Assembly: GCA_022496205.1 (NCBI GenBank)
Contig: WTXD01000052.1
Span: 1-64,000 of the forward strand
Length of the DNA: 64,000 bases
Direction: 5' to 3'
From: Gloeopeniophorella convolvens
Lineage: Eukaryota; Basidiomycota; Agaricomycetes; Russulales
Shown piece after piece: positions 1 to 64,000 of this stretch. Position numbers and translations under genes: made by a program. The notes under the pieces are model-generated. The model was not told the origin of the DNA. It did not search any database and saw nothing but the letters and a program-made list of their open reading frames with translations. Every line of letters begins with the position of its first letter. Position 1 is the first letter of the stretch.

Positions 1-358
1 CGAGTTCGTGGAGATCGTGGGGGAAACTGATGATACGGAGTTGGCGACGATTGTATTCTTCTCTGCACCAGCGTCGGAAGTTGTGAAAACCAAGGTAGTT
101 TCGGGTAGGCAAGGTTTGACCGATGTAGATGATTTCTGGGTGGTGCGCAACGTTATCACGTTGGATGTCGATGAGTCGGGTTCTGCTGAGGTTTCTTGGA
201 TCTTCAGGGGTTGGCGTACGTTGTACTGGTGGTAACGCTACTTGCGGTAGTGGTGTCGGAGGACGGTGTCTGGGAGACCGTCGACGATTAGGTCTGGATG
301 CCAGGATTGCGACAGAAAGACTCTGATAGTCTAAAATACAGGGTACAGGAGGATCTGA
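1..358 (-). other. Open, coding-like segment E (unrecognised), runs off left edge
   Basis: On the minus strand this stretch is open from the TAG at 359-361 to the left edge, in the same frame as the segment before that stop. It reads as a proline/arginine-rich part (RRRSPRHRPPTPLPQ) followed by a more globular, aromatic-rich part (IIYIGQTLPTRNYLGFHNF, then RRWCREEYNRRQL). There is no methionine codon in it. I do not recognise the family. It could be the continuation of segment D by read-through of the TAG, a separate exon, or decayed sequence. Codons prefer C or T in third position, which suggests past or present coding. Confidence 0.35.
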
Positions 359-1083
359 CTAGATCTCTAAATACTGGGTGTCGGTAAGGTCACTGGTGTC
401 TTGTAGGTCGAGGTCGCTGATAGTGTGGATGCTGGGGACGTCGTTGTCTGTTGCTTCTTGTTCTTCGTCGAGGCTGAAGTTGCTGACGATGCTTGGGGCG
501 TTGTTCCAACTGTTTTCTTCAACGTCTGATTCAGGGGTTGCGGGAGGAATAAGAGGAGGTCGTCGAGGTACAGGATACAGGAAGTCGTTGTTTGATTGGA
601 CAAGGTCGAGGTCGAGAGGATTACTTATGATCCAGTGTGCGTCTTGCAGGTGCAAGGTATAGTTGCAGAAAGGGCCGGAGCGGATAGAGTAGAGAGGTAC
701 TAGAGGGTTTTCTTGAAGTAGGACAAGTTGAGCGAAGTGGAGACGAGTCTGGTATGGAGTAGTGATGAAACGTTCAAGATAGTAGATTCGATGGCCGGTA
801 AGGATTTTCTCGATGAGATGTTCTTTGTGGACTTGGACGATGTTCCACCAGAAGAGCTCGAGTTCGAGCCAGAGGTTGGTGGTTTGGATGGGTTCCCAGC
901 GTACACCGCTAGGTCGTTGAAGGAACCAGAAGAGGTGCTGTTCTTCTACAGCACTTTGGACAATGTTCCTTTCAGCGTTGAACCAGTGACTGAGGTGTAG
1001 ATCGTTGTCAAAGAGTTGTCCGAATGGGAGAGATCGCCGAAGTCTTGTTAAAACCGGGGTAAGCCAAGAGTCAGAGCGGACTA
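359..1083 (-). other. Open, coding-like segment D (unrecognised)
   Basis: A minus-strand open frame of about 240 codons ending at the TAG at 359-361. It has an aromatic- and leucine-rich middle (for example LWLELELFWWNIVQVH) and an acidic, serine-rich end (ATPESDVEENSWNN). It contains no methionine. It picks up where segment C stops (TAG at 1081-1083) but in the other frame, so one base has been gained or lost, or a frame change takes place, around 1081-1140. The C/T-ending codon use supports real coding history. No domain recognised. Confidence 0.35.
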
Positions 1084-1392
1084 GAGTGTCGGTAGAAAAG
1101 TCGTGGACCGAGCACGAGGGTCGTAGAACTGGAGTCGGATAATGCGATGAAGGACTTGATAATATTTGTCGAAGAAGCGTCGGTAGGCTTGGTCAAAGGT
1201 TAGGCGATTGTCGTCGTTGTAAGGATCAGATGGAGTCCTTCAAGCAATACTTGGGGTGGTGCTTCCACTGAGTCGAGTCTGAGTCAATAGTATCTCCCAC
1301 AGAGGTGCTACGCACTCTAGAAAACGATTGGGCAGATACTACTACTGGTACAAGGTAGTCGACTTGGTTTACTGGGTTTACAGGAACTCTTC
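1081..1392 (-). other. Open, coding-like segments B and C (unrecognised), frame changes at both ends
   Basis: Two short minus-strand open stretches link the large ORF A to segment D. Segment B (about 1392-1226, ends TGA) reads VNPVNQVDYLVPVVVSAQSF and further. Segment C (about 1226-1081, ends TAG) reads LTFDQAYRRFFDKYYQVLHR. The frames alternate A, B, C, D as 1-2-1-2 (by coordinate modulo 3). Neither piece has a methionine. Either the gene is broken by three small indels, or translation changes frame, or I have missed small introns. Confidence 0.3.
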
Positions 1393-2898
1393 TACCGGAA
1401 TATGGACGATGGCGAGGAGGTTGGAGTCGATAACGAGGAAGGGATCGTCGCCTATCTGCTTGATGTTGTTGGGAACGCGAGCGTAGGCGGTGAAGAGTTT
1501 GAGGTGGGGGTAAAGGCTGCAGGCGTCGTTCACGACGGAGTACCGGTTGTCGATGCGGATGAGGCGACCGTGGTTGAAGTGGAGGTTACCTTCAGTGGTG
1601 AGGACGCGGCCGTCGAGGAAGTCAATGTGACGAAGGGGAATTCTTGCTCCTTCGTAGAGTCGTTGGGTGCCGAATGCGAGGTCTTTGAAGGTGTGGATGA
1701 GGTGGTAGGTGAAGTCGTAGCGGATGGCGCCAAGGGGGAGTTCTCGGCAAGGGGGAGTATAAGCGGTGACGGCGCAGATGTACTGTGGTGCGTATGGTGG
1801 ACCTTGTCCGTTTACACGCGTGGAAGGGATGGTGATGTAGTGCTTGGGAAGGATGATCGACCTGAAGGGACGGACTTCAGGGAGGAACTCGTCGAAGTGG
1901 GTGAGGTAATAGAGGGCGCTGCTGATACGAGGGACGTGGAAGGGCTGGTGGTGGTTGCCGACTGCTGCTGGGTAACCGTGTAGGACTTGGGCGATGCGCT
2001 CGTGGTAGTAGTGGTTGGTGTGAGCGCAGTCAGGGGATGGTGCACGGCGAGGGAGAACGAAGTGGTTCTCGGCGTAGTCAGTGAGGTCCTCACTGAACTC
2101 AGAGATGGAGGGGGAGCGACGAGGCGGAGCCTGGTATGGAGGAGGTGCGTGATCTGGGATTTGCTCAACTGCGACGTCGACTAGGATTTCAAGGGCAGGG
2201 GCAGGTGCTGGATTGGGAGCGAAGATTAAGGGAGATATCGTCGCTGCTCGCGAGGGTATGGGAGTTGGTACAAGATGAGGAGCAGGAGCAGGAGCAGGAC
2301 TGAGCGCAGGAGTATGTGTCGACGATGCAGGATGAGGAGAAGGGGCAAGGATAGAGAGATGCGAAGGGGAGTAAAGAGGCGAAAAACGCGACAAGCGAGG
2401 CTGGGGAGTGGATACGACAGGGGAGGCTGGAGTAGGCTCGACCAAGGGGCTGGGAGCTTGTTCACCAGTACGAGAGGGGCCAGGAGTGGGAGACTGAGGG
2501 ATGACTGAGGTGCGTACAATTTCTGCGAAACGTTCTTGCACTTGTTGAGCTCTGAGGCGGACTAGGAAATCGAAGGCCGAGTGGTGAGGAGAGGGAGAGC
2601 GAGGTGGTACAGTGAGAACGTCGAGGATTTGTCCTGGTTCGACGTCGATCGGAGATGGGGAGCGCGGATGGTATGATGGAGAACGAGGCGTGGGTGGAGG
2701 GCGAGGAGTGGAGACGAGAGGAGGGTACTGGAGTTCAGGAGACAGTCCACGAGTGGGAGTGCCGTAGTCAAGAAGGGTTGGCGGTCCACGAGGGGGAGCG
2801 TCAAGATCAGAGTAGGACGAGGGACGAATCAGCGCTTGAGGATGAGCACGGTCCGAGAGGAGCGCGGTCTGAGGTGCGGTAATTCCAAAGTAAGACAC
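1378..2898 (-). CDS. Large proline-rich, methionine-free ORF A, unrecognised
   Basis: A 507-codon open frame ending at TAA 1378-1380. It has no ATG at all; the frame opens at 2913 after a TGA and the first possible near-cognate start is a GTG at 2896-2898. Roughly residues 1-270 are proline/serine-rich and low in complexity (many SPSP, PPRSP, PAPAPA runs). Residues about 280-500 look globular (LPLGAIRYDFTYHLIHTF, then LYEGARIPLRHIDF). I recognise no domain and assign no function. It lies about 230 bp downstream of a TATA-like box on the same strand. It may be a gag-like or other mobile-element protein, or a decayed gene; the sequence alone does not decide. The plus-strand ORF opposite it (1402-1983) is its shadow. 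Confidence 0.4.
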   Translation of the reverse strand: MSYFGITAPQTALLSDRAHPQALIRPSSYSDLDAPPRGPPTLLDYGTPTRGLSPELQYPPLVSTPRPPPTPRSPSYHPRSPSPIDVEPGQILDVLTVPPRSPSPHHSAFDFLVRLRAQQVQERFAEIVRTSVIPQSPTPGPSRTGEQAPSPLVEPTPASPVVSTPQPRLSRFSPLYSPSHLSILAPSPHPASSTHTPALSPAPAPAPHLVPTPIPSRAATISPLIFAPNPAPAPALEILVDVAVEQIPDHAPPPYQAPPRRSPSISEFSEDLTDYAENHFVLPRRAPSPDCAHTNHYYHERIAQVLHGYPAAVGNHHQPFHVPRISSALYYLTHFDEFLPEVRPFRSIILPKHYITIPSTRVNGQGPPYAPQYICAVTAYTPPCRELPLGAIRYDFTYHLIHTFKDLAFGTQRLYEGARIPLRHIDFLDGRVLTTEGNLHFNHGRLIRIDNRYSVVNDACSLYPHLKLFTAYARVPNNIKQIGDDPFLVIDSNLLAIVHIPVEEFL

Positions 2899-3128
2899 TA
2901 GAGTCGCAGCTGATCAGAGGGTGTAAGAGACTGTCCAAATGTCAGGACTCACTCGCGGGGTGCGCGCAGAGAGGATAGCAGAGGGTTTGGAGAGCGTCAC
3001 AAGGGGGAACAGAAGATGAGCTGCGAGTATTGCAGATACGAGGGGGAACACACTAACAGTGCTATTGCAGTGCTAGGTACAGATGAGAGTGCCACAGATG
3101 GACAGTCTGAGGACCACTGGGCGATACA

Positions 3129-3159
3129 TGGGGGTCTTATATACTACTGGAGACCCCCA
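3129..3159 (-). promoter_or_regulatory. TATA-like box inside a perfect 9-bp inverted repeat
   Basis: TGGGGGTCT (3129-3137) and AGACCCCCA (3151-3159) are exact reverse complements with a 13-nt spacer holding TATATA. Read on the minus strand this gives TAGTATATAAG about 240 bp upstream of ORF A. The first minus-strand ATG of the window (3127-3129) overlaps the repeat edge. It is therefore a candidate core promoter for the leftward transcript. Function is inferred, not shown. Confidence 0.35.
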
Positions 3160-3367
3160 GACGAATCTGGTCTAATTACTGATGGGGATTCCAGAGGGGA
3201 TTCCCCATAACCTCTCCTCTCTGATACGCTTCTTAGATTCCATCGCAGAGTGGGGCTTGAGGCCCCATGGAGTTCTTGATGATCAGAGTCCCAAAGAGGA
3301 CGCATGAAGTGTTTCACCTTGATCAAGGTTCTGGTTACTTTGGGACGAGTAATATGGCCATTCTGAG

Positions 3368-3387
3368 AGATCCCTAGTCCGGGATCT
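3368..3387. repeat. Perfect 7-bp inverted repeat
   Basis: AGATCCC at 3368-3374 and GGGATCT at 3381-3387 form a small perfect palindrome with a 6-nt loop, in the noncoding stretch upstream of the prolyl oligopeptidase gene. No function can be assigned. Confidence 0.5.
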
Positions 3388-3488
3388 TGGGGGTATTCCA
3401 GGGTTAATTGGCCATTAGGGAGTAGGGCGAGGAATGGGGGTGAAGGGTCACGTGATGCATTTCGACTTGTAGTCGCAATGTGAGTGGT

Positions 3489-3513
3489 ACGCGTCGCATT
3501 GTGAGCGACGCGT
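3489..3513. repeat. Perfect 9-bp inverted repeat
   Basis: ACGCGTCGC (3489-3497) and GCGACGCGT (3505-3513) are exact reverse complements around a 7-nt loop. It is one of three perfect palindromes within 400 bp, which suggests a regulatory or mobile-element end rather than ordinary spacer. Confidence 0.55.
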
Positions 3514-3767
3514 AGGGTATTTACTGGTAGGGCTGGATTTGCTCTAGTGTTCTGAGCAGTTCGACCTCCTTGAGGCCCTAGTGTTCGTGACAGTAACTAG
3601 GTAAGCGCAAGTCCGGAAGTACCGGAAGTAAAGTACTTGCCTCAGTCAGTGAAGTCAACAGACTGAGGCTACAAGGGCGAAAACAGTGTCCTTTATATAC
3701 ACAAAAGGAGTGTGGTTTGCATGTAATAAACAACAGTAACATGTGATAACTAGAGACCCATGTGAAA

Positions 3768-3831
3768 GCGGAACTAAAGTGGGTTGACCGGAACTGCAGG
3801 TGGGTCAACCGGAACTGCATGTGGGTCATGG
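3768..3831. repeat. Short tandem repeat, 21-bp unit
   Basis: Two full 21-bp units (3779-3799 and 3800-3820) differ at three positions. They share the core ACCGGAACTGCA and are flanked by partial units on both sides. Such short arrays are common in fungal LTRs and intergenic DNA. Confidence 0.6.
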
Positions 3832-4411
3832 AAGAGCCCAGAAGAATCTAGAACAGGAACGAAAGTAGGTACAGCCTTAGGGGCTAGAACAAAGTGATGT
3901 CATATACATTGTAGATCAGATAGCTCACAGATCACCGAGTCCCTTATCTAATCTAATCAGAGATGTCCTTCCTGTCCTGAGTCCTGTCCATCTCAACACC
4001 TGACCCCACTCTGCGCTGCTGCACTTGCTCATTCTGGACCTCCATCTTGTACCAACATATGCCACCCCATCTCCTGCTGCTCCCATAACCACCAGCTCAA
4101 CCCAACATATGGACTTTATCCGGATTTCATGAAAATCACGTGACCTATATTAGGGTTAGGGGCTGACATAACCCTAGGGGGTTCCTGGTGATGGCAATCT
4201 TACCGATCAGGCCCTTAGGCCTTAGTGCGAGTCAGATGATCGAGCCGTGAATTGAACTCATTGTCACGGGATACAACCGTCCGCTCAAGACTTGGAGATG
4301 CTCTTGCCTATCGCTCGATTATCTCGCGGCTCGCTATTGCGGTCTCACACCAGACTCTCCATCTTACGCCCTTCACACTACCCAAGTATCATCTGCTCTC
4401 TCAGACGGAGC

Positions 4412-7400
4412 ATGGCCTCGACCGTGTGGACACCGAATCGTTACCCCTCCGCGCGACGTTCCGATCACATCGATACCTACCACAGTGAAGCGAAGGGCGA
4501 GGTAAAGATTCATGACCCATATAATTGGCTAGAAAAGGACGCCGAGGAGAAAGATGCATGGGTTGCTGCTCAAGAGGCCTTCACACGTGGATTCCTGGAT
4601 GCTAATTTGGACCGGACCAGGCTGGAGGAGGAAATCAGAACGAGTACCGACTATGAGAAGGTGAGCCATCTGTTCGTGACGAGGCTGAGAGTCCTGATAC
4701 ATGAGCAACCCTTATCAGTTTGGCCCTCCAGTTCTGAGGGATGATGGTCGATGGTACTGGTCATACAACAGCGGCTTGCAGGCACAATCCGGTTCGTGCT
4801 TCTGCTCGCATGCACATCGACTATCTTGGCTCAGAGCATCCCACCGTCTCAAGTCTATTACCGATCGAGGGATGGCACGCTCCCGAACTCTGTCTATGGA
4901 TCCGGCGGTGAAGTGTTTTTCGACGTGCGTTGCGTTGTGCCTCTCCAGATGCAAATAATTCATCTTCCTACATCAGCCCAATGTTCTCTCAAAGGATGGA
5001 TCCGTTTCTCTCAGCACTGCGGCTTATTCGCGTGACGGTAAATGGTTCGCATATGCACTATCTCGTTCCGTACGTGCTCCGTGCTATTGTTCGCTGAGTG
5101 CGTTGCGGAAATAATACATTCATTCTCCAGGGTAGCGACTTCACAAACGTCTATGTTCGCTCCACTGAACACCCACTCACCGACGCAAACAATGACCTGC
5201 GCCTAGCAGATGAGCTCCGCTTCGTCAAGTTCTCCAGCATCGCTTGGACCCACGATAATCAAGGATTCTTCTATCAGGCGCGTTCATCCTCTCCGGTGGC
5301 TTCATTGAAATGACTCATTTCTCCCCAGAGATTCCCCGATCGTACATCGCATGGTCCCGCCGACTCGGATAACGCAGGAACGGAGACTGACGGTGATCGA
5401 GATGCAGAGCTGTTCTACCATAGGGTTGGGACAAAGCAGTGTACGTCTCCATTCGCCACTCGGGGGTTGCAACGTCTCTCTGAGCTGCTGCAATTCAGCG
5501 CGGGACATCTCGGTGATCAAGAACCCCGAGCAGCCCCAGTGGCTATGGGGTGCTGGCATCTCCGAGGTCGATGGACGATGGCTAGAGCTGTCCGTCTCTC
5601 GTGACACTTCACGGGTGCGTCCTCAGTTGCCGCTACCCCGCTCTTATTGAACCCAGGTTAGAAAAATCTGCTATGGCTCGCAGACCTCGAGAAGGATACG
5701 ATAGGGCCGAATTTGAGTTGGATCAAGCTGGTTGATGGCTTCGATGCCGAATATAGCATGTGCGTGTCACGATTCTGCGCGCTCTGCGTAGCTGACTGTC
5801 CCTCGTTAGCATCGGAAACGATGGCTACACCTTCTACTTGCACACGAATGTCGATGCACCCCAATACAAAGTCATCACTGTCGATGTCGAAGCATTCATC
5901 AAGGCTTCGAAGGCCGGCTCTGCGCACATCAAGGACTTCTCCAAGGACCTTATTCCCGAAGACAAAGACGCCCACCTTGAGGATGCGTCCATCCTCGGTC
6001 AAGACCGGCTAGTGCTTGTCTACAAACGCAACGTCAAGGACGAACTCTATATCCACGATCTCAAGACTGGGCAACAACTCAAACGTCTGGCCTCGGACCA
6101 TGTCGGCTCCCTGGCTGCGTACGGACGGCGCAAGCAGCCGTTTTTCTTCGTCTGGTTGACGGGCTTCGATACACCCGGCGTCGCCGCCCGATACGACTTC
6201 ACCAAGCCGAGCGGTGGGAAGGCCGACGGAAAGTGGAGTGTTTGGCGCGAGACGAAGGTTAGTGGCCTAGCAGGAGAGGGTGGGTTCCTTTCAGAGCAAG
6301 TCTGGTATAAGAGCAAGGACGGCACCAAGGTCCCGATGTTCGTGGTCCGCCACAAGGATACGCCCCTCGATGGCACAGCACCTGCGATTCAATATGGTGC
6401 ATCACGATCGTACCCGTTTCGATGTGACACTGACTGGGCGTGCAGGCTATGGAGGCTTCTCCATCTCCATCGGGCCATTCTTCAGCCCGTCTATCCTCAC
6501 AGCCATGCGTACATACGGCTTTGTGTTGGCGGTCCCCAATATCCGTGGCGGTGGTGAGTTCGGCGAAGAATGGCATCTCGCTGGGACCCGTGAGCGCAAG
6601 GTGAGCCATATACAATGCTGGAGAAATCATCACTGAAGGATCCGTCTATGAAGGTGAATTGCTTCGATGATTTCATCGCCGCCTCGTGAGTTGCCTGCTG
6701 TACAACCCAATAGCCTGAGCTGCAACTTCCACTTTAAGGGAGTGGCTGGTCGAGAACAATTACGCAGCAAAGGGCAAGATTGCCATCAACGGTGGATCGA
6801 ACGGCGGTACGTCGTATAGACTCAGGCTCAATTGAACTTTCGAACCGTTCATCGTCATATACAGGTTTACTTGTCGCTGCATCGGTAAACCGTGGACCTG
6901 AGGGTCTTTTTGGGGCCGCCATTGCCGAGGTCGGCGTTCATGACCTCCTGAAGGTGACCTCCCAATGATGTTGAGAGATAATGATTACTGATTACCCTGG
7001 AACTCCAGTTCGCCGACTTCACTATTGGACGTGCTTGGACATCGGACTACGGCAACCCGCACGATCCCCACGACTTTGACTTTATTTATCCTATTTCCCC
7101 AGTGCACAACGTACCGGCCAACAAGACCCTTCCGCCCATGCTGCTCCTCACTGCCGACCGTGCATAGCAACCCCCTCATTAAATTAAACAAAATGCTGAC
7201 CCCGCATGCGCAGACGATGATCGCGTTGTACCGCTTCACTCCTTCAAGCTTGCGGCGACACTGCAGCATGTGGCAGCTAGCAACCCGCACCCCTTGCTCC
7301 TTCGACTCGAACTCAAGGCTGGTCATGGCGCAGGCAAGTCAACCGAACTTAAGTAAGTGTTATCAACTGCCCCGAGATGGTCGCTCTGAAAGTGTTGCAG

Positions 7401-7491
7401 AATCAAGGAAGCCGCAGACAAATGGAGCTTTGCCGCACAAACCATTGGACTCAAGTGGAAGGAGAACGTCACAGGGAAGACACGAATGTAG
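4412..7491 (+). CDS. Prolyl oligopeptidase (S9A serine peptidase)
   Basis: Cytosolic peptidase that cuts short peptides after proline. About 16 exons can be joined in frame from ATG 4412 ([18 protein letters not shown]) to TAG 7491, giving roughly 740 residues, normal for the family. The N-terminal part matches the propeller side. The catalytic Ser sits in NGGSNGG (about 6790-6866, split by an intron), the Asp in [12 protein letters not shown] context after LLLTAD (about 7215), and the His in KAGHGAGKS (about 7325). The intron at 5278-5328 appears to be GC-AG. An upstream in-frame ATG at 4298 would add 38 basic, Ser/Arg-rich residues that could target mitochondria. Nothing nearby suggests a toxin-processing POPB role. 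It converges on TAD2, whose gene ends 101 bp away. Confidence 0.93.
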
Positions 7492-7592
7492 AGCGGTCAA
7501 TACAATTTCACTAGCGAAGACAGCCAGTCGACGTGGACGGCTCTAACTCATTTATGTTCTTGGTGTGGGCTCTCGGGAGGGAATGTCGGTTT

Positions 7593-8381
<789 letters not shown>

Positions 8382-8618
8382 TCACCCCGTCGTGGGCACG
8401 GCACAGTAAAGGCTGAAGCAAGCGCACCGGGCGTACCATTTACTTCAAAGCCGTCCGGAAGGGGACCCGGCGCGGTGCCATCGGCCCGACGCGCTCACTT
8501 TCTTGAACTCGATCGCAGTGCGCGTTCCGCGTTCAGAGTGCGCATCCACGGTTTACCACGCTTATCTCATAGCTAACGGCCAGTTGAATTTGCCAGGCTC
8601 TCTGACGGCGTCCAGGCT

Positions 8619-9362
8619 ATGCTGCGACTAGCCTCGACCCCACTTCTCCGTTCCGGCGGTGCATGGAGCCTCCTCGGCTCCCGCCAGCTAGCCCCACACA
8701 CTGCAGGCACCCGGTTCTCGTCGAACGACGTCCCTCCAAAGAACCAAGATATTCCATATGCTCGTGTCCGCGTCGTCGACCCCGAGACCGGCAAGCCACG
8801 ACCACCACAGCGCCTCACCGACGTCCTTGCCAACCTCGCGACCACCGAGCGGCCTCGCCCGGGGGGTCAGCCGAAGGTCTTCGTCACCGAGTTCGCGCAG
8901 CTCGTGGCCCCGCCATCTGACGCGACGGATGGCTATGCGCTAGTAAGACTCATTAACAAGAAAGACTCGGTTGCGCGCGAGAAGGAACAGCGTCTGAAGA
9001 AGGCTGCGAGCCGGCGCGCGAGCGAGGAGAAGGAAGTGCAGTTCGCGTGGAACATCGGCCCCGGCGATCTCGAGCACAAAATCCGCAAGGCACACCAAGA
9101 TCTCGAGCGCGGCGTGCGCGTGCAGCTCATCTTCGCGCGCAAGGCAAGCGGCGGCATGGCGCGCGACGCCAGCACGAAGCAGGAGCAGGACGCGCTCGTC
9201 ACGCGGGTGGTCGAGGCACTATCGGACGTGGGCAAGGAATGGAGGGTGCGGGAATACCGGAAGAGCATGACCACTGTGTATATGCAGGACCCTAAACGCC
9301 CTATTCCCCACAAGTCCATGTTGGCGGCGAAGGAGGCAGCGAAGACCACCACACAGTCATGA
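8619..9362 (+). CDS. Mitochondrial translation initiation factor IF-3
   Basis: Single-exon gene of 247 codons. The first 35 or so residues are Arg/Ser/Leu-rich (LRLASTPLLRSGGAWSLLG), as in a mitochondrial presequence. The C-terminal half fits the IF-3 C domain: a short helix with LEHKIRKAHQDLERG, then VQLIFARK, and the strand near MTTVYMQDPKRP. IF-3 keeps the small mitoribosomal subunit free and checks start-codon pairing. It is unusual here for lacking introns. Its stop is only 18 bp from the stop of the convergent PPR-like gene, so the mature transcripts must overlap. Confidence 0.85.
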   Translation: MLRLASTPLLRSGGAWSLLGSRQLAPHTAGTRFSSNDVPPKNQDIPYARVRVVDPETGKPRPPQRLTDVLANLATTERPRPGGQPKVFVTEFAQLVAPPSDATDGYALVRLINKKDSVAREKEQRLKKAASRRASEEKEVQFAWNIGPGDLEHKIRKAHQDLERGVRVQLIFARKASGGMARDASTKQEQDALVTRVVEALSDVGKEWRVREYRKSMTTVYMQDPKRPIPHKSMLAAKEAAKTTTQS

Positions 9363-9380
9363 TCACGGTCAACCCGTTAT

Positions 9381-12200
9381 TCACACTATTTTACACTCTA
9401 CTCTACGATAGTACTTGTCCCTGGAGCCACTGCGCAATAGACTTGGCTGTGTTGTGGTATTCCACCTTCCCCGCACAGGCAAACCCCTCCTCTTGAACGT
9501 CGGGATGCGGTGCGGCGCGAACCGCGGCCTCCCGCGCCTCCCGAACGAGCTGGGGCGCGCACTGATGTCGGCCCTTTCACGTTGCATGATGCATTCGGCC
9601 CGTCCAACGAGCCGCAGCTGGAATCCGACAGGCAGCGCATAGCCTGCGCGCACCACCGCGCACGCAACTTCCTCGAGCTCGGGGGTCCAGCTGCGCGGCT
9701 TGCGGCCGCGATGCGCGAAGTGCCGGCGAGTGTCGCGTAGCATGTCGTTCCACCGCGAATGTGGTCCTTGACGGGGGGCGCGTGCAGGCGCACCTGGATG
9801 GCGTCCGACAAGGCTGAGGGCAGCATTGTAGAATCTCGCATCTGCCTTAGGTGGCGCCAGGATATGCTCCAGCTTCGAACCGTCTTCGCGTGATTGGGTA
9901 AGGAACTCTTGTGCCGTCCGAGCTGAAACTGGGAGCTGGCGGAAGACGCACATCCCCTTCTGCAGGAAAATCGCGGCGCGCTTCAGGTCCCGTCGGCGAA
10001 CTGGGGTCCTCGAACAGCCAGAGATCACTACTCTGTCGTGGATCTTCCCATCCTTCTGCCATCTCCTCATCTCTTCGGCGTAGAGCTGCAGCATAGCAGT
10101 GTATGCATGTATGCTCAGGGACCACGATGTAGTGCTCCCCGGCTCCTGGCTCCTGGCCTCAGCTGCGCAGGCAAGCCTCCAGACCCGTTCGGCGATGCTA
10201 GTGAGGCCAGACTTGCGCAGGGTGTTCAGCGCGGCAGCGAAGAAGTACGGGCCTAATTTCACGCCCCGTAAGACGCTTGCGTCCCAAGCGGCTATGCGCT
10301 CCTCACTTGTCGTCAATTTGGGGTATGCGAATAGTTCCGGGATGACGCGTCCTATCAGAGCGGCAGCTGCCCTTGGCCGACCGGTGGCTACGAGGTGAGC
10401 CATATAGCTTGTGAGGAGGGTGTTGTCAGGCTCGAGGGTGCCATTCGGCTGCGGGACGGTAAGTTGCTGTGTCTGAATGTCATCCAGGAGCTTGCGGAAG
10501 CGACGACGGTGCCATTTGAAAGGCTCTGGCCGATGAGGACGGTCCTCTGTTTTTCGTCGTTGCACTGCTGGACCAGAGAAATCGGGTACGTAGGTGTCGA
10601 CTTGAGTATCCGGTACGTGCTGCCGAATGACTCGCAAAACGTCCTCAGCAAGGTCATTGCGACGCATCAATGTGCAGCTCCGCAGCAGGATGTTGTAGGT
10701 GGCCATGTTCGGTGCGAGGGGCGGGCGGCGTAGCTGCGTCATGTGGTGCAGTAAACGATCCGCAAGCGTCAATGAGTGGCAGGAACGTAATGAGTAGTTC
10801 AGGAGCGCATGATAAGAGTCCATGTTCAAGGCGGGCAGGCTAGTGTTGAGATCATACGGCCGATACCGGGGCAGAGAAGACAGGAGTTCGGAGAGCACTT
10901 CGTTGAAGTAGCGATAAGCGTTGCAGAAATGCGGTTCCCCAGATGGTAAAGTGACCCATACGTTGTGCTTACACTGAGGGTAAGAGTATAGCACCTTGAT
11001 GAGCGTGGCGAGGTTCGGGTGTGGAATGCGCTGAGCGCGAAGCTCCGACGCGACATTGGCCAGTGCTTGTGAAGCCTCGGGAAAGAGTGGATCTTCGACG
11101 TTGATACAGTGCTCCTCGAGGAACCCAGCTACTCGCTGGTATACTAAGCGAGTGTTCCGGTTAGGCAGCAATCGGAAACCTCGGGATGGTGCCTCTGGGA
11201 CCTTCCAATGGACATACGCATTGGCGTCGGTGGCACCAATCCTCTCGGCTTCATTCGCGACGCGTTCGCATGCGCGTCGCAGCTGGTAGTCCTTGAGCAA
11301 CAGTACAAGAAGCAGAGACGCAACCAGTATCTCTCCCTGTGCGAGGCAGACACGAATGATGCTCCCGTACATGCCGGCCGTGCGCTGCCACCGGTGCTCC
11401 CGCGCACCCTGCAGAAGCTGCACCGCGAAACGCATCATCGGATCAGTCGGCATGACGCGCGATAGCGTCAGGACCTTCGAGCTTCGCAACCCGCCTAAAC
11501 GCTGGGTGAGATTCCGGAGACGGTCGACTATTGTGGCCTCGGCCGAGGGATGTAGTTGGTGTAAGAGATTGCTGAACGATACTGGGTGAAGTTCGACTCC
11601 ATAGGCCATCATCTGCTCGGCAAGCCTCGCGGCAGTTTTGATCTCTCCAGCTTTCAGCAAACTGTGTAGCAAGCTGTGTCCGGCGAGCCTTGTGGATACG
11701 GCACGGCCGAAGTCCACGGGCACGAACGCGGCTATGGGCTTTTGAAATGACGGCCTAGGGTCGGATGTGGACCCTGGGTGATGATAACGGTGTGCAGACC
11801 ATTGCAAGGAGTGCCAAAGGTGGAAGCCATCCCAGACGGCGCCACGCGCAACGGAGATGCGGATGGCAGCTGCGCTTGCGCGGGAGATTTGAGCGGGGGA
11901 GAGATGGTCCGCATCGAGCATAGGCAATGATTTGGACCGAATGAAGGAGGGAGCAGACGTTGGCGATTGATGAAGGGGGGTGAGAGATGTTAGTTCGGGG
12001 TTCCTTCGCACGGGTAGAGGTACGGTGAAAAGATGGGGCGATGCGGTGGAGGCGGGGTGAAGCTGAGAGCTGAGATATCGAGTGTTCGAATATCTGGTTC
12101 TTCTCAAGATGGGTAAGATGTGTTTAATGTTTGCATTTCGCGTACACGCGACGCCGCGCAGGATGGTGACATTGGCCCTCGTAGACCAATTGCATAGCAT
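9381..12200 (-). CDS. PPR-like mitochondrial protein, large single exon
   Basis: A 939-residue uninterrupted ORF starting at ATG 12200. The start is basic and rich in Ser/Thr/Asn (LCNWSTRANVTILRGVACTR), as expected for mitochondrial import. The middle has helical repeats of PPR character, for example SYHALLNYSLRSCHSLTLAD followed by MATYNILLRSCTLMRRNDLA (residues about 470-520), and further degenerate pairs up to about residue 720. The C-terminus is strongly basic. PPR proteins bind organelle RNAs for processing, stability or translation; the target here is unknown. It is divergent from CBP80 and convergent with IF-3. Confidence 0.75.
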   Translation of the reverse strand: MLCNWSTRANVTILRGVACTRNANIKHILPILRRTRYSNTRYLSSQLHPASTASPHLFTVPLPVRRNPELTSLTPLHQSPTSAPSFIRSKSLPMLDADHLSPAQISRASAAAIRISVARGAVWDGFHLWHSLQWSAHRYHHPGSTSDPRPSFQKPIAAFVPVDFGRAVSTRLAGHSLLHSLLKAGEIKTAARLAEQMMAYGVELHPVSFSNLLHQLHPSAEATIVDRLRNLTQRLGGLRSSKVLTLSRVMPTDPMMRFAVQLLQGAREHRWQRTAGMYGSIIRVCLAQGEILVASLLLVLLLKDYQLRRACERVANEAERIGATDANAYVHWKVPEAPSRGFRLLPNRNTRLVYQRVAGFLEEHCINVEDPLFPEASQALANVASELRAQRIPHPNLATLIKVLYSYPQCKHNVWVTLPSGEPHFCNAYRYFNEVLSELLSSLPRYRPYDLNTSLPALNMDSYHALLNYSLRSCHSLTLADRLLHHMTQLRRPPLAPNMATYNILLRSCTLMRRNDLAEDVLRVIRQHVPDTQVDTYVPDFSGPAVQRRKTEDRPHRPEPFKWHRRRFRKLLDDIQTQQLTVPQPNGTLEPDNTLLTSYMAHLVATGRPRAAAALIGRVIPELFAYPKLTTSEERIAAWDASVLRGVKLGPYFFAAALNTLRKSGLTSIAERVWRLACAAEARSQEPGSTTSWSLSIHAYTAMLQLYAEEMRRWQKDGKIHDRVVISGCSRTPVRRRDLKRAAIFLQKGMCVFRQLPVSARTAQEFLTQSREDGSKLEHILAPPKADARFYNAALSLVGRHPGAPARAPRQGPHSRWNDMLRDTRRHFAHRGRKPRSWTPELEEVACAVVRAGYALPVGFQLRLVGRAECIMQRERADISARPSSFGRRGRPRFAPHRIPTFKRRGLPVRGRWNTTTQPSLLRSGSRDKYYRRVECKIV

Positions 12201-12456
12201 CCGCCTCGCATGCCTGCAAATTTGTGAGTTGAGTCACTATCTCCCAGACAAGGACGCACCCGGGCCTGAGGAGCCTGCAATAACAACGGTGTGAGATACA
12301 ACGCGGAGGTGGACTTGTGGCCAGTCCGAAGAGCCCCGGAACGCTCCGCGCGGGACGAGTTCAGAAAGCGAGCGCACGTGATGTGCGTTCCGACACTTCG
12401 AGTTTGAACCCATTCAATTGCCCACCAGACTCTAAGCACACTATTATTGACTGACC

Positions 12457-15400
12457 ATGAGTTACGAGAGACACAGCGGCGGATACGGCGGCGGAGGTCG
12501 TCGACGTCGTCGAGGAGGTAAGATGAATCGGGATTTGCTGCGTCCACAGGATCATTGAGCTTTTGGTGCGCCCAGATGACCATGACCACTATGACTTCCG
12601 GAGAGAGGCCCCAGAGTCACCGGACCAGAAGCTGAAGAGCGCCATCATCAAGTTCGGCGAAGTGGTCGGTCCTCGTCAATCTCACCCTTCCCATCTCTAA
12701 CGATTTGCTGCTGCCTAGGACGCGGAGCAGGAGTTGCCCACATTAGCCTCAAGAATCCGCTCTCATGAAGCATCCAGCATACCTGTCGTTGCCGAAGCTT
12801 TTCGTTTAGCGTACGCACTTGTCAGAGTCCTCTTCTTATACTCCTCCTTACTTCTGCTTATTCAGAGTCACCGAACAACCTTACAAAACTCCCTTTTATG
12901 CCGCCCTTCTATACAACCTTTCCTTACCCACGAACGAAGGTGAAGAAAATGGCTCCGCAAGCGGTGGCCAGCCGACGCTCGGCCGACAAGTTCTCGATGA
13001 CTTTTGGAAGGGGTTCCAAGCCTACCTGGACAAACTTGCGTGGAGAGAGACGCGTCTATGCGTGAGTGTTGAAACCATGCTCTCACAGCGGTATCCTCAG
13101 CTTGCTCCTCAATCAGATTCATTTCTTTGCCCACTTGACTGTCGCCAAGGTCATATCACCACAGTCCATGCTAGGGCTTCTGCAGTCGTTCACGGCAGTG
13201 CTCGACGAGTTCGGCGTCTCCAACGGACGGGCGAAGCGCGCAGCACGGTGCGCGGCCGAAGGGCTGATGAGGGTATGTTTGTTCTTGCGATTAACGTGTG
13301 CCCAGTAATGTGATGTGGTCGCAGGCCGGTCCAGTGCTGAAGGACCACTCCGCGGCTGCGGTTATCGAGATGATCACTAGCGTGCAGGCGTATAACGACT
13401 CTGTGAAGGGCGCTAAGTGGCTAGTCCATCCTCTTGTTCGCCTGAATCCCGAAGAAATACCAACTGAGCATGCCGACGAGGTACGCAAACACTCAAGGCA
13501 TCATGTCGTGGCGCCCTGACGGACCCATCGCAGATCCTAGACAGCGCCGTCTCTGCTCTCAGAAGCCTCGACCTCTCCGACTTTGCTGACGTCTCTAGCA
13601 TCTTCCCTCAACCGTACCTTGGCATGGATTCGCTGACGGCGCCTCCGTTCGACCTTCCCTCTGTCCTCGTACCCCCAGAAATCATCGAGCTTGAGAGCCT
13701 GTCGACGGACTCTGGCGAGCATGCTCCCATCAGGAAGGAGGAGTGGCCTGAGTACATGCTTCGCCTATTCGACAACGATGTGCGTGCTCCCAGGCACCCC
13801 CTTTATCATCTAATCCCTGGCTGCGACGTAGGTGACAGCCGACCCCAAGATATCGGCTGGATATGTCGTACGCGCTGACCTGCTCGACATAGTCGAGATT
13901 TTCGAAGTAAACCGCAAGGAATGCGCGCGCATCTTGGTGGAGTATCCGAAGTGGTCCATCAGGGGTACATTCAAGCCACGACCGGGAGACCCTACTGACA
14001 CCCCTGACCGCGTTCCGCTCCCTGGGCGCGACTGGCAACTTGAGAGTACCATTATTGAGGTAAGTTATCCCCGCGCTATCCCCTGGTGCTATTTACGACG
14101 TTTGGCTCGCATTAGACCATCCTTGGGGCACAGTTCCTTTTACCTGATAGCCCTGCCAAGCCTATCTATTACATTGCATTGATCACGGAACTGTGCAAGC
14201 TATCGCCCTCAACTGTCGGACCTGCGGTCGGCAAGTCTATTCGCAAACTTTACTCTTACTGTGCAGATGGACTCGACACGGAAGTACTGCGCCGCTTTGC
14301 GGAATGGTTCTCTGTGCACATGAGCAACTTCGGATTCTCGTGGGTGTGGAAAGAATGGTCCGTGTCGTGTTCCAACCCGGGCAGTTGCCAAGAAGCTGAC
14401 GTTGCGGAACAGGATTCCGGATTTGGCGCTACCTTCGCAGCACCCGAAGCGCACCTTCGTGCAGAGAGCGCTGGAGCTGGAAATCCGGTTATCGTATTAC
14501 GACCGCATCTTGAAGACGTTGCCAGAGCCATTCCAGGATCCAGCGGCCGGTGCCATGCCCGACCAGGCGCCGGGTCCCACATATGATTATGAGGATTCTA
14601 GTACGTTACCCTCCCCTGCAGCTCTCACCTGTATTGAATAGCATTCACAGCTGCACCATACTACGACTTGGCACAGAGTGTCCTTAACCAGCTACGCAGC
14701 CGCATGAAGCCCGAGGACGTCCTTGCACATCTCGATTCCCTCAAGAACACCCTGTCCGAGACGGCAGACGGGACGGAGGACCCAGACGCGATCGTGCGCG
14801 CGCTCACGATCCAGTCGCTGCTGCACATTGGCGCGCGGTCCTTCTCACACTTCCTGAACGCAGTCGAACGGTATCTCACCGTGCTGCGTGCGCTTGCAGC
14901 TCCGCCCGACGCAAAGGCGCACTTGCTCACCCTCGCAGCAAGCTTCTGGCGGCGCTCGCGGCAGATGATCTGCATCGTGTTCGACAAGCTGATGCAGTAT
15001 CAGATTGTTGAGCCTGCGGACGTCGTCGCATGGGCATTCGCGAACCGCGCGAGCGGGCTCGAGTGGGATGTGCTGCGCGGCGCTGTGGACAAGGCGAATG
15101 GGCGCGTCGTGGTTGCGAGGCGGAAGGTGGTGGCGCTGCGAAAAGATGAAGACGATGCACGGGCGAAAGCGAATGCGGGCGGCAACGCAGATGCTACAGC
15201 GATGGAAGTCGACGCCGAGACCATGCACGGCACAGGTGCGGTCCCGCAAGGCTGCAACCCGTCATGTATTTTGCTGAGGTTTATTCAGATCATCCAGAGG
15301 CGCCGACTGAGGACTCGCCACAGCTGGCACAGGCTCTGAAGGCCTACAGCGCGGTGCAGCGTGAGCAGAAGTCGACCCTTGCGCGGGTGCTTGAGGGCTT

Positions 15401-15725
15401 TGTGCACGCCCTCCATTCATCCTCAGACACGCCACGACGCGTTGTCGCACCGGGCGCTTGGGATACCCACGCGAGCTGGGGAGACGAAGAGTGGGCAGCT
15501 TGGCAGACTTGGATATGGTACAAGCACTTCTGCCGAGTGGTACGGACCGTCTCTTCTGGAGTGTTCTTTTCCGAAATACTGATTGCGCCCCAACAGTATG
15601 CGCCGTACCTCCGCAGCTTCGTGACGACCCTCACAGTCGTGTCGTTTGCGTCGCTTGAGAGCGCGACAGACGACTCGGCCACTCTCATGAACAAGGTTTG
15701 GCGCATGTCCACGGGACAGGAATGA
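12457..15725 (+). CDS. Nuclear cap-binding protein subunit 1 (CBP80)
   Basis: Large subunit of the nuclear cap-binding complex; it works with CBP20 in splicing, 3' processing, export and decay of capped RNA. The exons join in frame from ATG 12457 (SYERHSGGYGGGGRRRRR, an unusual Gly/Arg tail) to the stop at 15725. Diagnostic blocks are AFRLAVTEQPYKTPFYAALL (MIF4G domain, split by an intron), HFFAHLTVAKVISPQSML, FGFSWVWKEWIPDLALPSQ, and RTFVQRALELEIRLSYYD. The C-terminal block with WQTWIWYKHFCRV and YAPYLRSFVTT is present. Length is roughly 880 residues, normal for fungi. About eleven introns, all short. Confidence 0.92.
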
Positions 15726-16431
15726 GCTCGTCCTTTACGTTGGCGTTGTTTCGCTTCTGTCAACTCATTCACTCAAATGTGAGGGGACTCTCGGCCACTA
15801 TCGAGAGGTGCCTAGGCGCACGTGGTGGCTTGTCTTTGCAGTGCTCAAGCTCGTATTTTGTTACCAGTCTCTGTCACCTACCATATTGTGAAGCACCTAT
15901 AACTTGCTCTGTGCCAGTCCGTTGACAGTGCCCGATGACGATCGGCGTCCGGGACCAGCGAGACACTTGCGCCCTCTACTTTCTCACACTTAGAGTTGAA
16001 ATCATCGATTGCGAAGGTGGATTTCCCACTGATAAGGAGACATCAACAGCCGCCGGCGGAGATGACGAAAGGTATATAAATGTTCGGTATCTTGAGCAGA
16101 ATGCATGGGCAGCAGATCTGAGATGTCGATCGCGTCACGGAAGCAGACGCGCTGCTTCATATGCAGAGTAGGGGGCCGGTAACTCCGTAATGTATCAGAT
16201 TCGAGGACAGATGATCAGCAGGCTCAGTTGAGGACGACGACGCGAATAGAGGCGGGGACGAGAAAGGAAAGGTCGATTTTGGAGGAGTGAGCTGGGGAGG
16301 CGGGCACGTGAGCAGGCGTTGTTTACAGTTATTTACGGCGCGCGACCGCAACGTGTTCGGGCGGGCGCAGCGCTTGGGCAATCGCTCAACCTCGCTCCCC
16401 TCTGTCCACCCGCGCCTTGCCCTCCATCCTC
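15726..16431. other. Spacer between CBP80 and CDC14
   Basis: I see no supported gene here. A 78-codon plus-strand frame at 15935-16171 has no domain and no coding bias that I can see, so I leave it out. The last 200 bp, just before the CDC14 start, should hold its promoter. Confidence 0.5.
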
Positions 16432-18876
16432 ATGGTGCCCAAGTGCGAACCCCTCTGCCGCTTTGGCGACAGGTGCGTCTGCGCACTCACCGTTTGCCTC
16501 ACATGGCACGGCAGAGCTAAACCACGCACGTGTAGGCTCTATTTCACAACATTCCCCCATCCGCCACCGAAACAGGAGACCCTCAATGACCCAGATATCC
16601 AACTCGAGCAGGTCGACGTCCGCGGCATGCGGACACCCCCATCTGACTCGTTCGAGGCTACTACCAAGCACTACTACTTCACCATCGACGACCAGCTCAT
16701 GTACATGAGCTTCTTCCAAGACTGGGGCCCTCTCAACATCGCCATGGTTTACAAGGCGTGCATCTACATTCACTCCCTACTTGTTGTGAGTGTCTATCTT
16801 CTCCCTGGCATCCAAACCGCGACTGTCGCGGGCGGTTTGCGGAGTTGTGGGGCACTGGGTAGAGGACTGGGCTACCACCCATAGCACAGATTCCCAGGGT
16901 TAGCACGGACTTTGCAGCCTTCCCAACAGCTAGCGTCCTTGGTTCTCCCTGTCATCTCTGCTATATCTCCCGGGCTCGGTGGCAATGTGAACCGTGCAAC
17001 TCTTGCCCTCGGTCCACATTGCACGACCTACGCTACAGCCTGCTAATTAATAATTATATTGGTTTGCGGTGCTCATGCCATCCCGTTTCAGGACGAGGAG
17101 CTGTCCTCTCATCGCCTCATTCTCTACACCTCCGATGACCCTCAACGCAAGGCTAACGCTGCCTTGCTAATGGCCCTGTTTGCGGTACGACACAGCGCCC
17201 CGCCCATCTTCAGAGGCTGATTGTTCCCAGCTCATTGTACAACAACGAGCACCATGGGAAGCGTTTCAGCCCATCGCCGAGCTCGAGTTCATGCCCTTCC
17301 GTGACGCTGGTCGCGGGCGGTCTGACTTCAATTTGAGTATCCAAGACTGCCTTTGGGGCATGTACAAAGCCATGCAGAACGGTCTGTGCGACCTGAACGA
17401 ATTCGATGTGAACGAATACGAGTTCTACGAGAAGGTGGAGAACGGGGACTGGAACTGGATCTCTCCGCATTTCATCGCACTCGCGTCGCCCATGGACCCC
17501 GCATGGATCAAGAGCCAAAAGGATGCCAAGGGACAGACCGCGACATCGGGCGCCCCGACTTCACCTGTGAAAGATGTCAAGACACACGCTTTGCAACGCA
17601 AGCTCCCCACTCCTTTCCAGAACTGCCTAGAATATTTCGAGCAACACAATGTCAAGATCGTTGTCCGGCTGAACAATCCCTTGTACGACCGCCAGACATT
17701 CCTCGACCGTGGAGTCGACCACCTAGAGCTGTACTTCGACGACGGTACAAACCCAACGGACGAAATCGTGCGACGGTTTATTGATATCTCTGACGAGATC
17801 ATTCAGAACGGCGGGGTTGTGGCAGTTCACGTGCGTCACACTTACCTTTCATATCCAACGTCTCCTCACCCCGCGAGCAGTGTAAAGCAGGCCTCGGCCG
17901 CACGGGTACCCTGATCGGTGCCTATCTTGTCTGGAAGTACGGATTCACTGCAACTGAGGCGATTGCCTTTATGCGCATAGTCCGCCCCGGCTGTGTCGTT
18001 GGTCCGCAGCAGCAGTTCATGTACGTGAAGCAACTGGAGTGGGCGAAGTGGGCGGCGGTCGACGAAGTTCGGCGGACGCAAGCTGCAGCCGCGCTCGCTG
18101 CGGCCACGATTGTCGCGCCCGTTACACCACCCGCCGACACAGACACGGAGAATGTGCCAATGGAGGCTGTTGTTGCAACAGTGAATGCGGTACCTCCCGT
18201 CACACCGAGCAAGCACGTCGCCGCTGCTTCTGCCCGTGCCCGCGCGGTCGCGCCTCCTGGTCAGCCACGCAAGACGCCGAACGCGAAGCGAGTCGCTACC
18301 GATTCTTCTGACGACGAGGTGGACGACGAGGCGGAGGACACACTTCCGGCGCTAGGTGCTTCCCAACCCATTCCGCGCCCGAAGACTCGCGCTGCGCCCA
18401 AGACCGGTCCTGCAAGAGTCACGGCCTCGGAACAGCGCCCTACGCGGGTAACCCGCTCCACTGCAGCTGCGCGGAAGCCCGGCTCTGTGCTCAGCACAAC
18501 CGCGACCAAGGCAAACGTGGCGGCTGCCCCACCCAACAAGATCCCTAGGTTAGCAAACGCGACTTCCGCGCGCCCACCCCAGAAGGTGCCCACACTTCCC
18601 GCCCCTGCCCCCAGACGGACCGCACGGCCAGCTTCGCCGTCACCGTCAAGATTACCAACACTTGTACCGAAGCGCCCAGCGCACGGTCATCATGCATCCG
18701 TCAGCAATCTCGGCGATGTGGCTTTAAAGACACCCGCAACGCGAGCCAACGCCAACGAGTGGATGAAGAACGGTGCGAACGCCGTAGTCAAGCCAGGCAA
18801 CAAGAGCGAGCGACCCGGGCTTCGGAGCGTAAGGCGGCGACGCAGCAGCTTCAGCGCGGCCGATGTCGTCGCATAA
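16432..18876 (+). CDS. CDC14: Dual-specificity phosphatase CDC14
   Basis: Tyrosine-phosphatase-fold enzyme that removes phosphate from CDK sites (SP) at mitotic exit and septation. Five exons: [14 protein letters not shown]; then [18 protein letters not shown] to [23 protein letters not shown]; a large exon with [18 protein letters not shown]; and the last exon opening with the active site [14 protein letters not shown] (17881 on). The His before the catalytic Cys lies in the previous exon (VVAVH). The core is followed by about 270 low-complexity residues rich in A, P, T, R and S, with SP/TP sites, typical of a regulatory tail. The intron at 16786-17091 is 306 nt, far longer than the others. 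Start at 16432 is the most likely; an upstream exon cannot be excluded. Confidence 0.93.
16982..17022. repeat. Long hairpin inside the long CDC14 intron
   Basis: GCAATGTGAACC (16982-16993) and GGTCCACATTGC (17011-17022) pair over 12 positions with one mismatch, with a 17-nt loop. The intron around it is 306 nt, about five times the local norm. I see no C/D-box motifs. It could be a structured intronic RNA or a splicing aid. Confidence 0.4.
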
Positions 18877-19265
18877 GTTTGGACCATCGGCTCATCGCAT
18901 GCATTGGACTCGCTGTTCATCTGATTTGTTTTGAACCTTCATTGCACATGATTTGCAGCTTTGCATCATCCACCAAGCACCACCCCCCGCACTCCCCATC
19001 CAGTCCCACTTCCCACTTCCCACCCCCCATCCCGCATCTTATCACATCCACATCCCCATTTCATGAGATCTTATATATTCTGTCGCATTTAGCTCTCTTG
19101 ACACCTTGTTTGGACATACATATTGGCACGGCGTCCGTGATACCGCATGCGTGCGATACCTGCCCGCGTATTTGCACGCTACACATTGATGTACGACTAC
19201 CGAAATATTCTATAAACACCCTGAATCATTTTTCGCCTGTCTGTCTGCCTTTCTCCCTGGTATGC
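18877..19265. other. Convergent 3' spacer between CDC14 and UROD
   Basis: AT-richer, pyrimidine-rich noncoding stretch lying between two stop codons. No gene or known element seen; it presumably holds both polyadenylation regions. Confidence 0.5.
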
Positions 19266-20574
19266 CTACACCGCTCTCTCGCGCGCTGAATACTTCTGCA
19301 CGCACTCGAAGAACCACTTGAGGTCCTCCGGGTCGACGCCAGGCGTGATGCCGTGCCCGAGATTCGCGATCCACCCCTTGGGTGCGGCGCCGCCCACGCG
19401 GAACGCAGCACACATGCGGCGCACGCCGCGCTCGATGGCTTCGCGCCCGCCGTACAGTAGCGATGGGTCGAGGTTGCCCTGCAGTGCTGCGCCGGGCGCG
19501 GCGGCGCGAGCCTCGGCAGGCGGGACGCCCCAGTCGAGCCCGAGCACGTCAAAGCCCGCCGCCCCCGCCGCGGCGAGCGATGTGTGCGCGTTGGCGCCCT
19601 TTGCGAAGAGGATGAGCGGGACGGTGGGCAGGTTCTGCGCGGCGAGGCGCGCACGCACGCTCGCAGCGATGTGCTGCAGCGGCGGGAGCGCGAACTCGGC
19701 AAAGTCGTCCGCCGAGAGCTCGCCCGCCCACGAGTCGAAGATCTGGAGAAGCTGCAGGGTGTGGTCAGCACGGTGTAATTCGAGGTCAGGGGGGAACGCG
19801 GGGCGCACCTGGGCACCAGCGTCGACCTGGCCGACGAGGAAGTCAACGCAGACGCCCGCGATGCGCGCGAGGAGCGCCTTGCTCTCGGCTGGGTGGCGGA
19901 AGAGCCATGTCTTGGCCTTCTGGAGCGTCTTGGAGCCGCCACCTTCGATCATGTACGAGAAGAGCGTCCACGGCGCACCGCAGAAGCCGATGAGCGGGAC
20001 CTCGCCGGCGAGCGCGTGGCGCGTGCGCGTGATAGCAGCGAAGACATAGCCAAGCTCCTGCTGCACGTCGACGTGCGTGCGCAGGCGCGCGATGTCGGCG
20101 GGCGTGTCGAGCGGCGCGGGGAAGAACGGCGCGGGGTTCATGAGCACCTCCATGCCCATCGCCTGCGGGACGACGAGGATGTCGCTGAAGATGATTGAGG
20201 CGTCGACGAGGCCCGCGTAGCGGCGGATGGGCTGGAGGGTGACTTCGCATGCGAGCGAGGGCGTCCGACAGATATCAAAAAACTCGTGCTCGGCGCGGAC
20301 CGCACGGAACTCTGCAGATGATGTGGACGGTGTCAATAGACTGAGCACTCTAGGGGTGTGTCACGTACCTGGGAGATAACGTCCTGCCTGGCGCATCACC
20401 CAGACTGGTGCACGCTCTGTTTCTTCGCCTACGTCGCGAAAATGTTAGCATTGTAAGGTTTAGAAAACGACCTTACAACCCACCTCGTGCCGCTCGCAAA
20501 ATCAGATCATTCTTGATTGGTGGAAAATCCTTCCCGAGCGGTTCCTGCGGATTCCAGTCTGATGATACGACCAT
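19266..20574 (-). CDS. HEM12: Uroporphyrinogen decarboxylase (heme pathway)
   Basis: Turns uroporphyrinogen III into coproporphyrinogen III in the cytosol. Four exons: 20574-20484, 20428-20369, 20311-19809 and 19751-19266; they total 380 codons, the usual size. The conserved VMRQAGRYLPEFRAVR block spans the second intron, showing that splice is right. Other family blocks are ASIIFSDILVVPQAMG, GFCGAPWTLFSYMIEGG and FDSWAGELSADDF. The 57-nt intron at 19752-19808 is a multiple of three and open, so a reader could wrongly keep it as coding. Confidence 0.95.
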
Positions 20575-21097
20575 CGAAGGTGGATGGTGATGCGGAAAAC
20601 TGGAGCGCGGCAAGACGGACCTGACAGTTGCATATATTGCGCTCAGCATAGCACAAGCGCGATTTCAATCACTTACAGATGCGTGTCCCTTTAAGAGGAG
20701 GTAAACGCGGTGAGAGTAAACAAGTCAGATGTGCGATGCGCGTGTGCCGATTTCGCAAGCGAGCCGCCCATCATCGGCCGGCGTCATCTAATCAGATACC
20801 TTGCTCCGCCAATCCTCATCCTCGTAATACCTTTTCGCACTCTCACGCATGCTCATTCTCAATCCGATCTGGGTGTGAAGGACCATCGTGTCACGGCTGT
20901 GCCGCCATAGCCGGACCAAAGACACGACAGGGAGATGTCGCCTGAGAACGTAAAACGTGGGACCACAACAGCCTTGCTACCGACCCGGTTTTTCGGGAGC
21001 GGGCTGGGACAGTTGGGCATTTGCTAACATTACAACATAACGGTAATCCCCGGAGCCTACGTCCGCGTATCACATTCCCATTTCTTCCATTCTACCT
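20575..21097. other. Spacer with UROD promoter
   Basis: Lies between the UROD start and the amidase stop, both on the minus strand. I see no gene. The UROD promoter should be here, but no motif stands out. Confidence 0.5.
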
Positions 21098-23208
21098 TCA
21101 CGCATGCTTTGCTTTGAGTGCAGCGTCAACGATCTCGGTCATCGCGATGACAGCCTCTTCTTCCAAAGTGCGACCTACAACTTGCAGCGCAACAGGCGCG
21201 TTCTTGAATGTCTCCGGAGAATCGTCTGAGAGGCGAGGTTGATATTATCGTATCTCGAGACAAGGGAGTGGTCTTACAGAGCTCGTAGATCTTCTGGTCA
21301 ACCTCGCTCAGGAACGTGTGAGCCGGCTTGCGTTGGTCAAGTGCAGGGTCCACTCTCGTAACTGGGAACACGCATGCAGGGTAGTCCAACGCATTCCAGA
21401 TGAGTGTGTACTCCGCGCTCCTAGGAGAGATGTCATGAAGAGGAATCCGACGTAGACACCACACATACCTATTCTTCCCATGAGGAGGCGGCGCGAATGG
21501 CGCAACAGGCGAGATGATGGCGTCCACCGGCCGTCCAGTAGACGTAGTCGCGCCCGTGCTCTGCCAGTGGTCGAGATACTCCTTTCTGAGAATCCTCCGT
21601 CGCTTCTGCACCTGGAAGAGCTCGAACGCAGATATGCTCTTGTCGCTGATGTACTGAGCATTAGCTTCTGCATCGAGGCCGGACATGCTCCTGATTATAG
21701 GCTCTCCAGTCAGAGATGTGACGGCGGCGTAGTCCTCTTCTCCCGCTGCCGCCCAAATATCCCTCTGTGAGGTGTCAGCAGACGTCCTGAGGCTCGTGCG
21801 GGGGGTGAGCTTACGGTGACTGCGTAAATCTCTCCGTGTTTGTAAGGCTTCCAGTCGATCACTATGCAGAAGGTTAACGTTGGATTGCAAGGACATTTGG
21901 GTGTATCCACCATCGTGTCCTGCAGCAATCAGCGCTTGTTTGGTGATCTCAAGGGCCCGGATAACCGGCGGGTGAGGAACGACCTGCCCATCGTTCCAAA
22001 GAATTCCGAATGTAAGTTTGGTCCCACCACCATGCTCAATAAGGCGGTATTCGTCCTCATCCCAGTGCTTCCTGACGGCCAAGGGGTCCTTCAGCCAAGG
22101 CCGCTGGCCGATGACAGCCTGCATAAATAGCTTGATACCGCTAAGGCTGCTCGACAGTGGCCCAAGGACAGACGGAAGGGAGTCTTGGCCCTCCATTGAG
22201 TTGACTGAGCCCTCGTAGGGAACGCGGTGGTACGATGGCCGCAGTCCGTACAACCCGTTCATTGCCGCTGGAATGCGGACGGACCTGGGAGAGCACAACC
22301 GTGTGTGCACGAGTGAGACGCATGACAGAGAGGCTTCGCGCGTACCCGCCGATATCAGAACCGACGCCTAGCACACTACCCTTCATAGCGATCAACGCGC
22401 CTTCGCCTCCTGACGAACCACCGCAGGTGAGAGTGCGATTAGCGGGGTTAACTGTGCGCCCAAAGACGGCATTGAAAGTCTCGGGCCACTGGGTGTATGC
22501 TTCGGATGAGGGTCAGGTCGGTAGTGCATTGTGACGAACCATGAGCGTCTGCGGCACATTGGTACGGACGTATGGTACGACACCGCATTCGAGCAGGATC
22601 TCCACGAGCGAGGCATCGCGCCCTGCGACCTTTCCTATCCACGAGACGTATCCTAGCACCCGCGCGTATGAGAATGCGCGAGAAAGTGACGTAGTATGCC
22701 GCACGCACCCATGGTAGTCTCTAGCCCCTTGATGGATATCTGGTCCTTCAGCGAGATGGGCAGCCCATGCAGCGGGCCGACGACCTTCCCAGTCGTCTTG
22801 AGTTGCTCATCCAGCCAAGCTGCGCGTTCCAGTGCGCGATCGATGAATATTTCCGTAAGACAGTTTGTCTAGGCGGTGTACGAAGAGAAGGAGGGCTAAG
22901 CCTGAGATAAGGTGAGAAGAGTCACGAGCGGGACGCACGACTTGGTGAGCAACGATGGCGCGCTTGGCAAACGCCGTAGTGACCTCCACCGACGACCATT
23001 CTCCACGCGCAAGCTTGTCGAGGAGCGCGGAGACGTCGTTGAGTTCAGTGATCTCGAGGTCGTGGGCGGAGAGCAAGCCGCACTGCGCGGGGACACCAGT
23101 AACATCAAGCACGTTATCCGCAGGGGGCGTAATCAGCCACTCCTTGGGAATAGATGCGGCCTGCCGGTGTTTCTTTTCTGCTACAAGCTCCTGCCAGGTT
23201 ACGGGCAT
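21098..23208 (-). CDS. Amidase-signature enzyme (acetamidase type)
   Basis: Hydrolyses amides by a Ser-cisSer-Lys triad. All three parts are visible: LPISLKDQ (Lys), TCGGSSGGEGALIA (cis-Ser) and GSDIGGSVRIPA (nucleophile Ser, across an intron). About eight introns; joined length is roughly 570 residues, like fungal acetamidases. The N-terminus PVTWQELVAEKKHRQAASIP is also typical of that group. The start is ATG 23208 and the stop TGA at 21098-21100 (end ALKAKHA). The substrate is not known; acetamide-like or formamide-like compounds are possible. No neighbouring nitrogen-use genes or transporter are seen. Confidence 0.9.
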
Positions 23209-23534
23209 ACTTGCGTGCGAGGATTATGTCCCAAGACCAAGTTGCAGGCCTACGCGCTGAAGTGCATATATATGCCGGGTTATCAACTGTCGAAGCAGAT
23301 TCTCAGAAGGAGACGCGTCTGGATCTTCGCTTATCTCTTGTCCGACTCTCACGTCTTCTCACGTACGTCGGTTCGGCCAGTACAGACACACATGACATTG
23401 CCCGATAGTATGGAATCTCATACAATCATTGCAGAGCAGTGAGAACAGATAGCGCGTAAGACTAAAGCGCCTCTTCCCACATCGAGGAGCGTCAGCCGAC
23501 ATTATGCATATACCAATCCCTTTGTCTGGGAGAT
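23209..23534. other. Spacer with amidase promoter
   Basis: Upstream of the amidase start. No gene supported. It has an A/T-rich patch but no motif that I can name. Confidence 0.45.
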
Positions 23535-23734
23535 TTAGCAGTCAAGCGTCAGCGTGACGACCCGCTTCGGTGGTACCTCTTCGTCTGAGAAGCATCGCTC
23601 ATGTGGGATGCCTTGTCTCGCATGGTAATCGTATACGCCTACAGCGCAAAGCGAGGTTTGTCAGTTGTCTGTCTGAAATTCAGTTAGAAACAACAATATC
23701 AGCATCAGTCCCGATGGCAACTTCGATTCTCTGA

Positions 23735-25376
23735 TTATGCAGTATCTAACACACTAGAGTCAGCGACGAGCATATCTCCGACAAGTCCCTCGAAGATCTT
23801 TGAGTCTAACTTCAGGATCCTGGCGTATTCCTATACAACCCTCAGTGTTTTGGGCAATGCGGAGGAGTGCAAAGACTCACGTTGCGCACAGACGGTGCCA
23901 CTTCCAACAATTCAACACAAACGCCCCTTAGTTCATGCCTCAGTTTCTCTGATCCTGAAACCACAGGTCAACCTAGACCCCTGGATCAAGCATCCCTACA
24001 TCTAAGCGTACCTTCTCCCGACGCATTGGTGTCCTCAAGCACGACCCAACATTTGGCCACACCTTCGATGATCGTGCCTTTCCACTTTTCCATGCGTGGG
24101 GCACACTCCTGGATCACTGTCCTGAGCGCACGAAGGGAGGACAGCTGGAGCCTGGGGTGGGGCGTTTTGTAGGGAACCGGATGCAATGGGTGCGTAAGCT
24201 GCGGGATCAACGCCTACGGGCCTTCAGCTCTGGGTCGACTACCTATTACATCAGGGCGCACTTTCAAGTATCGCGTGGTGCCGATGCCAAGCGCATGCAC
24301 AAGACAGGGCAGCGCACCCACGCTTGCCTCGATAGCATCTGCCTCCCCCGAGCTATACATCCACACGCTACCGATTACGCCATCACCCAGCAGAGCGCAG
24401 AGCTGATTGAAGCGCTCCTCTGAACCAAACTTTGTCGTGCGTTCGATGAGGTTGACCGCGGCTGGAATTGCGGCACGCAGGATCGCGGGGGTGTGCGGCG
24501 AGTGGAGGAACGTAAGCGCATTGCTCAACGACTGCACATGCATGAGGGAAAGCGTAAAGCCAGAAGACGGCTGGAGAGCGTACAGAGAGGATGAGCTCCG
24601 CGATCCCAGTACGACTGAGGAGTGAAGGTGGTACGCGCTCGAGCATCGCGTTGATAACGCGGATGCCAGTAAGCTTGTACTTTGCCTCGAAATCGTCCAG
24701 GAGAGTCATAACCGGTGGCACAACCAGGTACCACATGCGCTCGTATGCATCAGTCTAGGTATCAGCGTCAGCACGGCCCAGGATCAGACTGGGCAGTCGT
24801 ACATCAATGTGCTGGACGCACCAAAGAAGGATATTCCCTATTCCCGGTTGCTCCTTCCAGACCTGCCCTTCGTACGCGTCCTGCGCAGCAGCGTACCCCC
24901 CAGCAGACTTCGGAAGCTTACGCGCAGTCTCGGTATCCAGCATTGGATGGGGGTTCTTCTGAAACAAGGGCTTCAGACGCTGCGCGAAGATGTCTTCCAA
25001 GAACAACGAAGGATCTCCGGCCGAAGTCAAGGAGTCTAGACAGTTGTGTGAGTCATGGCCCGCGACACAGGGTGCGCGTCGAGTGCTTGCCAGATGCTAA
25101 GGTGTTCATGTCTTCAGACGTCCATTCTCCATCGCCTTGGAACGCCGCGCAGGCGTAGACGACTTCCAGACCGACTTCGGTTCCATTCTGCTTGAGCGCG
25201 TTACAAAGGTCTTCGAGTGTTTTGAGAGCATTCATTCTCCATTCGTCAAGTTGCACAATTACTTGTTTGTCCTCCAGGGTCTCGTAGCGTGCAAATTCGG
25301 CAGGCACGCACAGCTTGGTCAACAAGGCACCGACATCTTGGGGTTCGTCTTCCACGGACTCGGACAGTATCGCCAT
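23735..25376 (-). CDS. TTI2: TTI2, subunit of the TTT (Tel2-Tti1-Tti2) complex
   Basis: Helical-repeat protein which, with TEL2 and TTI1, helps PIKK kinases (TOR, ATM, ATR types) mature with Hsp90. Eight exons can be joined in frame to roughly 420 residues. Family-like blocks include VPPVMTLLDDFEAKYKLTGI, LERVPPSLLSRTGIAELIL and SSLRALRTVIQECAPRMEKW. I recognise the family by this layout, not by a database search. The intron at 25036-25090 appears to be GC-AG (GCAAGC). The stop used here is TAA 23735-23737; an alternative last exon could carry on to 23535 (see findings). Confidence 0.78.
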
Positions 25377-25939
25377 AGACGCGTCCTATAATGCGATGCG
25401 ATAGAGAAGATGGTACAACGTCGCACTACCTTAGATTAGTTATCGGGGAATTCCGAGATACTAGGAGGCGCTTGCCGCGGTGACTTCAAATATGTATCAT
25501 GCTGGCGCGCTCGTCTCGGAGCACGCGCACGTGCCGCGCGGCCTTCGCAGTTGTCTGCCTGCTTGTGCCACCCACCATTTGGCAACACAATCGAAAGGAT
25601 ATGTACCACAGTCCCGAAAAAAAAACAGCATACTGCCGTAAGAGTTGTCCAGACGGTAACCCCGTCAGAGGGGGTGAGACACCATCAGGTTATCAACCTA
25701 TATAACATCAAGTAGGAACGGGACAAGAGTGAAGGTGCGGAGCAGGGTGCATGACGCCATTCAAATATGAAAGAGGTGTATGGTGTACAACAGCTAGGGG
25801 ATGAGTAAGATAATGATTGGTGGACAGTGACTGTGAGGCCGGACATCGAGACAAAATCTTTTGCTGTCAGTGGGATCAAGAGACCCAGGGTCAATTGTAG
25901 GATCTAGTCTAGTTGACTGCGCATACAAGTGCTTTACAG
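25377..25939. other. Spacer with TTI2 promoter
   Basis: Lies between the TTI2 start and the RAD16 stop, both on the minus strand. No coding frame with support. Includes a short A-run at 25618-25625. Confidence 0.5.
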
Positions 25940-28900
25940 CTAAACGGGGCAAACGTCAGCTTTACGCCTCTCGAAGGAAAGGATGGTAATCACCCTGAAC
26001 AAGAAGGAAAGCTGTAAACCATGGGCGTTAGTCACATAATGTGCAAGGAAATAAAAGACACACATCATCAGGCGTAAGGCGGCCCATCGCCTATACGAAT
26101 AACTGTGTTAGTGGTCTGGAGGTAGGAGGGCAGCGAAGCACGTACCGAGTCGTCAGTCGAGAGGGTGGCGTCGACCATCGCTGATTTCTTCTCCTGCAAC
26201 TGCACGATACGACTCTCGATGCTGTCTTCAATCACAATCTTGATCGCCTGCACTGGTCTGCGCTGACCAAGACGATGAATGCGGTCCATCGCCTCTGTGA
26301 TACCGTCAAGTCGGGGAAAGACAAGATTATATGCAGAAACTTACGGAACTCGACCTGGAATGAAGCATCAGTAATGAAGAATACGAGATACGACGAGAGA
26401 AACACGAACTGCAGGGTTCCACCAACTGTCCATGAGGTACACGCGAGAAGCTTCTGTCAAGTTGAGTGCGACACCACCAGCCTTCAGGCTGACGAGGAAA
26501 ACCGTGACGTGTACGTTGTTCACTAGAACAGTGATTATCAGCAGCACTCAACTCCCCTGCTTCGGAAGACCTACTGAAATACTGAATGGTGGCATCTCGT
26601 GCCTGTGGGCTCATCGTCCCCTCAAGTCGGCATACCTTCCCCGCCGTTAGTTTAGTACGCTCAAGCGCAGGAGCAAGAGCGCCAGCTCACATTAAAGCCA
26701 GCGCGCTGGAGTCTGAACGCGATTAAGTCCAAAAAGTTCACGAACTGGCTAAACACGATGCTCTTCGTCGTCGCGTCCTGGTTGCGGAGGTTACTCAGCT
26801 CTTCCACGAGCGCCTCAATTTTCGAGCTCGAGCGCCACGAGTCGATGTCCAGGCGCCCGAGCATGCCCTGCCGGGAAGACGCGGGCATCTCCAACTCGAG
26901 CGCGGGCGCCTCGAGGTCAATTGTGAGTGCGAGATGGCAGACCGGGCACGCAGGCTATAAGCGCCGTGTCAGGGGCGGTCGGTACGGATCAGATGGACAG
27001 AGCGGGACATACGTGCGCTTCGATAGACGTGTTGAGATATTGCTTGATGCACTCGCGGTCGAAAATGTGCCGACATTTCGCCTGGATGGCGTCCTCTGCG
27101 ATATCATTGCACAGCCGACACACAGTGGCCTCGCCCCCGACCTCGCCGAACTTGCCCTCGTTGTTCTTGCTTCGGATGACCAAGTCCGGGTGACACGCCA
27201 GCTGGCGCATGCGCGTGATTAAACTGAAGACGTTGGAGTAGTCTGCGTGCCTCGGCGGGTCAGCAGACGCCCATATGTCGTTAACAGACCGAAGACTCAC
27301 TGTTAAGCAGCGTCCCGGCATCCACGTATGTGCTGAATTGGCGCTTCGCGTCCGTAAAGAGGCTCAGGTACAGCTCCTTCTCTTCAGGGCTAAAATGATC
27401 ACGGCGCACAATCACTGTGCGAGGCGGCAAGCCAAGGTCATCAGCGCGCTGTATTTTAGTGCGCCGCAACATGATCCGGTCAAGTAAAATGCGCAACTTC
27501 TTGAACGCGACCTTGCCCGGGCCCAGCATCCCGTGCTTCTGGATAGGGGTGAGGATTTCGTTGTTCCAGAAACACGTGTGCATCATAGGACTGTGTCCAC
27601 AGTCTAGATGGTGCTCAGTATGGGCACGTACTCGTCAAAAGCGAAGACCGGCTTACCATCACATGTTCGCTTATCGCTGAACTTCCAATGCAAAGACTTG
27701 CAGTCGCATTTCTTACCTAAACGCGACGGGCGTCAGACGGCCCTATCGGGCGGAGAAAAGGGGTCCGACATACAGTAGTAGTGCGAGAAGGGATCGCAGC
27801 CCAAGAACCTGACCAGACTGTACAGCTCGCCGACCCGGTTCTGGAGCGGCGTCCCGGAAAGGCACCAGCGGTACTTTGCTTTCAATTCAAATGTCGCCTT
27901 CGCGGTATTCGTCGCGCGTTCTTTTATGTTGTGCGCCTCATCCAGCTGGAGCAAAGCGGACACGTGAGGGGCAATGAGGCAGGCAAACACGGCCACATAC
28001 GACAACACGCGTCCATTCAACGGCGTGAAGGGGCGACTTCTCCTTGATGATCGAGCCCTTGCGTTTGAAGCCTGATTGCTGCTTGCGGAAACAACTCTCG
28101 AGCACGGCGTATGTGGTCAGAACAACATCATACTTCTTCAGTTCTTTGGGGTCGGTCATGCGCGAGGCGCCATGCCAGACTAGAACTTTCATCCCGGATG
28201 TATGCGCTTCGATCTCGTTCCGCCATTGCATAATCGCGACTGTCGGGCTGTCCATCGCATAAAATCAGGACACCGACCCTCCAAAGAGAACGCACACGCA
28301 CGCTACGACTAGATTAGGCCTCATGGTGTCCGACACCATGAGTGCGATCATCTGAATCGTTTTCCCCATACTGCAGCCGCGTCAGATAACATCAAAATTC
28401 CAGTATGGATTCATCCTTACCCCATCTCATCCTATCACGCGTAGCTCGAGTGAGTTCGTTGAAGATTATGAGAAACCAGATGAACCGACCGCGAGAAGAC
28501 CACCCGTATATTGACTAAACTCTTGCTTACGCATCCAGTAGAGCGATTCCTCCTGAAAGGGCAGCAGCGTGACCTTGAGACCCGACGGTTGTTCCGCCTT
28601 CTGCGGTTCCACGATCTGCACGGTGGCCTCTAGATCACCCCATGCATCACGGAGCTCGGGGTGATGTCTGTGCAGCTGGATTGTCGACCGTTCAGCCTGA
28701 TCAAGAAAGATCTCAGCATCCGACGCCGCGCAACGGCGGATTCTGCACCACATGCAAAACCTACATAGGTCAGGCGCCTGCCGAGCTTCAGCTCCTCCAC
28801 TCTCATCTCCTGCTTCTCCACGCGAGAGCGCCGAAGTGATTCTTTGCGCTCCAAGTAGCGCTGTTCGTTGCGGCTAGGTTTCCGGTTCACCGCCTTGCCT

Positions 28901-29859
28901 TTCCTTGCATTTGCCTTAGCCTTGCCCTTGCCCTTCTTTGAGGGCGGTTCGTCCTCCGAGTCTGAGAGCGTCAACTCATCCCCGGGCTCGCTGTCCGGAA
29001 CCGTGATAGGACTGTCCCAGATCAGGATAGGGTTGTCTTCACGTCCCTGTTCGATGGCGAGGCGACGCTCGGCGGCGGCAGCGGTACGCGCAGCGCGTGT
29101 GGAAACGGTGCGAGGAGCAGAACTTGATGAGCCACCCTTCTCATGAGCGGCATCGCGGATCGACTGTTCGATGGCGGCGCTAAGCATGATCGCTTCCTCT
29201 TCAGAGTCATCGATATCTATGGGCCGGACGCGTGATGCCTTTTTGTACGGCGACTTGCGCCCCGTGCGGAGAGTGATACCTGCGTCGTCGCCGTCATCCA
29301 ATTCTTCTGAGCCAACAGAGAGGTCGGAGTCGTCCTCAAAATCTTCGTCGTCTTCGTCGTCTTCGTCGTCCTCAAACATTGCGAGTTCCTCGTATTCAAG
29401 ACCGGCCTCAGAATCGGGGACGATTTCGTCGTCAGTCAAGTCTACCAGTGTGGCTGGCACCTTGCCCTTGCCCTTGTTTTTGGGTGTCTTGAGACGAGAT
29501 GACAGTCAACTACAGCCTGCATGAACTGCGGCGGCGCTCACATTCGCATTTGCGGGTCTGACTATCTCAACATAGGCGGTCACTTTTGTAGCGCGTCTTT
29601 TTGCAGCAGGCTTAGTAGAAACCGACTGCTCGTCGTCATCACTTTCAGCAGGCCTCTTCTGGCGCGTCGTTGAGGCTTTGGTGGAAGTTCTTCTTGCCTT
29701 TTTCAATAATTGAGCTTCTTCTTCATCGATGTCACTGGTAGCGGGGGTATCAAAAGTAGATCCCGCGTTGCTGTTTGGGAAGAGCGTCGTCGAGACCGTT
29801 GTAGGCGTCGTTGAGGCTTCATTTTGCTCTGCTGCCGCTTTACCTCTCGTCCTTGCCAT
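25940..29859 (-). CDS. RAD16: RAD16-type SNF2 ATPase with RING finger (global-genome NER)
   Basis: DNA-dependent ATPase/E3 ligase acting in nucleotide excision repair of silent DNA. N-terminus (about 330 residues) is acidic and basic low-complexity with KGKGKAKAN tracts. Then come [16 protein letters not shown], Walker A DEMGMGKT, the [11 protein letters not shown] box, [16 protein letters not shown], a RING with [18 protein letters not shown] and PACPVCH, and helicase motifs V-VI ([31 protein letters not shown]). Roughly 1,010 residues. Two microexons were needed: 28421-28431 (11 nt, codes DEMG) and 26345-26354 (10 nt, VEF). The last exon gives FLFR followed by about 14 extra residues; related proteins end near FLFRL, so the last few residues are uncertain. 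Confidence 0.92.
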
Positions 29860-30896
29860 TTTGCTTCCAACGGAAGGTCGATGAAGAGTCAGTGGTCTAT
29901 TGTGGCTTGACGACGCGAGGAACAAGGACAGGGCTGAGTCGAGATAAATTGACGTGACGCGACTGAGCGGTCCCGGCTCGGCAAACGCCGCCGGTGCCAC
30001 AGGCGCGATTCGCAGCCCGACGGGAATTGGAATCGCCCGGGGGTGCCGGGAAGCGACGGGTGGTCGCCGGAGACCGGACGGCGCCAGCGGCGGCCGCGCA
30101 GTCGCGCGCTCGACTTGCTTTCTGGGACAAACTCGAACTGCTCCTGCGAACCCCGACAGTCGATTGAACAGATACGTGCGCGGAGGATTAGCCTCGTGCA
30201 TGTCATTTCATATTCAAGAACTCAAGTCCTGCGCGCTTACCGCCACCCTATTCTCACCGCGTGTAGCATTGCAGGACATCTGACCCGACGTGTCCCATGT
30301 CTTGGGAAATGGCCAGCTCACGCGTCACCAACTACCTGCAGGGACACACTCAGACGTGGCTAAAACCATGAGCGCGTTAGTGTTGGCGCCCCAGTGCAGC
30401 GCATATGCCACAAGGCAGGTACAGCGTTGCTCAATAGAGCATACACTTGCGCCCTCTTGCTCCCGTCGCACAACAGCTTCTAAAGAGCGCTCAGCTCAAG
30501 ATGATAATGCCGCGCGGAATGTCGTCTTCCGTACTGCCTTCCGAGCGTGCCCCATGACCTCCGTCGGATATCAGGTATATCAGGTATGTCCGTCTCCAAA
30601 ATTGTAGTTGCCCCTGCTGCTGGATTTCCGATCTTGAGGGTCTCCACAAGGTTTCCGAGGCAAGATATACCATATCTATACAAGAGGCCCATGTGTTGTA
30701 TGGCAAAGCATAAGTGTAAACGGAAACCGGCTGGAAGCATCTTGGAAGGAACGTATCAATCAAGTCGAGGCTGAACTACACGCAGAAAACGATGCTCTAA
30801 CTCATAGCAATAAAAGGGGCCGGTCCTCCCGAGAAGAGAAAACAAGTGGCATAATTACAAATATTGCCGGCGACGGTGCAGCGTGTTTCGAAGCGT
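29860..30896. other. 1-kb spacer, RAD16 promoter side
   Basis: Lies upstream of RAD16 and downstream of the WW-protein gene. Several short frames occur on both strands but none shows a domain or consistent coding bias. I see no RNA gene. Confidence 0.5.
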
Positions 30897-31954
30897 TTAC
30901 CAGTCTCCGTTACCGAAGTCACCTCCTCCGTAATCGTTATCCTGGCCGTCATTGTAGCCTGCAACGCGTCGTGCAATCAGATCAGCTCTCACGCGCAGAA
31001 GCAGCGGGGCAGCGAATTTAACCGACCTTGGTCGTAGGACTCCTGGCGCTCATCGTCTTCGTGATTCTCAAATGCCTCGCCAAGTAAAGCACCGCCCACC
31101 AAACCGGCACCACCCGCTGCGCAAGGAAAGGGAGGGCATGAGGCCTGTCATGCGTCTCGCCACTGTGTGGAACATTCTCGCACCTAGAAGCGCAGTACCC
31201 ATGCCGCCGCCGCCTCGTCCGCTGCCGCGCGACTGCTGTACCACTTGGGGAGGGGGCTGTGCGTATCCTGGTGTCATGCACCACCGGGGCGCCTGAGCAC
31301 CGCCTCGTCCCGTATGCAGAGCAGGCACGACATACCTTGCTGTGGCGGGGGCTGCTGCCAACCGCCCTGCGAACCACCCCACGGTGCGCCACCGCCACCG
31401 CCATAGCCAGCAGGCCCGCTGCCATATTGTGGGCCGCCATAGCCGGGCCCACCAGGGAATCCACCACTCGGATAGTCGCGCTGTCCTTGCGGCGGGACAC
31501 CCTGGTATGCGCTTTGGAACGGCGGCTGGTTGTACGGCTGCGGGCCACCGTATGGCTGCCCGGCCTGATATGGTGCACCGCCACTGCCGTAGTTGGGACT
31601 GCGGCTCGGAGGTGGCTCGGACGGAGGCGCGTAGCTCTGCCGCGGCGGTGATGTGGGCGGCGGCGGTGGCGGGCCGAGTGGGTGCTCCCAGGACGAGCGT
31701 GGCGGCTGTGCGCGTGTGTCTACGTAGTACCTACGTCGGTGCGCGGGTGAGCGGGCTGCACAGCGGGCAACGGCATGCAGGGACACACCACGAACGGTAA
31801 CTGCGATGCGATCGCGCGCGATCAGGCTAGAGACAGAACGGCGGAGAAGGAGGGCGCACTTATCATCCCAGCGGGTGATCCAGCCGTCAGGGAGCGGCCT
31901 GCGGTCAGGGTTGCCAGCCGGAGGAGCGTTGTAGGATGGCGGGGGAGCAGACAT
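30897..31954 (-). CDS. WW-domain protein with Gly/Pro/Tyr-rich body
   Basis: Exons joined from ATG 31954 give a single WW domain near residues 20-48: LPDGWITRWDDK, then, after an intron, YYVDTRAQPPRSSWEHP, with both key tryptophans and the central Tyr pair. Next is a long region of P, G, Q, Y (PPPPPPTSPPRQSYAPP and similar). After two more introns follows a hydrophobic Gly/Ala stretch (GMGTALL, then GAGLVGGALLGEAFENHE) and an acidic tail GYNDGQDNDYGGGDFGNGDW ending at 30897. WW domains bind proline-rich ligands; the target is unknown. This layout occurs in other fungi, to my memory, but has no settled function. Confidence 0.75.
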
Positions 31955-32505
31955 GGGATATCGATGAGCGGAGGGGAATGGTGCGCGGAGACGGGACTGT
32001 GATGACTTATATATCCCTCCTGGGCTGGGGACACATCGCCATGATCACTGGGCCGCGCTGATGTGCTCTTGCGCAGCCTCGCCTCGCCGCACCGGAGTAG
32101 CCGGCCGGGCCCGCCGAGTGTCGGTCTGCCCAAAGGCAGGCAGGCCAGTTATCTGACAGCCAGTGCACAACATCCCCGCGCGTGGGCGTCTGTTGTCTCG
32201 GAGCCTACTACAGCACACACATGCTCCCGCTGACTCGAGCCGGACGATGTATGACCACCCCTGGGGCACTCCCGTATCTAATCAGGTGCGACGTCACGCG
32301 TCACCGGTCACCGGTCACCCAAGCAGACACTAGTCATTTACTCAAGGCGCGAACAACAAACAGATCAAGATAAAGGTGTAAGGTATGTGGCATCCAGGGC
32401 CGCCGCGGATGCGTGGAGAAACAGTAAGAAATAACTAAGGAGCTGCATGTACACTAAGGCGAGAAGAATGTTCGGTCTTGTGCGGTGTCAGGTGGCAGCT
32501 CCACC
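31955..32505. other. Spacer with WW-gene promoter; tiny tandem repeat
   Basis: No gene supported. At 32300-32320 there are three near-identical 7-bp units (GTCACCG, GTCACCG, GTCACCC). The part nearest 31955 should hold the WW-gene promoter. Confidence 0.45.
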
Positions 32506-33521
32506 TTATGCCTGGCTTTTTTTCTTCCCCTTCTGCGCAGGGGTTGCGACCACGGATGAGCTAATCTTGCCCTTCGGCTTCGCAGCTGTGGAGGCGCCCT
32601 TTGCCTTGCCCTTCGTGGGCAATGGGGAAGGCGCGGGCGAATCGTCGACCATCTTATCTTCTTCCTCAACTTCCTCATCTGATTTCTCGACCTCAGCTTC
32701 CTCTTCGGACTCCTTGCTGTCAGTGGATGAGCCCGTCTCGCTCGAAGAATCGGATGCGTTTGGCTCCGGAATAGATTTGACGTCCTGTATCTCACTTTAG
32801 CCTTTTGGGCATGACGTGCGAGGAAGTAGGGTTCTTACCGGAGAGCTCACGGCGATAGGAAGCACTGGCTCCTCGGCGACTGCCACTGCAGCCTTGCGTC
32901 CCGGCTTCTCAGGCGCCACGATCCCTCGGCGCTCATCATAGGCTCGTTTCTCTTCCGCCCACTTCTGCTTAGCTTCCGCCTGGAGACGCTCATAGGGCTA
33001 TGGCGATGTCAACGGACTGCGGAACGCAACTACGATCAACACTCACAGCCTTCTGATCAGGGGTCATCTCGGACCACTGCCTCTTCACGCGGGCCATGAC
33101 CTCTGTTGGACTGATGTCAGGGTGTTGCCTACGCAGCTCGGCGCGGAGATCGTTCTGGAAGAATATGTAGGAGGACGCGGCCCTCTTCGGCGCGTCGGGA
33201 TCCTTAACTTTCTTCACTGCGACGCGTCGCCTTTTGGTGGTACCTTCGAGGTCGTCGCCACCCGCGGCCCGTTTACCCCTGCCGTACGCGCCCCCCGGTG
33301 AAGTTGGGATACCGTCCAATGACGCATGCGTAAGCATCTGGGCGAACTGATCGGCGACATTCGCGCAGTGACGCATTTGCTCCGCGACGGAGCTAAGGCT
33401 AGCAATGAGCTGAAAGGCGAGACGGTGAACATCCGGAAGCGCCGAGGTAAGGTGTTTTGCCTACCGTCATTTTCTGGCGCTCGAGCTGAGCGGCAACGGG
33501 ATCGAGGGGTGAGTTGGCCAT
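32506..33521 (-). CDS. HMG-box chromatin protein
   Basis: Starts at ATG 33521 (ANSPLDPVAAQLERQKMT), one intron, then a helical stretch and a basic linker GTTKRRRVAVKKVKDPD. This leads into a clear HMG box: DAPKRAASSYIFFQNDLR, then DISPTEVMARVKRQWSEM, then, across an intron, PYERLQAEAKQKWAEEK. The C-terminal third is acidic and Ser-rich and ends in basic KGKKKSQA. HMG-box proteins bend DNA and serve in chromatin; the single box after an N-terminal helical part resembles NHP10-type remodeller subunits, but I would not name it so. Roughly 270 residues. Confidence 0.82.
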
Positions 33522-33777
33522 TGTGAGAATGGACCGTGTAGAAAGGATGCGCTACGCGGGAGCGGCCCACAGTGTTGCAGGGAGAGCCCGTGGAGGGGTG
33601 ATAAAAGCCGTTGTTGAACGCGTGTTAGTCTTTTGTAATGTTGATTTTACGTACTAGTTGATTTCGCCCACTAAGACTTAGCCTGCCAAGGCCCTTTCGG
33701 AGTGTGAATGCGTTGAGTCGGAGTGCGAAGCTGAGCTGAAGTTCATAAGATGCCTGTTTTGTGCGCGATAATAAGCG

Positions 33778-33924
33778 TCAACGACGCCTGAAACGCTCCT
33801 CCAGAGTGGCCTTCCAAGACTTCGCCCCAGCTGGCGTTCTGTTAGCGGTATCGTCCAGAAAGTCCCGGTTTTCTTCGTCCTCTTCTCGTCCTTTGCGGCT
33901 CGGATACACCAATTTTTGAGCCAT
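33778..33924 (-). CDS. Small charged ORF, 48 residues, unrecognised
   Basis: ATG 33924 to TGA 33778-33780. The product is highly charged (AQKLVYPSRKGREEDEEN at the start, TLEERFRRR at the end) with no membrane segment. It lies 257 bp upstream of the HMG-box gene on the same strand and about 90 bp from the divergent PNUTS-like gene. The composition looks coding and the frame also stays open upstream, but there is no second line of evidence. It may be a real small protein or a last exon of a missed gene. Confidence 0.4.
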   Translation of the reverse strand: MAQKLVYPSRKGREEDEENRDFLDDTANRTPAGAKSWKATLEERFRRR

Positions 33925-34016
33925 AATTGTGTGCTTGCTTGCCAGTTGGTCGGGAAAAGTGCAGTCGCACTTCACAGCAGAGAAAAAGGGAAAAGATAAA
34001 AAGAGACCATCGACAA

Positions 34017-37000
34017 ATGGACGTATTCGCCAATACGCCCGCCTGGCTGCATTCACCGAACCAAGTCGCCCAATCATCTCAGCAGGCTGCACAGAACGAC
34101 CTCGCCGATTCGCAGCGACCCAACTCGACCGATTGGAAAGACCCGTCACCATCCGCATCCGGGCCCAACGGAGTGTCGACCGTCGCGGGCGACATTCTCG
34201 CAGACTTCGCTCTGAGCGACCTTTCCGGTGAGCATCGGGTATCCGTCCCCGTGATTCGCCTCCCGTTCGCGATACACGCGAGCCTGACTGCGATTGCCAG
34301 CGCCACAAACGTCCTCATCCCTCACCTCTACCAACCCTTTCTTCAATGTCAACTACGCCAGTGGCTTCTTCCTCCCCGCCGTATCCGCCCCGTACAATGC
34401 GATGAACTATGGTTCTTCCACCTGGTCCCCTCAACCGGGTCAAGTCCCTTTGTCCAGCTATTCAACATTGAATGGCGCTACATCGACAAGTTCCCCTCAA
34501 CAACCACTCACGCATTCTCCTCAGGCCATCATCGAGTATGTCTGGCCAACTTCGGTCCGAAATACACGCATTTACCTGACCCCGCAGTCCTGCATTGACG
34601 ACCCTCAATACACCCACCCCACCGTTATCCTATTCCCCATCAGCCAGTATCTCCCAGCAACAAACATCACATCATCATTTACCATTGCATTCCGCATACG
34701 CTCACTTATCTCCATTATCTATTCCATACGCACAGGCATCTTCTCCTTCGACGTCTACACTTTCTCAGACATCCACACTTTCCCAGACTCAAGCCCAATC
34801 ACAGCCGCACCCACAACAGGCTCAAGCGTCACAGGGCACTCTCTCCCCGTTCGCACTCCACCCTCCCCAGCTCCTATCAGCCATCCCTCCATCATCCTTC
34901 TATAGTACACCTTCGCAATCCGATTCCCCCGTGCCTCCGTCTCAGAGCCGCCGTGATGCGTTTCTTGCTGCTATTAAGCCCTCCCTTCAGGCGAGGAGCT
35001 TTTCCGGGGGGGCCCGCAGCGTGCAGCAGCTTGTCACCCGAATCGTAGAATACGGCATCGCGGACGTGAGTCCGCAGACCAGACTCGATATCCTCACCAA
35101 GATCCGAGACAACGCTGGGAACAATTATTTTCGGGCCTGGCTTGAGAATGTGTCGGCTATGGACGTCACGCGGGAATGGCTGAAGGCCGGAGCAAATGCC
35201 AATGCAGATAATCAAGTATTGGAGACAGTGATGCCGTTACTTCATGTGTGTTCCCACACTCTCTTGCCGTTTGTGCACCTCTCATCACTTTTTCCCTGTT
35301 ATCTTCCATCTGCCGCTGTCTTCCCGTTGAATTGTACTGGATGGTTCGTGATGAACAGGTCGCAGACCGCCTGCCTTTTACGGGCGATACGCTTGTCTCA
35401 TCCAAGATCGGCAAGATTGTGCGCAAACTAGCAAAGGATGCACCGATGCCTGGTGAGTCTTCCTTTTCTGCTAATCACAAGCCGTTTCGCCTCGTGGTGC
35501 GGCGTCTACTTGGCATTTTGTGGGTTGCAACTCATGCAATCGATTATCTGTGCACTCCATTCTTTTTGGGGAATGCGTTGCGAGAGAAGAGAAAATGTCT
35601 GACTGTGATATCTATTCAATGTGATCTATAGCGATCAAGGACATGGCAGCGAATCTCGAGCGAAAGTGGCGGAATCAGTTCGTCTTCATGCAGGACCAGG
35701 TCATGCCTGCTGATGACGAGGGGCAGGGTGGGTCACGTCATCACAAATTCGTAAAAGGACATCGAATTTACCTTCTTTGCATGATGACGAATAGACGCGA
35801 AACAAAAGAAGCGCAAGGTGCCAGATGTTCCGTCCAAAGCCGGTCCCCCGGCGAAGAAGGCAGCAGTCTCAACGGCATCATCTTCGCGACCTACCGTAGT
35901 GGTCAAGAGGGATGGAAAGTCGTCCGCGACCACGGTTAAGGACTCGAAATCGGACTCGTCGTTCTTTTCAGCGCCAAAGCAGAAGGCAAGGCTACCCAGC
36001 TTCAAGAAGGCTCCTACCCCCACAGCGACCCCTGCAGCAAAGAAAGAGCCGCCACACAATATCGCACAGCCCTCAGCAACGGATGCGTTCCAGGAGGCAC
36101 TGAAAGATATGGCACGGGCTCGTAAGCCATCACCAGCCGCGCCCGTTGCTCCAGCGGGCAATGCCGTTACCGTACCTCCCCCGGCACCGGTCATAATCAA
36201 GCCGCTCAAGAAGAAGAAATCAGTGACCTGGGCTCCCGACGGGCAGCTCGAGTTGGTGAAGCTCATCGAGAGAGCAGTATACGATGATGATCCCGTTGAT
36301 GTCAGCGCCTTCTTTTTATCAATATTTGTACCGTACATTAATTACGTGCTTCGCTTGCTGATCTACAGGGTATGCCGCACGCACTCCACAATGTACGTGA
36401 ATTGGACAGAGGCGAGGGTGCTGCCCTACATGCCCACTTGTTCGAGGAGCTCCTTGATTGGTCCGAGCCACAACGTAAGCGCCGTTCACACGCCCCGCGC
36501 CACGCCGCACTGACGCCGCACCCCTTAGTCATCGATATTCCTGCGGACATCGACTCGCGCCCCCGTGGCGAAAACAGCCAAGAACGCGGGACTCAGGAGC
36601 AGCGCGAGCTCACAGCTCTCGGCGCGTTTTACCACTCGCAGCCGATCCCGGATTCCCCCGCGGAGTTGCCTTCGTCATTGGCGCTCTCTCAGGAACAGGT
36701 TGACGAGGGCGTGGTGAACATGCTCGCGGGAGCCGAGATCGACGCGCTTGCTTGGTCTCCGGCCGCAGCAGCTGCGCCGCTCGCGGGCGCGAGCGTGTCC
36801 GAGCTCGTCGGGCAGCTTGCAGCAGAGAGCGCAGGCACTGCCCCATCGGACGCCGCCGCACCTGCTGCGCCTGCATTCGACCCGACGCTGCTGACACAGC
36901 TCGCGAGCAGCATTCCGCAGGAGCAGCTCCAGCAGCTCGCGCAGATGTTCGCTGCGCAGCAGCCGCAGCAACCTATGCAGGGCGAGTCGCAGCAGCCGGG

Positions 37001-37304
37001 TCAGTGGGACCCCGCGGCGTACGCGCCGGCCGCCGACGGCGCGCGCGATCGCTGGGCGGGCCCATCGCCGCCGGACGAGCCGAGGTGGGGCCGGGGCCGC
37101 GGGCGGGGTGGCCGGGCCGGGCCGGGGCCGGACGGGACGGGTAGACAGTTTAGATCGCGAATACCTTGCTCGTTTTTCGCACAGGGAAGGCAAGCACGCG
37201 TCCCGCCTGTCTGTGCGAGGGGGCCGCGATACTGATCCCGGTGTGTGTGCAGATGCAAGTACGGCGACCAGTGCAGCTTTAGCCACGAGCAGGGGTTTAG
37301 CTAA
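34017..37304 (+). CDS. PNUTS-like PP1 regulator: TFIIS-N domain, RVxF motif and CCCH finger
   Basis: Nuclear PP1-targeting subunit by architecture. From ATG 34017 (DVFANTPAWLHSPNQ) a Pro/Ser/Gln-rich region leads to a TFIIS N-terminal/LW-type helical domain (VQQLVTRIVEYGIADVSPQT through GKIVRKLAKDAPMPAIKDMA; about 35010-35720). Next is a basic linker, then KKKKSVTWAPDGQLELVKL, which fits the RVxF-type PP1 docking motif (KSVTW), and a Gly/Arg region. The end is a CCCH finger: PCSFFAQGR, then, after an intron, CKYGDQCSFSHEQ (Cx7Cx5Cx3H). The intron at 37190-37252 appears to be GC-AG and splits the finger. In animals and fission yeast such proteins act in transcription termination. Roughly 880 residues. 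Confidence 0.82.
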
Positions 37305-37332
37305 GCCCCGGCGCAGCGCCGGTGCCGGGGCT
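37304..37332. repeat. GC-rich perfect hairpin just after the PNUTS-like stop
   Basis: AGCCCCGGC and GCCGGGGCT are exact 9-bp reverse complements separated by 11 nt; the left arm begins at the last base of the stop codon. In bacteria this would suggest a terminator; in a fungus it is just a strong 3'UTR hairpin with no known role. Confidence 0.5.
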
Positions 37333-38014
37333 GTGGCCGGGCGTGGGCGCCGAACACAGTGGGCGGCATGGGTGTGGGCGTGCCAAGGTGGTGCTGGTGG
37401 GTGTCGCGGGTGTGGTGGTATACGGGTACGGCACTGCGAATCGCATCGCACGGCTTCCAGTTCTACATACGATTAATTCCTCAACCATACGGTATACAGT
37501 ACATTCACCAGCTGGACATGCGTGTGCAGTAGTCGCTTCGTTTCGCACGGTCAGTGGATGCTCAAGCCCGGGTGCCTGCTGCAATCCCGGAGATAAGGTG
37601 GTGCCTGCGTGCGCTGCGCCGCGCAATGAACGATCTCATCCAACTATGTTCTTCGTTCCTTCTATACATCGATCCGAGAGTCGCCCGGGTCATCGATCCG
37701 CAAGCTAGCGGTTGCTCATTTTCCATTACTAGAGTAGCTTTGTTGCGCACCAAGCACCCGTGGGGGAATATAGGATACGTACAGTGTGGATAAATACGAC
37801 GCTGATAAAACATGCACATAAAGCGATCCCGGTGCGCAAGAAACGGAAGCAGGGAGAAAGCAGGAGGACGGATGTGTTGTAATACAAGTAGGATTCTAAC
37901 ATATTGCAGGACGAGATGTTTGGATTATCGAATGCGTGCGAAGCGAGCGAGCGGACAGAGTGTACGAGAGGGAGGGATGGCAAGGCAGGGCAGGCGATAC
38001 AAGCGGCGCAGAGC
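37333..38014. other. Convergent 3' spacer
   Basis: Lies between the stops of the PNUTS-like gene and the LIM-binding gene. Left part GC-rich, right part mixed. No gene supported. Confidence 0.5.
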
Positions 38015-41000
38015 TCAGTTTCCGGTAGTCCGTCCTCGCTTCCGAGGATTGCGCTTGGAGGAGTTCTCGGCGTTCGTCGTCGTCGGCGACGCCGTCTCGC
38101 CGCCTCCTGCCTTACGTTTCAACGGTGCGTTCACCGTAGTGTGCGAGATCGACGGCGTCGAGGACCCTGCGGCGGATTGTGAGGCGGGGTTCGGCGCGTT
38201 CGCCTGCTGCGGCGTGCCCTTTGCTTTGTCCGGGGAGGAGGCTGGGGACGACGTCGATGGCGCGCCCTGAGGGAGTGTGGCGGGAGTGAGCTGCGCCGAC
38301 GGCGGAGCGGTCGAGATCGTGGGGGTTGCGTAGAGCGTGTGCGCAGAAGGCGTTGTGCTCATGCCCTCCGGGGGAAATGGACCCTGTGGATGGTGCATAG
38401 GCGTCTCCCGAATTTTTTGCGCGAAATTCCGCAATGAGTCTAGTGAATGGGTGCCCCGGTCAGTAGTCTGGGACATCCTCGGGTCGAATTCGCACACACC
38501 GAGCGGACCCAGGTGCGTATCGAGCGAGTACTGCATGAGGTCGGTCATCTGCGCAACGCTCTCCGCCAGCTAATGATGCCAGATTCGTCAGGCTCTGCCA
38601 AGGATGCGTGCGCTGCACGTACCTCGAGACATCTCATGGTCGCCTGCGGGATACCGAATGCATTCACTGGTTCGGCCGGGATGGATGCGCGCTCGTAGGT
38701 TATCCGAGGCTCGTCCCATCTCTCATCGCTCGGGCCCCCTTGCGGCGGTTGGGGCCCTGGTGGTGGTGGCGGCGGCGGCGGTGGCGGGGCCTGGGGCACA
38801 CCCGTCCCATTCATCGTTGGCGATGGAGTCGGCGCGTTGCGTGGCTGGGGAGTCTTGTTGATATCAAGTCGACTACCGCCAATCACGTCTAATGCAACAT
38901 GCTTCTCATACATGTTCGAGTCGAACTGGATGTGGTTGATCTTGAGCGTGAAAGGACCATGCGGACCAGACTGTGCTGGAGCGCCGTTCTGCGGGGGGCC
39001 CGAGATTACGAACACATGCGCTGTGAACGGCCCTCTAAGGGTTACTGTGTAACCGTTGTGGTATCTGTACGTCCACATAGCAGCAACACACTGCACGATC
39101 GCATGGTTGGGCCCGACGACGCGTTCACGCGCACCGTCAAGCGACAGGGTCATTGACTTGACACCAGACTGGCTTGTGACGAGGAAGAATCGTGGCAGAA
39201 TCGGTGTGCCGACCTCTGGTGCTCTTGTGAGCGGGGCCCTCACCGCTGCACAGATCCTGACTCACCAAACACTTTCGCCTCCAGTCTTTGATTGTCTTTC
39301 CAAAGCGTGAGTTTGAGAGTTGCCGACGACAGGAAGAAATCCTCGACAAGTCTCTCCCAGTGCAGGAGCTGTAGCTTTTGCGGCTGACAAAGGGAGAGAT
39401 ACGTCAGCATGTACTTTATACGTAAGCAGACCCAAGACTTACCCTTTGATCCTCAGCTGCGAGCATTCCGCTGAACGACAGCACGCGCATGAGGGCTTGG
39501 CCGAGTCCAATTGCTAGAGCGTGACTAGAAGACAGCGGCCATTAGGTCAAGCTAGAGTGGACAGTACAATGGAAACAAACCTTGGCGGTGGCGGGCGCAT
39601 TCCCGGAGGGCCTGGCTGTCGCGCGATATCGTTGTTTTCCGATGACGGTGCTACTGCAAGTGGTGGTGGTGGTGGCGGCGGGCCAGCCCCAATCCCTGTG
39701 CTGGTGGGCGGACGAGCGGTAGGTAGGGACCCGGAACCGCCGCCTACATTCGCAGGAGGCCCCTGAAGGAGAGTCGCGTTGGGCGGTAGAGTTCCGGGTG
39801 GGAGAAGGGGGGTATGCGATGGGCCCATCTGCTGCTGTGATGATGGTCGCTGGGGTTGAGACTGAGGACGCGATGGGTTCGGAATGGACCTGTGAAAGTT
39901 CTCAGTCATGGCAGGAGACATGTGTAGTTGTTGGTGAGGCGTTTGCTGTCGGGGCGGTGTTGGGTGGGAAAGACCCTGCGGTGTCTGGGCTTGCTGATGA
40001 GGGAGGCCAAGTGAGGTATGCGACGACGAAGACGGCCGTGCTGGTGGCAACGTGGCGAACGGTGGCGGGAATCCCTCGTTTGTGGGGCCAGGCGGGTTTC
40101 CGGTATTGACACCTGCGCCGTGTTGCATAACATACTGAACAGGCGTCACAGTAAAGTCCGACCGGCTAGGCGACGTGCTAGAAGGCCCTGCACCACCACC
40201 GGGAAGGCCAGAATTGATGTCTAAGGGCTGAGATGGTGAAGAGGACGAAGGCATGAAGCTAAACTGATTTGCGGAGTTAGGCCCGGGAATTCGACCTCCG
40301 GGGGAGGGGGTGCGCCTTGCGAGAAGGGGCCACCGTTGAACCCCGGCATGGCGTTGAAAACGTTGCCGTCGGGAGTGGAGAGAGATCGCTGCATCATAGC
40401 AGGGTTCACTGGCCCTTGCGGTCCTTGAGGAGGTGGCTGTGACCCAGGGCCACCGATACCAAGCGCATTAGGGAACCCTTGTTGTGGTGGATTTTGCTGA
40501 GGCGCGTTGCCCATGATCTGCGAAGGCATATTCGCGCCGATGTTCCCATGTGCCCGCATCCCGCCTCCGGGGATGGTCGGCATACCCATATGTGAAGCAC
40601 GGATCTGGCCAACGGCTGGTTGATTGGCCAACGTTGGTTGGCCGGGTCGAATCACCATCTGCGGTTGCTGTTGAGGCTGCGGACCTCCACGGACTTGGGT
40701 AGTAAGACCGCCAGTGAGGCCAAGACCAGCGTTGTTCATGTTGATAGCATGAGGACCCTGGTGCGGTGCTGTAATGGGAGAGCCAGTAGTAACGGGTTGG
40801 GAGAGAACGCGTCGAACCGGTTGTCCGTTTTGTGGCCCTATTCCCGGATAACCGACGCCAGGGGGTTGCCCAGAAACGACACCATTCATGACTGGAGGAC
40901 CGGTCTGTGCTCCACCGGCGGTCGCACGTCGCGTCTGAGCAAGCATTTCTTGTTGGCGATTGCTTGATTGTATGCTAGCTAGTTGGGGATTAGGAAAAGG

Positions 41001-41165
41001 AACGTTAGATGAAGGATTATTCTGAACGAAGTTCATCCCCGGGTTGGCGTTGGGATGGAGATTGAGATGCTGGGGCTGAACGGGTGCTGATTGGCCATGC
41101 TGCTGGGGGAGAAACGGCTGGTTCATCGACATCATGTTTTGTGGGGGGATACCAGAGCGTAGCAT
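38015..41165 (-). CDS. LIM-binding (LDB/SEUSS/adn1-type) transcriptional co-regulator
   Basis: Adaptor that links DNA-binding factors; fungal relatives control adhesion and filamentous growth. From ATG 41165 the first ~530 residues are Pro/Gln/Asn/Gly-rich. The LIM-binding domain follows across several exons: GLGQALMRVLSFSGMLAAED, WERLVEDFFLSSATLKLTLW, LPRFFLVTSQSGVKSMTL, and FTLKINHIQFDSNMYEKHVA. A proline run (about ten P) and a basic end (APLKRKAGGG, KRNPRKRGRTTGN) complete it; roughly 900 residues. The 72-nt intron near 40220-40305 (phase 0, CTAAC branch) is my best way to join the first two open frames. The reading frame is also open upstream of 41165, so the true start may lie further out. 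Confidence 0.83.
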
Positions 41166-41548
41166 GTCCGGTTGACTAGTCGTCCGCGGGTCCGGGAAGG
41201 GGAAAGTACTATCGGCCAGGATGTAAAGATGGCGGGGTTTCGAGCATGCGCTGCAGAATCACGGAACCTGAGTACAGCACTGGCGGGGGAGAAGGGGGAG
41301 ACGGCAGGAAGTCAGGATCCTTTGCCAGTCCAAGCAGACCAAAAAGGAAGATGAGATCGCTGTAGGGGACGGTGGCGAGGGGGACGTCGGCGACGTTGTT
41401 GGCGTCGAGCACGAAGTGAGGCGAATTCTCAAACTCGCACGGTCGTCGTCACACCAAACGTGACACCCGATCGTGACACACGCTCTCACCAGCTCCGTTC
41501 GAGCTTCTCTGCCACAGACACTCCACGGACCCGCAAACAATCATTGGC
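41166..41548. other. Divergent promoter region, LIM-binding gene and IMP3
   Basis: Short shared 5' region between two divergently read genes. A 67-codon minus-strand frame at 41209-41412 might be an upstream exon of the LIM-binding gene but has no supporting homology. Confidence 0.4.
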
Positions 41549-42371
41549 ATGGTCCGCCAATTCAAGCACCACGAGAAGAAGCTCCTCAAGAAAGTCGACT
41601 TTCTCAACGTCGGTGTGCTTCGGTGCTAAATACTACCCTCGTATACTGACGACCTTCGCTAGTGGAAGCAGGATGCGAATCTTCGCGAGATTAAAATTAT
41701 GCGCCGGTATCACATACAGGACAGGGAGGACTATCACAAGTCTGTCTGCGCGCACGCTCTCTCTCTTCACATCGTGCCGACATGTTGTTGATCTAGATAC
41801 AACAAGCTGTGCGGCTCCTTAAGGTCGCTGGCACACCGCATCTCACTGCTCCCCCCTCAAGACCCATTCCGTGCACGGACGGAAGGACAGATCCTCTCAA
41901 AACTTTACGACATGGGCGTCCTAAACTCACAGGCCAAGCTGAGTGACGTCGACAACAAGCTCACTGTGGCTGCATTCTGTCGACGTCGCCTGGCTGTCAT
42001 CATGGTCACCTCAAAGATGGCGGAAACTGTTAGCGCTGTGAGCGACAACCGCAATCAGTCATTCCTGCCCGTTCTTACTCTGGCTATAGGCAGTCAAGTT
42101 CATCGAGCAAGGGCATGTCCGTGTTGGGCCCGATAATATCACGGACCCAGCCTACCTCGTCACACGGTATGTAGCGCGCGTTGCCTTGTTCGCAAGTATT
42201 GTCTACTCACGGTCGTCATTTAGGCACATGGAGGACTTTGTCACATGGGTGGATACCTCCAAGTTGAAGAGGTCAATCATGAGATACAACGACGAGGTGA
42301 GTCGCGCGCTGTCGAAGCTCGTCCTACGATGCCGACCTCCCGGACAGCTCGACGACTTTGACTTGTTATGA
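41549..42371 (+). CDS. IMP3: IMP3, U3 small nucleolar RNP protein
   Basis: S4-domain protein of the small-subunit processome that helps U3 snoRNA pair with pre-rRNA. Six exons: [38 protein letters not shown]; a long exon from [15 protein letters not shown] through [38 protein letters not shown] (S4 RNA-binding core); [19 protein letters not shown]; and LDDFDLL. About 182 residues, the usual size. Every joint falls within sequence that is nearly invariant among eukaryotes, so the model is firm. Confidence 0.95.
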
Positions 42372-42866
42372 CCGGCCGGATGGATTTTTCAGTATGCCGC
42401 TGCGTTCGGCGGCCGCCATGTGCTCGTAAGCGACAACCGGTCTCCGGTCTTTCCTAGACGGCCCTTGACCCTGCTGGGCTCCGCCGCTGGACCCGGCGTT
42501 GGTGTTTACAGAGGAACATGCTACGCTGCTGCATGCATGCTTCTGTGGCCACGTAAAAGTACTATACATGTGTACTGTCGTAGGATAGGACGTCGAGCAC
42601 CGGCTACAAGCCATCAGTCGTCATCACGACAATATAACCTGCATGTTGTTTCTTCTCGGCAAGGATGCAGGATGGGTACCGGGTCGAGACGTGGTAACGA
42701 GAGCAGACCCCGGCCACCCGCCGGTGCGTAGGCCACGCGACTGTCACGCGTCTCCACACCAAACATCGCTTTCTCTTGTCACCGACTGTTGCAGTCGCGT
42801 CTTTCTTTCTCAGTTTTCTTCACGCATCCTGGACTGTACATATAGACTGCGTAATTAACGCTCACC
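42372..42866. other. Spacer with kinesin promoter
   Basis: No gene supported between the IMP3 stop and the kinesin start. Pyrimidine-rich before 42867, a common fungal core-promoter look. Confidence 0.5.
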
Positions 42867-45800
42867 ATGGCCGAGCATGGCGATGGCAACATCAAGGTCG
42901 TTGTCCGATGTCGTCCTCTCAACTCGCGCGGTGAGTGCCCGCGTCGCGCACGCGCGCCCTGCGTGGTTGTCCTGCTCACATTCTAGCACCACAGAGCTTG
43001 CGCGCGGAGCCAAACCGCTTGTACGGATGTCCGGAAACCAGACACTCTTGGACCCACCGGAGCCAGGCTCTGCGCAGGAGAAGGCGTCCTCGGGCCGCGC
43101 GACAGAACGGAAGACGATGGCGTTCTCTTTCGACAAGAGTTACTGGTCCGCGGGCCCGCGTGACGAGCCAGGGTACTGCTCACAGCAAACGTTGTTCGAT
43201 GATCTCGGGAAGGAGTTGTTGGATCACGGGTTCGCAGGGTTCAATGCTTGTATCTTGGCTTGTGAGTGTCGCGTCCGGTGTGTGCGAGGCGTGGTCTATC
43301 TGACATGAAGCTGCATTGTAGATGGGCAGACTGGTGCGTAATGATTGGCATTCCTTCGACTCGAACGCTCACATTGGATCAGGGTCCGGGAAGTCTTACA
43401 GGTGCGTGCGGCATCACAGCTGGATTGCCTTGCAACTCATCACATCCTCCCACTCTTATTCATCTATATTTGTTCTATTTAACACGAATACTTCTCTAAC
43501 TCTCGCTGTTTGACTTGCATAATGCAGTATGATGGGCTGTTAGTCGTATAATCACATGTTTCGTGTTCGTCCTTACTCAAACATTCCTCTGCAGACGGGC
43601 CGGACAAGGGTATCATCCCCCAGACTTGTAGCGAACTCTTTGCGCGTGTTGCGGATAAGACAGCCGCGGATGTGCATGTCAAGTTCACGGTTGAAGTGTC
43701 TTACATCGAGGTGCGTGACTGTCTTATTATTACCTCGTCGAATTTACCTTAATGATCCCTACACACAGATCTATAACGAGAAAGTGCGCGACTTACTGAA
43801 TCCGAAGAATACGGGCAACTTGCGTGTGCGAGAACACCCAAGTTTAGGTCCCTATGTAGAAGACCTTTCGAGGCTCATCGTAAATAACTACGATGAGATG
43901 ATGACTCTCATGGACGAGGGCAACAAGGCGCGCACGGTCGCTGCGACGAACATGAACGAAACGTTCGTGCATAGTTCGTACCCGTACGACGGTCAATACT
44001 CACACTTTTGCAGCTCCTCGCGTTCGCATGCGGTCTTCACGCTTATACTGACGATGATTCGCCATGACATGGACACAAACCTCGACACTGAGAAGGTGTC
44101 GCGGATCAGGTGCGTCGATTCGAATGGCGCACCTCCGTCTCGGTCTGACTTTGTACAGCCTGGTCGATCTTGCTGGTTCCGAACGCGCGAACTCGACTGG
44201 TGCCACTGGCCAGCGTCTCAAGGAGGGTGCCAACATCAACAAGTCCCTCACGACGCTCGGTAAAGTCATCTCTTCGCTTGCCGCAGCTTCGAGCAGCGAT
44301 AAGAAGGGCAAGAAGAAAGGCGACGACTTCGTGCCCTACCGCGACTCCGTGCGTACGCGACCATAAAGGCGCGCTTGACGACGAGGCAGGCTGAACAAAT
44401 GCATATTGCAGGTCCTAACATGGCTCCTGAAGGACTCTCTCGGTGGTAACTCGAAGACAGCCATGATTGCCGCCATCTCTCCCGCCGATTACGAAGAGAC
44501 TCTCAGTACTTTGCGGTACGCTGACCAGGCAAAGAAGATCAAGAACAAGGCCGTCGTCAACGAAGATCCGAACGCTAAGCTCGTGCGTGAACTCAAGGAA
44601 GAGCTTGATATGCTCCGAGGCAAGACTCGATCCTGCTTGTTATCCGGCAGTAGCTGAACTCTATGAACAGCTCGTGTTGCAGGTTCCGGCGGCGAGGAGG
44701 TGTTCGACCCGAAGATCCCACCAGAGAAACAGAAAGTCACGTACCAGGCGAAGGATGGGACGATCAAGACCGTCACGAAGGCTGAGTTACAGGATCAGCT
44801 CGAGTCAAGCGAGAAACTCATGCAGGGCCTGAACGAGACCTGGGAGGAGAAACTGCAGCGCACTCACGAGGTTCAGAAAGAACGCGAAAAGGCTTTGGAG
44901 GAGCTGGGCATCACCGTGGAGAAGAACAATGTCGGCGTACACACACCAAAGAAGGTTCGCCGCGTTCATCTGTGCGACTGCCTCGATTGACATTGAGCGC
45001 TAGATGCCCCACCTTGTCAATTTGGTACGTCTTTAGTTTCAAGCAGTCGCTCTGTTGCTGAAGGGTTGACCGTCACGATTTAGAACGAAGGTAGAATGTC
45101 AACTGCGAAATACTGCCCGAGGTTAACCGTCTGCCGCAGATCCTCTTATGAGCGAATGCCTGATCTATCAGTTGAAACCTGGGCGGACAACGGTATTGCC
45201 GCTTGTCTTGATTTGCGGACCGGTCTTTTTGACACCCATTTCCCAGGTTGGGCGTTTGGATAGCGAGAAGGCTGCCCACATACGTTTGAGCGGTGATAAC
45301 ATCCTTGAGGAGCACTGTTATCTCGAGAACACGGACGGAAAAGTCACATTGCACACGATGACAGACGCTATCACGGTGAGTTTGTTCCGTTCTGCGTTCG
45401 AGGGTAGTTCTGACGGTACGCAGTTCTTGAACGGTAAGCAGATTGCCCCAGGACAGGTGCGCTCTTCACGTAATTGTCGCACCTGCTTTGCTGAGCCTCT
45501 GTAGCCCTACAAGCTTCGCTCTGGTTTCCGCATCATTCTTGGTGAGGGTATTGCACGATGCACTCCATTACCCGGCTTACCGTCATGTGGTAGGGGAGCA
45601 CCATGTATTCCGTTTCAACAACCCGGAAGAAGTTCGGAAACAGCGGGACCGCGCGACGGCGAAGTCCAACCTACAGCTCAGCATGACCGCGGCGGAGCTA
45701 GAGTCGCGTCCCGATTCGCCCGTTTCGTCATCCGGTGGGGCGGAAGGCGTCGACTGGACTTTCGCCAAGCGAGAGGCGGCACTGGCAAGGCTTGGCTTGG

Positions 45801-48800
45801 ACCCAGCTTTGGACAGCCTTCCAGATGAAGACCTCAATAAACTCTACGAACGCATCACTATGGTCAAGAGTATCCGCGATCACAATTCGAAGCATCGGCC
45901 CGAGAGTAGCCTAAGCCAGGCAGACGACGTGTGGAGCGAGTCTGGGCGTCCGTTTTCGAGCGACGCATTAACAGATGACACAAGTGTTGATGCGGGACCA
46001 AGTCATGGCAGTCCAGATGTCGACACTCTCAAAGAGGTTCAAAGCCAGCTGGAGACGCAACGACAAGAGTTCGAGTCACGCTTGCAAGCGATATCAGAGT
46101 CGACAGAAGCGGAAGATCTCAAAGAGGAGAAGGACCACATGCAGCACCAGCTGAAACTAGTCCAGATGCAGATGAGGCGCCTCCTCGATGCGCGCGCACG
46201 CGGGGAGGCGGAACTTGAGGCGGAGCAGTTCGAGCCAGTGATCTACTCTGCGAAGCAGCTGAGGCTGATGCGGAAAGTTCTGGACAAGTGGAGAGCCCAC
46301 CGCGCATTCTCAATGGCTGAGACCGTCCTCTCTGCTGCCGTCTTGATGAAGGAAGCAAACGTCATCAGGTGTGTGGTTTTATTTTCAGGCGCTCCTAGGC
46401 ACTGACTGCGGAGTTAGCAAGGAACTGGGCAAGGACGCTACTTACAACTTCACCGTTGCCTCTGGAGGATCATTGGCCGCTCCTACGTCATCTATTAACA
46501 CCATCGCCGGGCTGGACGAGTTTGGGGATGTTGCGGACCCTGTCTTGGCGTCGGCGACCCAGCCTACTGTCGCAGTCAAAGTTCTAGACAAACGGCACAA
46601 TGCTATCTACGTCTGGTCGCTGGACCGCTTACAGCAGCAGGTGCAGCGGATGCGCAACCTCACTTCCTTCATAGATCGCCCCTCATACTCTCAACACTTT
46701 TCATCCGAAGAACCCTTTTACAACTCTCCACCACCCGAGTACTCCTTCGTAGGTAACGCCCTGCTCTCACTCGCGCCCCTGTCTCGTCGACTTTCCTCCA
46801 CTTCCATTGTTCCTATCTTCTGCCGGTACACCGCTGAAGCCATCGGATCTTGCCGCGTGGACATCAAGATTGTTAACGTTGTGATGCCGTCCAAACATGG
46901 TCCTGGTTCCACCGCTTCTACACGCTCCTCCTCACCTGTGCCTGGAGTCCTTCCCACGGGTTGTAAACTGAGCTTCTTCTTGACCGTGGACGCCGTCAAG
47001 GGGTTAGCACCGCATGATTTCTCATCAGCCCACTTGCAAGTACGGCTATCCTCATTCGTGGGATCGAGTCTCAAGGCGGAGGAAGTCTACCACTCCAATT
47101 CGGTGGATTTAGACTCGTCCACACCATCTGACCTCAAATTTCGACGCAGCTTCTCCATTGTGGTTAACTCAAAGGTTCTCACCCACTTACGCCATGGCTA
47201 CGCCCCAATCGAGCTTTTCGCATCAATGCGGCCGCAGTACGTGGAAAGAATGGAACGCTGGGACGAAATGCGCGAGCAAAAAGCGTATCCACCTAACCGC
47301 TCTCCAGTCCCCAGCGACTCCAGAAACGGGAGCCCTCAGCCGATGCGCCGTTCCGAGACGGATTTCTTTATGGAACAGTCGCACGATGTCGTTGCCTGGC
47401 TACAAGTTCGTGAACTCGGCCCAGACGGACAATACGCGCCCGTCCCCGTGGTCTCACAGGGCACTCTGGACCCTGGCGCATTCAGCCTCCACCAAGGGCT
47501 ACAGCGACAGCTTGTCCTCACCATGACGTCGAACTCGGGGCGGCAGCTCCCCTGGACAGAAGTTGTCAAGGTTCGAGTGGGCAATGCTCGTCTGCTGGAT
47601 GCCAAGGGGCGTGTACACGAATCGTCGTCTCGGCCTCTCGTCACCCTTCCATTGCAGCAGGACCAGGCGGTCGAGTTCAGGCCGGATGGCTCTGGAGCCT
47701 TATCAGCGGAGTCGTTGTGGGATTCGAGCGTGCACAACTCGGTCCTGCTCAATAGGGTAACGCCAGCGAACCAGCGCGTGCTTCTTCAGGTGTTGTGGTC
47801 TATTGCTGTCGAGAGCTGCGCCGATCCAGTGCAGTTCTCTATGGACATGGCGATCACAATGCAAACGCGGGACGCCCGTCCACCTTCGCGCCTTATGGCA
47901 ATGCTCAGCTCCACAAGGATCTTGTCCAAGACTAGTAACGTTTTCCGGGTGCGGCTGTCACCCCCACTCACACGCTCACCGAAAGACCTCTGGCGGCTTG
48001 ACACATCCGAGAAGTACGTGCGCGGAGAAGAGGCGCTCGGGAGCTGGCGCCCACGTGGGATTGCTGTCGTCGAGGATCACACAAAGCTGGTTGCGATGGA
48101 GCGGCGTGCAGCAGACGTACAGGCGATACGCGTTATCCTCGCGAACTCCCCCATAGCTACACAGCCACCACAGGCGGATGCGGCCGTATGGGGATCGGAG
48201 AAGCTCCTCCAGAAATCCCTCGAGCTCTGGCAAAAACAATTTGGCCATCGTGGCGAGGTACGCCGTTCAAGTTCAGAGCCAGATGATTGCCTTTAGTATT
48301 GATACCTTCCCAGATCATCCTCAGCCAAGAGCCGGCCGAGCCGGAGAACGCGGCCAAACAGAGCTCAGTCAAACAGGACGTAGATGCGTCCTTGGAATCA
48401 CTGCAGCTTGTCTCTAGCACAAAGCTCGTCCCACGCAGGTATGCATGTCGTGAAGGATTGGATCCTTATGATGTCAACTCTACCTCACAGTGATGTTCCG
48501 ACGAAGAAGGGTCATCTTATGATTCTCATCGATGCAAACCAAGATATTTGGGAGAAGCGGTGGTTTGTGCTTCGGAGGTAATGTTCCTTTGATTCGCTCA
48601 CTCTTATTTCCGATTGTTCACACACTCAGAAGACCATACCTTCACGTTTACATGCATTCCAATGAACTCGAAGAAATAGCTGTCATTAGCTTGGATGGGG
48701 TCAACGTGGAGAGCAATGCAGAAATGGAGGCTCTTTTGGGAGTGAGCGGTGTACTCCCCTCTTGGACGCCTGACGCTGACTGGACCCCCAGAAACGCTTC

Positions 48801-48908
48801 ACCTTCACCCTATTCACTTCTTCCAACTCGCACGCACTTGCGGCACCTAGCTTCAAGGAGTTACAAGCATGGACAACTAAACTTGACCCCACACGTTTAC
48901 CATCTTGA
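42867..48908 (+). CDS. Kinesin-3 motor, Unc104/KIF1 type (motor, FHA, DUF3694, PH)
   Basis: Plus-end microtubule motor for vesicles and endosomes. Motor domain: [16 protein letters not shown]-loop [49 protein letters not shown], and neck region [20 protein letters not shown]. Next are coiled-coil sequence, FHA domain ([20 protein letters not shown] through [14 protein letters not shown]), the KIF1-type middle region, and a C-terminal PH domain ([20 protein letters not shown], ending LDPTRLPS). Over twenty exons and roughly 1,600 residues. The P-loop is cut into exons of 12 nt (43322-43333), 19 nt (43383-43401) and 11 nt (43528-43538); the FHA start is cut into exons of 21 nt (45004-45024) and 7 nt (45084-45090). 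The intron at 44620-44682 appears to be GC-AG. Confidence 0.95.
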
Positions 48909-49522
48909 TAGTCATGCTTTGTCACTAGTCGGTTTCTGGATGCCGGTTCATAGACCGTATATCATATCTTCATGGAATAGTATCATACCCCGTGTTTCCT
49001 ATCGCTCATTTATTTTCTAGAAGCCAACTTGCATGTATGTCTGCACATTATCTCACTCACGACATTACGATTCTTCACGAGCTGTAGTTGCGCAGTCTTC
49101 TAATAATTGCCTCCGCTGCCACTTAAACTTTCAGTGAGGGTGCTACCGCGTGCGAGGGTCCTTCTGTAAGAGTCTCCCGCATGTCATTGGGTGTGAAGCA
49201 CCGTTTTTATAACTCGAAGATGCATGTGTGTGAAGCCATAATGGTACGTTCGCGTAATCAACTTCGCGCGATGTCGCGCAAGTGCCGCATAACGACCTCT
49301 AGGATATATGCCTTTGGAAAGTACGACCCACCAACCGCCGACTACATACAATCCTCCTGGTAGCTTCGCAGAAGCGGTTTCTCTGCCAGAAAGAAGGGAA
49401 TAACCCTTCCGATGTTGGTGTGGACTCCGCGCGGGCTATCGTTAGCCCATCTCAGGTACCGCAGACAACTGAGCCAAGGCGACAATTCGTGCGGGGAATA
49501 CAGGCCCCAGGATAATTCACTA
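48909..49522. other. Convergent 3' spacer
   Basis: Between the kinesin stop and the desaturase stop. No gene supported. Confidence 0.5.
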
Positions 49523-51338
49523 CTAACGACTGTCTTCGTCGGCGTCGCCTGACCCCGGCGCACCGGTTCCATCCGGGCCAATTGCATCACGCCGGCAGTC
49601 AGCAGGCCCGCTCGGGGGCGAGGCATGGTCCACGACTTCCCATCTTTGCCACGGCGCACGGCAGCCGCGTTGTGTGCTGGCAACATCGGAAATATGCTGC
49701 GATCCGCCATGCAATACGCCAACACGCATTCCCGAAAGGAGCTGACCTCCGAAATCAGCGTTGATTCGGCTGAGCAGCCACAGAAGGCTGATGGAATGGG
49801 AGACGCAAGGGAGACGTACGTTGTGCGCCGCGTTAGAGTGCGAGTACACACCGCCCATGAAAATGGTTGTCGCATCTTTGCCAAGATACGCAGCTAACAT
49901 GCTGCGTCCACCTGGGTGATCATCGAGGAAGTGCGAGACGTCGTGGATGAAACCACCAATCAGGACGAGCGCTCGTTGACCGGACTGTTCTTGATCTAAT
50001 GTAATTTATGGACATGAGACCGGTTGAGAGATGGTTCTATTTAAAAAACTCACAGCTATCCCAGCTTATCACTGGGAGATACGCCGGGTCTGGAGGCTTG
50101 GTGAGGGAATCCTGTTCACGCTTGAGGCGCTTCAGCTGCATCGACAGCTTCCCTTTCCTGATTTCACCCGAAGGAAAGACTTTCAGATGCGACGCAAGTC
50201 CCACAATCGAGCACATGGAAATGAACCACTTTGTGGGATCGTACTGATACCACTTTACTGCATTCCGGTAGTCCATCGGGAACTGGTGATGGAAGTTGTG
50301 GTAGCCTTCACCGAGGGTTAGTATAGCAGTGAAGAAATGGTCTCTTGGAGATAGCCTGTCGTCGTATGTGGTCTCTCCGAAGTAGTGGGCGACTGAATTG
50401 ACGCTAAAGACAGACTGGAGGGATCGCGGAGTCAATCAATTTGGCCTTCCCTGGTGGAGCGAGAAGAGAAGTCCACTGACGTGGTGAACAAATAGTAGTC
50501 TTGCGAAGCAGGCATAGAAGAAGCCACCGCGCCAATCGCCCCAGAGATAGCCGGGTAATGAAGCCGGGATGACGAAACCGAACAGGAAGGCGATGTGAAA
50601 GTAACGGCGATGCTGCCATGTCACTACTGTATTATTCTTGAGGTCGCTTATATCAGCTGCGCCGGGTTTCACAAGGGGCTTCAGGAGCATCCAGCCTATA
50701 TGTGTGTACCAGAAGCCATGGTGCGCGCCGTAAGGGTCTAAATCTGTGTCCGTGTACCTGCAACGCGTGGTTTATACGTGTGCCGGGATGGGGGGGACGG
50801 AGCAAGGTACCTGTGATGTGCTCGGTGCCCTCGCGCCCACCAGCGGATGGACCCTTGGATCGCGGCTCCACCAGTGACTGCGAGGAAGTACTGAAGAACA
50901 GGTGATGCGTTATATGATCGGTGAGCCCACAAACGGTGGTAACCTGTTCCGTGTCAGTGAAGAATACAAAGATATGATGACCTCAAGCACCTGCAGTTAT
51001 GCCTAGTCAAGGCAATTATGAGTGCTTATAATCTCGAAGGCAACATACATTGAAAACTTACCGAGCATGTTCATAATATAAAGTATTATACAGAACAGCA
51101 AGGTTTTCACCGTCATTGTCGTGGTATACGCCCCATACAGCGTGACCAATGGTAAAGAAATCTCCACCAATAGATTAAACCACCTGATGCGGAGAATATA
51201 CTCCTGCAGCCATCGAGAGTGCGGGCCGTTGAGATGCAAGGTGACGGCCCGGTCATCGGGGACAATTTTCGGTTTGTGACCCACCTCGAGGCTGGGGGCG
51301 CGCTGCTTTTTGCCTTCACCCGTTACTGGAGTCACCAT
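49523..51338 (-). CDS. Delta-9 acyl-CoA desaturase with C-terminal cytochrome b5 domain
   Basis: ER membrane enzyme that puts the first double bond into palmitoyl- or stearoyl-CoA (OLE1 family). The three histidine boxes are present: [18 protein letters not shown] and [11 protein letters not shown]. Hydrophobic segments flank them ([34 protein letters not shown]). The C-terminal cytochrome b5 domain has [17 protein letters not shown] and [12 protein letters not shown]. The start is ATG 51338; roughly 500 residues. A 12-nt microexon at 50991-51002 codes for GITAG just before the first His box. The tail after VLHGG is longer and more polar than I expect, ending at TAG 49523. Confidence 0.93.
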
Positions 51339-53229
51339 GGCTGCTGTGGGATAAGTGGGTGAAAAGGAATGAGGGGTTCCAGGGTGTATTACTTACGGTG
51401 TGGTGTTTGTCCCCCTATATGAGTGTATATCTGGCGATGAACTGTCTCCACTCTATCGTCGGGTCTGTCGCAAAAGGAAACCAAAATAAGGGGCCCCGTA
51501 TGAGGGGGTCGTGTCCAGAGTAAGAAGATAACTTGGTGATTCGAAGGCGAGGTCAGTCTCGAGGCCGGTGCCAGAGTAGACCGGTTAGTTGCCCCGAACA
51601 AGCGAGCTCTCACGCAATGAACCACTACGTGATTATATACATGGTTGAGATGCTGCATAGATTCCCTAGTCTGGAAAGTATCCCGAGGTTGCCTCGCAGC
51701 CACAGCACATTAATGATGGGAGCCAAATCCCTTCGTTGCTGGGCTGGACTCGACTGGGCCGCATAGGCTTTCGTGGGATCCCTTAGAGGTCACTATGAAA
51801 CTATAAAGCTCTCACTTTCGGGGTCCATAGCTATGGTCCGTCTCTTGGGAATTGCGAGTGCATGGTGTATCATTAAAGGACTCGTCGGACCTGGACCTGA
51901 ACGGGCGTGGGCCATAGCAAATGCAGGAGTCCTCAGGCCCTTGGCAGACCTTGGCAGACACGCCCTGACGCGCCCGGACATAGCCGGTGTTGGCGGGGTA
52001 GAGCGGAAACCCAAGCTGAGATGAGATGATGCACTCGCGATCGGACTGGATCCCCAATTTGCGAGGCAAGCCGTCGGGACTACCCGTCGGTCCTGTATGC
52101 CGGGAAGTGCAGGAAAGGGCCTGAGGTCTGAGAATTTGCAATCTGCTGGAACACCTGGTAACACCCGTGAAGATTACCGGAGCGGGGAATCTTCCCAGCC
52201 TCGACTGACACGCAACTTAACTTCTGGTACGACATCGCCACTGGATTGGTAGCCCTCAATACTAATCAAGTAGAGAGGAACGCCGCCATTGACCAGATCA
52301 GCAAACCATCATCATCATACAGGATTTCGAACTCCGGCCCCGGGAAAAGGACGCTGAAACCGAAGGCCAAATCGTCGCGATAAGTGGCACTGCCAACTTC
52401 GTTTATCTTTCGGCATTGACGGGCTTACGGGTACATGTTTCCAGAAGACACCTAGGCTAGCGACTGACCAGTGACCACACCGCATGCAACAAGGAAGACT
52501 CACCTCGTGTGACGAGGCACCTACGCGCGGGCCCGCGTAGCCCGTGTGCTCCAAAGGACAAATTCTACGGGCACTCCCCACTTGCTCCCCACCCCGCAGC
52601 GTCCGGGAACTACAGCTACCATGCCTGCGGTGTCGCATCTCATTTCACCCCGTACCTACAACTGCCTTTCTCACCACTTGGCTACATATCTCACAACCTG
52701 ACCCACATATACTCACCTGGAAGAAAGGGCCGATAGTTACCGGCCGATTCGTGCCCTTTTGCCTGGGAAAAACCTGCGCCTCAAGTTCTCTCAGCTGTAT
52801 CTGGGATTCGGTGCCCTCACTGCGTGTACCCTACACAAACGTCGCTCCGACCGAAAACCTTGCTAACCTCGGAATTCTTCCTGAGATTGGATCGGGTATA
52901 AGGACCGGGGCCTTGAAGTGGCTCTCCTTCTTTCTGCCTTCGCCTTCTGGAGTGACTTTGCCGAACGGAGCCCCTCCACTTGACGTATCGGGAATTGGCG
53001 TGCACTCGCTTCTTCCCCTTGCACATGAGTAACCATTCTCATACATCACAGAAATTGTAGTTCCCATTGACTGCATCTCGGGTTCTCATGCGGAAGGACC
53101 TCCTCGACCATTATGAAACTTCCAACGTGGTGGCTCCAAGTTAGCAGTGCAGGAGGAACTGCGTCCTATAAAGCCCAAGGACCTCTCTGCAGGACGCTTT
53201 ACAACCAGCCTTTTGCTCCCTCGACAGCT
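51339..53229. other. 1.9-kb divergent spacer between desaturase and CFA-like gene
   Basis: No coding frame here has a recognisable domain. The region holds the promoters of both lipid genes. It is longer than other divergent spacers in the window (about 240-400 bp), so it may contain a missed exon of the CFA-like gene or separate regulatory sequence. No repeat or RNA gene recognised. Confidence 0.4.
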
Positions 53230-55252
53230 ATGGATTCTGTATCCGGACCCACAGCCCTTCATGCCTTCTCTTTCAAAGTGCTGGCACCAGGCTCGTACCA
53301 CCTTCTCCCGAGCTCCCGGTCGCTGTTCACTGCTTTTGGTAAGTTAAGCGCTCTCCAGTTCACGCTAGTTGGTCAGGGTGAATCATAGCTTGACAGCCAG
53401 GAACTCAATCTTGACGGCTCTCCGGCAAGCTGTTATAGTTGGCTATCTAGAGATAGAGGAGTCTGGCGAAACTTACCATTTTGGCCGCCCGGGAAAGAAT
53501 TCGAGCTGCGTCCGTTTCACGGTGGTGAACGAAGCCTTCTGGTCGCAGGTACTACTGTAAGCGATCACTACTCCACTTTCACGGTGCCGCTGAAGCGCGT
53601 TTGAGTCGCGGTGATCTAGGTTGTGCGTTGCAATCACTCTCAGACCATCTGACCCGGTGACTGAGCGAGCCTCCGCAGTCAGCGAGTCATACATGATTGG
53701 CGACATCGAACTAGATCCTGAGAGTTTGGAAAGCGTGATGAATGCAAGTGCCTTTTCTCATCGGTCTCTGCCGCAGCCTGACATGATCAACTCTGTTCTC
53801 TAGCTCTGGCTCGAGAACGAGTCTGGAATGGCCGGTCTCACCTCCGTGTTCAGGCGCATCAGCTCGGCAATGTCCGGCTTGTCGAACGCACTCTTCGGGC
53901 AAACGCGCGCCAACGCACGGCTCAATGTCATTGCTAGTTATGACCAGTCCAACGAACTTTTTAAGGTGTGCCCCTGGTGCTATCTGTGGCACCCCTGCTG
54001 GAGCTAGCTCATTGGCTCCAACTAGGCCTTCTTGAGCAAAGAAATGATGTTCTCCTGCGCCCTATGGAGTGATGAAGAGGGCGGCGTACACGGTGACCTG
54101 CAGCCTCGGATGGGTAGGCACCACACCGAGCTCGATGTGGCACAGCTGCGGAAGATACATTATGTCCTTCGGAAGGCACGTGTCAAACCTAGGCAACGCA
54201 TCTTAGAAATCGGGACCGGCTGGGGTGCTCTTGCCATAGAGGTCTGCTGGTACTCGCCTTCCTGGGACCACATGATTGACCAACTGCGCGCATGCTGACC
54301 AGGCTGCACGAACCTATGGTTGTGAAGTTGACACGCTCACGCTATCAATCGAGCAAAAAAGGCTTGCCGAAGAGCGCATACGAGAAGCCGGGCTTGAGGG
54401 ACTCATCCGGGTTCACCTTATGGACTACCGCGAGGCTCCACCGGATTTTGAAAAAACGTTTGACGCCTTCATCAGTGTTGAGATGCTGGAAGTAAGTTTC
54501 GACTAATGATCACCTGGCGCATACCTCTAATGCTATACGTCGTAGCATGTTGGCCCGAAGGTAAACGCCTCGCTTCATTCAATCCGCTCACAGGGTATGC
54601 CAAATTAAAGAATCCTGCTCTAGTATTACGCAACATATTTCAAAATCATGGATAACGTGCTCAAATTGAGAAATGCGACTGCTGTGGTAACGTGTTCAAC
54701 TTTCCCAGAGTCCAGATACTCGGATTATCAGTGAGCAGTTCTTCGTCACCGGTGCCCGACAATGTGGATATCTGATACCTCAAAAGGGCTGAAGATTTCA
54801 TGAGGAAATACATATGGCCAAACTCATGCCTTCCTTCCGCGACAATCCTGATTAACGCTGCGAATGCGGCGTCACAAGGACGCTTCACTCTCGAGGGTGT
54901 CGAAAACCATTCTTCGCGTGAGTGTGTGGATCGTCGTGGCCATTTCCGCTCTAATGTGTGAGCCAGACTACCCGAGGACGCTCCGAGAATGGGACAGGCG
55001 CTTCGCGGCGAATGTCACACCAGAAGTCCTTGCCAAGGATTTTCCCAGCATGACGAGGGATCCCGTAATGTTTGAGACGTTCCGCCGCAAGTGGCGGTAC
55101 CTGTTTGCCTACGCTGGCGCGGGCATGGCACAGGGATATCTCACTTGCCATATGTTGACATTCATTCGCCCTGTAAGTGCATGCTCTCAACAGCTCCTGC
55201 TTTCGAATCATTGACTTTTATCCTCAAATAGAACGATTCCCCTTATCAATGA
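53230..55252 (+). CDS. Cyclopropane-fatty-acyl-phospholipid synthase-like methyltransferase
   Basis: SAM-dependent enzyme that adds a methylene (or methyl) to double bonds of acyl chains. Clear blocks are LWLENESGMAGLTSVFRR, DQSNELFKAFLSKEMMFSCA, the SAM-binding loop RILEIGTGWGALAIE, and TYGCEVDTLTLSIEQKRLAE. After these come AFISVEMLEHVGPKYY, RKYIWPNSCLPSAT and TLEGVENHSSHYPRTLREW. Unspliced, the gene looks broken by stops, but short introns restore one frame. Very small exons occur at 53606-53619 (14 nt) and 54546-54560 (15 nt). The intron at 53744-53803 appears to be GC-AG. The stop is TGA 55250-55252. The first exon is uncertain: ATG 53230 (DSVSGPTALHAFSF) is my best guess; everything from about 53400 on is firm. 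Roughly 460 residues. Confidence 0.83.
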
Positions 55253-56822
55253 AAATTTTTACGCCGGTCTACCGACTTTGTACCCCGTTGTCTTGGGATT
55301 GCCATCGACTCTACCCCAATTCCGTGATATTTATCTCTTTATTATTTGCGATGGTAGCTTGGGGACATGAGTGCGCCCAGTTGTCCATTGCTTACGCTAT
55401 TGAACTTTGAGTATTCTTCGTCGCGAAACCCACATGCCTTGCGTGCTCCAAAGACACGCGCACAGATATTACTCCAGGACTTGAGCGCAACTGCGAAGCT
55501 GAAGACGCAGGCACACCGATCGGGTGAACCACGTGTCGGAAGCGGGAGCGTAAAGCCGCACAGCCCTCGTCTTCCATATTGTGGTGGGAACTATGGCCGG
55601 GCAAAGTCTGTCACGGGTAAGCCGAGTGGAGCGCTTCTATTATTTCACCTCAACGAAGGACGCTAGATATGCGCCCGGGGGGGGGGGGGGGGTGGTCTGA
55701 GAAGTGAAGGTACATCGCGGGTCTTTGGGCGCACGTTAAAGTCGACCATCAGCATCCGTGTCAGGCCTCGCCTAGCCTACCGGTCTAGGTTCAGGGGTTC
55801 GCGAGCGGAACCTGTTATTGCCTATGCGCAGGTGCGCTGGCAGGCCAATGGGGTCGCTGCCAACACCTTATGAGAAAAAGTCAAAGGTTCGGAAGAAGGA
55901 TCTTGTCGGTGCAAGCAAGCGGCAGCAGTATATGACGAACTGATAACGGGGTACATAGAGATCCTGGGGCGCTATACGTACACCGAGAAGAGGATGATTT
56001 GGTGCTGTGCCTCTCACCCTTGAGGCTCAGAAGCAGGGTCCGAGTCTAGCTTCCCGCTCCTTCAAGATGCGAATAAGCCACGGGCAGTTGGATGATGGAA
56101 AATACGACACCGCGATGGTTTGAAAGTGGGTTGTCAGTATGGTGCTCCGCTCGGGTTGAACGTCGTGTGTGCTTCTAGGAAATGCGCATGAACTTCACGA
56201 CCGAAACGGGACCCGACAGGCCCCCTTGGGGGACGTTCCTGGGCCCGAGCTCAACGAATTGAAGATAACCCGTATCGAGGGACTAGATCATGACGGCATT
56301 CGCCTTTTGCATTGCTTCAAGATTCGAACAAACAAGGGACAGTCATGGAAGAATGGAGACGGAACTCGGACACCCGTGTTAGATTCAGAAAGTTCAAGCC
56401 GAGTGCGTGGCAGCGAACAGTGCTGGGTTCTTGCTACTCCGCAATGCAATCACTGCGTGGTTTCATTCACTCTGCCAACTCTGGGTCCGGAGTTGGATAG
56501 TCGGACATACGCATCCGAATGCCATTAGTGGCGCGGTCCCGCAAGTGGCGCGTCCAAGTCTAGTTGAAGGTGCGGGAATCAGGAAAAGGAAAATGGGATC
56601 GTGAGACGGCCAGAAGGACAATGGTCACCCGCCTTCAATCACGAAGGCAAACCTTCCTTCCCGGTTCCCCGTAAGTTCTTGGCTCGGGAGATGCCTGTGG
56701 TCCCGCAGGCTGGGATTCCAAGGGCCCTGGGGGATGCGGCAGCTTAAGCGAGTCACTCCGCGCCGAGCTCCTCAGATACAGTAGATCCTACGCGGTAGAA
56801 GACCCGTTACTGAAGGGAAGGA
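55253..56822. other. 1.6-kb spacer with poly(G) tract
   Basis: Between the CFA-like stop and the ARL2 stop. Several short frames but no recognisable protein and no clear coding bias. The striking item is an uninterrupted run of 16 G at 55677-55692. Could be decayed mobile DNA, but I find no ends. Confidence 0.45.
55677..55692. repeat. Poly(G) tract, 16 nt
   Basis: Sixteen consecutive G preceded by CCC. Such a run can form G-quadruplex-like structures and is hard to sequence, so its exact length may be an assembly artefact. Confidence 0.7.
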
Positions 56823-57704
56823 CTAAGGTACGACGGAAGGGAGTTTCTCCGGTAATGAAACCGCAGTTCTTGCATCTGCAAGGGTGCTATAGTAGAGGCG
56901 ACTAGCCACTTCACCAACAACCCAATTGAGTCCATCAAGCAGATTATATCCGGTCACTGCACTGCACGAAACGATGTTCCACTGGTGGGATTTGATACCT
57001 GGAAGATCCAACGCCTTGACGCCCCGAGTCAGCTGAAACCGCCTCCAACAGGTAGCGTAGGTGAACTAGCCTGCTCTATCTCTCTGTCCGTCATAGAGCC
57101 TTGGATATCTTGTTTGTTGGCAAAAACAAGTAACGATGCACCGGCCAATCTCTAGAGAGTCGGGTCATATCTGACAGGACGCACAACGAAGTGAGCAAGT
57201 GGATGCGTACGTCTTCGAGGAGGAGGCTGTGCAACTCTTCCTTGCAGTCGTTCATGCGGAGCCTGTCACCAGAATCGACGACCCAGACGAGTCCATCTGT
57301 TTGTTCAAAGTAATTTCTCCAGTAGGGTCGAAGTGTTCGTTGACCACCCACGTCCCCTTGACCCCTTCAGACAAGGCGTGGACGCGCGAGCTAATCTCAC
57401 AAACATATATTCAGGGTGTAGCTTGACGGTTTTAGGATCATCGGTCACGGTTGAGAGCATTGAAGCAGAGACACATCTTACCGGCCATGCACAAAGGTCT
57501 TGATATTGAATCCCAATGTCGGGCTCACGGTTGTGATATCTTCTCCGTTCAATTTCTTCAATATAGTGGTCTTTCCAGCATTGTCGAGACCACTGATAGA
57601 AGTTCGTATCATCGAGACTCCGAGCTTGAGGCGACTTACAGGAAGAGAAGCCTCATTTCCCTCTCCTTCCGACGATTCTTCCGGATGATGGTGAGCAGTC
57701 CCAT
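56823..57704 (-). CDS. ARL2: ARL2 small GTPase (Alp41-type)
   Basis: GTPase that works with tubulin cofactor D in making tubulin dimers. Starts at ATG 57704: [20 protein letters not shown], then, after an intron, [19 protein letters not shown] (P-loop), [10 protein letters not shown] (switch I), [19 protein letters not shown] (switch II) and FANKQDIQG (NKxD). The end is [20 protein letters not shown] with the SCSA motif. About 186 residues, normal. One exon is only 17 nt (57405-57421). The intron at 57015-57070 begins GCTAGT and ends AG, which suggests a GC-AG intron with a poor 5' site; a coding GCGTTGGATCTTCC start after it fits the family. It is divergent from eIF5B with 166 bp between ATGs. 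Confidence 0.93.
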
Positions 57705-57870
57705 CTTGAGTGTACTGCGGGAAGTGGGGGGGACACAAGGAAGAGCGTGGACGAAACTTGTTGCCGCGCTTCGGCACCGGCTCCAATCCTGACTCCGGGG
57801 TCTCCCCGCTAATCCTGTCACGTCCTACGCTCTCTGCACATACTGCCTCGTGCACTCACTGCGTCAAATC

Positions 57871-60800
57871 ATGGCGCCAAAGAATAAAGGGAAAAAGGGA
57901 AAGAATGTCGACGACGATGCGTACTGGTACGTCTAGTCATCGTCTTTCCTCTCAACACGCCAACAAAGATGCTTGGCCAGGGAGAATCTAGGCACGTCTG
58001 TCGCGGGGAATAATCTGACCGCGACCAACGGCGATTCCGATGGCGAGGATTATCAAAAGGGAGGCAAGAACGGGGCACGCTCTTCCTTTGCAGCCTTGGG
58101 TGTCAATGATGGCCCCGAACAAGTCGATGATGATGAAGATTTCGGCGGACTCATGGTGCATTCTTTCTTAGGCCTCGCACATTCGGCTTGGATCTGATAT
58201 ATCTCGGGTAACTAGTCTACGCTGAAAGCGACGCAAAAAACCAAGAAGGACAAGAAGAGCAAGAAGAAAGAGGGTGCGGATGCCCCGGGGACATCTGTGT
58301 CTTTTGTCGAGGGCCCTCCCCCGGGCGAAGGTTCAGACACGGAAGCTGCTGGAGCAAAGGGCGATATTTCCTCCCCCAAGGCGGGTGTAGAGATGACGCC
58401 TGATGATCTCGCCGACGAGGAATGGGGGCCTTTGAAAGAGAAGGGAAAGAAGGGAAAGAAAGGCAAAGGGAATAAAAGCAAAGCTGACGACGACGACGCA
58501 ACTACGGGTGCGTATCGCATTTCATCGCTACTTTTTGTCTCTGAGGTTACCCCAGCGCCGGAGCCGCCTCAGCTGGAGCCCACTGCTGCAGACCCCACAC
58601 CTCCCACGCAAGAAAGCAACGATGCCGAGGATCCCGAGGAGGGAGAAGGGCTCAAGCTTTTGTCGAAGAAAGAGAAGGAAAAACTGAAGAAAGAAAAGGA
58701 GAAGGCAAGCATTATTGCCGTGCGCTCATTCTGCATTCTATGCTCATAGGTCTTCCGTTGTTAGGCGAAGAAAAGGGCTCAAGCGGCAGCTAAGAAGTCT
58801 CAAGCCACTGAGACAGATGGGACTACGGTGCCGGAAGTCCCACAAACCGCACCTGACCCTCACCCCTCTGCCGCTGTGGACAGAGACGAGGACGAAGCTG
58901 ACGACGGAGAAGCTGCAGGTGGCGAAGGTGGGGACGCGAAGAAGAAGAAAAAGAAGAAGAAAGCAAAGAAGGAGGAGGAGCCCACCCCCGCTCCAGCGAA
59001 GAAGAAAGGTGCCACAGGTATCAGCGCCCTGAAGGCGATGATGGAAGAGAAGAAGCGCATCGAGGAAGAGGCTCAGCGAATAGAAGAAGAGGAGCGCAAG
59101 CGCATAGAGGAGGAGGAACGCAAAGCTGAAGAAGAAGCACGTCGCAAGGAGGAAGAAAAGCAGCGCAAGAAAGAGAAGGAGAGAGTGCGTCATGCTTACT
59201 CACGCTTAATCCTCTCTCATTGTGCCCCCAGGCGAAGCGCGAGCTGGCAAAGAAAGAGGGCCGCCTTCTGACCAAGAAGCAGAAGGAGGACCAGCGCGCC
59301 GCCGAAATTCGTAAGCAGGCCCTACTCGCCTCAGGCGTGCAGATCGAGGGGCTCCAACAACCTGGAGCACCCTCGAAGCGACCTGTGTACAGGAATCGCA
59401 AGAAAGGCCCTACTAACCGTGATTCTCCTGCACCCGACTCTGCGCCCCAAACACCTCAGCCACCACCTCCGAAGGAACTCACTCCAGAGCCTATCCCAGA
59501 GCCGGAGCCCGCCCCTACCGGAACAGCTCCGGATGATGTCCCAGATGACTGGGAGGCTTCTGGCGACGAGGAAAAGACAGCACCTCCGACTGCAGACGTT
59601 AAGGGGTCGTGGGACGACTCCAGCGACGAAGAGCAAGAGAAGCAGCCGGCAACGCCTCCGGCTCCTGCACCGAGATCCACTCCCGCGCCTCCGGCCGTAA
59701 AAAAGACCGCTCCTTCCGAAGGTGCGTTTGTTACTATTGGCTAAGTACTCCCTCTCACCTGCGCTTAGCCAATGATGCCCCTGCGAAGCCTGAAGCAGGG
59801 AAGTCGACTCAAAAGCAAACCCCGAAGGTAGCTCTCGGCGCAATTCCCGCCGCCGCGTCCACCAACGGGAAGCCCACTGCGCCCGCAGCTGCAGCCAAGG
59901 CCACGCCTGCTCTCGAGTCGAGCTCCGAGGAATCAGACTCAGACGATTCCGAGGAGGATTCGTCGGAAGACAGCGACTCGGGTTCTGATTCTTCTGACGA
60001 TGCTCGCACCACCGCGCAGCGGATGGCCGCACAGCGCAAGGCAGAGGCCGCGGCACGGCGGCAGAAGGCTCACGAAGACGCTATTGCGGCGGGAAGCAAG
60101 GAGGACCTTCGCAGCCCTATTTGCTGTATTTTGGGGCATGTCGATACCGGTAAGACCAAACTGCTGGACAAGGTGTGTACTACCCACAAGGCCACGATTC
60201 ACCGTAGCGTTGATGCGACGGATGTTGTTCGGTAGATCCGGCAAACAAACGTACAAGAGGGTGAAGCTGGTGGTATCACTCAACAAATCGGTGCCACGTA
60301 CTTCCCCGTGGACGCGATCAAGACGAAGACCGCAGTATTGAACCGGGTAAGACCTATGGTTCTTCCACATAACAGTTTTGTTGACGAGTGACAGGATGAC
60401 AAGCAAGAATACAAGATCCCTGGCCTGCTCGTCATTGATACTCCGGGACATGAGTCTTTCACCAATTTGCGTTCCCGCGGCAGTTCGCTGTGCAACATTG
60501 CCATCCTCGTTGTAGATATTATGGTGCGTGTGCATCCGCAAGTCCGAACCCACTCTGAGCATTGCGTAGCACGGCCTGGAACCGCAAACACTCGAGTCTC
60601 TACGCCTGCTTCGCGACAAGAAGACCCCGTTCATCGTCGCCCTGAACAAGGTACTCCCCTCGCCGACTAAAGTCTTTGTGCCTTCTGATCGGGATCTAGA
60701 TCGATCGTATCTATGGATGGCAGGCAACACCAGATGGTGCCTTCCAAGAGTCCTTGGCCAAGCAGAACCGCACTGTACAGCGTGAGTTTGAAGATCGGCT

Positions 60801-62429
60801 GCAGAAGACAATCTTGGCCTTCGCAGAACAAGGTCTGAACTCTGTGCTCTACTACGAGAACAAGAACTTCGCTAGAAACGTCTCGCTGGTGCCAACGTCT
60901 GCCATTACTGGCGAGGGCGTTCCGGACATGATCATGCTGCTTGTGAACCTGACTCAGCAACGTATGAGCGACCGCCTCATGTACCTGTCGGAACTTGAGT
61001 GCACAGTGCTCGAAGTCAAAGTTATCGAAGGCCTTGGCACTACCATCGATGTGGTCCTGTCCAACGGCATCTTACGGGAAGGCGACAAGATCGTGGTTTG
61101 CGGACTCAACGGCCCGATTGTGACCCAAGTGCGGGCTCTGTTAACTCCACAACCCCTTCGCGAACTTCGCATTAAAGTACGTACATGCCCTCCGATACTC
61201 ACCTACGGTCCTTATGTCCGCGGTAGTCGTCGTACGTACACCACAAGGAAGTCAAGGCAGCGCTCGGTGTCAAAATTGTCGCGCCGGAGCTCGAGAAAGC
61301 TATTGCGGGTTCCCGCTTGCTCGTTGTTGGCCCAGATGACGATGAAGACGACCTTCGCGACGAGGTCATGTCCGACCTGACGTCTCTGCTAAACTCAATC
61401 GACAAGTCAGGCCGCGGGGTTTGCGTGCAGGCGAGCACGCTCGGCTCTCTGGAGGCGCTGCTAGATTTCCTCAAGGTCAGCAAGATTCCCGTCTCAGGTA
61501 TCAACATCGGACCGGTGCACAAGAAGGATGTCATGCGCTCTGCCACCATGTTGGAAAAGGCCCGAGAGCTCGCTTGTATTCTGTGCTTCGACGTGACTGT
61601 CGACAAGGACGCAGAACGTCTAGCGGAGGAGATGGGAATCCGGTTGTTCAAAGGTACGTTAAGGATCCGGCCATGCCCTCGCGCCGTGTGAGCCGGACTC
61701 ACACCATCACAGCGGACATAATTTACCATCTGTTCGACGCTTTCACGGCGTACAACGCCGAAATCGTTGAGGCGAAGCGTCGCGACGCAGCTCCCATGGC
61801 TGTCTGGCCCTGCCGGCTCAAGACCATTGCTTGCTTCTGTAAGCGAGACCCCATTATTCTCGGTGTCGACATCCTCGATGGCACCCTACGTGTGGGCACA
61901 CCGCTGTGCGTGGTGAAGAACGACCCTACTACCGGTGCAAAGGAAATTATCGAGCTTGGCAAAATGTGCGTCTTCTCTTGCTTCACTTTCGAAGTAGGCG
62001 TCTGACTTATCCCACAGCACATCCCTGGAGATTAACCACAAGTCTATGGAAGTATGTCGCACCGTTGACTTTCGGTACATGCCCAACCTAATGGATCTTT
62101 GTAGCTGGTGAAGAAATCCCAAGCCGGTGGTGGCGTTGCTGTCAAGATAGAGCACGCCGTCTATCAGTCAGCTAAGATGTTCGGACGGCATTTCGACGAG
62201 AAAGACGAGGTGTACAGTCGGATATCACGGCAGAGCATTGACGTGCTCAAGGTTTGTCTCTCGTCCTCGTGAACAACCGCTCGCTGCTCACACAATCTGC
62301 AGACTTCCTTCAAAGCAGATGTTTCGAACGAGGAGTGGCTATTGATCAAAGCTCTGAAACCAGTGAGTGCGATTCCCTCTCCCAACGAACTTTATTGACG
62401 ATCAATCGCAGCGTCTCGACGTTTCCTAG
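57871..62429 (+). CDS. Translation initiation factor eIF5B
   Basis: GTPase that joins the 60S subunit to the 48S complex. 57871 is the start ([18 protein letters not shown]). The first ~600 residues are Lys/Glu-rich and low complexity, with runs such as [14 protein letters not shown] and RIEEEERK, as in other eIF5Bs. The G domain has [36 protein letters not shown] and ALNKIDRIYGW. Domains II-IV follow ([40 protein letters not shown]) and it ends [19 protein letters not shown] then RLDVS. About 1,250 residues and many short introns; the one at 58705-58764 appears to be GC-AG (GCAAGC). Confidence 0.95.
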
Positions 62430-62891
62430 GCAATTTGTTTGGGCTGGCATTTAGCATCCGCAATCATGCGTTGGCATTGCATACCATTACTCATCACATC
62501 CCATCTGTCGCGGACGTTGTATCATTGGTGTTGTACTGCTGGGCCTTCGATTTGGCACGAACGGCGAATCCGTGTACGATTTAGCGAATGTATGCGTGGA
62601 ACATGTAGCCAACATGTAGCTGTCACAAAGGTCGAGTCGTGGAATGGCAAACCATATTCATCAACGGGGTCTGTGTGGTTAAGCCTTTAGGCTTTAGTGC
62701 CCATCCGCATTCACCTTCCGCAAGGATCTACCTCCAACAGTTTGTTGTTGGCCCTAGTTCCAACTTCGGAGTCAGGCAGGATAAAGTGCTTGATTCGGGG
62801 AGCTTCGGTTGCCGGGAGCGCGCATTTCACAAACGCGCACCGGGGAGCGCCAAATAGAACCAAATAGACTCCTCGACCACCTCCACCACCC
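62430..62891. other. Spacer with NDUFA12 promoter
   Basis: No gene supported between eIF5B and NDUFA12. The 3' part before 62892 should hold the promoter. Confidence 0.5.
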
Positions 62892-63529
62892 ATGCCGTCG
62901 CTCGCGCGCTACATCCGCGGCATTCGCACTGTCGGAATCAAGGAATGGTGGCACCAGATGCAGTATATTGGTGACGTGAAGGCAGGCACCTTTGTGGGCT
63001 CCGACCAGTGCGTTCCGAATCGCTACACGAGCCCTTGTGCGTTGACATGACGCTTGCAGGTTCGGGAACCGTTACTTCGAGAATCTTAACGCAGAACAGG
63101 AGGTTCCTGGTGCGATTGGTCTCTTTCGTTTACTATAACTGTCTTCTGATGGTGTTCAGGCCGTCACCGCTGGGTTGACTTCGCTCAGGTTCGATCCAAC
63201 TCCCATCCCGAATGCCCGAATCTGTGCTTATATTTCTCCCATTGTAGCACGACCTCAACGCCACGCAGGTTCCAGCTGAGTGGCACTCTTGGCTTTCCCA
63301 CATCCGCAAGTTGCCGCCGCAGGAGGACGCTATCGTGCAGATCCTCACGCCTCCATGGAAGGGGGTAAGTGCCCTTCACAGGTTCCCTTTTGTTACTCAC
63401 AGACTTGCGTAGCCCTGGGTTGAGAATCTGACTGGTACTCGTGGCGCATACCGCTGCTACAGCACCTCGAAACCCAAAGTCGAGGCATGGCAGCCCAAGG
63501 TTGCCGCGCGCGGTGCACCAGCCTCGTAG
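62892..63529 (+). CDS. NDUFA12 (B17.2), complex I accessory subunit
   Basis: Accessory subunit of mitochondrial NADH:ubiquinone oxidoreductase. Five exons: from PSLARYIRGIRTVGIKEWW to GTFVGSDQ; FGNRYFENLNAEQEVPG; RHRWVDFAQ; HDLNATQVPAEWHSWLSHIR; and PWVENLTGTRGAYRCYSTSK. The VGxDxFGNRYFE and WH.WL blocks are diagnostic. About 142 residues, typical. It converges on the next gene, with 52 bp between stop codons. Confidence 0.94.
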
Positions 63530-63581
63530 ATTTGTACCATAGAACATTCAATCAGGACTGTCTAGCGTCTAATGCACATTA

Positions 63582-64000
63582 TCAACCTCTCCTTCTAACA
63601 AGCACGTCATCCACAATCATCTCCGCCAGCGCAAGGCTCGACGTGAGCCCAGGGCTCTCAATGCCTAGCAGGCTGATCATCGGCGCTCCGGCGCTCGCAC
63701 CGTCTGCGTAGTCCGTCCGCACCACAAAGTCCTGGAACGGCGCACCAGGGGGCGCCAACTTCGGGCGGATACCAGCGTAGTCCGGCCGGAAGCTCTCCAG
63801 CCGCACGCCGGGCAAGTACCGCAAGACCGCGGCGTGCATCGAACGCGCGCGCTCCTCGTCCGGCGCGAGTTGCGCCGCCCATACGTCCTCGTCGCGTGTT
63901 GTGCCCGGCGGGACCGTGAGCCAGTCGATGTCCGGTCCAAAGCGCACGTTGCCTCCCATGTCGAGCGTCAAATGCGTGCCGAGGGAGTTGAAGGACGCGC
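63582..64000 (-). CDS. L-2-hydroxyglutarate dehydrogenase-like FAD enzyme (C-terminal part)
   Basis: Only the last 139 codons are inside the window; the rest lies past 64000. Family-like blocks are FNSLGTHLTLDMGGNVRFGP, LESFRPDYAGIRPKL and ISLLGIESPGLTSSLALAEM. This fits mitochondrial FAD-dependent L-2-hydroxyglutarate dehydrogenase, which clears L-2-hydroxyglutarate to 2-oxoglutarate. The stop is TGA at 63582-63584. A related DAO-type oxidase is a less likely alternative. Confidence 0.82.
   Translation of the reverse strand, partial: ASFNSLGTHLTLDMGGNVRFGPDIDWLTVPPGTTRDEDVWAAQLAPDEERARSMHAAVLRYLPGVRLESFRPDYAGIRPKLAPPGAPFQDFVVRTDYADGASAGAPMISLLGIESPGLTSSLALAEMIVDDVLVRRRG

Follow-up and report, generated by a model that had tools for sequence, protein, structure and literature searches.

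An AUG-free stretch of about 3.3 kb ahead of gag in a fungal chromodomain LTR retrotransposon

Why does one DNA strand lack the triplet ATG over more than 3 kb? In the window, i.e. the whole stretch of 64,000 nt from Gloeopeniophorella convolvens analysed here, CAT is absent from positions 1-3126 of the plus strand, hence the minus strand has no ATG there. The first CAT occurs at position 3127, and 1013 instances were counted over the entire window (~16 per kb), while plus-strand ATG is present at a normal number within 1-3126 (55 instances). The recount agreed exactly with the preliminary description of this locus, in which CAT was reported to be missing up to 3126 and to return at normal density after 3127, with plentiful ATG on the plus strand. 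On the minus strand, the longest run devoid of ATG measures 3128 nt and lies at the left edge, followed by one of 919 nt (59220-60139); the corresponding maximum for the plus strand is 507 nt.

The element, its promoter and the limits of the AUG-free zone

The region 1-3126 belongs to a multicopy Ty3-type chromodomain LTR retrotransposon, of which it forms the 5′ part. The element runs leftward and is truncated by the contig start; all features given below lie on the minus strand. Window base 1 coincides with the first base of contig C353, and this alone sets the left end of the AUG-free zone of the transcript (1-3126). Other copies of the element carry the zone further, to about transcript position +3339. 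Three full-length copies (C398, C382 and C47) were compared. LTR pairs with TG...CA ends flank C398 and C382, and the 5′ LTR of C47 is truncated by its contig start. The two LTRs are 98.6% identical in C398 and 97.9% in C382. A 5-bp target-site duplication, CTTTG, was found at C398, and none was evident at C382. The element encodes gag, RT, RNase H and integrase, with the integrase following the RT as in Ty3/gypsy elements (RVT_1, 6.5e-36; RT_RNaseH_2, 1.4e-37; Integrase_H2C2, 1.7e-22; rve, 1.9e-14), whereas the gag profile matches were weak and both below their cut-offs (Ty3_capsid, 0.002; Retrotrans_gag, 0.0017). As in chromoviruses, the integrase C terminus holds a chromodomain (PF00385, 1.9e-14), together with SH3_Tf2-1 (3.5e-14).

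The 5′ LTR spans 653 bp (2940-3592; TGTCACG...TGACA) and includes U3, the TATA box and the start of R/U5; its bounds follow from the element copies, which match to ~3592, and from the LTR copies, which stop at 2940. A leftward TATA-like box, placed near 3138 in the preliminary description, was located at 3136-3145 (AGTATATAAG). From this box and a Tf1-like self-priming match we infer a transcription start at ~3108. The predicted 5′ end of the transcript, AGACTGTCCA (3099-3108), would act as self-primer, being complementary to the primer-binding site (PBS) TGGACAGTCT at 2928-2937, 2 nt past the LTR. This 10-nt complementarity is present in 20 of 21 copies and was reached in 2 of 5000 shuffled-PBS controls. 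For the 5′-terminal 229 nt, the RNA fold was not unusual (z -1.6), and the PBS pairing did not stand out in it.

Upstream, the 470 nt before +1 in C398 and C382 contain nine ATGs, the last at -3. After +1, there is none until +3339 (C398, C47) or +3331 (C382), and the first 4.2 kb of the three full-length copies hold only two AUGs, both in the gag frame. The first, at ~+3339 (ctctttATGa), has a weak context; the second, at ~+4146 (cccaagATGt), has A at -3 and a better one. This second Met is residue 270 of its frame, and the capsid match, weak and below its cut-off, begins at residue 279. The ATG gap between +3339 and +4146 is supported by five near-identical copies (C47, C398, C382, C339 and C34); C260 has no ATG in its leader but three within this interval, and C54 has one there. 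C53 was considered as a possibly diverged gag lineage and rejected, since it differs from C398 at only 2 of 804 sites and so provides no independent test; a search of C366 for the gag start gave no match. The AUG-free zone is not general, because no zone of this kind was seen at three loci from other Ty3 families, which measure 8.7-9.0 kb apiece and end in RT; their longest ATG gaps are 705, 1228 and 757 nt, with LTRs and transcript starts not located.

Coding frames of the leader and selection against ATG

Three Met-less frames lie in the leader. ORF A (1381-2913) comprises 511 codons from stop to stop, with its TAA at 1378-1380; its N half is proline-rich with a PPPY motif and its C half is variable. 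ORF B (362-1283, the upper edge taken from copy L013) has 308 codons in intact copies, while in the window copy its 5′ part is out of frame and the frame is open over 362-1192. A TAG at 359-361, present in all 21 copies that reach this site among the 23 aligned, separates ORF B from ORF C in the same frame. ORF C is truncated by the contig start, leaving the first 119 of its 189 codons (2-358).

The three frames are coding and under purifying selection. Variants shared among 13 A-type copies favour codon position 3 (43/24/118 for the three positions in A, 13/7/51 in B and 11/5/19 in C), and dN/dS is ~0.2 in the N half of ORF A, which is conserved as a protein. Pfam gave no match for A, B or C. 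No homologue of A was found among the 7996 candidates listed and scored; for B, 397 candidates yielded a single protein, 97% identical and located on a contig of 1377 nt, and for gag, the 7994 candidates listed and scored included one protein (34% identity over 58%). Searches of a viral contig collection with gag, B and A and of a genome contig collection with C returned no relative, and structure prediction was uninformative (mean pLDDT 28.7 for A and 34.6 for B). In neither A nor B does a near-cognate codon at the 5′ end combine a purine at -3 with G at +4. Both are present at a candidate start of ORF C, a CTG at ~+2819 that 18 of 21 copies retain.

Leader alignments comprised 23 of the 24 leaders, the rearranged L028 being omitted, and one alignment used 20. 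Several copies carry single-base deletions alongside few substitutions (L020, 19; L024, 18; L025, 20; L012, 14; L014, 11; L009, 9), and L017 has 16 together with many substitutions. In most of these seven copies, no more than about half of the deletions adjoin the same base. Most of these deletions are probably assembly errors; deleted bases were left as they stand and none was restored.

Copies that have decayed carry newly gained ATGs in the leader, as many as 27. When ATG per kb was plotted against terminal branch length for the 23 copies, the intercept was -0.06 (slope 52, r 0.80), i.e. the count extrapolated to no decay is zero, while the control triplets CAT, GTA and GAT gave intercepts of 19.2, 9.7 and 6.1 and slopes of 16.5, 0.3 and 14.9. 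The relation is loose: the longest branch (L023) has 14 ATGs and three shorter ones have 25-27. Furthermore, a 780-nt segment (+1000 to +1780) exists as two alleles that are ~36% different (259-280 of 685-777 aligned sites in the five pairs tried), and neither has an ATG; 5.2-5.7 were expected in simulations, in which 2 to 14 of 2000 runs produced none. The one ATG in the "all" comparison of L020 and L032 is an effect of columns removed before counting, and the 2954 nt of L032 contain none. Synonymous shuffling led to expectations of 4.1-5.1 out-of-frame ATGs in A (three copies), 4.0 in B, 2.2 in C and 2.7 in the gag N-extension, with none observed in each; zero-ATG shuffles numbered 132-135 of 2000 for C and 52 of 2000 for the gag N-extension, each weak when taken alone. 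Because ATG falls to zero at no decay, is lacking in both alleles and is also missing out of frame, its lack is selected and acts on the RNA level.

Probable leaky scanning and its rivals

The AUG-free leader with its three start-less frames suggests that several proteins may be made from one RNA by ribosomes that pass weak starts. We consider it probable that ribosomes reach gag in this element by leaky scanning across weak non-AUG starts, as in rice tungro bacilliform virus (RTBV), here in a fungal LTR retrotransposon and over 3.3-4.1 kb. The RNA would begin in the LTR at about window position 3108, with A, B and C preceding gag. Scanning 40S subunits would skip most of the weak non-AUG starts, so that the products of A, B and C would be scarce, and an AUG in these or other leader frames would be avoided because it would divert ribosomes bound for gag. 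The remaining subunits would meet the weak AUG at ~+3339, yielding an N-extended Gag, and then the better-placed AUG at ~+4146 just ahead of the capsid domain, yielding Gag, which would thus be made in excess. On balance, we also lean towards a polycistronic mRNA with ~1,000 codons in three frames read from non-AUG starts alone, followed by gag after 3.3-4.1 kb of coding RNA kept AUG-free, a distance several times that of the ~900-nt AUG-free leaky-scanning leader described in the literature consulted. Leaky scanning is supported by the position of the zone, which starts at the promoter and ends at gag-frame AUGs, as well as by the decay regression, the ATG-free alleles, the codon-position bias, the shuffling deficit and the RTBV precedent. 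Several points argue against it, including the loose relation of ATG to decay, the near identity of the copies that support the gap from +3339 to +4146 and the lack of such a zone at the other Ty3 loci. In addition, the distance exceeds that of the viral precedent (~900 nt); A and B have no near-cognate start with both favourable context bases; and a variant-by-variant test revealed no avoidance, shared variants creating 18 ATGs against 10.7 expected and 26 against 11.2. We trace this last surplus to decayed copies, in which ACG has repeatedly turned into ATG (96 of 170 ATG sites).

Chance or base composition deserves virtually no credence. The minus strand of 1-3126 is indeed G-poor and C-rich (514 G vs 1176 C), which could make ATG rare, but a first-order Markov model, which preserves dinucleotides, predicts 20.0 ± 4.4 ATGs with a minimum of 8 in 1000 runs, neither of the diverged alleles has any, and simulations seldom reach zero. 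In a triplet census over the leaders of the three full-length copies, no other of the 64 triplets was depleted as strongly as ATG (0 vs 22-27 expected), the runners-up TAA, GGG and CCG being ~1.6- to 3.4-fold depleted. The preliminary description had already doubted chance and had proposed a triplet census and the comparison of further copies; the three full-length copies keep the gap. It had offered three readings. A strand-specific mutation process stripping ATG from one strand would match the confinement of the depletion to that strand, but decayed copies were observed to gain ATGs, mostly where intact copies have ACG, and the zone is bounded by promoter and gag inside a single element; we reject this very improbable reading. 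The other two fit together and have gained support, namely a mobile element in which initiation of the leader frames is possible only from non-AUG codons, and a long leader that is scanned and stays AUG-free so that ribosomes arrive at a frame beyond the left edge, here gag.

It is conceivable, though rather doubtful, that gag is expressed from a separate mRNA, spliced or from an internal promoter, that A to C form one accessory protein made by non-AUG initiation or readthrough, and that AUG is avoided for some other reason. The coding nature of A, B and C, the continuity of B and C in one frame across the conserved TAG, as expected of a readthrough site, and the splicing of env in errantiviruses speak for it. 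Against it, avoidance extends to ATGs out of frame, holds in the A-B gap and reaches the gag AUGs, whereas a leader that is removed would need none; moreover, an intron between A and B was rejected because B-type copies lack the GTAAAC that could have served as its donor where A ends. We regard as unlikely a leader that is scanned and left untranslated, its frames being relics of a captured gene and its AUGs purged only as harmful uORFs. That A and B have neither an AUG nor a strong near-cognate start, and that no homologue of A was found among the 7996 candidates scored, would fit such relics, but codon positions in all three frames and dN/dS in A reveal selection on the protein level.

If leaky scanning to gag is true, the ribosomes of a fungus can dependably scan >3 kb of coding RNA, providing a natural test of scanning distance, and whole proteins can persist without any AUG. 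Gene finders relying on AUG would overlook such proteins, and A, B and C are without Pfam match. The arrangement would also constitute a new route for retroelement accessory genes ahead of gag and a means of setting the ratio of accessory protein to Gag.

Comparison with known systems

To our knowledge, the Caulimoviridae, the family of RTBV and the badnaviruses, have no integrase, and the element, a fungal LTR retrotransposon, carries one. With the Tf1/sushi group it shares the C-terminal chromodomain and Tf2-1-like SH3 of the integrase and may share self-priming, its PBS lying 2 nt past the LTR and being complementary to the predicted RNA 5′ end. Tf1 self-primes with its first 11 nt and consists of a single frame (PMC7175516), whereas in the element A, B and C are followed by gag and pol in different frames. 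The basidiomycete chromoviruses of the MarY1, Laccy and Tcn clades probably come from the same host group; fungal families range from 4.4 to >13 kb, with one additional ORF of unknown function in a figure legend, and an AUG-free leader is not described in the portion consulted (PMC2864245). Likewise, a full-text literature search gave no LTR retrotransposon with an AUG-free leader among the matches listed, as judged by titles and abstract openings.

Human POLG mRNA also yields POLGARF, a long CUG-initiated frame, besides its AUG product (PMC7059407, in part). POLGARF overlaps the main frame of a cellular gene, unlike A to C, which precede gag, and the excerpted account makes no mention of a kilobases-long AUG-free leader.

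The statement in the preliminary description that no such system is known was too strong, since RTBV and the badnaviruses, as far as the excerpted source goes (PMC5902531), employ leaky scanning via the AUG-free ORFs I and II, over ~900 nt in RTBV. Both they and the element are reverse-transcribing, with upstream frames that lack internal AUGs and, in the element, are under coding selection. The first frame has no AUG start in either, AUU being used in RTBV, and a large downstream frame is reached by scanning in RTBV, as is proposed for the element (PMC5902531, in part). The short AUG uORF and shunt leader were not seen in the element. None of its three frames has an AUG, whereas RTBV ORF II has one, and its AUG-free length is ~3.3 kb (4.1 kb including one weak AUG) compared to ~900 nt (PMC5902531, in part).

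The ATG-free zone and its retrotransposon

The preliminary description had stated that the triplet CAT is missing from the plus strand from 1 to 3126. This was confirmed, since the first CAT occurs at 3127, leaving the minus strand without ATG for 3128 nt. The second-longest ATG-free run on this strand of the window measures 919 nt (59220–60139). In the 1-kb bin from 59000, just 4 CAT and 8 ATG were counted. With dinucleotide composition preserved, 20.0 ± 4.4 ATGs were expected in the stretch and none of 1000 simulations yielded fewer than 8, in line with the earlier view that chance is an improbable explanation. The TATA-like box reported at the edge was likewise found, reading leftward as AGTATATAAG at 3136–3145 on the minus strand.

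The window begins at base 1 of its contig (C353; the genome comprises 36.7 Mb in 404 contigs), and a search of this genome with the ATG-free stretch gave at least 57 matches, one of them the stretch itself. Matching of element copies to the window extends to ~3592. An LTR of 653 bp (2940–3592, minus strand) is present at both ends of the copies on contigs C398, C382 and C47, the 5′ LTR of C47 being cut by the contig start. The element spans ~10.2 kb from LTR to LTR, with LTR identities of 98.6% (C398) and 97.9% (C382) and a 5-bp duplication, CTTTG, at C398. Its body encodes a capsid region of the Ty3 type, matched weakly at E 0.002, followed by reverse transcriptase (RT), RNase H and integrase, and also a chromodomain. 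The gag frame contains the zinc-knuckle-like CMYCGGGGHWSDKC and differs from the frame of pol. At loci L030 and L025 (C382), the pol frame (+6982 to +9627) continues through U3 of the 3′ LTR and beyond the TATA box to a stop within R. A repeat of ~408 bp (3592–3999) adjoins the LTR; it also has matches in loci L009, L010, L015, L022 and L026, and sits between two LTR parts in L009 and L015. The element is adjoined by a prolyl oligopeptidase gene with several exons (4292–6557, plus strand). Among solved structures, its best relatives are the mushroom enzymes 5n4c and kin, which points to a fungal and probably basidiomycete host. Frames with the pattern HAE...PCIMC (7718–8381, minus strand) presumably resemble tRNA adenosine deaminase.

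Leader positions are numbered from +1 at window position 3126. The 470 nt upstream of +1 contain 9 ATGs in C398 and C382, the final one at −3, and 7 in the cut copy on C47. The next ATG follows at +3339 in C398 and C47 and at +3331 in C382, the second at +4146 (or +4138), and thereafter there are 2–12 ATGs per 500 nt. The usual TATA-to-start spacing would place the transcript start near 3113. A second, independent sign comes from the putative primer-binding site TTTGGACAGTCT, directly past the LTR on the minus strand. In 20 of 21 copies, its complement AGACTGTCCA lies at +19; this was equalled by 2 of 5000 shuffles. Together, these signs place the RNA start probably at ~3108, in which case the ATG-free gap would be confined to transcribed sequence. 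The predicted arrangement resembles that of the retrotransposon Tf1, whose RNA primes itself through its initial 11 nt (PMC7175516). In C53, a deletion has shortened the leader; its start, as deduced from coordinates, lies ~1704 nt upstream of gag and its last pre-gag ATG at −1708, which fits a gap beginning at the transcription start.

Selection and coding frames in the leader

All copy comparisons were made within one genome. Other copies keep the gap, as the preliminary description had proposed to check: eight leaders have no ATG, those of C47, C398, C382 and C260 through +3330 and those cut by contig ends over 3126 nt (window), 2954 nt (C146), 2306 nt (C9) and 1698 nt (C99). Among 23 leaders, ATG per kb increased with terminal branch length, with an intercept of −0.06, compared with ~19 for CAT, ~10 for GTA and ~6 for GAT in the same regression; the six longest branches carry 25–27 ATGs in three cases and 12–16 in the other three. 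A test for ATG avoidance among shared variants gave the contrary result, ATG being made more often than random placement predicts. Of 170 ATG sites in ATG-bearing copies, 96 read ACG in the ATG-free copies, so C-to-T changes at CpG create ATGs repeatedly, while 11 are ATG there as well, presumably the gag AUG. C47 retains 64 ACG. Mutation pressure is thus towards ATG, a change not accepted by the active lineage.

The leader is coding. Its three frames, A (~511 codons), B (308) and C (189), contain no Met when intact; B and C share one frame, separated by a single TAG kept in all 21 copies reaching it (23 aligned). No out-of-frame ATG was present in the three frames or in the N-extension of gag, where together ~13–14 were expected with protein and codon usage fixed; the gag core had an ordinary number (7 seen, 6.2 expected). 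Counted by codon position (1/2/3), variants found in two or more copies number 43/24/118 in A, 13/7/51 in B and 11/5/19 in C among 13 copies of the A-type leader subfamily, and 45/26/136, 21/11/59 and 23/11/38 among 10 B-type copies. Single-copy variants are less skewed (for A, 66/43/104 A-type and 80/57/87 B-type), and in C they are spread evenly over the three positions (38/45/42 A-type, 75/84/73 B-type).

Among 88 matches, A is fully open at five places (C353, C9, C105, C192, C146) and open up to the contig end in C99. Of 74 matches to B, 16 span the whole frame, two of these without stop (C105, C6); of 50 matches to C, 18 do so, ten of them without stop. Single-base deletions number 9–20 in each of the low-substitution copies L009, L012, L014, L020, L024 and L025, which suggests an unpolished assembly of young repeats, and 16 in the more decayed L017. 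Those breaking frames are likely assembly errors and were retained uncorrected in all copies.

A Pfam search gave no match for A, B or C, and structure prediction, run for A and B, was uninformative. A 303-residue protein 97% identical to B is present in another public assembly. The N half of A is proline-rich, with a PPPY motif in all six aligned rows. In retroviral Gag, PPPY acts as a late domain; for A, this analogy is a lead only. Well-preserved A-type and B-type copies are 96–100% alike past ~+1800 and 53–71% alike, by 200-nt blocks, over +1000 to +1780 (window ~1347–2127, minus strand), the C half of A. With its near-identical flanks, this old exchanged segment suggests that lineages of the element have recombined. 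Neither allele contains ATG there (5.2–5.7 expected). Between the two types, dN/dS of A was ~0.05–0.07/0.30–0.32 over the first 255 codons and ~0.41–0.42/1.2–1.4 beyond codon 262; the two alleles suggest changing selection upon the C-half domain.

Gag AUGs and a possible scanning mechanism

Both AUGs, at +3339 (ctctttATGagta, weak context) and +4146 (cccaagATGtctt, A at −3), are in the gag frame of 619 residues, the second at residue 270 and the capsid match from residue 279. A 34%-identical protein from another assembly has the same layout: by hand count, Met at residues 1 and 6, no further Met up to 214, and the next at 215, directly ahead of the capsid. The inter-AUG interval is free of ATG in C47, C398, C382, C339 and C34; C203, C341 and C54 have one each, C260 three and several more decayed copies higher numbers. 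This gap is the less well supported portion of the case. At three of three loci of other Ty3 families, an ATG-free leader was absent. At L036 (2395–3623, reverse-strand numbering), which belongs to another Ty3 family, an ATG-free run of 1228 nt precedes the RT.

AUG is selected against in all frames from the probable transcription start to gag, a pattern expected from scanning ribosomes, and scanning is the most likely mechanism. By analogy with rice tungro bacilliform virus (RTBV), weak non-AUG starts would yield small amounts of A, B and C, and the majority of ribosomes would pass on to gag. A particle-forming element requires Gag in excess. Candidate near-cognate starts (coordinates of locus L013) are, for A, the conserved ATC +250, CTG +301 and CTG +388, with −3 purine; for B, the conserved GTG +1853 (+4 G) and TTG +1874 (−3 purine); and for C, CTG +2819 (−3 purine and +4 G; codon in 18 of 21 copies). 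Alternatively, B may be reached through termination-reinitiation and C through TAG readthrough. Just upstream of B, ~40–60 nt (window ~1281–1322, minus strand; CTAGAGTGCGTAGCACC...GACTCAG) are strongly conserved in both subfamilies and fall outside the B frame as it opens; they may assist B initiation.

In RTBV, AUG-free scanning extends over ~900 nt, with ~10% of ribosomes initiating at the ORF I AUU and the absence of internal AUGs allowing the remaining ribosomes to continue (PMC5902531). The element would likewise be scanned through AUG-free frames, from the probable RNA start to +3339, compared with those ~900 nt.
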